Shown: piece by piece, positions 1 through 64,000 of the stretch
How the letters are laid out: the number at the start of each line of letters is the position of its first letter
How positions within the stretch are numbered: position 1 is the first letter of the stretch
Source: Sialis fuliginosa
Taxonomy: Eukaryota; Arthropoda; Insecta; Megaloptera; Sialidae
DNA length: 64,000 nt
Direction of reading: 5' to 3'
Assembly (NCBI GenBank): GCA_961205875.1
Contig: OY540809.1
Coordinates: forward strand, 20,410,267-20,474,266
Made by a program: the position numbers and the translations under genes
Notes under the pieces: generated by a model
What the model was told of the DNA's origin: nothing
Seen by the model: the letters and a program-made list of their open reading frames with translations, nothing else
Database searches by the model: none

Positions 1-504
1 TTTTTTAATAATTAAAAAAGAAAATGAGTTGATATTAGTTTCAGTTACAGACTGATTTCTACTTTTTATGTTCATTATACATTTCTAAACACGTATTTAT
101 ACGATTAACAATAACGACTACAATATTTCTAATTAATAATGGATATTTACTCTCACAGAAATTAACTTAAGTTAAAAAAGATACTTTCGTTAACAAATTA
201 TTATTTTTAAATTATGTCAAAATTCTTATATAGAATTTATAGTTTTTAATTTATTAACAGCATAACCTCGCTATTAATTTGATTATATTTCCCCTCAATT
301 TTTTTTACTAAAATTTTTTGTAATCAATTTTCCCTCCCCAAAGAGCACCAAAAACTTACAATTTTATTTTTACAACTCCGGTGTATTATTGGACTACCAT
401 TTATTATAATTATGCCAAATCTCAGTTTTTGAACCGTTTGAGTAAACAGTTCAAAAACTATAGAAGGCTGTGACAGTGTTGAATCTATATGTTTCTTTTT
501 TCCG
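1..504. other. AT-rich DNA, no recognised feature
   Basis: Low-complexity AT-rich sequence with homopolymer T and A runs. No open frame with a codon pattern, no inverted ends and no match to the other repeats of the window were noticed. Confidence 0.5.
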
Positions 505-882
505 GAAAAAAAACTGACTTCAAAATAAAATAAAAATACTGAAAAATATATAATAATTAAATTCAACAATTTTTGAAGTAGGCTTTATTTTTTTATTTCT
601 TAAAATGCTTGGCACCTATTTAAAAACTGTTAAATTCAATTATTATATACTTTTTAGTTTTTTTTTAAGTCGGTTTATTTTGTTTTTTTATTTTTCCCTT
701 TTGAGTATCGTAAGATTCCGATCAAATTTAAATGGGACCACATCCGGTGGATATTCTTTCAAACATACAAAAAATAAACGTTAAAATCGGTGCATATTTA
801 TCAGAGTTATATCCGAACATACATAAAAAATATTCACAGCCGAATTGAGAATCTCGTCTTTTTTTGTGTTCGGTTAAAAAAT
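505..882 (+). repeat. Interspersed repeat family P ('aagtcggtt' element), copy 1
   Basis: This stretch matches 44169-44575 and 59105-59215 in the same orientation and 32171-32535 in the opposite one. Shared landmarks are 'aagtcggttta', a T-rich tract, 'agattccgatcaaa', 'tctttcaaaca', 'gtgcatatttatc', 'gaacatacataaaaaa' and a closing 'cgaattgagaa'. I recognise the type as a common lepidopteran repeat. It has no coding capacity: the 60-codon minus-strand frame inside it is an accident of the repeat. Ends are approximate. Confidence 0.75.
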
Positions 883-974
883 GCACAATTGTGACGAATT
901 TATATCTCATTTTACGTGCTGTGTTTCGATTATGAATTAATCTTTATGCTCAACGTTTTGTCAAACATTACAGA

Positions 975-1190
975 AAATACTTTGACACGAAAAAACAGGT
1001 GCCAAAATGATGTAGGGTAAATCCGGCCCTTGAACGAATACCACGGAAAGACAAAGACAGCGAGAACGGGGTTAAAGTGAGTGCGGCTATGTGAGTGGGT
1101 TGGGGAGTAAGAGTTGATCCATGAAACGCTGGAACTCTATCAGAATAAATTATTGACATGACGTGTACCACGCGTGTTGACGACGTGCGA
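975..1190. other. GC-elevated island, possible old regulatory DNA or exon
   Basis: GC is clearly higher here than in the surroundings, with 'aaagacaaagacagcgagaac', 'gtgagtgcggctatgtgag' and 'gtgtaccacgcgtgttgacg'. No splice-flanked open frame could be defined. Similar GC-rich, pyrimidine- or purine-tract islands occur near 20000, 24100, 47200, 52220 and 55150. It could be a promoter fragment, an untranslated exon or a worn repeat. Confidence 0.25.
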
Positions 1191-1436
1191 GTGTTAAAAT
1201 TTGAATATTGGATATTCGGAGACTGACGAATTCTTATAGATTTTTGAATATGGATTCTATTTTTTATTTACATCAAACAGTAACAGTTGAGATATGAAAA
1301 TAATAATGATTTTAAATTGAATTTAAATTCTTAATAATTGACTTACTAATACGAAACTCCTAAAAACGCTGATTTGGTGTAATAATGAACTTCCCATAAA
1401 GATTTATTCAGTAGTACTTTATTTATTAATAATTAT

Positions 1437-1633
1437 CTATCACCCGCGACTTCATCCGCGTGGAATTTGTATTTTCTTATTTAATTAATTTTTCGAGATA
1501 CACAGTCGTCTATGTCCTTTTACGGGATGCAAGCTATCTCTTTGTCAAATTTCATCAAGATCGGTTCAGCGGTTTAGTCGTGAAGAGGCAATAAACAGAC
1601 AGAGTTACTTTGGCATTTATAATATTAGTATGG
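1437..1633 (+). repeat. Interspersed repeat family E ('cccgcgacttc' element), copy 1
   Basis: It begins 'tcacccgcgacttcatccg' and runs through 'ctatgtccttttacggga', 'gcaagctatctctttg', 'aatttcatcaagatcggttc' and 'acagacagag' to the typical end 'aatattagtatggat'. Copies at 33285, 55545 and 62683 lie in the same orientation, and 14690 and 18520 are inverted. The landmark order is conserved. A foldback element (1640-2407) lies immediately after its 3' end. Confidence 0.8.
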
Positions 1634-1639
1634 ATTTTA

Positions 1640-2407
1640 CCAAGGTATGTACTTATATAAAGACAAGGTAGCTTCATCAGCTCCTTGACCAATCAGCGTT
1701 AGCGTGGGAATTGATGTCATTTGATATTGAAATGTTATAAATGTATAATTGAATATCAATTACAAAAAAATGTCTTTATTTATTCTTGTTTTCGTATTTT
1801 TTGATATTTTAACAACACGTACAATCAAAGAAGTACAAATTCGACATTGCAAAAACATAAAAAAGCTGTCACAGGCATAGACATAGAGCATGAATCACGC
1901 ATTAACATAATGGTGTAACATTTTTCCAAAAAAGTGAGAGAGGTGCGGTGGCGTTTTGGGATATATCTATCTCTTTTTCTAATAAGAATGAAATATGCAC
2001 TCCTGTTTAAATTAGGACAAGTATATCTCTTTTTTTGACATGGCTCTGTTTTCAAGTCAAAAGCGCGGTCCATGCTCTATGTCTATTATAGTCTGGTCAC
2101 AGACAATTTGGTGTATTTGGGAAACGTCTTTTTTTACTATTCTTAAGTTTGTAATACGTTATGTGATTCTGACAGCTTTTTTATGATTTTGCAATGTCGA
2201 GTTTGTACTTCTTTGATTGCACGTATTGTTAAAATATCAAAAAATACGAAAAGAAGAATAAATAAAGGATTTTTTTGTAACTGATATTCTATTATAGATT
2301 TATAAGATTTATAACATTTGATTATGTCTTCATGGTGACGTCAATTCCCGCACCAACGCTAATTGGTCAAGGAGCTGATGAGACTACCTTGTCTTTATAT
2401 ACCTTGG
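1640..2407. mobile_element. Foldback-type element with ~230-bp inverted arms
   Basis: Bases 1640-1871 and 2169-2407 are inverted repeats of each other, by eye about 90% identical. Both start 'ccaaggtat' and share 'aaagacaaggtag', 'tcatcagctccttgaccaat', 'ttcgtattttttgatatttt' and 'tcgacattgcaaaa'. The loop between the arms holds a separate MITE (family D, 1877-2091). No convincing target duplication is seen at the outer ends. There is no coding capacity: it is a non-autonomous foldback element of unknown superfamily. A transcript through it would fold into a long hairpin. Confidence 0.8.
1877..2091. mobile_element. MITE family D, copy 1, in the loop of the foldback element
   Basis: Ends are inverted: 'catagacatagagcatg' on the left and 'catgctctatgtctat' on the right. 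The interior 'gggatatatct', 'tctttttctaataagaatga' and 'cactcctgttt' is shared with copy 2 at 13241-13673. A 7-bp direct repeat 'gtcacag' lies outside both ends (about 1868-1874 and 2097-2103) and may be its target duplication, meaning it inserted into the foldback element after that element formed. Confidence 0.7.
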
Positions 2408-2631
2408 GATTCTCCGTATATTGTTGTAAGCCATTGTCCAGCCTCTTGAAACTCTTGATAGTTCAAAACAAATAGACACAAATTCTAAAAACAACCAAAA
2501 TGAATTACTACTTGTAAACACATAAAAAGCCCATATTTACATTGTACATGCTGAGCCTAAAGATTTATCTATAGATCGATATTTTTTTTATTTTCTTAAG
2601 AGTACTAACCGAGTAAATATTGGAATTTTAT

Positions 2632-3490
2632 TTAAGGGGTTACACTTAATGTTGATAATTTTTTATTGGCTTAAATGATGTATAAACATCTTAAAAATTA
2701 TATTCAAAAGGAATTATAAGCACGAATAATTTTATTTTATTTTTAGATTTCACATTCCAAAGTATTAAATGAGTGATAATGAGTATATGGTAATGAAAAG
2801 GGGCACTGTAATTCGGTCTCAAGCCAAAACAGAAGCTAAATAAGTAACCGAAAACCCCCAAACCGATACAATCTCAAAAAAAGTCTAACGTCAACGTTTG
2901 CATGTAGTAAAACAGTTTTCAAACTTTAAACTCATTGTTATCGAAACTATGTTTTTAAAAACTACGGAAAACGTATCTTGGCCATTTTCCATCCGATCGA
3001 CTTGAAATTTTAACTGTAACTTATTAGATAGATTTTACATCGAATTACACCCATAATTCACGGTTGATTGATTGGTTAACAATTGCGGTTTTTATAAACA
3101 ATTTAAGATCGTTTTTCTCGTCAAAAACGCAATTTTTTGTTTAAAGTGATACAAAATATGTAAAAATCGATATTTTTTAATAATCGTGTGTACTTTGATG
3201 GAAAAACTCATGTAAATAACGAGGAATTTTTTTTTGTTCTGGTTGTTGATCCATGGAAGTTCTGTTTTCCGCACTAGAGCACATAAAAAAAAGATGCACT
3301 CAGTGTAGCAGCGCTAAAGTCATCATTTTGTTTTATATTTAATTTAAAAAATATTTTTATTGTATGTTTTGAGACATGTACAATTGTACAATAAAGCCTC
3401 CAAATTTAATTTAATTGCTTTTTTTATTATTCTAAAAAAATCCTAAAAAAGTATCATTTTCCGAAGTGACGATTAGATGTAACCCCTTAA
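2632..3490. mobile_element. TTAA-flanked non-autonomous element 1
   Basis: Flanked on both sides by TTAA (2632-2635 and 3487-3490). Directly inside are 'ggggttaca' on the left and its inverse 'tgtaacccc' on the right. The 851-bp body has no coding capacity: the 60-codon minus frame at 3092-3274 has no recognisable features. A TTAA duplication is the signature of piggyBac-type cut-and-paste transposition, so a piggyBac-like MITE is the likely class, although the inverted ends are short. Confidence 0.75.
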
Positions 3491-4053
3491 GAAAAACATT
3501 TCCAAAATTTTTAAGTTGACTCAAAAAAATTTTATTAACGCACATTAACATTGACACAAGTTTGTATCTTACTTGTACTAAAAATAATTACCCAATATAC
3601 ATTTATTTTTATTATCCATCTTCCTCGTAACAAATCGATACAATGTACACAAAAAACCTAACCTATAAACACGATTTACAAAATGAACGCTTGTATAATA
3701 ATATCGACACAATTCTAAAACGAGAAAGAGCCCATTATTGTGTACACATCTATTCTAATTCCGTAACATTCGTTTTCAATAATGCCACAGTAATCACTTG
3801 TTTTGCCCAAATAAAGAGTAATTTAAAAAGACCTGCATTGTAATGCCTCACTAACACGCACTAACAGACATAAATTCACGATTCTAGCCTATTAAAACTT
3901 GGAGAATATTCTGAATTTACATCTACCATCGATTTGTGTCAATAGATAACGAATGTATGGACATCATTCACGTGAAAGCCTTTCTCTGCCCAGAAATGTA
4001 ACTAATTTAACATTTTAGAGGATTGATTTAATTGTTCAATTGTTTCACTGTTC
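3491..4053. other. Unassigned DNA with a 66-codon plus-strand frame
   Basis: Sequence between two TTAA elements. The frame at 3643-3843 translates to a polar peptide without a recognisable domain, signal peptide or splice context. 'acaatgtacac' precedes it, and nothing supports expression. I do not recognise it and consider it a chance frame. Confidence 0.3.
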
Positions 4054-4924
4054 TTAAGGAGGAATGGGACATACAATCGGAGACAAAAATGACACAAATT
4101 ATAGCTAGAGTCGTTTACTTACATATTTGAAGCTAATTTTTTCTCTCCTATGACTATTTTGGTTTTTCTAAAGATTTTAATATAATAGAACGTATTTTTT
4201 GACACTGATTATACGGCAGATTCATTAACTTAACAAAAATATATTTTTAATATTATTTACGTTATTTATTTATACAGATTAATAAATATAGTTTATATAA
4301 TTAATAAAAAAACGCAACCCTGTATTATAAATACAACAATTATTGAAATTAATTATAATTGACGTAAATATATAATATCAGTTTTAGCAACGACGTAAAC
4401 ATTTTCAAGTAAATACAGCTCTGTCAAACAATAATAGAATAATCATTATATTCTATTATTTATGAACATTTAATTGCACCATGTACTAAACTTCTCTCTT
4501 ATTTTCTATAAAAAACATAAAAAAACAGAGATCTTTCATAATATTTGCAAAAAATACGTTGTTACCTTTACACTAAAATATTCGCGAAGTGTGAAATTTA
4601 AAATATTGTTGTATTATAATTAATTTCTCGGAAACGGTTTGGTAAATACTAATGATATTTTGCACAAAAGTTCAACTAATCAAATACTATATTCTCCCAA
4701 AAAATAAAAAAATCGGTATCTTTTTATTAATATCTTTTATTTAAAAAATGTCGAATAATATCAGTTTTCCATAAGACACTTTAAATTGAAATCAATATAT
4801 TGTCTAAACGGCTCGGTATAATCAATTTAATATTTTGTTTATTGCGTTAGAATGTCAATGAGAACATTCTCACCAATTTTCATGTTTATGATAATATTTT
4901 GATAGTACTCTCATTCCTCCTTAA
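4054..4924. mobile_element. TTAA-flanked non-autonomous element 2
   Basis: TTAA at 4054-4057 and 4921-4924 encloses an 863-bp element with inverted ends 'ggaggaatgggac' and 'ctcattcctcc'. The AT-rich interior has many stop codons in all frames. It looks like a piggyBac-type MITE distinct in end sequence from those at 2636, 27920, 33040 and 40956. Confidence 0.75.
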
Positions 4925-5052
4925 CTCTTCTTGTAATATTGATTTTAAAATAAAAACAGAATAGTTAAATATTTATAAATGTTTTACCAACTGCCAGGAG
5001 ATTTAAGATTCTGAAACTTAGTAATAAGGGGTGTGTGCCTCACCAACCCAAG

Positions 5053-5227
5053 CGGTTGAAGTGAAACTTCTTTTATTTTCATTAACCATGCGAATTAAAT
5101 AAATAAAACTAAACGTATTACTTGTACGCATTCAACTATCTTCTGTTTCTTATATATATACTCATCGGTCTCTCATGCATATCCACACTCTCAATTCACT
5201 AGCTCGCTATAAAGAAGTTTCACTTTG
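5053..5227 (-). mobile_element. MITE family K, copy 1
   Basis: Inverted ends: 'ggttgaagtgaaacttctt' on the left and 'aaagaagtttcacttt' on the right, enclosing about 140 bp with 'attaaccatgcgaattaaat' and 'tctctcatgcat'. The second copy at 45059-45351 is inverted relative to this one and carries the same landmarks plus an internal duplication. Confidence 0.65.
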
Positions 5228-5262
5228 TAATCTTGTCTACTAGATATAAACAGTAGGTATTT

Positions 5263-5957
5263 TGCTTCCTCGTCATATCGAAGATACGATAAGCTTCGTG
5301 ATCGTTTTAAAATGAGAAAAAAAATTGCTCTCCGATTTCAAAATTTTAACTTGATCTTTCCGTTTCAAGTCAAAACAAACACTTATCGTTCTGTGTCTGT
5401 CAGTCTGTCAAACGCATGAACGACAGAACCGTTATTAAAGAAACTTGGTTAATTGATTGGAACTGGCTTGAGGACGGCCCCATTTTTAAATCATCAGAAT
5501 CTTGTGTAAGGAGGAGGGGTGACATCCCAAAATATTTATTTTTTCAATATATCTTAAGAACGATGTGTTACGTGAAAATTGTATAGAATCTTTTTTGTAG
5601 AGCATTCAATTTTCTATAATATAGCTAGGTCACCACAACACAATGTTAGTTGTAAAATATTCCCTTACAAAAATTTATCTCAATTTGCTTTAAAAAAATC
5701 GACATTAATTATATGACATATCAAATATCATTTTGAGGTTTGCATAGCAGAAAAAATTAAATTGAAATTGTCAAAAATTAAAAAATATACGAAGAAAAAT
5801 GTTGAATATATATTTTTTAATAAAATTGTATAAAAATTAAATTGTTAACCAATGGCAGTTCATAAAAATACTTTATCGTTGTTTATTAAAATTGCTCAAT
5901 TATTAATGGACTACCTTTGGCGAATTTAGTACGAGGAAGCACTGTGCATTTACTTGG
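5263..5957 (-). repeat. Interspersed repeat family A, copy 1 (near full length)
   Basis: The longest copy of a family seen six times. Read on the minus strand it starts 'ccaagtaaatgcacagtgc' and ends in 'cgaggaagca'-like sequence, so its two ends carry the short inverted motif 'tgcttcctcg'. Landmarks in order are 'ttggttaac', 'tgacaatttcaat', 'aggggatgtcacccctcc'-like sequence, 'accaagtttc', 'acagaca', 'gacttgaaacgg' and 'cgatcacgaagctt'. Other copies are 21960, 42435, 43672 and 34612 (plus) and 31000 (minus). No long frame is present. It is a non-autonomous element of unknown class. Confidence 0.75.
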
Positions 5958-6439
5958 AGTTATTTTTTTAAATCTTTCAACGAAGTTATTCTAAAAACAT
6001 ACGCCTTATAATATAATTTTATTTTACTAAAACTACTGACCATCCTCTCAGATCTATAAAGTTGAAACATAAATAAGCTAATCAGTAATAAAGACATTTA
6101 GAAGGCGTAAATTCAACACTAGTGATCGAATTTTTTGGTAAAAAAATAGGGCAGAAAAAAACTGTTTGAATAAATGGACTCGCCACAGAATTTACATTGC
6201 GTTAGATTTGTGTCGATAGATAACAGATACTTGTAACATCTTTCACCGGAACGACTTGGGAGAGCAATTAAAGCGAGAATATAGTAAGAGGTTCTTATTA
6301 AATCAGATCACATCAAATTGTCTAATCTGAAATAAACGGGGCGTTATATATTATACAAAAGCTAGATAAAATACTAGATCCTTTTAGATTGTTATGGCTG
6401 GTAAAAACTTTAAAACTTCCACGGTAGTCATTCGACTAG

Positions 6440-7127
6440 TGGTTCTGTTAAAAAATGAATGTGACTGTGTTGGGATGCACAACACACGAGGGATTGACGT
6501 GAATACGTATCAGTGGGGTTAAATAAAACTTGTATAATATGGTTATTTTTTATGATTCGTACAAAAAATTAACTAATACTTACAAGCAAAATTGTGGAAA
6601 TACGAAATTTACTTTTTATTTTTTTATTCAATTTAAAAAACTTTACTCAAAAAATTAAAAACGTTTCTGCACAGAAAACATATTCCTATGTACTGTTATT
6701 TTTTTAAATTTAGTTAATTCATATTTACAAGTAAAATCGTGGAAATACGAAATTTCCTTTTTATTTTGTTATTCAATTTAAAAAACTTTAATAAAAAAAT
6801 TAAAAGCGTTAGGTCATAGAGACTATATTCTAATATACTGTTATTTTTTAAAAATTCAATTAATTAATATTTACAAGCACAATCGTGGACATACAATTTT
6901 TTTCTTTTTTGTAATATGCAATTTTTCACTCATTAAACAGGTTAAATGTTTTATTTTTTATTTGTATCTCGTAGATCTAATCGAGATCTATAATTTGGTA
7001 TCAAAACCCTTGGGATAGCTACTCTGAGTGTCGAGGTATACCAATTTTAAATTCACGCTAGCGTGCAAACTGATCTCAGCGCGTTACATAATGTTTCTGA
7101 AGTGCCTACCCAGTATCTGGCCTGAAA
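6440..7127 (+). repeat. Interspersed repeat family B, copy 1, left part (split by the hAT element)
   Basis: This matches the reverse complement of 23210-23740 through 'gtgactgtgt', 'gagggattgacgtgaatac', 'cactgggg/cagtggggttaaat', 'atctcgtagatct', 'agtgtcgaggta' and 'ctgatctcagcgcgttac'. A third, shorter match is at 47480-47765. The hAT transposon interrupts it after 7135, and it resumes at 10688 with 'gttatttacgt'. A 145-bp unit inside it is repeated (see 6581-6910). Confidence 0.8.
6581..6910 (+). repeat. 145-bp tandem duplication inside repeat B
   Basis: Three starts of the same unit are visible at 6581, 6726 and 6872 ('tacaagcaaaattgtgg', 'tacaagtaaaatcgtgg', 'tacaagcacaatcgtgg'), spaced 145-146 bp. 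Two units are full and the third is partial. They share 'ttcaatttaaaaaacttta' and 'tactgttattttt'. The inverted paralogue near 23480-23590 has only one unit, so this is a copy-specific expansion. Confidence 0.7.
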
Positions 7128-7135
7128 CTCTAGAC
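7128..7135. repeat. hAT target-site duplication, left
   Basis: 'ctctagac' directly before the left terminus, identical to 10680-10687. Eight base pairs is the duplication length of hAT transposases. Confidence 0.95.
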
Positions 7136-7157
7136 CAGGGATGTAACGGATGTCATT

Positions 7158-7284
7158 TTAGCGGATGAGGATGCGGATACGGATATTGGGAATGTAGGGT
7201 TGGGGATGCGGATGAGGATACGGATGATTGTGATGCTATTTTGGAGGATGCGGATGCAGATGCGGATGCGGATGCGGATATGAA
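7158..7284 (+). repeat. Left subterminal GCGGAT repeats of the hAT element
   Basis: A dense cluster of 'gcggat', 'gaggat' and 'acggat' hexamers just inside the left end. Subterminal hexamer arrays in hAT elements are usual binding sites for the transposase BED finger. The motif lies on the plus strand here and also on the plus strand at the right end, so the two arrays are direct, not mirrored. Confidence 0.75.
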
Positions 7285-8025
7285 TAATTTATTTGATAAA
7301 TAATATTTATTGTAATTTTATGAAATTTGTTTATTAATAAGGTAGTCCATGTGATACTTGCTGGTAGTTGATAATAATAATTGGGTTATTTTTAAGTTGG
7401 CTACATAATAAAATAATACAATGTATGGACTATTATTTAATTAATAATCAAATATATATTTTTTTAAAGTAATACAAAAAATTTACAGTTGATAATTTAA
7501 CTAAAGTACAACTATTGAAAAAATTAAATAATATTAAACAAATTTTCTTTTTATGTGTCAATTTCTCAAAAAAAAAATTGTATAAATATGTTTCTTAATT
7601 ATTATTGAAAATATCGTCTTAAAAATGTATTTTTATTACCTTTGATGAAGGGGTAAACTTGGCAACGTCACACATCAACAAATTTATTTTCTAGTAGTTT
7701 TACTTTAATTGTGAAATCTTAATTGAATACTCAATTACTCAATTGAATTTGAATATACAAGCAGGGATGCATATGTGTCATATACCTCTATGCCTCTTTA
7801 GTTCATAAAATTGAGTTCAATGTTGTAATATAAGTTGCAGCGTTGCCAAATTTCATGAATTTAATTTTAATTTTATCGTTATTTGATTTAAAAAATGTAA
7901 AACATACCATAGTACTGAAAAAACACATTTTTATCAAAATATATTTTTTTGAGCGTTAAAAAATTACATTAAACCGTCTATAGTACTATATCATCATTGT
8001 ATAGATAAAATTAAAAAAAAAAACT

Positions 8026-8031
8026 TTTATT
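8026..8031 (-). terminator. Polyadenylation signal of the hAT transposase
   Basis: AATAAA on the minus strand about 30 bases past the stop codon at 8061, a normal distance for a polyadenylation signal. Confidence 0.5.
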
Positions 8032-8060
8032 TTTCATGCAAATACCTTCTTAAGAAAAAA

Positions 8061-10235
8061 TTAATACTCAAAATTAAGTAATGGTAAATTATATCTAATG
8101 AAAAGTAATTTACAAGCTTTTTCACCTTCCAAACGACTTCTCAATTCGTCATAGATTAAACCTGCTCCGCTAAAAAGTTGTTCACTAGGAACACTAGCAG
8201 GTGGAGGTGATAAAAATTTCCGTACAACATTATATAATTTTTCGTATTTAGAATTTTGATTCCACCATAACAGTGGATCTTCATTAATGTTAATTTTTTT
8301 ACTTTTATTATAATCGTTCAATAAAGTTTTATGTACTGCAGATTGGTCACGTAGTATATTGGCATTGTCATCATCTTCATCGCTGTTTGTGTTCAGGACA
8401 TCCATTAATAAAGAATTTATTGTAGGCATTTTTGTTTGGATAACATTTCTATCATAAGTGGAAGGTTGAGGTTCGTCATCGTTTGTCTTTTGTCTCTTGC
8501 GTAAAGGTGATGTATGCATTGAACTTGTGGCTTCATTCACATGGTCATCAAATAGAGCTAAAATCTCTTCCTGAACCTTGTCTTTTAAAATTTCGTTGAA
8601 GAACTTCATTTTGAATCTCGGGTCAAGGTATGTGGCAAGTGCGAAGATATTTCTGTTTTCTAGTTCGCCAAATCTAGCATTCATTTCCGCTGTTAATTTT
8701 TTAATAATTTTTTTAAAGGTCGGGTTTGTATCATTTCTTTCTTCTTCTTCTTGTAAGGATCTTTTTAAAATGTGCGTAAGAGGGATTACGGAAGAAATAC
8801 ATGATTGTAAATTGCTCATTTCTTTAGTAGTTTCTTCGAACGGTTTTAAAATTCTTATACATTTTTCAATATCCCGCCACTCTTGTGGAGATATTTGCTG
8901 TATGTGTGTATTTTTATTAACGTATAAACTTAGCGCATCTTTTATTTGTAGAAGGCGTTCCAACATGATGAGCGATGAATTCCACCTGAAAATCGAAATA
9001 TTCTTATACATATGTATATGAAATCAGTCTTAATACCCTTTTTGAGTTCTTTTCGTTTAAGAAGACCCTAAATTATGTTCAAGCACTAAAAATATGTATG
9101 AAATTTAAAAAAGGGTTGAAAATTAATTTAGATCTAAATTTTGAAAAATTAAATTAACGCAGATCTTATTTTATCGAATTCAGTTTTCTCAAACAGTGAA
9201 TAATTCTCAACAAATAGATTATAGATATCTACATAGTACATACCTTGAAGGACAATCTTGCACGACGGAAAGTGGAGTTTGATTCAGTAGCTCTTTTTGT
9301 ATTTTATTTAATTCATTTTGGGCAAGAACTGAATGTTTAAAATGAGCTGCAACTTGCTTACATTTTGAAATCAATTTTGTTACATATTCTTCAGATTCCA
9401 AGGCTGCACGTACACATAGTTGCAATTTGTGGACAGCACAATCTATATCACTGTAGTTCGATAGTTGCATTGCCCTCCTCATGTTAGCACCACCGTCACG
9501 AACCATGCAATGAACTTTATCTGATGGTATCTCCCAATATTTTAGCATAGATTCAAATTTTTCAGCTATGTTCTCACCAGTGTGGCGACTTTCAAAAGTT
9601 TCACATTTTAACATAATATTAAGTCTATGAAAATCACGAGTGATTCCGTGGCATGTTAAGCTCAAGAGAGATACACCTGCACTCGGTTCTGACCATATAT
9701 CACTTGTGAAAGATAAATGATCCACGTCTTTTAGTAGAATTTTAATTTTGGATACTACCTTTGGATAAATGTCATCGGTCATATTTAAGGTAAAAAATTG
9801 GCGACCCCTTAAATGATATCGAGGTACAACTGCATGCATCAATCGTCGAAAACCTACCCCTTCAACAAAGTTAAACGGTAAATTTTGCAACGCAATCATT
9901 TCAGTAATAAGTTTATCTATTTCTTTACTTTTTGGGTAAGATGTTTCCCATGCATTTTTATTTAAAACATATTCTTGTAATGTCACCTGTTTCTTAGCTT
10001 GTTGCATAGGGGATAAAATTTGTTTCTTTTTCTCCAATTCATTTTGCTGTTTAGTCTCTTCGTTAAGCTTGATGAACTCTTCGTACTCAACAGAATGAAT
10101 GGACCGAAGATGATTCTTTAAAGAAGTTGTACCCCGTCCCTTACGTGATAATTCTTTTTCGCACAATTTACATTTCACTAGTTCACTTTTTATGTCTATA
10201 AAATATGTCCAAATACAACTTGTCTTAGGTTTCAT
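8061..10235 (-). CDS. hAT-family transposase, two exons, 638 aa, intact
   Basis: Cut-and-paste transposase acting in the nucleus on the ends of its own element. The CDS joins 10235-9244 (992 nt) to 8985-8061 (925 nt) across a 258-bp intron. Splicing completes R331-W332 in the family motif 'QDCPSRWNSS' and gives 639 codons with stop. An N-terminal BED zinc finger uses C22, C25, H42 and H47. Catalytic candidates are D179 ('SFTSD'), D247 ('VRDGGAN') and E599 ('VPSEQLF'). The 68-residue D-D spacing equals that of Hermes as I remember it (D180, D248, E572). C266 and H269 form the conserved CxxH. The tail 'DPLLWW...FLSPPPASVPSEQLFSGAG' is the hAT dimerisation region. The start is the first Met, directly before the BED finger. 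No frameshift or stop is seen. The closest type is ZBED/hAT-Ac-like, inferred from the domain layout only. Confidence 0.93.
8986..9243 (-). other. Intron of the hAT transposase gene
   Basis: On the minus strand the donor is 'tcaag|gtatgt' at 9244/9243 and the acceptor 'ttttcag|gtgg' at 8986/8985. Both are canonical. The intron has in-frame stops, and removing it restores the conserved 'PSRWNSS' segment, which is why I prefer splicing to two separate genes. Confidence 0.88.
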
Positions 10236-10548
10236 AGTTTTAATAAAAGAGATCAGGCGTCACGTTCGAACTCAGTGAAATTAAAACGTACACTAAAATT
10301 GACACGCCTCTGCATAAAAATATTTAGTATTTCAAAAATCGGATGCATTTTTGTACATTGTACTATCATAAAAAAATTCCTAACGAACACTTGACCTACG
10401 CAGATGGATGCACATGTGTAAAGGGATATTGGAATGCAGAAACACAGCCCCTTTCTGTAATTTCTCTTTCCTGGAACCAAGTTACGAGTAACAGCTAGTT
10501 AGCTTATAGTTTTGTAGAAAATATCCGTTATAATATCCTCATAGAAAG

Positions 10549-10668
10549 ATGAGGATGCGGATGAGGATGCGGAGTTAAAAAAATTTAAAGTTGCGGATAA
10601 GGATGCGGATGAGGATATGTAAATTAATGCGGATAATCCGCAGTTGCGGATGCGGATGCGGATATCCG
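10549..10668 (+). repeat. Right subterminal GCGGAT repeats of the hAT element
   Basis: About ten 'gcggat' or 'gaggat' hexamers, with one palindromic 'gcggataatccgc', lie between the transposase 5' region and the right terminus. They are upstream of the transposase gene and so may also act on its promoter (inference). Confidence 0.75.
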
Positions 10669-10679
10669 TTACATCCCTG

Positions 10680-10687
10680 CTCTAGAC
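10680..10687. repeat. hAT target-site duplication, right
   Basis: 'ctctagac', identical to 7128-7135. Repeat B continues at 10688. Confidence 0.95.
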
Positions 10688-11440
10688 GTTATTTACGTAA
10701 AAAATGTTTTATCATATTAGCAGAGTTCATGTTAGTTTGTTTCTATATTTTGACTAGTTAATAAAAGTATGTACTGAAAAGACTTCACACAAATAGGTCG
10801 TAGAAAATAGTATTGCATTTTTCAGTACCTCATTTGATAGTTCTGTGCAAAGTTAGCAAACGTTATGACTTCCAGCATGCAGGTAGGACATAACTATAAA
10901 AGCTTGATAACTATTTGATTATTGCAGCCGCGAACATTACTAATCTTTCATACGAAACTAAATCAATAAAAACTATAGTCAAGAATGAGAACTCATACAA
11001 AAACAACAGTAATAAAAATATTAATTAAACACTCTTATTATTTATATTTATCACAATAAAAACAATAAACGTTTGTTTTATATTAAAATCAGACGTAGAT
11101 ATAATAAACAAGAATAAACAAATTCAAAATTACTCTCAAAACTTTGCTTTTATATATACATAAATTTGAAAAGTGTGACAGTTGCGTAAAATATAAAATT
11201 AAATTCAATCTTCTCGTCTTTTTCCCTCTTTGAAAATTCCCAACGCAGAAAGTAAATTAGCCGACTGTTTCAGGGAATTAGCTTTTAAATGGCGGTGATA
11301 GAAACGAGACGAGGAAAACAAAATTGAAGCAAGAAAAGATTTTCTTAAGTGGTATTTATTTTTTCTGGTCAGATATGACATAGATATTTTATAGTATTTA
11401 TCTTAAGAATGGAAGTTTTATATAATAATAACCTAAATGC
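10688..11440. other. Continuation of repeat B, then unassigned DNA
   Basis: The first bases 'gttatttacgt' continue repeat B across the hAT insertion. Beyond that, match to the other copies fades and the rest is AT-rich sequence with no frame or inverted ends that I can support. Confidence 0.4.
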
Positions 11441-11935
11441 AGTGGCGCAGGAATAATTTTTCAGGGGGGTGGGGGGGGGGGGGGGGTAATACGAACCTCA
11501 AAAATTAAGCTGACCTAATTTTACATGGCGTTCTTAAAATTCAAAATTGATTTCACTTTTCTTTAGCTTGATTAATATCGTATTATTTGTTTAAAAATAG
11601 AAAAAAATAGAAATACAATGGAATCTCGTTAGTAGATACGTTTTTAAAGGGACTGGGGAGAAAACACGTACTAACGAAATATTTTAACATAGGGTCATAT
11701 GGAAGAATGCCGGGACCTTAAAAAAACGTACGTATCACTGTATTCACTGTGTTCATTTTTTTGTGAGCTTAAACATCAGCTTACAAAAATTTTGAATTTT
11801 TAAGAGTAAAAAAATTACAGAAAACAGATTTTTATAATAGCATTCGCTTAAAACCCGCCCTAAAAACCTGATCCAAATTATTATTATTTTGGGGGAGGGG
11901 AGGGTGGGGGGCAATTGTAGGCGCTACTAGTAGGC
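11441..11935. repeat. Possible composite element with poly-G tract and pogo-like fragment
   Basis: It starts 'cagtggcgcaggaataat', a form common at hAT ends, and finishes near 'ggcgctactag', a poor inverse of it. A 23-base G-rich run lies at 11464-11486 and another G-rich stretch at 11890-11911. Inside, 'ggaatctcgttagtagat' and 'cgtactaacgaaat' resemble the inverted pair found at pogo/Tigger-type ends. No coding region or target duplication could be fixed. Confidence 0.35.
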
Positions 11936-12059
11936 TTCGTGCACGTTGCCTTTAATCAAAATCCTTTTATAAAATAATCTACGAGAGGTAGCAAAAAAGA
12001 ATCATTATTTTCAGAAAATTTACATTGCTCTTTTTTTCAAATGGCCACCTCATTTAGCT

Positions 12060-12205
12060 CGTATATCACTGAGTGGAGTCTGCCGCTTGCAAAACAATAC
12101 CACTGTGGAGTGTGCTTCTTGCAAAATAATGTGAGTGTGGAGTGTGCTTCCTTCAAAACAACATGTGTGAAGTGCGCCGCTTGCAAAACAACTGTGCCTA
12201 TATAT
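12060..12205 (+). repeat. Imperfect ~42-bp tandem repeat, family R
   Basis: About four units built on 'gtggagtgtgc' followed by 'gcttgcaaaacaac'. The same unit appears inverted at 15255-15350. The two overlapping 96- and 98-codon minus-strand frames here read through the repeat and neighbouring TA-rich DNA; they are not genes. Confidence 0.6.
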
Positions 12206-12584
12206 GTATAAACAATATAACCACGTATGTATGTATTGTATATGCCGCTTGCTAAGTAACATATGTATACACATATTATGGTGGCATATGTATGTAGGTA
12301 TGTATGGATGTACGGATACATATTCATCTAACGTTTGTATGGGCATTATGTAAAACGGATTGTTTTCAGTAATAAATTGTCGATTCGGAAACCCCAGATG
12401 CTACTGTAACAATATTTTGTTACGTGTATAGATTGTTTTATCGAATTTCGTTTGTAATATCTACGAAATACTTGGGTAATCGTTGTTGTATTTTGTAAAT
12501 TATATGTTTAAGAATTTTTGTTTTGATTGCTTTTGTATAATTTTTGTAAAATCCTTAACTTTGCAACAACAAAATTGATATCTA

Positions 12585-13150
12585 GTGTCCCGTGAAAAAC
12601 AGAATACTTATGGAATCACTTTGGTGTCCATCCGTCTGTCACAGGTGATTTTCTCTGAAACTATTCGACGTAAAAATTTGAAATTTAGCACAGTGACCCA
12701 ATTATAGACGTGAAGTTGAACTTCGTTTCTGGGGGTTATTTCAGGGGGTGAATTGAGAAATGGAAATAAAATTCAAAGGAATCGTGCAATTTATCAAATG
12801 AAAGCTTATTCAAGCACGAATTCAAAAATATAATGATGTATTTTTTATGAATTTTTTAAAACATTTTTCAGGAAAAACGGTTAAAAATTGTTATTCCCCA
12901 CCCTTATCACCAAAAGGATTGCTCAGAAAAATCTGAAAAAATCATTAACATTAAGAATTAGGTGTAGATTGAGCGAAAATTGTCAGGATAGAAAACTTTT
13001 GGTACGATCAATTGTTATAAACAATTTAATTGTTCATTTCCTTATAACTGCTAAACCATTGGTTTAAGAGAAAAAGTTTTTCGACAAAAAATATTTGTCA
13101 CGATGTACAGAACAACTTTTGTCCTTACACGTTTTTCAAAATTATCAAGT
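12585..13150 (+). repeat. Interspersed repeat family C, copy 1
   Basis: Aligned by eye to 27335-27780 in the same orientation: 'ccgtctgtcacaggtgattt', 'aaactattcgacgt', 'tcagaaaaatctgaaaa', 'cgatcaattgttataaaca', 'ttccttataactgctaaacc' and 'cccttacacgttttt'. No coding capacity. Copy 2 lacks about 70 bp after 'tcgatgtgaaaatt'. Confidence 0.75.
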
Positions 13151-13240
13151 GATGGCACGAACACTAACTGTACAAGTGTAGGCTTGTACTTGTTTCAATT
13201 TTTTTTTGTTACTGTCAACCTAATTTTTTAACGTTATATC

Positions 13241-13673
13241 CATAGACATAGAGCATGCAGAGGCATATTTACCATGGGGCCATGGGGGTCTATATATTTT
13301 CCCTTGGTACAAGGGCGACAATTTTTTTAACTTGGGCGGCAATTTTTTTGACCAGGTTGACAAATTTTTTGCCCAGAACGGCAATTATTTTTTACCCAGG
13401 GTGGCATTTTTTTTGGCCCAGGGCGGCACTTAACGTAAATACGCCACTGAGAGCATGGACCGCGCATTCTGTATTAACACAATGGCGTAACATTTCTCCA
13501 AAACAATGAGAGAGATCCGATAGGTTTGGGATATATCTGTTTCTTTTTCTAATAAGAATGAAATAGACACTCCTGTTTAAAAAAGAACAAGTATATCCCA
13601 AACCATTTTCTATTTCATTATTTTGATATGGTTCTGTTTTCGAATCAGATGCGCAGTGCATTCTCTATGTCTT
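13241..13673. mobile_element. MITE family D, copy 2, interrupted by a hAT MITE
   Basis: Left end 'catagacatagagcatg', right end 'cattctctatgtct', and an interior matching 1877-2091 ('ttgggatatatct', 'tctttttctaataagaatga', 'cactcctgttt'). A 192-bp insertion at 13258-13449 splits it near its left end. The 84- and 89-codon frames across this region are by-products. Confidence 0.75.
13250..13457. mobile_element. 192-bp hAT-type MITE with internal ~28-bp tandem repeats
   Basis: The element is 13258-13449. The 8-bp duplication 'agagcatg' flanks it exactly at 13250-13257 and 13450-13457. Ends are inverted: 'cagaggcatatttac' against 'gtaaatacgccactg', with two mismatches in 15. The interior is a run of about five units of the form 'gggcggcaattttttt...gcccag'. 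It carries no gene and must use a transposase supplied elsewhere. Its ends differ from those of the autonomous hAT at 7136. Confidence 0.88.
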
Positions 13674-13679
13674 TGGTTA

Positions 13680-14689
13680 ACCTGATTACTCAAGCGCATG
13701 TTTTTCTTTAGTAATCAAGAATCTAAGTCACACTTACGTCGGAATAAAACGAAAATATACATTTTGAAAAGTTTCACTGTACCTTCTCACATTTGCTAAT
13801 TTTAATTTATATATACCTACCACAAAAACCGCGACATATTTTCATAGATCATGCTGAGAACAAAAGAAGACAATCATATACTAAAGCAACATATTATACC
13901 TACAAACAATCATTGAAAGTTTTAATTAAAAGCTGAGTAATTATAAAGGAGCTACTAATGAAGGCTATAATCTGCACCTACTAAAAACCGCGCACAAATT
14001 ATATCGAGAACTTGCTGTTATTTAGATTTCACATTTTAAATCCGCACTGATTATTTTCTGTAATTACTCTTATTAATATTAATTACTTTATTTACTGGGG
14101 ATATATTTATACAAGTAGGGTTCTTAATAATATGAGAATGTACTTAATGTTATGAAAAAATATGTACCTACAATGAAATGCTTTAAATTTCGCTTATCAC
14201 AAACTTAATAGGCACCTCCCATTTGATTATTATAATATTTAAATCATTTCTCCATGTACCAAACAAAGACAGATATTTTGAAACTAATTTTCTAGATAAA
14301 GTACTACTATTCGTTTATTATAGTTATTATTTATGCGATTAAATTATTATATAATCTATTGAAAATTATATAAGTAAATTTTATAGTAATAAATATTTGA
14401 TATCCCGAATTTCAATATTTAAATATGTTAAACTTGATATACAAATAATTAATGAAGTGGACGTATATTTGTGTTTTTATTTAAAATGATGTAACTATCT
14501 ATATAAGCTCATATAACTAATAATGTTTGTCTTAATATTTTCGAATCTGTTGTAAGCGATTCTGACCTTCAGGGTGACAAATGACATCTGAAGGCTATAG
14601 TACATCAGACGAATAAAAAATGTTAATATCGAAAGAACTTCTTTTCATTCATTTAAAAATAAATATTTTTGATTACTATCTTTTAAATC
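13680..14689. other. AT-rich DNA, no recognised feature
   Basis: Only short A/T runs and scattered direct repeats were seen. No frame beyond chance length. Confidence 0.5.
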
Positions 14690-14961
14690 TATACTAATAT
14701 TATAAATGCGAAAGTGTGACTGTCTCTCTGGTTGTTACCTTAATGAAATTTGGTAGGGAGATAGTTTGCATCCTTAGGAAGGACATAGGCCACATTGTAT
14801 TCCGAAAAGTGGGTGTGTGACATTTGTACATGCGACCTATTTTACAGACTATCATAACATAAATCTTTATTACCTAAATTTCTTCTTCTTCATGGGTTTT
14901 ATGTCTGACAGCGCCTACCTAACCTAAATTCCATGCGAACAAATCGCGGGTAACAGCTAGT
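14690..14961 (-). repeat. Interspersed repeat family E, copy 2
   Basis: Reverse orientation: it starts 'tatactaatattataaatg', includes 'aatgaaatttggtagggag', 'aggacataggc' and a 'cttcttcttcatgggtttta' tract, and finishes 'ccatgcgaacaaatcgcggg' then 'taacagctagt'. Confidence 0.8.
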
Positions 14962-15254
14962 GTATTATAATTTTATTTTGATTCTTTTGTATACTTGTTT
15001 ATTTACAAATTAAACATTTGATAATTTAGAAAATGAAAAAAATTAATTATAAAATATTTAATATTAAACAAATTAAGTATCTATACATGTGTAACGAAAA
15101 AAAATAAAGTACGTACATCAGGGTACCACTAATTCTACATGATAATACTATTTATTTCTACAAATCGACTTTGATGGATTAATGTGACTGCAATGCGGGT
15201 TACCAATTAGAAAAGCGTCAGTACGTTCTGTGGTGTCTATTATATACCAATAAT

Positions 15255-15350
15255 AGTTTCATAGAGTTGTTTTGCATGAAGCACATTCCCGTCATATATT
15301 ACATGTGGTGTTGTTTTGCACGTGGCGCACTCCATTCTGTGTCACAACAC
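15255..15350 (-). repeat. Family R tandem repeat, inverted copy
   Basis: Two units reading 'gagttgttttgcatgaagc' and 'gttgttttgcacgtggcgc', the reverse of the units at 12060-12205. Confidence 0.55.
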
Positions 15351-15956
15351 TAATTTCAATGCAGGACGTGTAAGAATTTAAATTTGAAATGTTTTCAAGT
15401 ATAATTTACTCACTGAAATGCCAGTGGTTGAAAATATTGTTATAAAAGTATTATTTTAATTAATGTTTTAAAATATGCGTATAAGACTTTTTAATTGGTT
15501 TTTTTTTTGGAGGTTTAACCTTAAAATGCCAATCATATTTATTTTTCATTAGTCGATTTGACTGACATCAGTTATTATTTTCATTAACTATATATGTAAT
15601 TATTATATTTTATTTGTAACTACATATATTACCTATTTTAGAGAAATATAAATGAAAAACACTGTTACTTACTTATTTAGTTATTTAAGGATCTAAACTT
15701 ACTTTTGCTAAAAAAATTAAAAAATCGAACTTGTTTTTAATAGGACATTAGCATATTATAATAAAAAAGTTACGATGAGGCTATTCATTAGCCGATTCGA
15801 CTAATAAGAACTACGTATTCGGGGCAGTTAGCTTTTTACCTCGAAACTTGTCATAGGACTTTTTTCATTGAGATTCTAATCGTATAGGTAATGCATAAAA
15901 AAAATAAAAAATAATAATTTAATATTTCTTCCACTGTCTCGTATAAAGGGTTGTAA

Positions 15957-16183
15957 TTAGTTTCATTCGATCAGGCGGAAATAATACTACGGAGTAGAGG
16001 CTATTTGGGGAAAAAACAAACCCCTATCTCGCATAGAAGCCGATATATTTACGATTTTGTATATGTAATGAATAGAAAGCAAAAAAATAATTATATTTCA
16101 TCCCCTGTTTTAAAGTATTATTTGTGCTGTCAACATAACAGAATTATAGAACGCGGGCGAAGCCGCGGGCAGGTTCGCTAGTA
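15957..16183 (+). repeat. Interspersed repeat family F, copy 1
   Basis: Matches 19600-19845: 'taattagtttcattcgatc', 'cccctatctcgcatagaag', 'aaagcaaaaaaataa', 'atatttcatcccctg' and the closing 'gcgggcgaagccgcgggcag' then 'gttcgctagta'. The GC-rich end is typical of insect interspersed repeats. Confidence 0.75.
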
Positions 16184-16567
16184 ATAAATATACAAACAAT
16201 GATATACCAAAAAAGAAAAGAAACCCTTATGGCCCACATACCGTTTTAGATAAAACCGAGATCTCCGTGATAATAAAAACCAACATTTATTTAATGAATG
16301 CGCTAATTCATAGGGGTATATACACCAGCACCCATTGTAAGTGCATATAAAATACATATTTGATATTTCTTTTTTGGGATTATTCTTTGCGGATATGATG
16401 CAAAGTAAATAGAAAGCAGTTATTTATTATGTTTGCGGAAGGAAATTATATCAACACAGTTATTATACTTTGTGTTGTATTTTATTATAGAATAGAATAC
16501 ATTCATTCTTGTAGATTTCAATTATAACTTTATACAAATACGTAGATAAGTATGTTACATACATACC

Positions 16568-16858
16568 TATACCTTTTCAACTTCAAATTGAGACTAATCA
16601 ATTTCAAATTGGGAATAATCAAATTCAAATTGGGAATAATCAATTTCATATTGAGAATAATCAATTTCAAATTGAGACTAAACAATTTCAAATTGGGAAT
16701 AATCAATTTCAAAGTGAAGTTGATTGTTCCCAATTTGAAAATGTTTAGTCTCAATTTGAAATTGATTATTCCCAATATGAAATTGTTTAGTCTCAATTTG
16801 AAATTGATTATTCCCAATTTGAAATTGATTAGTCTCAATTTGAAGTTGAAAAGGTATA
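16568..16858. repeat. 291-bp palindrome built from a 21-bp minisatellite
   Basis: The left arm begins 'tatacctttt' and has about six 21-bp units of the form 'caatttcaaattgggaataat'. The right arm is the inverse and ends 'aaaaggtata'. The centre is near 16713. Arms differ at few positions by eye. Because 21 is a multiple of three, the array is open in both strands, giving frames of 102 and 125 codons with a seven-residue repeat (INFKLGI-like); these are artefacts. RNA from this locus would fold into a near-perfect hairpin of about 140 bp. Confidence 0.9.
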
Positions 16859-16934
16859 GATATAAATATTTGCGTCATGATTATTTATCACATACATTTT
16901 TATTATCTGTAGATACAATGTATAAATAGCTAGT

Positions 16935-17345
16935 ATGGATAAACGGAACCCTTATAAGATTACTTTATTGTCCGCCTGCCTGCCTGTCCGTCAATACCCC
17001 CTTTCTCAGGAACCGCTAGATGTATCAAACTGAAATTAATATAAAATACTAAGATCTAAAATCTAAAACTTCAAAAAAAAAATTCAAGTTTCTAACTCAA
17101 AGAAACAAAAAGATACGGCGTATTTGATACTAACAGACTGACTCACAATAGGGTACTTCCCGTTGACCTAGAATCATGAAAGTTTTTTCATCAATATCAT
17201 TTTAAATTTATTTTATTTTTTTTATTTTCATATCTAGGCATGTTGGATGTCAAAATATAGATCTCAATTAGTAGAATATGATCCTATTTTTATATTTTTT
17301 ACTTATAAATATACCTGTGGCTCTAAACAGTTCACGTAGTACGTA
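16935..17345 (+). repeat. Interspersed repeat family N ('cttcccgttgacctag' element)
   Basis: Starts near 'cggaacccttata', includes 'tgcctgcctgtccgtc', 'tcaggaaccgctagatg', 'gatacggcg' and 'acttcccgttgacctagaatc'. I recognise these as parts of a repeat common in moth genomes. Related 'cggaaccctta' fragments lie at 16220 and 17350, and 'gggttccgtag' near 25630. Confidence 0.6.
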
Positions 17346-17499
17346 CTTCGGAACCCTTATGGCTTATTGTTAGGTACACCCGTGTAAGTCTTGACCCATT
17401 TTTTTTTATTTAGTCTATCCGTCGTGTTTCAGATAATAGATTTTGATTTTAAGAATTCTTGTTAGTTCTGAGTAAACTCTATACTACTGATCTGGTTTT

Positions 17500-17600
17500 G
17501 ATAAATTTTCAAGGGGTAAAGTAGTAATATGGTATTTAGAACAGTTGATCGCGCGGGAATTCACCGATACGTTGGGATGAAGCCGCGGATAAAAGTTAAA
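17500..17600 (+). repeat. Fragment of a repeat ending in 'gaagccgcggataaaag'
   Basis: 'gatcgcgcgggaattcacc' then 'gggatgaagccgcgg' resembles 31730-31795 ('cgcacgggcatt', 'aatgcggatcaaaag'). Probably the 3' part of repeat family M. Confidence 0.45.
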
Positions 17601-18249
17601 TATAAGACAGCTAAAATTGTCTAAATCAGGCAGAATTGATGTTAAAATATAATAAAATAAATTATAATAAAATGTTCTCGTAAATCGGAATAACTTTATA
17701 ATTTACTGAACAAAAAAAAAGTTATATTAATATTTAAATATCTACAAAAGACACCATCACATTTTAAATAGAGAGAAAAAGAGGCGGCAGAAAACCATTT
17801 CAAATGTAAATAATTACAAAAGGGTAAAAGAATTGTAGTCTTCATTTACAGCCCCTTTAACCCCTATATTCTCCGCCCATTACCTGTGTACTTCAAAAGA
17901 TCATTAAACGGGTAAACTCACCCCCTTTCTGTTCTCATTAAAAATTTACGTGTCTATCTTTGACCTGTTCAGTTTTTTGTCTCCGTTCTTTACACCCCAA
18001 TTTTTAGAAATCAATAAATGTAATTTGTCAAATAGTGAATTATTTTGTAGAGAAATCGTGATATTTATTTGCAATTTTTTTTGCTGTTGTTTTTAATAAA
18101 ATTTTGTTTGTATTTTTACTGAAGCAAAAAGTGAATATTTTATAAATTTATTTACATTGTATTTGTCAAGAGATTTCCATTGGGTCAAATTTTCGATTTC
18201 GTGGTTGCATTTTTAAATTCAATTGAATATTGTAAATTCTAAAATTACC

Positions 18250-18460
18250 AAATAACGGAGTCTATGTTTTCTATATAAGTCCTTCGCGGTGTCTGTCTGT
18301 CTGTGCACGATTTTCTCAGAAACTTCTGAATGGATTTTATTTCGGTTTTCAATAATAGATAAAATGTTTCACGAAGAAGGTTTTATTAGGATATTTTGTG
18401 TAATTTTCGAAAAAAAAAACAATTGCCGGAGAGGTATATTAGCGTGCGCTATGTAAATAG
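18250..18460 (+). repeat. Interspersed repeat family M, copy 1
   Basis: Shares with 53916-54115 'gtctgtctgtgcacgatttt', 'tcagaaacttctgaa', 'gattttatttcggttttcaa', 'gaagaaggttt', 'atattttgtgtaa' and 'gtaaatagttagtgataa'. A third copy is at 31448-31800. Confidence 0.7.
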
Positions 18461-18519
18461 TTAGTGATAAGTGAAAACAATATTTAATATGTTTATTTAC
18501 AGATTAAATTTATATCCTC

Positions 18520-18700
18520 AAGTAACACGTGCTATAGTATATTTTAAATGCGAAAATTACCTTTTCACGGCTAAACCGCCCAACAGATATTGATGAAATT
18601 TGGCAGGGAGGAGGACATATGCTATACTTTGTGTCGCAAAAATTAATTAAATTTAAAAAAAATACAAATTCCACGTCGCGGGTATAGCTAGTAGTTTTAT
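18520..18700 (-). repeat. Interspersed repeat family E, degraded copy
   Basis: Inverted, with 'aaatgcgaaaa', 'atgaaatttggcagggag' and the terminal 'ccacgtcgcgggta' then 'tagctagta'. It lacks much of the middle. Confidence 0.65.
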
Positions 18701-18839
18701 AATACAACCTCGAAAGAAATGAATAACGTTAAAAAAAATGGCGAAGCATTTAAAATAATTTAAGTATTAAGAAGTTAACGCATTTTGTAAAACTTAAATG
18801 GTTTCATGTTAAAATATTTACATCTATAAAACACTAATA

Positions 18840-19040
18840 CTTACTGTGGAAGTACCTACTGCAAAGTTGAAAGAGAAGGCATGTCAATGGAGAGATGTAA
18901 ACATCCATCGCCCGAAGCAGTCCAGTCAAATCAAAAGGGTTTTACAGAGTGATTCAGGACCGAATTCGGATATTTTAGACTGTTGTAAGTTTCATCACAA
19001 TTGTAAAAACTTGAAGTTTAAGAAAACATTTGTATAATTA
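18840..19040 (+). other. Exon-like segment with a GTAAGT donor, unproven
   Basis: The 63-codon frame starting at 18846 has a less AT-rich composition than its surroundings and contains 'gactgtt|gtaagtttc' at 18984, a strong donor form. No acceptor tract precedes it, so it could only be a first exon. The peptide has no domain that I recognise. Chance is the better explanation. Confidence 0.2.
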
Positions 19041-19294
19041 TTTTGAATTGTACAAGGTTTAAGGCTTTTTAGTATGTCTCGTTTTAGAGTCAATATAATG
19101 CCATCCTGGGAGAAAAATTTAGATCTGAAGTGATCAAATCAAATCTTGACAGATCTGAATTTTGAGACAAAATAATATTTGATTACTTACTGGTTTTTGG
19201 AGACTTGCAAAGATCTACAACGATCTACTAAGATCTCTTAATATCGTTGTAGATCGTGATAGAGAGATTGAAACGTTGAAAACGTTTTGAATTT

Positions 19295-19845
19295 CAATCC
19301 TTACGGGGGTATGGACTGAGAGGCAGTGAGGTTGGTGTTAATTTTTTTAAATTTTGATATATTTATCTACATAACTGTTTATGACATTAAGGTAAATTTG
19401 CAAAAAATAATATTCAATTAAAATAAAAATTTCGACATTCAACCCCTTATATCATAAGTGGGGGATGAGGGTCGGTTTTTGATATATTTATCTGCATAGC
19501 TGCTTTAGTTATAGAAGTCAATTCAAGCAAAATAGTCTGGGGTAGACAGGGGGTGGGCTTTTGCAATTTTTAACTAGACTTTTTAACGAGGCTTGTATTT
19601 TCATTTGATCCGGTGGGAAAAATACTTCGAGATAAAACAACCCCTATCTCGCATAGGAGCCGAGATAGTTACGATTTTATATAATGAATAAAAAGCAAAA
19701 AAATAAAAAAATTATATTTCATCCTCTGTCTTATTATTATAATTAATTATTATTATTTATTTATTTATTATAATAATTATTATATTATTTGTGCTACCAA
19801 CAAATTATACAACGAGGGCGAAACCGCGGGTAGGTCCGCTAGTAT
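19295..19845 (+). repeat. Interspersed repeat family F, copy 2 (longest)
   Basis: Contains two imperfect ~145-bp units starting 'tttgatatatttatctacat' and 'tttgatatatttatctgcat', then 'atttgatccggtggg', 'cccctatctcgcataggag', a long (tta)n tract at 19733-19793, and the end 'gggcgaaaccgcgggtagg' then 'tccgctagta'. The (tta)n expansion is specific to this copy. Confidence 0.75.
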
Positions 19846-19984
19846 TTGAATAAATTAGACTATTTCAGATATGCCCAGTAAAATTATAATGAGCATGTAA
19901 GGTGTAGTTATATATTATGCATAAAACAGCAGTACCATTACAAGTATTACAACATACACTCACCCACCCGTCGCGTACTGAAGA

Positions 19985-20125
19985 TTTGTCATGTTATCGG
20001 ACTATGTGTATGTGTACGAACACTAGCGCCGCGGTGGATGATCCGCATACTAATTCCTACGGATCGGATTGAGTAGAGTTCTGTCTCTCTCATTCTCTTT
20101 AGACGAGGGTATGGGGGTGTACTTG
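19985..20125. promoter_or_regulatory. GC-elevated island, candidate regulatory DNA
   Basis: Includes 'cactagcgccgcggtggatg', 'cctacggatcgg' and the tract 'ctgtctctctcattctcttt', flanked by strongly AT-rich DNA. It shares 'cccgtcgc', 'tctctctcat' and 'atgggggt' with the inverted island at 24025-24235, so it may be an old repeat rather than a promoter. Confidence 0.25.
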
Positions 20126-20286
20126 TGTTTTTGAAGTCGGTAATATTGAATTATTAAGTAGGCGAAGGTTTAAAAATTGAGTTTATTTGGGAGTAAGAGC
20201 GTATTTGTCTTTTTGATTGTTTTAAGGTTTTTATAAACAAGGTGTAAGATAAAATAAAAACATTTGTAAATAAATTTTATTTTATA

Positions 20287-21469
20287 TAAGGTTGGTACCA
20301 GTTTTGGACGCTTTAGGAGCAAGATGTACTGTTTGTGGGATTGATGGGTTTCTTTTAAGTAATACTTATGAACTCATATTACTAATAAAACAAGCATCTC
20401 TTTATTAAATCCATTTAATTACTACAATTTAATTATAGCCTTTTATTTTGTGTTTACGTTTTTTCTCCAGTGATAGACATTTGCTAACTACTACAAAATG
20501 ATAAGTACTACGACACAAAAGTTGATAAAAATCGTATTTGTAAAATTGTAAAGCAGATGCTATGATAATACAGTAATTAATAAATATATTTCACTCATAT
20601 TTACAATTAGTTTAAATGTCCACCATTTGACACCTATTGGCCGATTGTCATCAAATTAAACTATTGCACACCCCAAGCTTAGCTTGGAAGTGTGTTCTAT
20701 TATCATCCTAATTTTTAGGTATGTACATACATTGATAAAATGAGCATTATATCTTAAATTTCTTTAGTAACTCAATTAAAAGTTTACATTTTCTGAAAGA
20801 GAACATTACAGTCTCTATATTTACTTAGTTTAATATCGATTTCTTTTAATTTTCTGTTATAAAAATATAAACAAAGTTCAATTTGTCGAACTATTGAAAT
20901 TTTTAAGTGACGGCAACACGCTACAGGTCACAAAAAATCCTTTTGAATTAACTTCATCTATTATCAGAATAGAACCCTATTAAAACTCAGCCAAATCGGA
21001 TAACTAGAAGTAAAGAAATTTTCAGTTTATCTAAAAGAAAAACGATATTTCTGAAAAAATTGAATTGTGAAATATTAGTTAGTCTGATAGTTAAAAAAAA
21101 TATATCCGTTGAGAAGCGCTACAGTCGCTAAAACTGACATATTGTAATAATTTGTGGAATACTTTTTCCGGTTTTTGTATTTATTTATTCTTTTGTGACG
21201 GATCAATGTAAGAAAATATAATTATTAAGTGAGGTTATATCATTTTTTTATTATGTTTTCACAATATACTTTCATAACCACTATTGTTATATTACTAAAA
21301 TTGACAAAGTTGATAACCTTATTAATTAACACATTTTAAAAAATTTAAAGGATATACATTTTATGACCTAGCCATACTATTTTACCGTTAAGTGTCTATA
21401 GATTATGATTCAGTAATAGTAGTAATCAAATATCAACAAATATTGTCCAAGACTGGTGCCAGTACGTTA
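20287..21469 (+). mobile_element. TA-flanked MITE family H, copy 1, split by a 710-bp insertion
   Basis: TA at 20287-20288 and 21468-21469. Ends are 'aggttggtaccag' and 'ctggtgccagtacgt', inverted. Landmarks 'ttttggacgctttaggagc', 'ataaaacaagcatctcttta', 'aagtactacgacacaaaag' and 'aagtgtctatagattatga' match copies at 24370 (inverted), 29785 and 49904. Without the insertion at 20666-21375 the length is 463 bp, close to the 466 bp of copy 3. TA duplications suggest a Tc1/mariner-type mobiliser. Confidence 0.82.
20660..21381. mobile_element. 710-bp insertion of unknown class with 6-bp duplication
   Basis: 'actatt' at 20660-20665 and 21376-21381 flanks bases 20666-21375, and removing the insert and one flank restores the order of family H. 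The insert begins 'gcacaccccaagcttagctt', with a small palindrome, and shows no inverted ends, poly-A tail or coding region. Confidence 0.55.
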
Positions 21470-21959
21470 TTGAAAAATAAATAAAATGTATACTGTATAG
21501 AATTTTTCAATTACTTACTCGAAATGTTATATTTCGTATAAAAAAATCTACTCTGAGCTAGAACTACAATAACATTTCTCAAAACTAATTAAAATGGCAT
21601 CTGCATTTGTAATAATAAAAACTTATTATTACATGCATACTTCTAGACTTAACTAGAATTATATGAGACATGTTTTAGAATTAATTCTCGTGAAATAAGT
21701 CGTATACATCCATGAGTAAACATAAGAGTGAGTGCATCTATAATTATCTCTATGTGTACCAGTGCTTATAAAAAATTACAATTATAATAAAAAAATATGC
21801 TCAGGTAGGTACGTCTAATTTGCTAAAAGGCGAACATTTTTTATATATTTTTTATTTATACATTTCTATCATCGTGCTTTTATTTAATTAACTAATTTAA
21901 ACCCGCTGGGAATAACGGAGCTTGTGTTTCATTACGTTATTAACAGAAAAAAATATATT

Positions 21960-22562
21960 CCAAGTAAATGCTCAGTGCTTCCTCACCAAAGATAGTTTTA
22001 ATAAATACCGATAAAGTATTCAGATGAACTGCCTGCCATTGGTTAACCATTTAAATTTTATACAATTTTATTTAAAAATATTAATTCGAAAATTTTCTTA
22101 ACACGCACCGGATTATCTTTTTGCATATTTTAAAATTTTTTAAAATTTCAATCTAAATATAAATTTTTCTGCTATGCAGACGTTAAAATGATATCTTATA
22201 TGTTAAAGTAAATAGCGATATAACAAAATTAATAATGGAGATAAATCTCTATAAGGAAATATTTTACTACAAAAGTTGTGGTTGACCTATTTTATAAAAA
22301 ATTGAATGTTTTACAAAAAAGATTCTATAAAATTTTGGGGTGTCACCTCTTCCTCTTACACACGATTGTAATGATTTTTTAAATGGGACCGTCCTCAAGC
22401 TAGATCCTACCAACCAACCAAGTTTCATTAAGTTCAGTAGTTCATGAGTTATGCGTGTTACAAGTATTTAAGACACATACACACAAACAGATACGAAAAA
22501 AAGTTAAAAATTTGAAAAATAATCGCAAAGCTTCTCATGTCTTCGATATGACGAGCGAGGAA
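21960..22562 (+). repeat. Interspersed repeat family A, copy 2
   Basis: Near full length: 'ccaagtaaatgctcagtgct', 'tgccattggttaaccattta', 'ggggtgtcacctcttcct', 'gggaccgtcctcaagctag', 'accaaccaagtttcattaag', 'agacacatacacacaaacag' and the end 'tcttcgatatgacgagcgag'. Confidence 0.75.
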
Positions 22563-22566
22563 TAAA

Positions 22567-23200
22567 TATGGATTACTAATTACATGGCCAATTAAGCAAC
22601 TGATTTCACATATGAATATGTCGAACGGTTTTATTATACATACATTTATTTAGATTTTCATGCCCTTTTATCTTTGAATGAACGTATATATTTTTAGGGT
22701 TCGAATAACTTGAAATTCTATAAAAATATTTGGATAAACATTATTTTATTGTTGAATAATTTTCATGCATACTTGGTTTTATTTTTGGTACATTATTACG
22801 TTATACTTAAGATAATATTATTTTTTAAGAGATTTGTATGGTTTTTTAATGATCATAGATTCATGTTAGCTTAAGGCATTAAGGTACATATAACGACACT
22901 GAATTATTTTTATATGTTTTTGTTTCTAATACAAACTTTTGATTTGTTAAGTTTTTATTATAAGATTATTTGCTTAAATGTGTATTTTAAACGATAGTAA
23001 ATAAACTTTTATGACATTTTAAAATCTAATTTTGGTTTTTAGTTTCTTTATCTATAATTTTTGTTAGATATTCACTTAAAATATGCATTTTATTATTAAG
23101 ATATGGAATTTTTATGGCAGTGAATAATAATTTTATTAGGAGAATTAACGTTATTACGACTATTAATTTAAATTGTTATTTTATAGTTTTATGTATGATA
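22567..23200. other. AT-rich DNA, no recognised feature
   Basis: No inverted ends, frames of note or repeat matches were seen. Confidence 0.5.
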
Positions 23201-23204
23201 TATT

Positions 23205-23760
23205 CATTTGGCACTTTTGACGTTAATAATGTCTGGAGTTTCAGGGCAGATACTGGGTGGGAATTTCAGAAATGTAACGCGCTGAGATCAGTTTTGCGCG
23301 CTAGTGTAAATTTTAAAATCAGTACATCTCGACACTCAGAGAAGCTATAAAGTGGGTTTTGATCTCAAATTATAGACCTAGATAAAATCTACGAGATACA
23401 AGTAAAAATTAAAACATTTAACCAGTTTTTATGACTGATAAAATTAATATTATAAAAAAACAACAACAACAAATAACATTTTTTATGTCCACGATTGCGC
23501 TTGTAAATATTAATTAATTGAATTAAGAATAATAATAATAATAATAACAGTTTATAAGAATATATTCTGTACGACCAAACGTTTTTAATTTTTTGATTAA
23601 AGTTTTTTAAATTGAATAAATCATAATAATTATCTTATACAATACTAGTCTGGGTTTTATTTAACCCCACTGATATGTATTCACGCCAATCCCTCGACTG
23701 TGTATCCCGACACAGTCACATCCATTTTTGTTGTAATTTCAGCTGTCAAATAACCTATCA
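23205..23760 (-). repeat. Interspersed repeat family B, copy 2 (carries the empty hAT site)
   Basis: Inverse of 6440-7135 plus 10688 onward. The sequence at 23221-23245, read on the minus strand, is 'cctgaaactccagacattat' then 'taacgt', uninterrupted where copy 1 has the hAT element. It has a single copy of the 145-bp unit and an (aat)n run at 23529-23547. The 78-codon plus frame at 23114-23350 crosses its edge and is not a gene. Confidence 0.8.
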
Positions 23761-24024
23761 ATGATCAGTTAATACGCAGTTCATAACTTAAAAATTATCC
23801 TACAGCTAAATTGAATTTTAATTTCATTTTGGACTAAATACAATTTTATAATCATCCTTTATTTACAATAAGTCTTTCACTATACGCAATAATATTGTAC
23901 ACACAACCATGTTAATCAAATCTGTTGAGGATTGCCACAGTTTCTGGATGAAAATATAAGAAGACGAAAATTGCACAGTTATAAAATTTTCCATGCATAT
24001 AAATAATACGTTAAGTCGACGCTA

Positions 24025-24235
24025 CCACACATAGCGTAACACGAGATCCCCCCTATTTCCCCCATAACCCCTACATTACAGTAAATGTGTATGAGAGAGA
24101 GAAGCTATATCTGTGTTTACCTTGCAGCTAAAAATCAAATATGGCACTGACGATATTTTTCCACCGCACTGCGATAAAAATATTTTCAAACGTATGCGAC
24201 GGGAGGGGGTGTGAAAATTATGTCGGAGTATATAC
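24025..24235. promoter_or_regulatory. GC-elevated island, candidate regulatory DNA or old repeat
   Basis: 'agatcccccctatttccccc', 'tatgagagagagaagc' and 'cgtatgcgacgggaggggg' in AT-rich surroundings. Partly the inverse of 19985-20125. Confidence 0.25.
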
Positions 24236-24369
24236 ACTAAACGATCATCCCTTCGCGGGTTGTTCTATGAAAAATGTTCGTAAATTGAAATAAATTTTGA
24301 TTTTTTATTTATAAACCTTAAATTCAATTTTTGTGTCGTAAATTGTATTATTTTAGAGAAATGTATTAT

Positions 24370-24800
24370 TATATAAAAGGTTGATATTTGATTACTGTCA
24401 TTACTGAATCATACATAATCTATAGAAACTTAACTGTAAAACAGCTTAATTTAATGACAATATGTCAATGGATGTAAAAATGGTTGATATTTAAACTAAT
24501 TATTATAATAATCTATTTTTAATTAATATATTATTATCATTGCATACGATTATTTATTTTATAAATTTTTGTCGTAGTACTTATCATTTTGTAATTATTA
24601 GCAAGTGTCCATTATTGTTTTACTTTTTCCATTACTGCAGAAAAAACGGCTATAATTTGAAAAAAAAAACTATAAAACTATTAAATTGATTTAATAAAAG
24701 GTACCCACTTGCTTTATTAGTAACATGAGTTTATCAGAATTACAAAAAAAGAAACCCATTTTGCACTTAACGCGGTTAAGTATGTGGTGCCAGTATGTTA
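24370..24800 (-). mobile_element. MITE family H, copy 4, inverted
   Basis: The right end 'gtgccagtatgt' is followed by TA at 24799-24800. The interior reads as the inverse of family H ('tagtacttatcattttgta', 'actgaatcatacataatcta', 'gctttattagtaacatgagt'). The other end is eroded. The 61-codon minus frame inside is incidental. Confidence 0.7.
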
Positions 24801-25216
24801 ATTGAATTAGGAACAATATTAATCTGTGGTTCGACAGCAAAAGCAAATATATCAAATATTTTAGAAAAGGATTCATAATTTACATTTTTAGTAAAAACAA
24901 TAATTTCTTGTTTTTTCGTATAAAATGTGTATACTTCGACATAATGACATAAATAAATAAAAATTAACGAAAAGTGAAATACATTTAAAATCTACAAAAA
25001 ATTCGAAACAATATATTTAAAAAAAAATATTATAAAAAAAAATAAAATAAGTCCAATTTTTTACACCCAAATGTATCTGATTACATCTCTGTAAATTATA
25101 CTTCGTTACAGCATTTTTACAAAAAGCTATAAGATCATTCATTACCTTTTTTATATCCTTTTTTCCCGACTGTATTATCCCACTCCCCCTCCACTCGTAC
25201 ATACACATATACATAA

Positions 25217-25239
25217 ACACACACACACACACACACACA
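25217..25239. repeat. (AC)n microsatellite
   Basis: About 11 AC units within a slightly longer CA/TA-rich tract. Confidence 0.95.
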
Positions 25240-25764
25240 TACGTAGTTACGATTTCTTGTCGTTTCGTCCTGTCCAATTTATTCTAAATCAAAGCGAGAG
25301 GTTTTTAAGCGATTTATTATTGTTGTTCCGTACATTTACAAAACAGTAACCGTGGCTTGTTTGTCCTGTAATCTCTGTTTTATGTTTATAAAACACTGAG
25401 TGATTAAAAGGATCGTCATTTTAGAGCTAACGTGTATGCATGACTTTGTTTTATAAAAATGTTGAAAAATATTGTATGCAGTCATTTTTATTTTTCAGTT
25501 TTAATTAATAACCTGGAGCAAAATATACTGATTTTTGTTCTGATGTATTTTTTTGACCCATTTTTTGTAACTTTAAAGATTTCTGACAGAAAATCTGTAT
25601 AAAAGTTTTAATTGCTGATTCAGTTTTTAGGGTTCCGTAGAAAACTCTGTCAGTATGTCACAGTCCCCTCCCCCCCGCATCTTATTTAATATACCTATTC
25701 AGATGAAATTTGGTATATGGATGTAAATTGATTACCCAAAAACAGAGATGACAAGAGTTTAAAA

Positions 25765-26150
25765 AAGTATCTGCCATGGAAGCCATGAGACTTTCTTATA
25801 CGTAATACTTACAGTGAACAGTGCGCGTGATTTTTATTTTATTAAAACGTATTTCTGACAAACTAATAAAAGATAGAATAATAATATTCTCTACAACATA
25901 TATTTGATTAATTTTTTTGAACGTAATTACCAAATCGGAAACGGATGTTTACTCTTGTCATTTTTTTATTTTTCGAATTATTTTTGAAATAAGAACTAAT
26001 GTTATTATCTATAGTTTATTCCCCATACATGGTTCACTCTCAGTGTTACATATAAGAAAGTCCCATAGTATCCATAGCAAGCAAACACGAACACTGTCCG
26101 ATCTCTGTAATACGTATAAGAAAGTCCCATGACACTCATAGCAGATATTT
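25765..26150. repeat. Inverted repeat with ~40-bp arms and a third direct unit
   Basis: 'gtatctgccatggaagccat' then 'gagactttcttatacgtaat' (about 25770-25810) is inverted at about 26107-26146 ('taatacgtataagaaagtcc', 'catagcagatattt'). A further partial unit with 'acatataagaaagtccc' lies at about 26048-26075. The two short frames across it are by-products. Confidence 0.6.
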
Positions 26151-26822
26151 TTGAAACAAAATGAATAGAACAAAAATTATAGATAATTATTACCTGCAAT
26201 TTTTAACTTGACAATTTATCTGTAATTCGCACTGTTTCAAAAATAATTCGAAAATTCAAAAATTGTAAACATCCGTATCCGGTTGAATATTTATAGAGAT
26301 TACATCTTTTGTCAACATGAAATAACTCTTAATACGTATAGAATGTTAGTGAAAATGGTTACGGAATCCTATCATGTACGTGCCCAACACGCACTTGGCC
26401 GTTATTTTTTAATTAATCAAATATCAAAGAATATTACTGCTTCAAATTATGTGTAGGTATTTAAAACGTAATAAAATAATTTTTAATTAGAATGGCAATT
26501 TTACAAAAAGGAATATGTACTGCCTTTTGATGTTCACGTTAACAATACTTTTGTTTTTGTATCAAACATTTGTTTCATCGCTAATTTTTTATACTTGTTT
26601 CTTTGAAATCATAAAAAATATAGTACGTGAAACACAATAAAATTACATATACCTACATGTATACTTAACATGAAAGGTACCTAATAACGATGCCTGGGTT
26701 TTCAGAAATATTTCATTGAAGTAAAATTATGTTTTGATTAACATTTCGTACTTTGTTGTTTATATAAAAGTCGATATATATTTTTATCATTCCTTTTAAC
26801 TAAAAAAAGGTATATATGAAAT
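26150..26822. other. AT-rich DNA, no recognised feature
   Basis: No feature seen. Confidence 0.5.
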
Positions 26823-27059
26823 TTAAAATTGAAATAAAATAGCATTTAAAATAAGTAATTGTAAAATTTCCGCAACATGAATTATTAATTTATGCTCGGC
26901 TTTTACAAAATAGATTAAATTGTTTCTGTTTTCACATAAAGCACAATCAAAACACTGTTGCCAACAACAAAGTATTGGCGTGAACTGTGGTTTAGAGGTT
27001 GGTAGTGCTGTTTTTTGTTGTCTTTCGTATGTTTTCCGGTCGCATAAAAGTGCAGCCAT
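26823..27059 (-). other. 78-codon frame, not recognised
   Basis: Starts 'ataaaatggctgcactttta', a fair initiation context. The first 45 residues are Cys-rich and polar (MAALLCDRKTYERQQ..., CCWQQCFDCALC), and the tail is hydrophobic. The codons in the first half are less AT-biased than elsewhere. No splice sites, domain or second copy were seen. It may be a decayed exon or chance. Confidence 0.2.
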
Positions 27060-27334
27060 TTTATAACCGCCAGCTTGCTCTATTTGTCTTCCTGTGGAAT
27101 AGAAATAAAGGTTTTGTGTGTTGACAAGTATTGGAAACTGGGTTGAATAAGGAATATGTGTTGTTCTTTGTTGTGATTTTTTTGAATTATTGATTCTTAC
27201 AGCTTTCGGGGTGAATTGAAAAAATAATCTCAGATTTTTTGATTTGCTTGACTATCTCAAATTTGAATTTTGGTTAAAAATTCCATTAAATTACATTTTT
27301 ATTTTGTTCAAACGTTCAATTATGAGTATTTTTA

Positions 27335-27780
27335 GTGTTCTGTGCTAAACGGAACACTTAAGGAATAACTTCGGTGACCGTCCGTCCGTCTATCACAGGC
27401 GATTTTCTCTCAAACTATTCGATGTGAAAATTGTCAAATAAAAACTAATTAAAGCACGAATTTAAAAATATATTTATGATGTATTTTTTACATTTTTTAA
27501 ACATTTTTCGGAAAAAATGCTTAAAAAATGTTTCCCACCGTTTTCAGCAAAAAGATCGCTCAGAAAAATCTGAAAATAATCACATTGAGTAGAATGAGCC
27601 AAAATTATCAGAATTGAAAAATACTAGCGCGATCAATTGTTATAAACAATTGAATTATTTATTTCCTTATAACTGCTGAATCATTGGTTTTAGGGAAAAA
27701 GTTTTTCATCAAAAAATATTTACGATGTAAGAAAAAACTTTTGCCCTTACACGTTTTTAAAAATTTTCAATAATTTAAGT
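27335..27780 (+). repeat. Interspersed repeat family C, copy 2
   Basis: Same landmarks as copy 1 ('ccgtctatcacaggcgattt', 'gctcagaaaaatctgaaaa', 'cgatcaattgttataaaca', 'cccttacacgttttt'). It is followed at 27786-27802 by a 17-base G run. Confidence 0.75.
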
Positions 27781-27785
27781 AGGTC

Positions 27786-27802
27786 GGGGGGGGGGGGGGG
27801 GG
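27786..27802 (+). repeat. Poly-G tract
   Basis: Seventeen consecutive G at the edge of repeat C, rare in this AT-rich window. The only comparable run is at 11464-11486. Confidence 0.9.
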
Positions 27803-27915
27803 CTGATGACATGAAACACTAATTATGCAAGTATAGTTTGTTGCACTTTTTATGATTGTTGTTAACTTATTATAAGTATCTTTTGTTTTCATTAGAATTA
27901 ATAGATACACTAGTT

Positions 27916-28535
27916 TTAAGGTAGTTCCAGCATGAAATCACTTTTCGACAGATTTGGCCGAATTTTTTTTCTCGGGTTTATAACAACTTTATTTATGAAT
28001 TCCTAAAATTTCATAATTTTTGGCCGTTTAGATCGCGAGATATTTAAAGACAAAGTTCGCGATTTTGAGGGTCATGTCCCATTTAAAGCATGTAAAATGT
28101 CCGGTCTCTCCAACTATTTTTTATTATATTAAAAAATTCACTCGACAGAATTGGAAAAAAAACTAGGAGAGTGTTGAGAAATGATTTTCGAATAAGTTAA
28201 AAAAATAAAAATAGCACCTCGCCGTTTTATTATCAAGATGTAATAATTAAAAAAATTAATTTTCGATCCATTTCCAACCTGTTCACTCAACAGATTATAG
28301 TGATCTGGCAACGCTGTGCGCAACGCTCTCTGAAATAGTGTAGAATAAAAACGCGATACTATTTGTACATACTGAGACCATAAACAAAAATACATAAACA
28401 CTCAGAGCAACGTTGCCAGATCACTGAAACTAACCATATGTAATTGTATGTGTGAATGTCTGTGTGCCGAGGCTTCTAAATTTTTATCTATAGTAAATTG
28501 TCTGATTATACTATACCACGCTGGAACTACGTTAA
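27916..28535. mobile_element. TTAA-flanked non-autonomous element 3
   Basis: TTAA at 27916-27919 and 28532-28535 encloses a 612-bp element with inverted ends 'ggtagttccagcatg' and 'cacgctggaactacg'. Inside is another inverted pair around 'gatctggcaacg' (about 28301-28315 and 28408-28425). The 87-codon minus frame at 28138-28401 lies in it and shows no domain. Probably a piggyBac-type MITE. Confidence 0.78.
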
Positions 28536-28860
28536 TTTAAAAAATGCTAGAGTGATTAATAAGCTGTTACATTTCTATTGCACCTGAACATATGTATATG
28601 AAGTACCTCTGGAAGAGTTATATGTAAAAGCCATCACATTGTACGTGTATATTGTATATAGTACTTATATATACTCTTTACTGTTTATTCTTCTAGATAG
28701 AACGCTGAAGCTATGTATATTTAACAATAACTATAGGTACACTATGGCGAAGCCATTCAATGAAATTGGCTTCAGCTCTTAGAGATGTTTATACTATTCA
28801 CCCCTTTTTTCCCACCCCATAATGTTTAAACGATGCACTACTACTTGATTAAGAATTTGT

Positions 28861-29347
28861 GACTACTTCAGTGTTTCTCAACCTTTTAGTATTTGTGACC
28901 CAATTTTCAATCATAATTCTCATCGCGCCACCCCTCCTCTCATACAATAATTTTCACTAAAATCGTGCTGTAATTGTAATATAAGTTTCTATTTAATTTA
29001 ATTGTATTTTCTTTCGAAAAACTTTGATCTGCAAGACAGACCCAAGGGAGTCACTAATAATTATTAATATTGTTTTTATTTTAATATTGATAAGTTAATT
29101 ATTAAATACATTATGCGGTACTGATACAATCCTATTTATCAGTGTATTATATCAGTATAAATGAAATGTGTATTTTATTTTTTATTATGCCAGAATGTAT
29201 TTTATTACTTTTGTTTCAGTAAATTAAATAATTTTTTTAATAATATTTTTTCTCATTTTTTTCTCGATATGCTCGCGCGCCCCATTTAGTTTTATCACGC
29301 CCCCCTAGGGGGGCGCACCCCACAGGTTGAGAATCGCTGGACTACTT
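28861..29347. mobile_element. 471-bp hAT-type MITE
   Basis: 'gactactt' is duplicated exactly at 28861-28868 and 29340-29347. The element (28869-29339) has inverted ends 'cagtgtttctcaacct' and 'aggttgagaatcgctg', a familiar hAT end form. The right part has 'cgcccccctaggggggcg', a GC-rich palindrome. No coding region. Confidence 0.88.
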
Positions 29348-29782
29348 ACAACCTTTCCTTTTTTTGCATTTATTTTTCATTTCCTGTTCGTAGAAAAAGG
29401 AAGTTGTTGTAATTTCCCATGTTTTTTTTCTTGAGTTTGAAAAACAAATGTGGTTTTATAAACAAAACAAGACGAAACATTTTTGTTTTTATATTTTATT
29501 TTTAAATAAAAAAAATAGGTATGTTTTTCAAAAAAGAATCTATCACAATAACACGAACCATTGTAATATTAAAAGATTAACGCCCAGTAACTAATTGTCA
29601 TTTAGCTTATAACTACATTTAAATTTTGTGTCATATTATCAACAGAACTACATTTTTCTATGAGAGCTTAATATTTAACTAAATATGATTTTAAATGTAC
29701 ATTTATATCATATGACATTTAAATCATGTTAATACACCAATATACTTTAAGGAGCATTAATTCTAAGTTCTAAGACTGAACA

Positions 29783-30452
29783 TAAGGTACTGACACCAGT
29801 CTTGGACGCTTTAAGAGCAAGGTATACATCAAAATAATTGTTGTACGCTTTTTTTAGTATTTATTACAAATAGAAGTGAATGAAACTTAAATCATTCGGA
29901 AGGTACTATGCCATAGATGTGCACAAAAAATCATGTGTGTAGGTTGCCGTTAAGGCAGGTAAAATAAAGTTAACATACACACATGATATCCCCTCTCGCT
30001 GTTTATTTATTTCCCCTCGCAACGATCAACAGCATAGCAATACTAATAGCGCTACCAAGCGGCAAAAATAAATAGTTTTGGGTTTCTGTCAAACATAACT
30101 GCGTATAGAAATTTCAATTCGCGTTCAATTGCAGTGTTTTTATTTGGAAATTTTTGTTGTAAAAGCAGGTTAAAAAATCATGTGTTTATGTTGCCGTTAA
30201 GGCAGGTAAAGTATTGGTCGAATTTTGTAATGATTAATAAATAGATTACACAAATAATTAGTTAAAATATCCACCATTTTGACAACCATTGCCCGGTTGT
30301 CATCAAATTCAGCTGTTTTACAGTTAAGTGTCTATAAATTACGATCCAGTAATGGCAGTAATCAAATAACAACAAATATTTATAATTTAGTACATTTAAT
30401 TAAACTAGTGTCAAACACTGGGGTATTGTCTGAAACTGGTGCTAGTACCTTA
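29783..30452 (+). mobile_element. MITE family H, copy 2, with nested repeat I
   Basis: TA at 29783-29784 and 30451-30452. Ends are 'aggtactgacaccagtc' and 'gaaactggtgctagtacct'. The middle of the family H sequence is replaced by repeat I (about 29832-30217), and the remaining right half keeps 'aagtgtctataaattacga' and 'aacaacaaatattt'. Confidence 0.8.
29832..30217 (+). repeat. Interspersed repeat family I, copy 1
   Basis: Matches 37976-38316: 'ttagtatttatta', 'aatcattcggaaggtact', 'catagatgt', 'caacagcatagcaata', 'agttttgggtttctgtcaa' and 'gttgccgttaaggcagg'. Within it, 'aaaaaatcatgtgt' followed by 'gttgccgttaaggcaggtaaa' occurs twice (about 29925 and 30172) as direct repeats 247 bp apart. 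Confidence 0.7.
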
Positions 30453-30999
30453 TAATTAACATCATAAGAAAATTGTAGAACTTGAATCAGAAATAAATTT
30501 CGCTTTAGACCTATATTTATGACATTAATATATACTTAAGTAAATCAAAATAACAAAACTCTGAAAGTCAATTTAGTTAATTAAAGCCAAACCGAATAAT
30601 AGAAACTGGAGATATATATCAAAGGCAACTTGTGTGCAAATAACCGCAGCTAAATTTATTGATTGATTGAGAACCAATATTATAAAATACATATACTTGG
30701 GATTGGGTACAATTTCATAAATTGAATATGTATACTTTATGTAATGTGTTGTTGACCCTAGTCATTTCCATATGTCTCGAAGGGTCGGTGAAAACTTTTA
30801 TAAGGGAAGTACAAATTAATTAACGTAACTGATGAAATTTAATAATCCAAAATCGTTCATTATTTCTCATCTTAAATTACATTTTAGTAAACATTTTTCT
30901 GAAGATAATTGGCATTTCAAAATATGATTATACCTATAAATATTGCATGCTTACTTGATTTTACATTTCGATTTATGTATCTCGTAACCCTTTGAATTT

Positions 31000-31438
31000 T
31001 GCTTTCTCGCAATATCGAAGATACGAGAAGCTTTGTGATCGTTTTTAAAAGAGAAAAATTTTTTTTCTACGATTTCAAAATTTTAAATTGATCTTTTCAT
31101 TTCAGGTCAAGACAAACCATTTTCGTTTCGTATTGATCTGTCTGTGTGTGTGTCTGTCCCCTGAATCCTTGTCACATGTATAACTCATAAACCACTAAAC
31201 CCATATTAATGAATTTTGGTTGGATGGTTGAGTCTGGTTTGAGAACAGTTCCATTTCAAAATCATTTTGTGTGTCACAAATCAAATCAATTGTGTGTAAG
31301 GAGGAGGGGTGACATCCCAAAAAAATGTTCAAGATATCTCAAGAACGACATATGTTACGTGAAAATTTTATAGATTATTTTTTGTAGAGCATTCAATTTC
31401 CTATAATATAGGTCTACGACGTTTGTTGTAAAATATAA
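31000..31438 (-). repeat. Interspersed repeat family A, copy 5 (truncated)
   Basis: Inverse orientation with 'aatatcgaagatacgagaag', 'tcaggtcaagacaaacc', 'taaggaggaggggtgacatc' and 'attcaatttcctataatata'. The part corresponding to the other end is missing. Confidence 0.7.
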
Positions 31439-31447
31439 ATAAAATTG

Positions 31448-31800
31448 AAAATATAATTTATTGATTTTCTCAGTAACTACTGAAAAGATTTTATTCCGGT
31501 TTTCACTAACAGATAGATTAATTTCATGAAGTCAGAAAAAACAATTCGCGGTGAACCGTGAGTTGTGGACATGTTGGGTGGATATTTGGGTGGGCATATT
31601 GGGTTGGAATATTGCATATTTTTGGTCACTATGATTTTGTGGATATTAACCCGGGTAACAACGAGTCCAATGCTTTAGTCAGTAATAAAACATGGCTCAG
31701 TAAACATAGATGTAGCTTATGTATTTAGATCAGACGGTCGCACGGGCATTAATTTATTTCGAAAAAAATGCGGATCAAAAGTCAAAGCTAATCAATTTAA
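31448..31800 (+). repeat. Interspersed repeat family M, copy 2
   Basis: 'gattttctcagtaactactg', 'ttttattccggttttcacta' and 'acaattcgcggtgaaccg', followed by a 'gggtggatatttgggtggg' stretch and 'gatcagacggtcgcacggg'. Confidence 0.6.
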
Positions 31801-32170
31801 AAAAAAATGTTTGAACTTTAGAAAACAATAGTATGTTTTGTGAAACAGTTCTATTCATATAAAATACACAAAATAGAAAAATATGTTTTCACTTTTCCAC
31901 AGTTTAATTAAATAAAATCCAAAACCGCAGAGTTTAAAAACTGAATTAGTATTTAAACAACCGCAGCGTACTTTTTGTAAAAAACCTGACCAATAATCGG
32001 ATTCAGAATCGAATCACGTGGCCGTTCATGCAAAACTAAATACACCGCATATGTTTGCTTCAATATTTAATTATTTTCAAATTCAGTGCTCACAGAATCA
32101 AGTTAACCCGGTACTGGTCACGCTCTATTCAAATTTTAAATATATATCTTATAAAATTGTAAGTTATTGT

Positions 32171-32535
32171 TTTTAACCGTCTTCATAAAAGAAGGAGGAG
32201 GTTCCTTCAAAATTCGACATTATATAATTTTTAAATATGTTCGGGCATTTTTTTGTTTATTTGAAAGAGTATACTCCCGAGGTGATCCCATATAAATTTT
32301 AATAGAATCTGACCATGCATTTCAAAGAAAAAAGGAAAAAATAAAAACAATTTAAGAAGAATATAAAAGCGACTTAAAAAAACTAAAATTACTGAAAGTA
32401 CCTATACAATTATTAAATTTTACTATTTTTGAAGTCAGTGTCAAGCCAATAAAAAACCTTATAAGAAAAAAAAAATCTTACTGTACTTTTCTGTATTTCT
32501 AAGGCTTTTTTTGAAGTCAGTTTTTTGGTTTGATG
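32171..32535 (-). repeat. Interspersed repeat family P, copy 3
   Basis: Inverted copy: 'ttttaaccgtcttc', 'gaaggaggaggttcc', 'tttgaaagagtatactcccg', 'aggtgatccca', 'agaatctgaccatgcat' and 'gaagtcag'. Confidence 0.7.
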
Positions 32536-33035
32536 TCATCTTTACAATTTTTTTTACTATTCTTAAAAAATCTCTTCCTACTAAACCGTTCATAAAATTA
32601 ATTTTAAATTTATTATTATATTGCATAATATAATAAACATTTTAAGAGTAATCTAAAAATTGTGAGACATGCCCAATTTCCCCAATCTATGTTACCAGTA
32701 TGTTTGTGGCAACAGCTTGGTACCTATCTGTTAAGTATCAAAAGCTGGGTTCTAATTGATTCTTTTGGAGATATACAAGACTGTTAGAAATAACATCCAT
32801 TGGTGAAACTAAGAGAGAGAGAGAGGGGGGGGATAGTTGAGAGATATTTTATTTTATCCAGACACTGGACGAGCCTGCTTCGGGTTAACAAATCCAGTGC
32901 CCACAGAATGACGTTAACATTCGTGTAATTGAACAAACGGGACCGTGTTTTTTTTGTGCGCAGATCTTAATACGTTTTTGTGCGGTGCATTTTAAACATT
33001 AATGAATCGGAATGGGATTGGCTTCAGATTGACTG

Positions 33036-33142
33036 TTAACCCTTTCGTTACGAGAAGCGTACGTACACGTTTCGTATATATGTGTTTTATGGGTTTATAC
33101 TGATTATATATTGGTTAAAAAAAAACGTAACGAAAGGGTTAA
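33036..33142. mobile_element. 99-bp TTAA-flanked MITE (element 4)
   Basis: TTAA at 33036-33039 and 33139-33142. Inverted ends 'ccctttcgttacg' and 'cgtaacgaaaggg' match exactly over 13 bp. TTAA next to CCCTTT is the form expected of piggyBac ends. A further short palindrome 'aagcgtacgtacacgttt' lies inside. One of the smallest elements in the window. Confidence 0.88.
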
Positions 33143-33284
33143 AAGTTTATACAACCTCAAAGATTGTATATTTTTATCAATGCATTCAAATGTATGGTTG
33201 TGTTTTATATTTCCAATTAAAGAATATATTCATTGATGGAAATACGCCGTATAATATGTGTTATATCATATATTAAATGCTCTC

Positions 33285-33506
33285 TGTTACCCGCAACTTC
33301 GTTTGCGTAGAATACAGGTAAGGTATATAATACAGCATTCTGTTATGATAGTCCATAAAACAGGTCGCGTGTACAAATGTCACACACCGATTTTTTATCT
33401 AATAAATTTTTGATATACAAAGTAGCCTATGTCCTTCCCCAGGACACAAGTTATCTCCCTGCCAAATTTCATCAAGATCGGTTCAGCGGTTTTACTTAAA
33501 ACAGTT
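33285..33506 (+). repeat. Interspersed repeat family E, copy 3
   Basis: 'ttacccgcaacttcgtttgc', 'ctgttatgatagtccataaa', 'gtacaaatgtcacacaccga', 'agcctatgtccttccccagg' and 'caaatttcatcaagatcggt'. It stops after 'tcagcggttt', lacking the final 'aatattagta' end. Confidence 0.8.
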
Positions 33507-33708
33507 TTATTTCCTGAACCGCTTTAAAAATAATTTTCAAAATTTATTAATTGACTAGAGTACACATTGGTTTTAGGTTACGTTATGGTTTTCAAAAATA
33601 GAAGGGGTGCATTTATTTTATGTTTTATGTTAGAAATGTTATATCTTTAAGTTTTGTTGTTTTATTTTGGCTTTAAGTAATTTTTAATAAAATTTTGTTT
33701 TTTATAAT

Positions 33709-34569
33709 ACTAGCTGGGCCCGCGCGGCTTCGCTGTCGTGGACTACGGAATTATTGTTTAGGATTTAAAAAATATATATATAATTAAGTACAAACACGAT
33801 TAGTTATGATTGTAATAAAAACCAAACAACACTTAAATTACCTACCTAACAAAGACGAATCAGAACAAAAAGTAAAAATAATTTTTGTTCTATTTAAATT
33901 TAAAAGTTAATTATTGAAAACAAAATAAACAATTTATAATCAAAAGAATACCGGACTCTAGTCTGCGTCTACTTGACACGCTACCTCCTTGCCGCACGCC
34001 GCGACACGGGTTGCCATCGCGCGAATAATATGTTCTCGTATGTATATATCGATATTTTCTAAACTATACGACTAAATTGGATGCTGTAAAGGGCAAATTA
34101 TATCTACATTAAGTACTTATGACAATGAAATAATTTATTTCGATAAGGATTAATGTTTTGCAGGTCATTAGTCCACGTAAACAAAACTCAAATATTTTTA
34201 ATTTCTTTGTAAAATAAAAGCAGAAATTGTGGCTTATAAATATAAAAGTTACACATATGGTGTCAATTACTTTATTGTAGATCTTTTGATTCTACACAGT
34301 TCTTTAATACATTATTTTGTTCAATATTGAACGGTTTATTGCAAAATAGCGCACCGACGGCAATTTTTTTCCGACTTGATTTACTATTATCGTCACTGCT
34401 TAGTTGTTATGTTACCTCACGTAACAAAATATAGCCTATAACCTGGCCAGAGAATGTACTTATTAATTAAAAAAGAAACCACGTAATTCTGATAAGTGGT
34501 TCTCGAGACAGACAGAAAGACAGACAGACAGAGAGACGTTGAGCTTTACATATGTATATTAAGGATAAT
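33709..34569 (+). repeat. Interspersed repeat family G, copy 1 (full)
   Basis: Starts 'actagctgggcccgcgcggc' with 'gtggactacggaattattgt', continues with 'aatcagaacaaaaagta', 'attggatgctgtaaagggca' and 'tacattaagtacttatgac', then a segment with 'gcgcaccgacggcaattttt' and ends 'agacagacagacagagagac' then 'gttgagctttacat'. Copy 2 (57530-58113) lacks the second half. A partial inverted copy is at 54300-54640. No long frame is present. Confidence 0.75.
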
Positions 34570-34611
34570 ATAAATAGCATATTTTATTAAAGAATTAATT
34601 ATTATTACTAT

Positions 34612-34860
34612 ACCGTTCTCTAGCTAGACCCAACTCACCAACCAAGTTTCATTAATAACGGTTCGGTAGTTAATGAGTTATGTGTGTGATAAGGATTCAG
34701 GAGACAGACACACAGACAGATAAACATACAGGGAAAAAAGTGTTTGTCTTGACCTAAAATGGAAAAATCAAGTGAAAATTTTGAAATCAGATAACATTTT
34801 TTTTCTCATTGAAAAACGATCGCAAAGCTTGTCATATTTTTGATATGTCGAGGAAGCAAT
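34612..34860 (+). repeat. Interspersed repeat family A, copy 6 (3' part)
   Basis: Only the right portion: 'ccaaccaagtttcattaata', 'agacagacacacagacagat', 'gtgtttgtcttgacctaaaa' and the end 'gatatgtcgaggaagcaat'. Confidence 0.7.
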
Positions 34861-34997
34861 AGTAATAAAAATTAATAACATATCTGAGGCACTTTATATG
34901 GTTATATGATAGTCAATGTGTTAAAGAAATATATGTATCATTTTTAAAATCTATTTCCCTTAATACGACAATAATGTTTTTTTCCTTCTCTTTTTAG

Positions 34998-35113
34998 ATC
35001 TATTCAAATGGAGAATAGAAAGAAGAACAGCGAGTTACATTCGCACCATCTGTAGATAATCGAACCAACCAACAAAAATGTGCAATATGATCTACCTTCT
35101 TCTTCTTTTTGTG
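34998..35113 (+). CDS. Candidate first coding exon with signal-peptide start
   Basis: A 116-nt exon candidate. The acceptor is 'tttccttctctttttag|atc' at 34997, with a long pyrimidine tract. The start codon is 35078-35080 in the context 'aacaaaaatg', and an in-frame TAA at 35057-35059 closes the upstream frame. Twelve codons follow, MCNMIYLLLLFV, resembling the start of a secretory signal peptide. The donor is 'gtg|gtaagt' at 35114, phase 0. Short first coding exons before very long introns are usual in insect genes for secreted or membrane proteins. No continuation exon was found downstream, and no 5' exon was identified upstream, so the product is unknown. Only 35078-35113 is coding; the rest would be 5' UTR. 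Confidence 0.45.
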
Positions 35114-35844
35114 GTAAGTGACATTATATAATATATATATTGTATATCAATTTTGTATTGTTTTGCCTTTTTCCGTTTGTTTTTATAACAGGAAAGTGTT
35201 TTAGTTATATTGTTGTGTGTAATTTCATATTTGGGAAGTAGGGTTCATATAGAAAGTTTTAATAGTGGATTGGGGTTAATGAATTGATGAAAAGGATTGC
35301 TTTATCATCTAAGAATGTTTTTGTATATAAATAATAATCAAAATCACTGTTTATTAAAAATAATTATTATAATTTACTTATTGAAATAATGTTACTCTAT
35401 TCCATATAAAAAAAAGATCGGTTGCATTTTGAAAGTTACGAAGAAAAATATCCTGAACTTAACAATTATACCAAAAAAATACCAATTGTTAATTATACAA
35501 ATTACATTTTCTGTGTCAATCTTTGCTGGCATTAATCCTGAAATCCTGACAAAATAAACTTTATTTGTGTTCATTCACCTCATTAAAAAATAATTTATTA
35601 TCTGAAGAATCATTTACTGAATTATAGTTGATTTCTATAAAGATGAATGAAAAATATAAAAAATATTTTTTTTAAACTTTTTAATAATAAATGGGTCATT
35701 AAAAAAGTGGATGTGTGTACTTATGTACTTATATACGAGTTAGAAGTTATATTTATTTGTCAAGATGAGACTAGTAGTGACTTCTAAAGAACAATTGCAA
35801 AACTAATAACTTAAAAAAACAACTGTTTTACCAACTATTATAAC
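35114..35844. other. Putative intronic DNA, nothing recognised
   Basis: AT-rich sequence after the exon candidate. The 60-codon minus frame at 35392-35574 has no domain or splice context. Confidence 0.4.
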
Positions 35845-36029
35845 AGAAATCTGTATTGGATCTTGGCTTCTGGGTGTATGCACTTTTAGAAGAGCCCTGA
35901 AGATGTCTACTGCAATGTGTGACGAAACGTTGGCCGATAACACGACCAAACCGACGCGGCTTACACCCAGAAGCCAAGATCCATATCAAGACCACCGCGG
36001 AAGCCTCAAGACTTGTAGAAATCTGTATT
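35845..36029 (+). mobile_element. 159-bp insertion with 13-bp target duplication, hairpin and ribozyme-like core
   Basis: 'agaaatctgtatt' occurs at 35845-35857 and 36017-36029 and brackets 35858-36016. The insert begins with 'ggatcttggcttctgggtgt'; a 22-bp exact inverse pair occupies 35857-35878 and 35962-35983. Between the arms is 'ccctgaagatg' and, 18 bases later, 'gacgaaacgttggcc'. This CTGAAGATG...GAAACG arrangement is common in arthropod repeats and recalls hammerhead-bearing Penelope-like termini. A variable-length duplication of 13 bp points to retrotransposition rather than cut-and-paste. Class assignment is inference. Confidence 0.6.
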
Positions 36030-36351
36030 ATCTACACGAGCGTGAGAATTTCGTTGCATTACGTAAATTTCACCCTGAATGCGTCTAAAGAAGTATTACT
36101 TCAAAAAAAGATTCTGATGTTAAATTATAACGGTTCGATTCGGGTACAGGTTAAGTTTAAGTATAAATATTAAATATACAGCGTTCAACAGCATTACTGG
36201 GTTCAACTTTTAGATTCGTTTAAAATTGGTTCTCGTGAGTTTTTCTAGATATTTTGTACAGTGTGTGTGTGTTCGAAGTGTTCATTATTATATTATTTAC
36301 ATTGTGTGAAAGTTTTATTACATAACATAATTGCAATAGTGTCTAATCATA

Positions 36352-37029
36352 ATGAAAGCTAGAATAACAAAATGTAAAATGTTACCCTCTCGGCACGCTC
36401 AATTAGAAATATTATTTTCTGATGAGAAAATGTTCCTTTTACTGGACGCTTTCAATCAACAGAATGATAGAGTGTATTCTGTATCTCTTGCTGTTGTTCC
36501 TAAATGTAATAAGCTGTTTAACGTTTCCAGAACGTCTCTCGTGTAATGGTTTGGGGAGCATTATCAAAAAAATGCAAATTACCGTTACACTTTATGGAGT
36601 CAGGGGTAAAAGTTAACCAAAATTACTATATCGAGACAGTTTTAAACAAGCATTTTCTACCCTATTCCAAGGACTATTATTGCGAAAACTATTATTGCTT
36701 TCAGCAAGACTCAGTTCCTGCACATAAGGCAAAAAAAGACAATTGAGGAGTATCTATATTCTGTGCAATTGAGTGGTTAAAAAAGAATGTCCCTGATTTT
36801 ACCGAACCATTTGAATAGCCTACTGCTAGATTTAAATCCCTTGGACTATTTTACATGGGACTACATGTTAGGAAAACTGAGGAAGCTGAAACGCTTGAAA
36901 ATTGATGAATTTAAAAAACTTTTCATTAAGATTTGGGATTAAATACCATAAGATATGATCTGTGCCTCGTTTGGAATTTTCTCAAAACGAATAAAACTCG
37001 TAATTAGTGAAAAAGGATATAGATTTTAA
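36352..37029 (+). pseudogene. Decayed Tc1/mariner-type transposase
   Basis: Pieces in order: 'ILFSDEKMF...FNQQNDRVYS' (36352-36546, the first catalytic Asp region), a frameshift near 36540, 'MVWGA...KLPLHF...GVKVNQNYY' (36546 on), 'CFQQDSVPAHKAKK' (second Asp at 36708-36710), a break near 36745, 'EWLKKNVPDF', then 'DLNPLDYFTWDYMLGKL' (third Asp at 36829-36831) and a tail ending at TAA 37027-37029. The last two Asp are about 40 codons apart. The N-terminal DNA-binding half is not recognisable, and no terminal inverted repeats were found. It has at least two frame breaks and a stop in the tail, so it is inactive. Confidence 0.88.
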
Positions 37030-37767
37030 CTGAAATAATTTTATGGAACCTCCATAATGTACATAATGTATAGACGATTTTTTTTTCAGAAATAAATCCT
37101 TAAATTTACTCATTTATTTGACATCAGTAAAGCTGGGGAACCCTGTAAAATAGGAACTAATTGGGTTTACATAAATGATGACTAATAATTGACTAATTTA
37201 GTAAAATGAAAGAAGTATTGATATTGAGTAAAACCAATGACAAAATGCATTATTTTCATGTCATTTGCTATTATTCACGCCATTTGTTATAATCTACTCT
37301 AACAAATGTGTTTGTCTTGGCTCTTGTCATACAAAATGACTCCTAGCTGTTTTTCTTTTTGTAAAATAAATGATGATTTATTTAAATACATTCCAGACGA
37401 TGGAATTTTTCAATAAATTATATTATTTTTATCTTTTACTTATGTAAATGTATAAAAATGTAATAAGAGAGATATTATAATATATTTTTTACAATACCTT
37501 TGACAGTTTGAATGCTATCTTCACGTAATTTTTTCACATTGTTAATTATTGATTTTAAAATAAAATACAAACACTGTATTTTAGGTATAATGGAAAACCT
37601 GAAAATAAGATTTTATCTTAGAAATGCAAATAATGTTCTGGCATTATTATAGTATCTACCCTATTTTAACCTAAATTTTGAAATTCTAAAGAAAATAAAA
37701 CTATCGGTAATTTTTCGGTAAATCGAATTACCGGTAGGTAATTGAAAAAAAATCGGTTTTAGAATCC
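37030..37767. other. AT-rich DNA after the mariner remnant
   Basis: May contain the 3' noncoding part of the mariner element. No terminus could be fixed. Confidence 0.4.
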
Positions 37768-38492
37768 CTATATAGCAGTGGTCTTCAAACTTTGTCAATT
37801 CACGGAACCCTTAGAACTATAAGTTTTTTCGGTAAACCCCTTCCCACCCTTAAAAAATATATCTTAAAATAATATTCAATATAAAAGCAGAAAACTCACA
37901 CATAGCTATTTTACGCACCTAGTATCTTATTGGAATGCATTAATTTTCAAATCTATGTATTAATATGTTAACATCGAAAATTGTCGTACGTTTTTTTAGT
38001 ATTTATTATAAAAGGAGGTGAATGAATTAACTTATATCATTCGAAAGGTACTGGGTCATAGATGTACACAAAACAAAGTTAACATACATCCACTCGCATC
38101 GTTCAACAGCATAGCAATAATCCTAGCGTCAACAAGCGAAAAAAGTAAATAGTTTTGGGTTTCTGTCAAGCGTAGAGAATGCGTATAGAGATTTCAATTC
38201 ATGTTCAATTTCATTGTTTTTATTTGGTTGTTGTAAAAGCTGGTTAAATTAGGTAGATTTGCACAAAAAAATCGTGTGTACGTTGCCGTTAAGACAGATA
38301 AAATATTGGTTGAACTTCGACCATAGGCGATACTAGTATATAACTAAATGAATCTTTATATTTTTTAGTTAATAAACACTAGTCAACTAGTTAGTGTGAG
38401 TGCATTATAATTTTTTGTTCTAATTTTATTTTGATCCGCGGAACTCCTAGAGAGGTTCCGTGGAACACAGTTTGAAGACCACTGCTATAAGG
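37768..38492. mobile_element. 709-bp hAT-type MITE carrying repeat I
   Basis: Ends 'cagtggtcttcaaact' at 37776 and 'agtttgaagaccactg' ending 38484 are exact inverses over 16 bp. Flanks 'ctatatag' (37768-37775) and 'ctataagg' (38485-38492) match at 6 of 8 positions, a worn hAT duplication. The subterminal pair 'cacggaaccct' and 'gaggttccgtgg' extends the inverted structure. A copy of repeat I (37976-38316) lies inside. Confidence 0.82.
37976..38316 (+). repeat. Interspersed repeat family I, copy 2
   Basis: Same order of landmarks as 29832-30217, but without the internal 'gttgccgttaaggcagg' duplicate. Confidence 0.7.
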
Positions 38493-40951
38493 ACTTCATG
38501 TTATTAAAAATAAAATCAATATTGAAACTATAAATGTTTTATTAAGTGGATGTTTTTTATAATATCTAAACTTGTAAGAAAATATGGCAATAATTTCCAT
38601 ATGACATAAAATCGTTTAATTTAATAAAATAATAAAACCGCTATATGCATAGTACGTCTGTTCTTTTGATACTGTTTTATAAAACATCCATAAATTTCTA
38701 TATCGACAAAATATCGATTCTATGTAAAAGATTGTTGCTATAAATCAGTTATAAAATATAGATATAAAACAGAAACTCAGCAGCTCCTATAAATTTAGGA
38801 GATTTTATGAGCTAAGCGTCTGTCATTGGTTCAATATTCCATAACGATGTTGTAGAAGTACTACCCGTATATATTTTAAATTAAAATCCAAGGGGAGAAT
38901 TTTCTGTACAAGTGATTCACAAAATCTTACAATTTTTAGAAGATTTTGAATAGGGGTGTACCGGAAATGGAATGAGATTTCCGGAATTCATAAAATCCCG
39001 ACCAGAACTGGAATTTTCAAAAAGTTATCTTTTTATTAATAATAATAATTAAATAATTAAAGTAATATAATCAATAGGTCTGGAGTACTCACTGAGACAA
39101 ACATTTTCCCCAAAATTAATTCAGATCGGTGCATTTTTACAGTAGTTATCGTGAACGAAAGAAAATTCTACATCCCCACAGACACATGCACAGCCGCCAT
39201 GCGGAAATTAACTTTTCTTTAAGTTTTTAAGTTAGTACAATCAGAAACTGCCATGATCTCGGACACGATTTTTCGATGGTATTACACTTAGTACTTCCAT
39301 TTCTTTCAGAACATGGAAGTAAGCATGATTTATACATAAATTATTATCTTATATATTACATTATTTCATATGGTATTTCTTAAATAGTAGAAAAAATAGT
39401 CCTTACAATCCTGTAATTTTAACAGCTCCAAAAGATCGATTGTTTTAAATTGTGTGTATATCATACGTTCTTTTCGATGGAATAAAATTACATTTCTTGT
39501 GTCAAATTACTTATAAATGTATTTTCAAACAGCATTTAGACAAATTCGCAATAGAAAAGATGGTATTTTGTATAGATAAAAGAATACCTACTATTCATAT
39601 ATATGTATACATATGATGCATTATATCATAAACAAAACTGTTAGATAAGTACAGTACAGTCTATTCGGAGACGTTATTCTCGGAGGCGGAAATGTTTTTG
39701 AATAAAATAGATCTAAGGCTACAGTATTATTAAAAAATGCAGAATAAGTTTATTTTTACATCATAATAATCCAATTTTTTTTATGTTATGTGAGTGAGGC
39801 ACACACTACTTTTTTAATCAAAATCTCAATTATTGTATTTTTGAAAATATACTTTTTTAGACAAGTTCTTGAAGTTATGCGTTTAGGGTGAAATTTTAGT
39901 AATGCAACAAAATGCGCGTGCAAATGTTGACCTTCTAGAATTTAGAGACATTTAAAATCTGGATAATCAATTACAAAATTTTCATCAATTAAAAAAATAA
40001 ACTACGAAATATTTAAAACGTACATGGTTTACAACCAGAAGTCTAAAATCTATTATAAACTATGATAGTTGTAAAGTCACTATGTCTATATTTTATTATA
40101 TTATAAATTCGTGTACTTACACAGTTATAGGTACCTAATAAATTATATTACCATAACATTTAGTTTAAATAATGAAGTTATTTGCAATTTAAACTACGTA
40201 TTGTTTTTCAAAATAGCTTAACTAAAAACGTAATTGCCGAGATCTTATCAAATGTTTCCGAAATTGAAATTCACAACGTAATTTGTTTTGGTAAAAGTTT
40301 TGTGACGCAATAAATTGTTTTTGCTGCTTTAAATAGTTCGATATAATGTCTCTATTTCACGAATATTATATTATTTTATCGAATAATCAGATTTTAACAT
40401 GTTTTTTTGTAAAAACATTCAGACGTTATAAAAACGGTTAACCAATATCGTCTCTTACAAGACAAATTAGCGTAAGCGCATTTTTCTAATTTTACAGGAG
40501 ACACAAAAAACTGAATGATATGATATAATTGTATTAATTTTCTTTAATAATATGTACTTTGATATTTTTGACGTAACCGTTATAGAGGAATTGAAAAACA
40601 ATGATTATTTATAACACGGGGTATCAAACTTATATGACAGTTATCTTGGAGTTTTTGACAGATAGTTGCATACATAGTAAGTAAAAACCAAGGTTTGTAA
40701 AGTATACTTACTAAAGTGTATTTACTGAACTTGAGTAAAAACGGTAAAAACCAAATTACTGTGCATCTAATTATTTATGAATTCTAAAAAGTTTAATGAA
40801 ACCAAACATAAAAAAGAAAAAAAAAAATAATAACAATAATAAATAAATAAAAAATAACAATAAAGTATATAAACTGTCTAATAAGTTCAAGAGGAGCTTA
40901 AAGACAAAAATAAATTAATAAAAATAAAAGTTTAAACAGAAATTTTTTTTC
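38493..40951. other. 2.5 kb of AT-rich DNA, no recognised feature
   Basis: Only small hairpins such as 'ctcctataaatttaggag' at about 38786 and an A/T-rich tract at 40820-40930 were seen. No frame over 60 codons and no repeat match to the rest of the window. Confidence 0.5.
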
Positions 40952-41621
40952 TTAAGGGAGTATTCTAGTCTAGGAGAATAAATTTCGGGCATTTTTTATG
41001 GTTGAATAAAAAAATATAAAAAATATTACTATACGTTTTTTACTGTTTTATTTATTAATATTTCAAGAACTTATAAAAAAAATTTGTATTAAAAAAATGT
41101 AAATTAAAAAAGTTATTAAGTTCTATATAAAGCCATTAAAAAAAGTTGCGTTTTCATGATTCCAAAGCTCTCGTATTTCTGAAACATAAATAAAATAAAA
41201 TTATTTAGGATAGATGTCATTATAGCAGGGTACCAAAAAGAACGAAAAAACATAAAATGGTGACTGTCTGAAAATTTTTAAGAAGTTTTTTATAAAAAAA
41301 AGTAATAATAACAGTTAAGCAATTTCCGAGGTAGGGACCATAAAGTAACATATATTGAAGGTACACATCAAATTTCAAGTCAATCGGTCAAATAGAACTT
41401 GAGATATTCTGTCAGCCACTTTGAAAAAATCAGTTTCGAGAAAAACGCGTTTAAAGTTTAGAGTAAATATTGTTCGATACTTAATCCTATTCAAATCGCT
41501 ACAATTTGCGAAATTTTGAAAATTTTAAAATTTCCTTTTTAGGATATGTTTTTAAGTCTATATTTTCAGAAAATGAAAAAAAACATTTTTTTTTAATTTC
41601 TAGACTAGAATACCCCCTTAA
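40952..41621. mobile_element. TTAA-flanked non-autonomous element 5
   Basis: TTAA at 40952-40955 and 41618-41621. Inverted ends 'gggagtattctagtctag' and 'ctagactagaataccccc'. The body is 662 bp and contains 'caaatttcaagtcaatcggt' and 'gcagggtaccaaaaa'. No coding capacity. Probably a piggyBac-type MITE. The 'gatcgacttgaaattttaac' tract of element 1 (about 2996) recalls its interior. Confidence 0.85.
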
Positions 41622-42434
41622 CATAATTATTAGTCACATTATCAATTGAATGCATATTTGACAATCATTCTGTTGTTATTTTATTATAGGTATTGCATTC
41701 AAATTTAAAAAGTTAATCAATATTAAAATTGAATACGCTACCTACATTTCTGATGGATACAATTTTTTATAATTTAAAACGTAATAACGCAGTTACAATA
41801 GACGTTTGACATCAAAAGAAAAAATAATATATAGGTTTTTTTAGCATAGCAGCGGTGTAACAAACATGTCATGAGAATTGGTCTGATTACATTGATATGC
41901 TAAATAACTAGATGACAAATATATATATACAAAAGTAAACATTGATAGAAATACGAGTATATTGCTCATTTTACAATGAAAATTGTACTTTGATTATATT
42001 TTTATTGTAAAAATATAAATACGTGATTTTGTGTTCGTGAAAAGATCATTTATCTTGTCGATGGAAAATAAATTAATGTTTGTTTGTTTGACTTTATTGG
42101 TGTTATTAATAACAATATAACAGAATTTGGTGTCTTTGAATTGAGTAGGATTATTTCGGTGACTTCTAAAGTAAAAGGTATTGTATAAAGTAGATAAGCA
42201 TATTCTATTTTTGAAGAATTTTACTAAATCAGAAATGGATTTTTGTCAACTTAAATTTTTTTATTATTATTATGATAATAGATTTTTTTGTATACAAGTT
42301 GTAGAGAATGTTATTATCTATAATTTAAGGGGAGACACCACTGTGATGGACAAAAAAATAGAATTTAAAAAATAATATTTTCATAGTTGCATTCAAAAAT
42401 AACATAAAATTTTTAAGTCAAAGTATTAAATGAT

Positions 42435-42836
42435 CTGCCAAGTAAATGCACAGTGCTTCCTCGTCCTAAATTCACTAAAATAGTAGTTAATTATTTATTG
42501 AACAATTTTAATGAACACTGATAAAGTATTCTCATCAATTGGTCAACCATTTAATTTTTTTTTCATATTTTTTAATTTTTGACAATTTCAATCTAAATTT
42601 GAATTTTTCTGCTATACAATCATCAAAATGACATTTAAAAAAAAAAAGGATTCACTCGACAGACGTTTCACAACACAGTCACATACACACACACAGATTG
42701 ACAGACACGGAACGAAAAGTGTTTGACTTGACCTGAAACGGAAAAATCAAGTTAAAATTTTGAAATCGGAGAACATTTTTTTTCTCATTTTAAAACGATC
42801 ATAAAGATTCTCGTATCTTCGATACGGTGAGGAAGT
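42435..42836 (+). repeat. Interspersed repeat family A, copy 3 (internal deletion)
   Basis: Left part 'ctgccaagtaaatgcacagt' to 'tgacaatttcaatctaaa', then directly the right part 'acacacacagattgacagac', 'gtgtttgacttgacctgaaa' and 'atcttcgatacggtgaggaa'. The middle third is missing. Confidence 0.75.
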
Positions 42837-42956
42837 AAAATTTTCGAAGATACAATAAGTAAAAATTATAATTTTTGATACATAAATCTTTCAGTAGCGC
42901 TTTTCTCGAAATGAATTGTCCAAGAAAAAACTCAAATACTCTGATTTTTATTTTAA

Positions 42957-43062
42957 CTAAGCTTAAGTGTAGCCGTTAAATAAAAAAAAATATATAAAAA
43001 AAAAATTATTTTTTTTATCAAAAATCAATTTAAAAAAAAAACGGTTACACTCAACGATAGCT
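42957..43062. repeat. Short inverted repeat around A/T-rich loop
   Basis: 'aagtgtagccgtt' near 42965 and 'aacggttacactc' near 43040 are near-inverses separated by an A/T-only loop. May be a remnant MITE end pair. Confidence 0.4.
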
Positions 43063-43671
43063 ACATTCATACAGATTAAAAAAAAAAATTCATTTGGGAA
43101 CGAACCATTTTCAAGATATCCGATTATTAAAAAAAATTAATAAAAAATTAAATTTCTTTTATTTGAAATAAATGTATTTATTTCAAGGGTTTCAATTAAA
43201 TTTAAATTTATAAAGGTTTAACTCTAAAACAAACAAATCTTGTTATAAACATTCAACAATAAATATATTCCATAACAAATTAATCAGATAAATCTTTTAC
43301 TGATAGATAGATCGCAGTTTTGCTACATCTTGTAATTTTTAATACACGTCGTATATTTCAAGCAATCCCAGAACATCCCACGGGAGAAATCGAACCAAAA
43401 CTTCGATACTAATTTGCAGAATAAATTTATCAAATGAAAGAAAACGATAAAAGTTTTATTTTTCTTGTGACACGAAATTAATATATTCCCATTTGCTTTA
43501 TAATTGGAATCTGCCTTGTGCCATTCAAGAAGAAACAGTAATTTGGTTTTATAAGAAACATAAACCAAGATCGCGCGACTTATAATAATAAATATTAGCT
43601 TGTTCAGAAGCCAACACGACTAACACTACAATTATTTATTTAAAATATTTATTTAACTCTTAAAAAAACAT

Positions 43672-44168
43672 CTGCCAAGTAAATGCACAGTGCTTCTTCG
43701 TACTAAATTCACCAAAGGTAGTTTATTATCGAACAATTTTAATAAATACCGATAAAGTATTCAGATGAACTGCCTGCTATTGGTTAATCATTTAATTTTT
43801 ATACATTTTTATTTAAAAATATTCATTCGAAATTTTTCTTAATACGCGCATGGTTATTTTTTTGTATATTATTAATTTTTTAACAATTTCAATCTAAATC
43901 GGTTTTTTCTGCAATGTAAACATCAAAGTAAATAGAGATAAATCTTTGTAAGGGAATATTTTACAACAAACAATGTAGACCTATATTATAGGAAATTGAA
44001 TGATCTACTAAAAAAGAGTTCTTGAGATATCTTGAAAAAATAAATATTTTTGGATGTCACAAAAAGTGTTTATCTTGACCTGAAACGGAAAGATCAAGTA
44101 AAAAAAAAATTTTCTCATTTTAAAACGATCACAATGCTTCCAGTATCTTCGATATGTTGAGGAAGCAA
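43672..44168 (+). repeat. Interspersed repeat family A, copy 4
   Basis: 'ctgccaagtaaatgcacagt', 'tgcctgctattggttaatca', 'tgtagacctatattatagg', 'tgtttatcttgacctgaaac' and the end 'cgatatgttgaggaagcaat'. It abuts repeat P at its right edge. Confidence 0.75.
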
Positions 44169-44575
44169 TAAAACCGACTTAAAAAAAATAACTAAAAATA
44201 CGGAAAAGTATATAACGTACAATTAAATTTTATAGTTTTTGTTTTTTCCTTTTTTCTTTCATATATATAAAGCTTTTTACAGATTTGACTCCGACTTTAA
44301 AAACTCTTAAAGTTAATTATAAGGTATCAGTACATACTTTTCAGTGTTTTTAGTTTTTTATTTTTCCCGTTTGAGTGACGTATCTCGAAGTCCATGGTCA
44401 GATTCTGATAAAATTTATGAGGGACCACCTCGGGAGTATACTCTTTCAAACAAACAAAAATCGTCCAAATCAATGCGTATTTATCGGGGTTATGCTCGAT
44501 CATACATAAAAAAATATATATTGTCGAATTTAGAACCTTCCCTTTTTTTGAAATCGGCTAAAAATCTTTCTAAAG
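44169..44575 (+). repeat. Interspersed repeat family P, copy 2
   Basis: 'aaaccgactt', T-rich tract, 'cgaagtccatggtcagattc', 'gggaccacctcgggagtata', 'tctttcaaacaaacaaaaat' and 'gctcgatcatacataaaaaa'. The 94-codon plus frame at 44344-44628 runs through it and is not a gene. Confidence 0.75.
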
Positions 44576-45058
44576 TTAAGCCTAATTCGGCATTAATTAA
44601 ATCTAAAATAAAAAACATAATTCTCTAAGCATCATGTTACTTTTAATTAGAGCTAACTAGACATGGTTTGTTTTCATTGTTGTTAAAACTTTGAGAACGA
44701 AATAATTATGCTCAGGTACAAAACTGAGCAATAAAACAGATCCCCAAACAAACAAACTACTCTCGAGATTCTAAATCTCGCGTTCAAAGTCATTTGTCTT
44801 GCTGGGATTGTATCTCCAACATTAAACTTTGTGAATCGCTGCTAAATGAATTGGATTTTTCTTCTCTTTTAATTGAAGATTTTGATTGTATTTTATTTTT
44901 ACATAGATGCAAAAACCAAAGCAATAAATTCTATTGAACCAAATAGAATGAAAGTAGAACCTCAGTATAAAGGACTTACTTGATCGAGAGGGTGTTAGAT
45001 AAATCCAAAAAGTAATTTACCCCTAATTGTCTAAAAAACAACTCTTTTTGAAGTGAAA

Positions 45059-45351
45059 CTTCTTTAGCGAACTAGTGAATTGGAATGACCTCGACACGTT
45101 TTAAAATATGACAGAGCGATGAGTGTATGTATAAGAGAAAGATGGATGAATAGCGCATGCATACAAATCAGTTTACATCGGTTATGCGTGAGAGAGCGAT
45201 GATTAGATGTATGAGAGAAAGATGGATGCATGCGTAGATGTCGTGTTTTGTATGCATCAAAATAATACGTTTGATTATTAATTTAAAACGTTTAGCTTTA
45301 TTTATTTAATTCGCATGGTTAATAGAAATAAAAAAGTTTATCTTCAACCAC
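45059..45351 (+). mobile_element. MITE family K, copy 2, with internal tandem duplication
   Basis: Ends 'gaagtgaaacttctttagcg' and 'aaaaagtttatcttcaacca'. A ~70-bp unit with 'agagcgatga', 'atgta' and 'gagaaagatggatg' occurs twice (about 45114 and 45193), whereas copy 1 at 5053 has one. Confidence 0.65.
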
Positions 45352-46139
45352 TTTTTTGATATTTTAATTTTTATATTAGTAAATACATGTTATTATTGTT
45401 TTTGCTGGTTAAATTTTTTTTACAGATAGACTATTTACCTACGTAAACGAGAGATTTAATTTCGATTTTTTAGGGGGAGGGGTGTACGTAAAACGGGTAG
45501 AAAGAAGAAGAGGATGAATAAAATATCGTTTTTATTTTTAAAACACAAATAAATAATATACGAAATAACATAAAACACTCGGTGCAGTTAAGAATCCTAT
45601 TTATTATCCCATTTGCAAGAATCCTGGGTAAGAAAAATAAAAATAATACCAACATATATAACGTGCATCACAACAGTATGTAACTGTTCAACAAACAAAT
45701 AACAGTGAGGGGAAACATCTCAAACGAAATCGAAAACGTCAGTATTGGGCGCATATAAAAAGTACCAAAAGTCATGATGTATCCTAAACCCAGGACAGGG
45801 CTGGATACAGGCACATTGTCACTTCCGTTTTAAAAAAAATATTTTCTGTGGATGCACCAAACATTATTATACATTACAAAAGGCACACAAATAATGATTT
45901 AATATTAATAGGACTTTTTTTTAAATAATATGTTTTGTACGTGACATATTAATAAAAATCAACAATTTACGAGAAATATATTTATTTCAGTAAATTTGTA
46001 TATTTTAAACTCAATTACGTTTTTATTAAAAAAATTGATTCAACTATCAATTTTTTCTAATACGTACTTATCTAATTATTCAATATTAGCTGATAAGAAC
46101 CAGGTGTAACTCGGAAATTAAAAAAAAAATCATCACTCA

Positions 46140-46280
46140 GCTGTTTTGAGTGATGGCGTTATGATATGTATCCTACAGTACTGAATGCAAGTTTCATCAA
46201 AATCTGTCCAGTAGTTTTAGAGATTACTTCGACCAAACACACACAAACTTTCTCTCTTTATTTATTTGTATAGATAAATT
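46140..46280 (+). repeat. 3' fragment of a family E-like repeat
   Basis: 'gcaagtttcatcaaaatctg', 'tccagtagttttagagatta' and 'accaaacacacacaaacttt' resemble the closing third of repeat E. A similar fragment is at 63700-63790. Confidence 0.45.
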
Positions 46281-46524
46281 GTTGTTATAATTATAGCAAC
46301 ATCACAATTTTCTTTTCATTTTAATATACTCATAAATAGGTATGTATATTTTATTAGAAAATTTAAATTGTAAATATCCTTAATACAAGCCTGCCGTGTA
46401 TTAATATCATATAACTATGGACTTTATCGCTGGGCGCTTCACGTCCCAACCCCTAATAGCGTCATATTTAGATACTCAAATATACTCGGGTCTCAGCCTT
46501 TGGCTGCAAACCTCGTTTGTATAT

Positions 46525-46744
46525 AGGGTGAGCAGATTTTAGTTTTTGTAAATTTTAAGATGTACTTAAATGAAGATCTTTTTTTATTTATTTTTGTTGA
46601 CACCTAAAAATTTCCACCCCCTAATCGTCACTTTTGTGCCCCTGCTATTTTTCCCGTTGTCATCATTATTACAGAACCCGGAGCCCGGAAAAACAGTATA
46701 CATATCCGAAGACTCCGAGGGAAAACCTGAAATCTGGTCACCCT
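46525..46744. mobile_element. ~220-bp MITE with 'agggtgaccagat'-type ends
   Basis: Left 'agggtgagcagatttt' and right 'aaatctggtcaccct' are inverted with one mismatch in the first 13. The 70-codon plus frame at 46570-46782 runs through it, and 'tcatcattattacag|aacc' in it resembles a splice acceptor, but the inverted ends explain the segment better. The target duplication is unclear. Confidence 0.6.
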
Positions 46745-47119
46745 TTATGTATATATTATATTATACTCCTAAATTAAAATAAAATTATTGTTTTTTATTA
46801 TTTTAAATTAATAAAAAAATAAAATCCACTGACATTGACTGACAGCTGCCATTTTCAGTATCAATTCATTTCGAAATTCGAAAAAAACAGACAGACAGTA
46901 TTAAATAATAAATCTACAGCCAAATTATAGATATTATTAATAATAAAAAAAATTATAATAATTATTATTATTACTTTTCTTTTTCTTGTTATGCAATAAT
47001 AATTAGAAAAAAGTTATATTCAATTGTTTTTAAATTTATACTATATTTTTAAGATTGCTCATATAATACTTCCCTAAACTGACTGTTTATCCACTACTAT
47101 TTTCCGTCTGGTACCCCTC

Positions 47120-47275
47120 TTTCCTATATTCCCCACTCCCCGAGACCGGTCCTGACCGCGCGCCGGCCTCTATCTGGTGAAGTAGCGTCGCGGCGCCCGC
47201 CAGTCGCAGTACGCCCCCCTGCCACTATCTGCTGCTACTCCACTCTCACAAACAAGTCGTTCTTCCCGGCCTGTT
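47120..47275. promoter_or_regulatory. Most GC-rich island of the window, candidate promoter or 5' exon
   Basis: 'cgagaccggtcctgaccgcg', 'cgccggcctctatctggtga', 'gcgtcgcggcgcccgccagt' and 'cgcagtacgcccccctgcca' form a block that is mostly G and C, followed by a TATATATA stretch at about 47275-47282. It is not a copy of any repeat seen here. In AT-rich insect genomes such islands often mark a promoter or untranslated first exon. No frame or donor site could be settled on either strand. Confidence 0.3.
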
Positions 47276-47479
47276 ATATATACACATACTGCAATGCGTG
47301 CGTATTGTAAATAATTGTTCTCTGATTTGCGTAATTTTTTTTATTGGGTTCGGGCTTCAGCAGGGACGGATGTGTTTTAAATATTAAAATATATATTATA
47401 GATTATTATATATACTAGATAATTTACCCGGTCTTTGCACGGAGAATCTATAAAATATTTATATGCAATAGCTTTATTT

Positions 47480-47765
47480 TTTGACGTGAATAACGTCTAG
47501 TGTTTCACGACAGTCAGATGTTTTCAGGGTGATCTAAAACCATTGAATAACTCAGAAACTAAAAGTCCGATTGGGATGATTTTGGTATCATTCTAACCGG
47601 CGTATTGGTCCGTACCCATTTAATACTGAGTCATCCCCTGCGGAAATGTCGTACGGGTGGATGGGGGCTAAACGCGCAGCGATCATTTTGCGCGTTAGTG
47701 TAAATTTACAATAAGTATAGTTCGACACTCAGTGCAGCTAGCACGAGGGTTGAAATTGTGAAATT
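47480..47765 (-). repeat. Interspersed repeat family B, copy 3 (second empty hAT site)
   Basis: Read on the minus strand it gives 'tgaaacactagacgttattc' then 'acgtc' around 47488-47508, the uninterrupted form of the hAT target. It also has 'gcgcgttagtgtaaattta' and 'gttcgacactcagtgcagct' at 47690-47742, as in copies 1 and 2. Confidence 0.65.
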
Positions 47766-48328
47766 TTCAAACGACAGGTCTGTATCTCAAATCGTTCTCG
47801 AGACATACCTTCTCAAAGTTTTAGTTTTTTCAAAATTTTGGAGAAAAGTGGCTGTAACTTTTGAACGGGTTATCGGATTTAATTTTAATCAACAGATTTG
47901 AAATCAGCGTGTCAAAATCTCTGTTCCAATATTTATTATGTAAATATATATTCTCTACTTCAAATCCTCAGTAACCTTTTTTGTAATATATTTTTAATGT
48001 TTCAGTTATATTTCTAATATTTACGAACCTTGTTATGAATTTTAAAATGTTAACAGCTGATTTGTACTCAGTGACCCTGAAACCACCAGTGTATAAATTT
48101 GTATAATATTTAACCATAGGCAGAAGTAATTTTGCGGAAATTCGATCCATTAAAATTTTCTCCCTGAAACCCCCACTTTTCAGAGGTTGATGTGGGCATG
48201 TACGTTACTCATGTGCATGCAAAATTTCAGCTTCCTAACTGTTCTGGAAGTGGGTGAACATTTCATGTGTATGAACTGACATTATACCGTTTATAATTAT
48301 AGATACCGATGTTTTTGTTATAGTTTAC

Positions 48329-48868
48329 TATGGCCGATCTCACCGCTTAAAGTGATGCTTAAGTCGTTAAGTATCACCTAAATTTAAGTCCTAGTCAAAG
48401 TGATACTTTTAAAACTGTTCACAAAAATGAATATTGTAAACTTTTTTGATAAAATTATTGATGTCAATGATTCACATATCATAAGCATAATATGTAGTTT
48501 ATAACAATTTTCATGATATGTCAAAATTAACCTTTTTAAAACTGTTTCGTTTAACAAAGCCTTCAGTGTTAGCTTTGCTAGCTCGTTTGAAAAATAGACA
48601 CATTCACAATTTATATTCAAAATTATATTGACATAAACGATTATCTTTATTCTGTTACATAAACCAAAGTATAATTACCTCAGATACAAACAAATTATAA
48701 CATATACCAAAAATCAAAATTCCCCAGAATTTTGTTCTTTAAGTAACACTTGGCTAACTATATGATAAAACAGACCTGTGAGATTGACGTAAAATTTAGG
48801 TTCAACTTAAGACTAAGGAACACTTATCTAAGGAACAGAAATAAGTTTGAGCGGTGAGACCGGGCATA
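48329..48868. mobile_element. TA-flanked MITE, ~536 bp
   Basis: TA at 48329-48330 and 48867-48868. Inverted ends 'tggccgatctcaccgcttaa' and 'ttgagcggtgagaccgggca' with few mismatches. Subterminal 'aagtgatgcttaagtc' and 'gacgtaaaatttaggttcaa' lie inside. The 78-codon minus frame is incidental. TA flanks suggest Tc1/mariner-type mobilisation. Confidence 0.72.
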
Positions 48869-49335
48869 GTCACTGTAACTACTAAACTAATCAAATTGAT
48901 TTGAAATTTCAATATGTAATAATTAACTATGTAACAACTATTTTAAAGTTTATGTGAGGCCTAGTTTAAAAGTTGTATACCACCATGTGTATTAAAAACA
49001 ACTGCTAAATAAATAGCCGAGTCAGCAGCATTATGCATGAAAAAACTTCATACGTTTAATAATGAACAATAAAAAACTAAACTGTTACAAAATGTTGATA
49101 CGAATAGATGATGAAAAGCGCGGCCAACTATATTATTACATATTATTATCACAGCACACACGACCGCAACAATATAATCAATTCTGCCAACGCAACGAAA
49201 ACAAAAACATTGCTACATAAAACAACACAAACAAATGAAATCTCGTGTATCCGAATATATACATATGTATGTATACAGGGTGTCTACAAATAAAACAATT
49301 AACGATATTTTGATATTTAATCTCAACAAATATTC

Positions 49336-49680
49336 TTATGTCCGGTATTATAAACGAGCTAGCAAAACTTGCTAGTTTGCAAGCACTTCCAAATGAGGTT
49401 TCAAACGTATCTGAAAGTTCTCTTTAAGTTTCATGAAATGTTTGACAATTTTCGCGCACGCGTGTTATATAAACACCAACGGTATTAAAACAGTGGTGAT
49501 ATTATGAAAATTATTTTTTACGGTCAAAGTCGTCAACTGTGTTACAATTAGTTCAAGTATTACTGCTCTAAATTCCATAGCTAATCCACCGATACAAGTA
49601 CAGAATTAATACCCCGAGAGTGTTTGCAAACTAGCAAATTTCGAAAGCTTCTTTATAATACCGGACATTAGTTTATTTGT
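49336..49680 (+). mobile_element. Harbinger-like MITE family J, copy 1
   Basis: TTA duplicated at 49336-49338 and 49678-49680. Ends are 'tgtccggtattataaacgag' and 'cttctttataataccggaca', with subterminal 'gctagcaaaacttgctagtt' hairpin. A 3-bp TTA/TAA duplication is the PIF/Harbinger signature. The interior ('caacggtattaaaacagtgg', 'ctctaaattccatagctaat') is the inverse of copy 2. Confidence 0.82.
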
Positions 49681-49901
49681 TAATGTCTATCTCTGAAATT
49701 ACTGAAGCGATTTGGATGACTCTATCACCAATGCGTTACTTATGATATTCTGATGAACATAGGATATGTAACACATCATTATCATTCTCAAATCAGCAGT
49801 AAAGAAAATGTGACGCAAGTTGGAGATACATTTTGTACAAATCGAATAAATATACCATAAATCCAGTATTTATTTTTACCAATTTTTCCCATTAAAAACA
49901 A

Positions 49902-50371
49902 TAAGGTACCGGTATCAGTCTTGGCCGCTTTAAAAGAAAGATATACTGTTTTTTGGGATTGGTGAGCTTCTTTTTTGTAATTCACATGAACTCATTTTAC
50001 TAATAAAACAAACACCTCTTTATTAAATCATTTTTTGTTTATTTTTTTAATTTATAGCCTTTTATTTTGTTTATGTTTTCCTCCATTAATAGACAATAGG
50101 TAATGAGCACGCAGTGATGGACACTTGCTAATGATTACAAAATCATAAGTACTACGACACAAAAGTTATAAAATAATGAATCGTAAAAATTGAAACAATG
50201 TAAAGCAGATGATATAATAATATATTAATAAATTTGATTATACTAATAATTGATTTAAATGTCCTCCATTTTGATCCCCATCAAATTAACTCATTGTACA
50301 GTTAAATATCTAGATTATAATTCAGTACATTTAATTAAACAAGAGTCCAACATCCTGGTGCCAATATCTTA
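49902..50371 (+). mobile_element. MITE family H, copy 3 (uninterrupted)
   Basis: TA at 49902-49903 and 50370-50371. Ends 'aggtaccggtatcagtc' and 'cctggtgccaatatct'. At 466 bp it is the reference length for the family. Frames of 65 and 72 codons inside are incidental. Confidence 0.82.
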
Positions 50372-50646
50372 TATCTATTTATTTAAGAAAATATGGTCTA
50401 ATAAAATTGAGTCCTTTTTTAACCTACTAGTAACAAATACGAATATTAGTCTTTTTATATACATATATATATATTGATCCTTTTTCGCCCTCTATGTACA
50501 CACAAACACACACACAAACGAGTGACTGCGAACAACAATCAGATTCATGAAAGGACAGTAACATCTTGTTTATTTTTCATGTGCAACCATTACTACAAAT
50601 AGCCGGGATAATGTGGGCTGTGACGTGCGGTACATGTGACTACATG

Positions 50647-50665
50647 GGTGTGTGTGTGTGTGTGT
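50647..50665. repeat. (TG)n microsatellite
   Basis: About nine TG units. Confidence 0.95.
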
Positions 50666-50869
50666 AATCAATTGGATTTCGATTATCTAATTGATATTTG
50701 AGTGTTAATATTGTTGATACATACTATGCAAGCTCTTCAGATGCATGACGATTAATATGCCAGTAACAAAGTATCACTGAAATTATGATTTTAAATAATG
50801 AAACAAGGTACGCTATATGTTAGAAAAGGAAACAAAAGTGTAGTATAAAATCAAGATAACCGTGCTTTA

Positions 50870-52190
50870 AATTAAATTAAAATTTGGCAACGTTGAGCAT
50901 ATATTGCGCATGCGCGACTTTTGTATTCCCGATAACAGCTACATATTATTTAATGTTTTGATGTGATAACGTGTACTATTATTTGCAGCTGAATTTGTTA
51001 TATATTATAAGTTTATAATTAAGAAATAGTTTTTATTATTTTTATTATTCCTTGAAATTAAAAGAACAATATATTCAGCACGTACGATTTTTAAATACCG
51101 TGGCAATTGTCAATATTTTGCGGCGTTGTCATAGCTTGTACCGTCATATTTTTTATCAGAAAATAAGTTTTTATTTTACTTATAACTTAAAAACGGGGTG
51201 GTGAAAATATTTAAGATTTTTTATATTAACTCCAAATATATTAATTTAGTTTTTCTCAAAATTTCATAAACTTGATCTTCCTTCGCATAAAATTATTTAC
51301 TTTTTCATTGGAAATCCGCTTAAAATATCGTAATCCCTATACTCGCAATGTTAAATTTTTGTTTTTATTTCGACGATATTCGCTCACAGATGGTCAATCA
51401 TTTTAAGATTTTGAATGGAGCTTCTAATAACCTTTTTTTAGTTTTTTTTACAAAATTTGAGCTTACTTTTGAATCTTTTAATTTTTCCGAGAAATACCTT
51501 AAAAAGATTCTAAAAAATGTATTTACTTTTATATTAAAAGTGAGATTAATATGATTTTTGTTAAAATAAAAACACAAAATACAGCATCCGCCATGTTAGA
51601 TAAAACACCAGTCAGAGTGGATGACGTCACGGCTAAGTAAACATCATTTTTGTTTTATTAAATATCTGCACTGTTTATAAATTATTTTATGGTTTTAATT
51701 TATCAATTTGCTCAGTTTTGTGTTACCAAAACTAAAACTGAGAAACTTTAATGATGGAACAAGGATTTATTATTGTTGACAAGGAGCCTTTACATAGGTG
51801 TGACGTGCGAGTGTTTTGGCGTCAAATTCAAATTAGTTTTAAAAGAGTCAATTTTTGTGATTAAACCTTTATTTTCTGCAGAAATAAGTATTTTTTGGAA
51901 ATAGGAGACACGTAAAATCATCATAAAATAGTTTTTAAAAATTAGGCATCATCATAATATTTTTATAGATTTTACATTTGTTTTAAACGTATTTATAAAA
52001 AAAGTTAAAGTAAATAATAAGAAATCATACACGGAGAAAAATATTTCATAATAATAACTCAATATTAATGATAATATACGTTGTAAACGATCTGCTGAAA
52101 TTTTACTATGCTGCATCGTAAAAATTAAACGTTGTATTGTATATAAAAAACCATTTGTTGAGACAAATCTACCCATCTTTATTCAGCAAT
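50870..52190. other. Mixed AT-rich DNA, possible degraded repeats
   Basis: Short GC-rich motifs 'tattgcgcatgcgcgac' (50908) and 'gtggatgacgtcacggc' (51617) stand out. I could not define element ends. The frames at 51348-51554 and 51952-52176 show no domain. Confidence 0.35.
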
Positions 52191-52194
52191 GGAC

Positions 52195-52262
52195 ACTATG
52201 GACACAGCTCTCTCTCTCACACACACGCCACACCCTCACTCCTCACTGCTTTCTGTATATAG
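52195..52262. other. Pyrimidine-rich tract
   Basis: 'agctctctctctcacacaca' followed by 'cgccacaccctcactcctca'. Similar in composition to the islands at 20100 and 55200. Function unknown. Confidence 0.4.
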
Positions 52263-52541
52263 TTGCACTACATCTGTAACTAAATACAGATTTGTATACT
52301 TGAACATACATTTTAAATGTATTATAACTTACCGTTTGTTTGACTCTTCTAAAATCTTGTATTTATAAAAGCAAACTGAAAACACAGTACTGACGAAAGT
52401 TAACTTGCGTTTATTTCTATACACTGCTATGGGCAACGTGTTACTAAAATTACAATATGAATAGTAATTTTTGCGTGCAGGATCAAAATCTTTATTATTG
52501 GTGAAATTTAATATGTTATACCAAAAAAAATATAAGTACTA

Positions 52542-52879
52542 TTATGCCCGGTATTATAAAGGACCTAACAAAATTTGTTAGCTAGCAATTACATTCATAT
52601 GGGGTATTAATACTGTACTAGTATCTATGGATTAGTTATGGAATTTAGAGCAGTGACACTTCAATTAATTGTAACACAGTTGGCATCTTTGACCGTACAA
52701 AATAATTTTCATAACATCACCACTGTTTTAATACCGTTTGTATTTACCTTCAACGCGTGCGCGAAACTTGTCAAAGTCATCAACAAACTCCAAAAGAACT
52801 GTCATATATGTTTGATACCTCAGTTGAAAGTGTTTGTTAGCTAACAAATTTGTTAGGTCCTTTATGATACCGGACATTA
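52542..52879 (-). mobile_element. Harbinger-like MITE family J, copy 2
   Basis: TTA at 52542-52544 and 52877-52879. Ends 'tgcccggtattataaaggac' and 'gtcctttatgataccggaca'. Subterminal 'ctaacaaaatttgttag' and 'gttagctaacaaatttgtta'. The interior is inverted relative to copy 1. The 68-codon plus frame at 52638-52844 is the element itself. Confidence 0.82.
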
Positions 52880-53578
52880 ATATAATTAATTTTACACAAC
52901 CGTAGTATTTATTGTATTGTATTTTAATAAAAATTTAAGTATCGAATAAAAAAATGTACTAACAATTGAAATGAAATAATTTGTATTGCACTTAACAAAT
53001 AATTCAACTTAAGAATAATTAGTTGAATAAATCATGTAAATAATATTTACGAATATATTAAAAATTGCGTATTATAAAAATTACAATGGAGATTGTAAAA
53101 GTTACTAAATTGACAGTACATGTTAAAACTGATAGTATTTTTTGATACAAAATTGAAATTTTTAATCGGTAACTGTAATTTTTAATAAAAAATAGGCTCC
53201 ATTTTTCTCCGTGTATATGTATGAAAAAATTATGCTTTTCTATTGAAAAAAGGTTGATTTTTTATAAAAATATTTTTAAGTATATTTTCTAATCATTTTG
53301 TGCACAGCAATATGCGATGAAACGTTGTCTGAATCAGATAGAAATTAAATTAACCTTGGATGATCAGGGCAGTATAATTTTATTGTAATATGTATAAATT
53401 ATGTTTCTAACAAATAATACGTAAAATAGTGAATAATGTAGTATATATGTATTATGTTTATTAGAGTTTTGTTCACAGAAAGTTTAGTTAGGGTCTCCGC
53501 AGATAAATATACATACCTACATAAACACGCGCGCACAAACATTGGTATTTCTAGTCCACACTTTCGTACATATTTACG

Positions 53579-53642
53579 TACACACATACATACATACACA
53601 CACATACACATACACACATACACACACACACACACACACACA
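53579..53642. repeat. (CA)n/(TACA)n microsatellite
   Basis: A 64-bp interrupted CA repeat. The opposed frames of 80 and 69 codons over it (Cys-Val and His-Thr repeats) are artefacts. Confidence 0.95.
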
Positions 53643-53915
53643 TTGTATACATATGCGGTTTAGTTTGATGTGAATGTTTGGTGCATGTCAAATATATACT
53701 ATCCCATTTGAATTTTGAGGTTTTAAACGTTTTTCATTAATGAAAGATTGATCGATTGTGTTTTATTTTTGTATGTTATGTTTGCATGGTTAAAGTTTAT
53801 TAATAATTACATAAATAATGTAATTTGTCAGAGTTTTCGGGTTATAATTTAAGAAAGAAAAACCTGGTTTATTTATAATGTTTACTATATTTATTTGTAA
53901 ACATTATTTATCTAT

Positions 53916-54115
53916 ACAAAGTATACAACTGTTTGTCTGTCTATGCACGATTTGCTCAGTAACTATTGAACAGATTTTATTTTGGTTTTCAATGATGTAT
54001 AAAGTTTTTACGAGGAAGGTTTAGGTGTATAATTTGTGGATATTTTGTGTAAATTTCATGAAATAGAAATAAAAAACAATCGGAAATGAGTGCGGTATGT
54101 ACTAGTTAGCGATAA
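53916..54115 (+). repeat. Interspersed repeat family M, copy 3
   Basis: 'gtttgtctgtctatgcacga', 'tgctcagtaactattgaac', 'gattttattttggttttcaa', 'acgaggaaggttta' and 'actagttagcgataaatc'. Confidence 0.7.
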
Positions 54116-54299
54116 ATCCCTTCTGTTTTGAGATGGATGCTTACATTTTAAAAGGAAAACAATCATACAATTTCTCGTGTATAAGTCAATGAGTTTGGGC
54201 TGGGCGTTGATGAGTCAGTCACTCAGGAGTTTCTTTATTATTGACGTTTGAAAAAAGTGAAATCGACTCTATATTGGATTCCAAGTAGATAAGATTCTA

Positions 54300-54640
54300 C
54301 GGATCTACATATTATAAAACGCAACGTCTCTCTGTTTGTCTATCTGTCCGTTAGGGCGCTTTTCACTCGAGAATCACTTATTCGATTTACGTGTTTTTTT
54401 TTTAATTCGTAGATGTTACCTGGTCAGGTTTTAGTATATATTTTGTTATGTTAGGTAACATAAGTAATAAGCAGTGAGGATAATAGTAAATCAAGTCGGA
54501 GAAAATCTTAAATATCTTTAGGGAATTGTTTTTCCCGCGTGATACTTTTCCCGCCAGATCTAATGAAACTAATTACAATCCTCCATACGTGACATTGGGG
54601 GAAATATTAACTCCCTTGCGAAGCCAGGGCGAATCAGTTA
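54300..54640 (-). repeat. Interspersed repeat family G, partial inverted copy
   Basis: 'aacgcaacgtctctctgttt', 'actcgagaatcacttattc', 'aggtaacataagtaa' and 'aagtcggagaaaa' are the inverse of the right half of 33709-34569. The left part ends in 'cgaagccagggcgaatcag', which copy 1 does not share. Confidence 0.6.
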
Positions 54641-55039
54641 TTAATATATAAAATGGGTCAGATTATATTTCAGAAACTTGTAAAGTAAATTTGAAGCACG
54701 TTATAAAACTATCACTTTGAAATTTCGTAACAAGGTCTGGCCATAAACACGAAAAGAAGTTATTTTAAATATTTTACAAATTGCCAAAAAAACATTCCTT
54801 GATATTTTTACAAGAACTTTTAAGATCAAATTTTAAATAAATAAATAAATGTAGATATTGACTAGGTTTCTATAGTATTGATAGAAGATTCAAAAAATTT
54901 TGCACCTAAAATATCATGTATTTTCCTATGTTCAATAGTTATTTTCCGTCTGTTTATTTTTCAGCATCTTACTATACATATCTTATATACAAATATTTCC
55001 AAGAACATCATAATCTAAAACAATTACTTAAAGAGACAC

Positions 55040-55260
55040 GGGGTTATGGGTAACTCTTAGTTTACGGAGATGGGGGCACACAATCTATTCACCAGGGTCG
55101 TAATTACTGTCTCGGCTAACAATGGAGACATCACAGAGTGCGTGCGCCCTTTTGTACTGTGTAATTAGCACCCAGTTACACATTTATGCACTCCCTGTCT
55201 CTTTTTGTCTTTCTCTTTATCTCTCCATTGTTGCCACGCCTCCCTGTTCATAGCAACTTT
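55040..55260. other. GC-elevated island, candidate regulatory DNA or exon
   Basis: 'gagatgggggcacacaatc', 'cagagtgcgtgcgccctttt' and the tract 'ctctttttgtctttctcttt' followed by 'attgttgccacgcctccctg'. No open frame with splice sites. Confidence 0.25.
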
Positions 55261-55544
55261 GATCATTTATGTTTGTAAACAATTGTCGCATTTTCGTGTG
55301 AATTGAAGTGATTTTTAATCAGTGTATTCTAGTTTTACAAGGAAAAATAATGTCGAGGTGTTTTTTTCTAGAGGAGAATATTGGGATGTACAGAAAGGGT
55401 TAAACTGAATATTCGATTGATTGTGTCGAAGCAACGAATATACAAAAGCAGAAAAATGAAATAAATTGTCTTTAAAAATACTTTTTCATTTAAAAAATCA
55501 AAACATAAAACCCATGAAGAAGAAGAAGAAGGTTAGGTAATACA

Positions 55545-55790
55545 GTTTTCTGTTATGATAGTAGATAAAAACAAGTGTTTAGTTTCGCATTTGCACGTGC
55601 GTACAAATGTTACACACCTATTTTGTATCTAATGAATTTTCGGAATACAAAGTAGCCTATGTCCTTCCTCAGGATGCAAGCTATCTCTCTGCCAAATTTC
55701 ATCAAGATCGGTTCAGCGGTATAACGTGAAAAGGTAACAAACAGACAGAGAGACAGAGATACTTTCGCATAATATAATATTAGTATTTTT
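55545..55790 (+). repeat. Interspersed repeat family E, copy 4
   Basis: Begins in the 'gaagaagaagaagaaggtta' tract, keeps 'ttctgttatgatag', 'tacaaatgttacacacctat', 'agcctatgtccttcctcagg' and 'aatttcatcaagatcggttc', and ends 'aatattagtattt'. The GC-rich start is absent. Confidence 0.8.
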
Positions 55791-55961
55791 TGTATTTCAA
55801 GTGATATTATTATGAAAAATTGAAATTTTATTAATTAATTGATACTTAAATTCGGTTTAAGTAAAGAATAAATAAACACGACATAATTAATAACAAAATA
55901 AACTTTCAAAACCACAAAATATGTTTAAAATTTTTCCTGTTCGAAAAAATAACTTTTTCAA

Positions 55962-55980
55962 TGTGTGTGTGTGTGTGTGT
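55962..55980. repeat. (GT)n microsatellite
   Basis: About nine units. Confidence 0.95.
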
Positions 55981-56139
55981 ATAAATGTGTATATGTGGCT
56001 TATTGAGATTTACCCACATTTGCATACCCGGATTCCGGAGTGAACGAATTCCGGTGGTGGAAATATCCACCGCTGCTCTGAATTCAGGGATTTTGAAGGT
56101 GAGATTTCTTCGAATATAAGAAAACTTTAAATTCACGCG

Positions 56140-57529
56140 AAACTGTACGTCGTGTGTTTTTTATACAAGATACAGATACCTTTAATAAAAATATTTCCAA
56201 ATATTTTGTCAATTTGTAATTTAATAGAAAAATATATACGAGAAAATATTTTCTTCAACACTAAATTATTATTACAATTTTCTATTGACTACCAAGAGAG
56301 AGAAAGAGGGGGAAGGAGTAACGAGAAAGAGAAAAATTAATATGCATATATTTCCTTCCATTCAAATTAAAACATTAGTACCTACTTTTAGCAAATTAAG
56401 CCTCGTATCTAATCTTTGTAAAATGTATAATTTTCAATATAGAGTACACCAATGTGAACTATGTGAGGAGCAGCGGAACAAAATCGGATAAATCCACTTT
56501 GAACCGAAATGAATTTTTTTTCGTTTCGGCATTGTCAACCATCACCGGATCGACTGACCAAAGATTACGGATCAAATATTGCTAAAACCCCTTTAAAAAT
56601 TACTTTAAAAACGTTTCTCGGAACAAACGTTAACAAATCCACTAATAAAAGTTTGTGTGCAATTATTACGTTAAAATTTATTTGACAAAATATCCCTTAT
56701 TGATTAATAAGTTTAATTATTATTGTTTTCTTTCACTTACAACTTCTTGCTATTACAGGTTTTGATGTCTCTGTGGTTCAAATTTTAATAAATCCAATTT
56801 ATAGTGGAATAAAATCGAATATCTAATTTTTTAAAGTTATCCATCTTCCAACTTGTATTATGCAAAGACGCTAGTTAAAAATTTTGGGTATTAAAAAATC
56901 TTCACTGTACCTACCTATAACCATACTCAAAAGTTTAAAAAAGTACATGAAAATAGGCTAGTTACATTTTGACTTCTTCTGTAAAATTTACAAAAATGGA
57001 TTTATCCGGTTTTGTTCTGCTGCTCCTCATATATGATCCGTATAGAATACCTATCTATCTCTAGACAATTCCATTTTTATATAAAATGACTTTAAAAAGA
57101 AAATAGAATTGATATTAAAAAATAAATGACATACATAATACTTATATGTACTTCAGTAGCGATATTTGACGATTTTAAAAACATATCTCTTATTTGTACG
57201 TACATCCATACAATATATGTATATTTAAAAGAAACTTGCGAGAAGCATGCAAAACCAAAGTAACGTTCCTTTTTCCAGTAACACTTGTGCAGTTAATATT
57301 AATGAAGTGAGGAGCGAGTGTATTGCAGTCGTTGTGAATAAATCATTGCATGATAAAATAATTATACATCTAACGAACCCCGTTGCTATAACCAAACACA
57401 TATAGTATTTTATTTCAACAAATCATATAGCCATTTTAATATATGATCATATATTTGTGATCATCTATGGTCATGATATGGAATTATATAAAATATGACT
57501 ATAATTAATTATTCATATTTTTATATGAC
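56140..57529. other. AT-rich DNA, no supported gene
   Basis: A good acceptor-like sequence 'cttgctattacag|gtt' at 56757 is followed by only nine open codons. Two overlapping frames at 56152-56491 read through a GA-rich tract. 'cggataaatccact' (56486) and 'tggatttatccggttttgtt' (about 56998), with 'tgaggagcagcggaacaaaa' and 'ttgttctgctgctcctca', form an inverted pair about 500 bp apart. Confidence 0.4.
56461..57030. mobile_element. Inverted-ended segment, possible MITE
   Basis: 'atgtgaggagcagcggaaca' with 'aaatcggataaatcca' at the left is inverted at the right as 'tggatttatccggttttgtt' with 'ctgctgctcctcatat'. Left 'gaggagcag' starts at about 56465 and right 'ctgctcctc' ends at about 57029. 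The arms are about 33 bp, and the enclosed 500 bp has no frame. No target duplication was determined. Confidence 0.6.
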
Positions 57530-58113
57530 TAGCTGTACCCGCGGCTTCGCTCGCGTGGACTACGGAATTATTGTTTAGGATTTTTGAAAAATATAATTGC
57601 ATTAAGTATAAACATGATTAGTTTTTATTGTAATAATAACTAATCAATACCGAAATTACTTAACAAAAACAAATCAGAACAAAAAGTACTAATAATTTTT
57701 GTTCTGTTTAAATTCAAAAGTTAATTATTGAAAATAAAATAAACAATTGACGATCAAAAGACAACAGTCCGAATGGCGGCCGAGATACTCCGACGCGGCA
57801 CGTGTTCTTCAATTCGCGCGTTATTAATAATATTTTACCGTATATAACTTACTTAAAGTTATTTCTTAAACCAAAAGACCAAATTGGATGCTGTAAAGGG
57901 CAAATTATATCTACATTAAGTACTTATGACGATGAAATCATTTATTTCGATAAAGATTCATGTTTTGCAGATCATAATTTATAAGTCCACGTAAACAGAA
58001 CCCAAAGATTTTTAATTTTGTTTGTAACAAAAGCAGTCATTGTGGTTTAAATATAAAAGTTATATATATATAGTATCGCGGACTTTATTTTATATACATT
58101 AAGGATATATAGA
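57530..58113 (+). repeat. Interspersed repeat family G, copy 2
   Basis: 'actagctgtacccgcggctt', 'gtggactacggaattattgt', 'aatcagaacaaaaagtacta', 'attggatgctgtaaagggca' and 'tacattaagtacttatgacg', ending 'tacattaaggat'. It lacks the second half present in copy 1. The 60-codon frame inside is incidental. Confidence 0.78.
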
Positions 58114-58810
58114 TTATAAATGCCCATATCTGGTGTTTTTTTATGTTTGGACATATATATTTTTCCCGAGTATCTTTAATAATAAAAATCAAAGAACATG
58201 AAACTAATATTGATCGCTGCATATTTCGAGTATCTGGAAAAAAATACTAAAATATAACATTGTACAAAATTCGACAAAGGCAAAACCAACCTAAATTAAT
58301 CCCAGCTTTCTTTGCGTTTATGAATACATTTTTCCGTCAAAATGACAATAAAAAGCCGTAATTGAAATGGAAGCGTGTGATGAAATTTATTAATCTAGGC
58401 TTAGATATGTTGTGGCTTTTTTTAATCACGGTTTTGATTATTATATCAAGAGTTTACAACATCTACTGGATTTTGCGTGCGTGTTTTTTTTTAATTAAAC
58501 CAGTGTAATTATGTAATGCCATGTAATGACATTTGAAAATAAAATGTGTCCATTAAAAACGATATTGTACACTGCATTTGAATGATAATACTTAATATTT
58601 ATGTGTACGTTTAAACCGCTATTTATTCACATTCAGATATTATTGTGTCGTATGTTACATATGATTAAAAACGTCCGGTTTCAAAACGATCTCAAAAAGT
58701 GGTTCAGACAAAAATAAAAAAACTTTTTAAGAAAATATAAATATTAAATTTAAAAGTTTTTAAAGAAGATTTATTTTTTCTTTCTTAAAAAGTTCTTTTA
58801 TTGGCTTGTC

Positions 58811-59065
58811 TAGTATTGGTCGAGCATAGTCGAAAAACAAATTTTTTTAATTTTCTGCTTACCAGTTTTTTTTAAATTTGAGTTTCAATTTTAGACTATG
58901 GTTGAATTTTTCCAAAAAAGGGGGGGTGTACCAAAAAAGCGACTTATATAATATTGTAGTATTGGTCGAGCTTAGTCGAAATACAAATTTTTAGAATTTT
59001 CTGCTTGCCAGTTTTTTTTATTCGAGCTTGAATTTTGGGGTTAGGTTGAATTTTTCCAAGTGAGG
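58811..59065 (+). repeat. 146-bp direct tandem duplication
   Basis: 'tagtattggtcgagcatagt' at 58811 recurs as 'tagtattggtcgagcttagt' at 58957, each followed by 'aattttctgctt', 'ccagtttttttt' and 'ggttgaatttttccaa'. Two units, no target duplication visible. Confidence 0.75.
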
Positions 59066-59104
59066 TTGGTTCCGCACTTTTTTGTGTAGCTGTGTTATTA
59101 TGTA

Positions 59105-59215
59105 CTTTTGAGCATTTTTAGGGTTTTATTTTTTTGGAGTATCTTTGAAGTCCATGGTCAGATTCTGGTAACTCGAGAGTATACTTTTTCAAACAAATTG
59201 GTGCATATTTATCAG
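59105..59215 (+). repeat. Interspersed repeat family P, fragment 4
   Basis: 'gaagtccatggtcagattct', 'cgagagtatactttttcaaa' and 'ggtgcatatttatcag'. Internally deleted compared with copies 1 and 2. Confidence 0.65.
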
Positions 59216-59219
59216 TGTT

Positions 59220-61295
59220 TAAATAAATTTTAATACAAAATGACATCTTTGGTAAAATTAAATTAATATTAAAAAAAGATAGCATTTTACTCCATTTAAT
59301 ATAAAAATAAAATGGATTGTAATATATCATATTTAATATTAAAAATAATTTTGAATTTGTAAGTAGCTGCCCAATAGTGTCTAGTTAAACTATGATTTTT
59401 TGGAAATTTTTATTTACTGTTAAGTATCGATATTACATTTTATAGATGACCGAGGCATATTGCAACAAAAACGAAATATTGGTTTTGTAGTTTTAAATGA
59501 CTCTCATTCCTGAACTATTAGTTTTAGATATATACCGGAAGTAACATTCTTATTGGAAATTTTATTGTCTGTAAAATTGTTTCTGTTCATTTTTGCTCTA
59601 ACGTATCGTTTTCCCAGTATCGACGATTTAAGCATAAACGACACTGTATTTTTTTATATACTTAAATAATAAATTGTAATCTAAATATGTATAATTCGAT
59701 ATATTGTTTTTATTTACATGAAAAAAATATATATATTTTGTTTTGTTGTACCAGACAAGATCGATACGAGATAATTTAATTTTTATGAGATAAGTCTTAC
59801 ATAAATCTCGTCTTTAATATACGACAAGAAAATGTGATTTAACTAAAATATACTTTAAAAATAAAGTTAAAATAAAGGATGAATTATGACGAAATACTTA
59901 GTTAACTTACGTACTTAAATAATAAAAAAAAACTAGTTTCGAATATATTTGCCGACTTATAAAAACCACACAGAAGTCCTGTAGCTGCAGGAGATGCACA
60001 TAACTCTAACAGTTGAAGAGTTTTCCCATTATGTAACAATTTTATGACGTACTTACTTTTCAAACAATAATGTGAAAAATACCACATAGGTAAATGGCCA
60101 CTTTATCTGCTCTAAATTGTACCTCGAGAGATTTTGTTTCTATAAGAAGCGGGGATTTATTCCCGAGTTAATATAATGATAAAGTGCAATTACTCTCAGA
60201 GTATTTTTTTCTTATAATTTAATATTTAATATTCAGTTTTCATTAAAATTATTTGTTTTATATGTCTCTAAAAATATACCAGTAACGTTATGAAAATTCC
60301 CATGTAATCACTTGTATTAATTAAAGTTAATATTTAAAGTCTTTTCAATTGTTTATACTCGGTCTATTTCTCGAGTCGCGCGAAGAACGCGTTATTTTGA
60401 TCCAGGCACTCGGGTATCTCTCAAGCTCAAACTGAAAAGTTAGTAGACATATGCTTTCGCTGAGTTTTGTGATCTACAAAAAAGGTCCTGAGGCATTTTT
60501 TCGTATATTGCTTAGTTCTAGCTACGTAAGTCGAAATAAGTAAAAAAATGTTATTCATGTACACATAAGAATTAATTTGAGTGATTTTTACAATTGCACT
60601 GGTCTAAAAACCTTTTACATTAATTAATCGATAATCAAACTTTTCAAGCAGATTTTTTGTAACTACCTTAGTACACTTTTTCTAATTGTTTAAACAATTA
60701 TAATTTTGGGGGTACCAAATGATAGAAATAGTAGAGTACTGTTATTTTTTTTTAAATATCTCTTACCGTTTTGGAATAATTAAAAAAAAAATATACTCCA
60801 ATATTATGGGGTGTTTTAACCCCTTAATTTGAAAGGGTGCAACAATTAAAAAAAAAATTTATGATACGATAAAAATTGATCCAGAGAAAGATTTTTTTAA
60901 GCATTCAATTATAAGTTTTATTTTGAAATGATATTTTTTGACAATATAATTTTTTTTTATTTATATCTTTTACTTACTATATATTATCCATTATAACATT
61001 AATACTGTCGAGTAATCGATTGACAAACATAAGTTTGAAAAGACCTTAGTAGCACCAAAGGGTTAAATTGCATGTGTTGGTTTTCATAAGAAAATCTAGC
61101 AAAAACTTGTCTGAATACTTTAACAACTTCTACGGAGTAAATAGATTATATTATGTGCATGGCTATATCGAAGTCTTTAATTACGCTTTTTAACTTGAAA
61201 AGTGGCAATTAATATTTTGTATATTACCATAAACGGTCTACCTAATTTGTATGTCTAATACAACTTATGACGAAAGCAAAAAATATTTCGTTTCC
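59220..61295. other. 2 kb of AT-rich DNA, no recognised feature
   Basis: The frame at 59902-60087 (61 codons, minus) has no domain. Nothing else stands out beyond homopolymer runs. Confidence 0.5.
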
Positions 61296-61556
61296 ATATT
61301 TTATCTGCATAGCTGCTTAAGTTATAAAGGTAAATTCGTGAATAAATAGTCTTCTAGGTATTAAAATAAAAATTTCTACATTCAACCCCTAATGGCGGTG
61401 GTCAACAGGAGGATGGATTTTTGCAATTTTTAACTAAGAGTCAAAATATTTACGATTTTGTTTTATGAATAAAAATGAAGGGTCGTAATTAGTTTCATTT
61501 GATCCAGTGAGATAAATACTACGGGAGTGGTGGTTTTGAAAGTAGTGCTAGTAATG
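61296..61556 (+). repeat. Interspersed repeat family F, rearranged fragment
   Basis: 'ttttatctgcatagctgctt', 'aaaatttctacattcaaccc' and 'ttgcaatttttaactaagag', then 'gtaattagtttcatttgatc'. The order of segments differs from copy 2 and the GC-rich end is missing. Confidence 0.6.
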
Positions 61557-62105
61557 TATATAATAAAGATATAAAGATATGTACTGGTAAAACGTATAAC
61601 CATCTTGTTTTAATTCTGTTTTTTTGTAGAGCATATAGGTACCATTAAAAAAAAAGATAGAAATTATAAAAAAAACTATATTTTGTCCACAACGTCAAAG
61701 AGTTGTTTTTTTCTTTCCATACAAATGTTTATTACAGAGTCGAATGCAATATAAAGTGTTGCCTCGGTTTGGTAGCCACTACAATGTGAAATTGTTCATA
61801 AAATGTTAACTTCAAAGTCGTTACCGTTCCGTTATGAACATTCATGTAATATTTCACATCCTGTTACTTTTAAATATATTCCTGTTAAGTGTCGTACTTT
61901 TTTTTAAATCATGAATTTAAAACAACAACATCTTGAGTATGTCCTATAGGTCAGAGTTTCTCAATTTTTTTAAATAGGGACTCCTACGAAGTGTAAAAAA
62001 GAATGTCATAATAATTTTTATCCTAATTATTGGGGAACTGTTTGTACAATGTTAATAAATTTTTTAACTGTTTTATAGGAATTAAAATCAATTTGATAAT
62101 TATTA

Positions 62106-62290
62106 TACTGCTTGATTGATCTCGAAAATTACTGAACCGATTTGAATGGTATCTTCACTGTTAAAAGACCATGGAATTCGTTTAAGCTGAACAGTAGAGG
62201 TACCGTCATGGTGGGATGTGATACCTACGTATTTAGAGCATCCGATGACGCAAAAATTAACTGTTTTTGAAATCCGTATTTTGATTTTTG
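62106..62290 (+). repeat. Possible repeat fragment ('actgaaccgatttgaatgg')
   Basis: 'ctcgaaaattactgaaccga' resembles 'ctctgaaattactgaagcga' at 49690 and the start of 47550-47600. The 63-codon minus frame over it is not a recognised protein. Confidence 0.35.
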
Positions 62291-62682
62291 ACAAAAAATG
62301 GTAAAAATATTGTTTGATTTGATAATTGTTTTGACCAACGTTTCGCAGTACTTTACTTTGATTAAAATCTGTGAGGATATTAAGTGAAATTTATTACTAA
62401 ACGTTAATAAGAAAGCTCCGAGTTTTGTATTAACACAAAACGAACAATTTGCGGTCGGGAAATACGCGAGTTTTCAGGAAACGCTTTTCCTGTTTTTAAA
62501 TAAATCAGTCTGGGAGCAAGTGGGTGCATTCAAATCTAAACTAGAGAATTTACCACGAGTGATAATGTTACTACGCACGTAGAATTTATTTCCTCAGCAT
62601 CCGAGGAAAGCTTTTGGGGTCGTTATATACGGTCACATTTATCTATTGTATTTTATTGAATTAGATTATTTTTATAAAATAC

Positions 62683-62998
62683 TAGCTGCTACCCGCGACT
62701 TCGTTCGCATGGAATTTAGGTTAGCTAATACAGATTTCTGTTATGATAGTCGATAAAACAGGTTTTTAGTTTCACATTTGCACGCTAGATGTCTACACCA
62801 AAAAAGTATAACCAAATGCACGTATACAAATATCACACACTCATTTTTATCTAATACCTTTTTCGGGATACAAAGAAGTATATATCCTTCTTTAGGATGT
62901 AAGTTATCTTTCTGCCAATTTTTCCCAATATCGGCTCAGTGGATTAGTCGGGAAAAGACAGAGATACATTCAGAATTATAATATAAGTATGAATTATA
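62683..62998 (+). repeat. Interspersed repeat family E, copy 5
   Basis: 'actagctgctacccgcgact', 'tcgttcgcatggaatttagg', 'ctgttatgatagtcgataaa', 'acaaatatcacacactcat', 'tatatccttctttaggatg' and a worn end 'ataatataagtatgaatt'. The 67-codon plus frame is the repeat. Confidence 0.8.
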
Positions 62999-62999
62999 A

Positions 63000-64000
63000 C
63001 GATATAATAACTATTCTTTTATATTTTTTCTAGAATTTCACTATTATTCATGTAAATAGCTAAAATTATATTGTTTAAATATAAAATGCAAATAAAAATA
63101 TGATATGATGAAATGTTTGGCCGTGTGAAATGATTTTTATGTGTTGAGAAATTAAACAAGATATCAATTTAAGACTTATTTAAACATGTTTCTTCTAAAA
63201 TGGAATATATGTAAATAAATAAATACTGAACCGTGTGAAACAACTTTTGTTTGGTAAGAAATCGATGCGGGTCGGACAAAACAGAATATAGTAGTTCTTC
63301 TTTGCACCAAAAACTTTTTTACCAGTTCTATCTTACACAGTATTTCGACAACCCCATTTAAACTTTGTGCATGAACAAAAAGAAGTCGATATGTTTATTT
63401 CTCGATATTTCTAAGACTATAGTTCCCAATCGACGATCATTTTTTTTATTCTATTAGACGGGTTATATTTTTAAAAGAAATCGTATTAAAAAGTTTAAAT
63501 TTATGGCTACAGAGATTGTGATTTTATTACAAAACTTTCGTATTCTAGGTATTCATTTTTATATTCGTTTTGTTTGATTGTTACTTATTTATTCAGGATA
63601 TATGTTTATAAAAAATATCTGCCATATTTTATAAAAAAAAGTTAATAACCCGCACCTGTAACTGCATAGTTCTTAAGGATATTTAACCTAATCTAGGTTT
63701 TCTTACAGTCAAAGTTTCATCAAAACCGACTTAGCTGTTTTAAAATTATATAAATCAGAATAGACAGATACAAATTATATAAAAATAGATGGATTACAAT
63801 ATTGTATAAATAATTAGTTGTTTTGGCTTCTGAAAGCAACGATAATAGCAAATATAGTTTAATTTTATTCATTAAATATGTGATTTTCGATGGATAATTA
63901 TATTTGTAGTGCACATATTGCTAGGTCATTGAATTTTAATTAGTTTGAATAATATTCTTTCCAATAAAATAGTCAATAGAATAATGTAATAGCGAATTGA
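63000..64000. other. AT-rich DNA to the window edge
   Basis: A fragment at 63700-63790 ('agtttcatcaaaaccgactt', 'agaatagacagatac') resembles the end of repeat E. Otherwise nothing was recognised. Confidence 0.4.

Follow-up and report, generated by a model that had tools for sequence, protein, structure and literature searches.

Positions 7128-10687 of a 64,000-nucleotide stretch of Sialis fuliginosa DNA (the window), situated on contig C1 of the assembly, raise the question whether a complete hAT transposon lies here, as originally predicted from the letters alone, and whether it has been mobile in this genome recently. Very probably, the locus is an autonomous hAT transposon with an Ac-type target preference, which has recently transposed in this genome.

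Boundaries of the element and its transposase gene

The structure was re-derived from the sequence. The hAT element occupies positions 7136-10679 (3544 bp) and lies inside contig C1, inserted in a copy of a dispersed host repeat. The features of the locus are as follows:

6905-7127, resuming at 10680-10687 and for 6-37 further bases depending on the paralogue; no strand; dispersed host repeat, the insertion target (joined-flank search)
7128-7135; no strand; left target-site duplication, 8 bp, CTCTAGAC (read from the sequence; a single uninterrupted octamer in the paralogous empty sites)
7136-7151; plus strand; left terminal inverted repeat, 16 bp, CAGGGATGTAACGGAT (perfect match; window and genome counts)
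7161-7279; plus strand; left subterminal array of GCGGAT/GGATGC units, putative binding sites of the transposase BED finger (motif counts)
8985-8061; minus strand; transposase exon 2, with the end of the core including E599, the hAT C-terminal dimerisation region and a TAA stop (translation; PF05699 at aa 553-631)
9243-8986; minus strand; intron, 258 nt, GT-AG (position and phase identical to those of the sister-family intron)
10235-9244; minus strand; transposase exon 1, with the BED finger (C22, C25, H42, H47), D179 and D247 (translation, Pfam, Hermes alignment)
10548-10663; mostly plus strand, with one GCGGAT and two CGGAT on the minus strand; right subterminal array of GCGGAT/GATGAG units, putative BED sites
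10664-10679; minus strand; right terminal inverted repeat, 16 bp (perfect match to the left end)
10680-10687; no strand; right target-site duplication, 8 bp, CTCTAGAC (read from the sequence)

The prediction of a complete hAT element was thus confirmed in its ends, its duplication and its gene: the 8-bp duplication is perfect (7128-7135 and 10680-10687), as are the 16-bp inverted ends (7136-7151 and 10664-10679). With up to three mismatches allowed, the 16-mer CAGGGATGTAACGGAT has two matches in the window, which are the element's own ends, while the chance level is 0.19 on average (3 of 100 shuffles reached two). Genome-wide its exact form occurs 75 times, versus 0 for the reversed control pattern. 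In a literature text search (forward orientation) there was no hit to the 16-mer or to its initial 14 letters, and the initial 12 letters matched just 10 papers, with titles on bacteria or a phage.

The transposase gene is located on the minus strand and comprises two exons, which, spliced in silico, code for an unbroken protein of 638 aa, with C22, C25, H42, H47, D179, D247 and E599 all at the positions predicted for them. The numbers 9243 and 8986, by which the junction had been described, denote the bases with which the intron begins and ends, respectively; 9243 as the final exon base was ruled out, as a frameshift results. The join reads ...CPSRWNSS..., compared with CPTRWNST in the Hermes alignment. 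Pfam identifies a zf-BED domain (PF02892) at aa 8-48 (E=1.3e-10, above the curated cut-off) and Dimer_Tnp_hAT (PF05699) at aa 553-631 (E=3e-13, 49.8 bits against a cut-off of 21.4), while hAT-like_RNase-H (PF14372) scored 23.6, below its curated cut-off of 27.

A phmmer search of the PDB returned four distinct sequences at E<=8.9e-17, of which the best is the Hermes transposase (E=3.9e-19). Two of the four are named Hermes transposase and the other two only 'transposase', which we take to be Hermes as well. In the alignment, D179, D247 and E599 are matched by the D, D and E of the motifs 'TIDLW', 'VTDRGAN' and 'ASERTFS', the catalytic triad of Hermes. For the N-terminal BED region, the alignment with full-length Hermes does not reach significance, and the similarity of the two transposases is to be regarded as modest. 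Judging by its sequence, the transposase is probably functional.

Copies of the element and its empty sites

A search of the host assembly (20 contigs, 392 Mb in all) with the left end of the element gave at least 55 matches; 40 of 141 candidates were scored, so that the counts are lower bounds, and the 39 sites other than the window's own were fetched. A copy on contig C12 (G000:C12:14883598-14887141) matches the window element at every one of its 3544 positions and is bordered by its own perfect 8-bp duplication, TATGTATA. Another one, on contig C5, differs by 10 substitutions and two single-base gaps (99.66% identity), has the perfect 8-bp duplication GTTAGAGT and encodes 638 aa with one amino-acid change, I166M; two of its substitutions fall within the 1917 coding bases and eight within the other 1627 (Fisher p=0.051). 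The flanks of both copies are unrelated to those of the window element, the three sites being on three contigs. The genome-wide check proposed with the original prediction therefore yielded an identical and a near-identical copy, and not diverged copies only.

An identical 3544-bp copy on another chromosome implies that the element moved recently. The mutation rate of insects is 2.8-3.5e-9 per site and generation; at this general rate the identical pair, with 0 differences, has an upper bound of ca. 120,000-150,000 generations, and the 10 differences of the C5 copy correspond to ca. 400,000-500,000 generations.

With the element removed, the joined flanks have at least 38 matches elsewhere (of 1541 candidates, 40 were scored), and all 38 alignments cross the junction and end 6-37 bases past it. 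In alignments inspected by eye, the octamer region is single and ungapped in all eight fetched paralogues of the repeat, CTCTAGAC being exact in two, altered by one change in five and by two changes in one. A ninth paralogue, within the window itself (23212-23459), likewise crosses the junction uninterrupted. These empty sites are paralogues of the host repeat and not alleles. Together with the C12 twin, which sits at an unrelated site between its own perfect duplication, they bear out the predicted recent insertion.

It is very improbable that the copies arose by segmental duplication, gene conversion or an assembly error and not by transposition. Such an origin would agree with the complete identity of the C1 and C12 copies along their 3544 bp, but the flanks are unrelated, each copy has a perfect 8-bp duplication of its own, and the paralogous repeats show the site uninterrupted. 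Segmental duplication was rejected on the unrelated flanks, and gene conversion is conceivable in principle for the identical pair.

Two observations concern the host repeats. Four of the eight fetched copies of the target repeat read CACGTCAAAA right before they diverge, which resembles the end of a repeat. The joined flanks of the C12 copy have at least 38 other matches, which start at 181-199 of 400 bases, most with 94-98% identity; this copy is situated at the edge of a dispersed repeat, and so there is no clean empty site there.

Short derivatives, a sister family and the age of the lineage

Perfect 16-bp ends facing each other as neighbours form 25 pairs in the genome, three of them 3542-3544 bp apart and 22 of 145-2200 bp. 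Of the short pairs 17 were fetched, and all 17 have sequence in common with the full element. Among the 39 fetched loci (C12 and C5 included), 23 carry a perfect duplication on at least one element, 26 one with at most one mismatch, and 13 none. The end filter was passed by 23 short elements, L023 and the composite that holds it being counted separately, and L026 and L028, which have poorer ends, were left out of the block comparison of these 23. In 16 of the 23 the blocks break off at position 480 of the full element and restart at 3377; by eye, GAAAATATC is present at both breakpoints, and the 16 elements thus probably go back to a single deletion event at a microhomology. L030 and L042, the shortest of all, match mainly the left end. 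It is worth mentioning that L023 (G000:C9:6160300-6165300) is a derivative nested in a derivative, with perfect 8-bp duplications TTGGTAAG inside ACATGAAC.

The left blocks of the derivatives are 71-96% and the right blocks 76-98% identical to the intact copies (gaps and changes in repeat number counted), so that most of them seem to predate the intact copies now present. The transposase probably mobilises, or once mobilised, such short derivatives keeping the ends of the element.

A protein search of the genome with the transposase returned at least 81 matches (69 of 231 candidates scored). All three near-identical full-length copies have an intact frame, which gives at least three intact copies among the candidates scored. 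A decayed near-full copy on contig C9 is 91-98% identical in DNA over three blocks and is disrupted by a premature stop, by frame breaks and by an insert. A sister family was found at at least seven places, with 56% identity in exon 1 and about 50% in exon 2, and the other matches comprise coding fragments (70-89%), many of which derive from the C-terminal part, and hATs that are more remote. Contig C14 (16.8 Mb of the 392 Mb) holds 23 of the 81 listed matches, most of them distant hATs of about 30-45% identity; it may be a repeat-rich chromosome.

The sister family (L048, G000:C2:16397300-16401900, and L050, L051, L061 and L062) consists of elements of about 5.26 kb with the left end TAGGGATGTTACGGA. 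Two of its copies differ, end to end, by one base in 5256, and both have 8-bp duplications of their own, ATTCTTAC and ATATTAAT (by eye), indicating recent movement of a second, related hAT family as well. The one sister copy that was read throughout codes for 630 aa in two exons; its intron, of 725 nt, occupies the same position as that of the window element. The two transposases are identical at 331 of 626 positions (53%), with the frame and all seven key residues kept; pN is 0.30 and pS 0.80, dS being saturated. At the sequence level, this comparison speaks for the splice model and for the protein having been under selection ever since the two families diverged.

The intact protein and the purifying selection against the sister family (pN 0.30, pS 0.80) are also what a domesticated, ZBED-like host gene derived from a hAT element with transposon-like ends retained would display. 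Such a gene is extremely improbable here, considering the perfect ends and duplications and the presence of three copies on as many contigs, each at an unrelated site, and it was rejected on this evidence of mobility (the identical copy and the independent sites).

A recent arrival of the intact copies by horizontal transfer, founding the family in this genome, would be in keeping with full copies that are few and nearly identical. It is nevertheless quite unlikely, as the decayed C9 copy, the many diverged derivatives and the sister family with the same intron point to a lineage resident in this host. A viral carrier found no support in a scan of IMG/VR with six peptide patterns from exon 1, which detects close relatives only and gave no match.

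Recent transposition of a resident autonomous element is thus the preferred reading, and what remains to be weighed is its present state. There is an appreciable, if lesser, chance that the element is intact but silent, a recent mover all copies of which are now off (e.g., owing to piRNA silencing), and so a fresh relic. The small number of intact copies found (at least three) and the older look of most short derivatives agree with this, while the identical 3544-bp pair and the intact frame in three of three copies leave little time since the last move. Expression of the element, its splicing in vivo and its present activity are what we infer from sequence.

Target preference, subterminal arrays and known hAT elements

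Target preference was analysed on 25 perfect duplications, 24 from the fetched loci (L026 and L028 included) and one from the window. Of these, 17 have T at position 2 and 18 have A at position 7, i.e., nTnnnnAn (binomial p=8.5e-7, with 35.5% assumed for each base), and 13 have both. Among the full copies, the duplication of C12 fits at neither position and that of C5 at one only. A central TA, present in seven of the 25 (expected 11%; p=0.016), is a weaker signal than T2/A7; TA at the centre is the target preference of the Buster family of hAT.

The nTnnnnAn pattern is stated for Hermes (in the available part of PMC10368747) and for hobo (likewise PMC8961557). The hAT superfamily is described, in the excerpt of PMC3942097, as having terminal inverted repeats of 10-25 bp and elements of 2.5-5 kb; the window element has an 8-bp duplication, 16-bp ends and 3544 bp with one transposase gene. 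Its protein has a C-terminal dimerisation region, a D-D-E aligned with that of Hermes and an N-terminal BED finger. Such a finger is common in hAT elements but not universal. The element is a hAT, a new example of a previously known kind of transposon, and the two features that suggest an Ac-type placement are its target preference and the Hermes similarity.

The spliced 638-aa transposase would bind the subterminal CGGAT arrays via its BED finger and use an active site made up of D179, D247 and E599 to cut at the terminal inverted repeats, and the excised element would insert at a staggered 8-bp target, giving rise to the 8-bp duplication. Excision of hAT elements proceeds through hairpins in the flanking DNA.

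Within 250 bp of the left end CGGAT occurs nine times on the plus strand and 0 times on the minus strand, and within 250 bp of the right end seven and two times, respectively, the background in the rest of the window being about 0.1 per 250 bp and strand. As the terminal repeats are inverted and the arrays lie on the same strand, the latter face the interior of the element at the left end and the flanking DNA at the right one. The left end has no minus-strand CGGAT in 24 of the 26 elements counted (the exceptions are L030 and L042), and at the right end plus-strand copies outnumber minus-strand ones in 23 of those 24 (L038 is a tie), though these strand counts are not independent, since the elements are of common ancestry. 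The same-strand CGGAT array at both ends is the least ordinary feature of the element.

Hermes (Musca domestica; hAT, Ac family) resembles the window element, as far as the available part of PMC10368747 describes it, in its 8-bp duplication with nTnnnnAn, short inverted ends, BED finger, D-D-E core, C-terminal dimerisation region and subterminal repeats laid out differently at the two ends. Significant protein similarity is confined to the core and the C-terminus. The two differ in the zinc ligands (C-C-H-H in the window element, C51-C54-H71-C73 in Hermes) and in the subterminal repeats (CGGAT arrays and AAGT/AAGC, respectively) (PMC10368747, same part). There the left Hermes repeats STR2-STR7 are called antisense and the right STR1-STR5 sense (PMC10368747), so Hermes may be a partial precedent for same-strand arrays, a match of geometry not being readable from this description. 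In Herves (Anopheles gambiae), another insect hAT, one short motif is also repeated in both subterminal regions, and the transposase binds it, but the motif is CG/AATTCAT and the ends are 11 bp and imperfect, in contrast to CGGAT and the perfect 16-bp ends here (excerpt of PMC3143072). Ac/Ds of maize, like the window family, comprises an autonomous element and internal-deletion derivatives with both ends, while its inverted ends are of 11 bp and not 16 bp (excerpt of PMC3260210).

For hAT-derived proteins with BED or Hermes DNA-binding domains, the preferred sites contain CGG or CGC as a rule, and those of the four hAT-encoded proteins tested match the subterminal regions of the parent element (according to the accessible part of PMC8097297). 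Most of the CGG-binding proteins are host genes, while the window element is mobile; by analogy, the CGG preference of hAT BED domains fits its CGG-based arrays. A tentative and rather doubtful proposal is that the element works now, that the same-strand CGGAT BED sites distinguish its ends, the left and right being bound differently, that this polarity is kept in the mobilised derivatives, and that the two sister families, whose intron is shared and whose ends are related, may cross-mobilise each other's derivatives.

hAT elements that are both intact and recently mobile are uncommon, and such elements have supplied gene-transfer tools, among them Hermes, Tol2 and TcBuster. The knowledge of hAT elements in general is unchanged by this one. 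Since a single assembly holds the intact element together with its identical twin, a degenerate copy, derivatives formed by deletion and a sister family that also moved recently, the cycle of autonomous and non-autonomous elements and the role of end-repeat polarity are directly testable in it.

As for the surroundings, a Pfam scan of 10 of the 116 open frames listed in the window gave just SieB and DOP1_C, both weak and below the cut-offs. Two overlapping plus-strand frames at 36340-36743 look by eye like pieces of a broken Tc1/mariner transposase, with no Pfam match for either. At 16577-16849, tandem 21- and 42-bp units (TCAATTTCAAATTGAGAATAA) have long open frames on both strands and are a repeat, not a gene. 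Close to its end, at 47.09 Mb, contig C1 has (TTAGG)n repeats, which are in keeping with an arthropod host, and it also has short internal (TTAGG)n tracts, e.g., at 3172183, 11555363 and 30138870.
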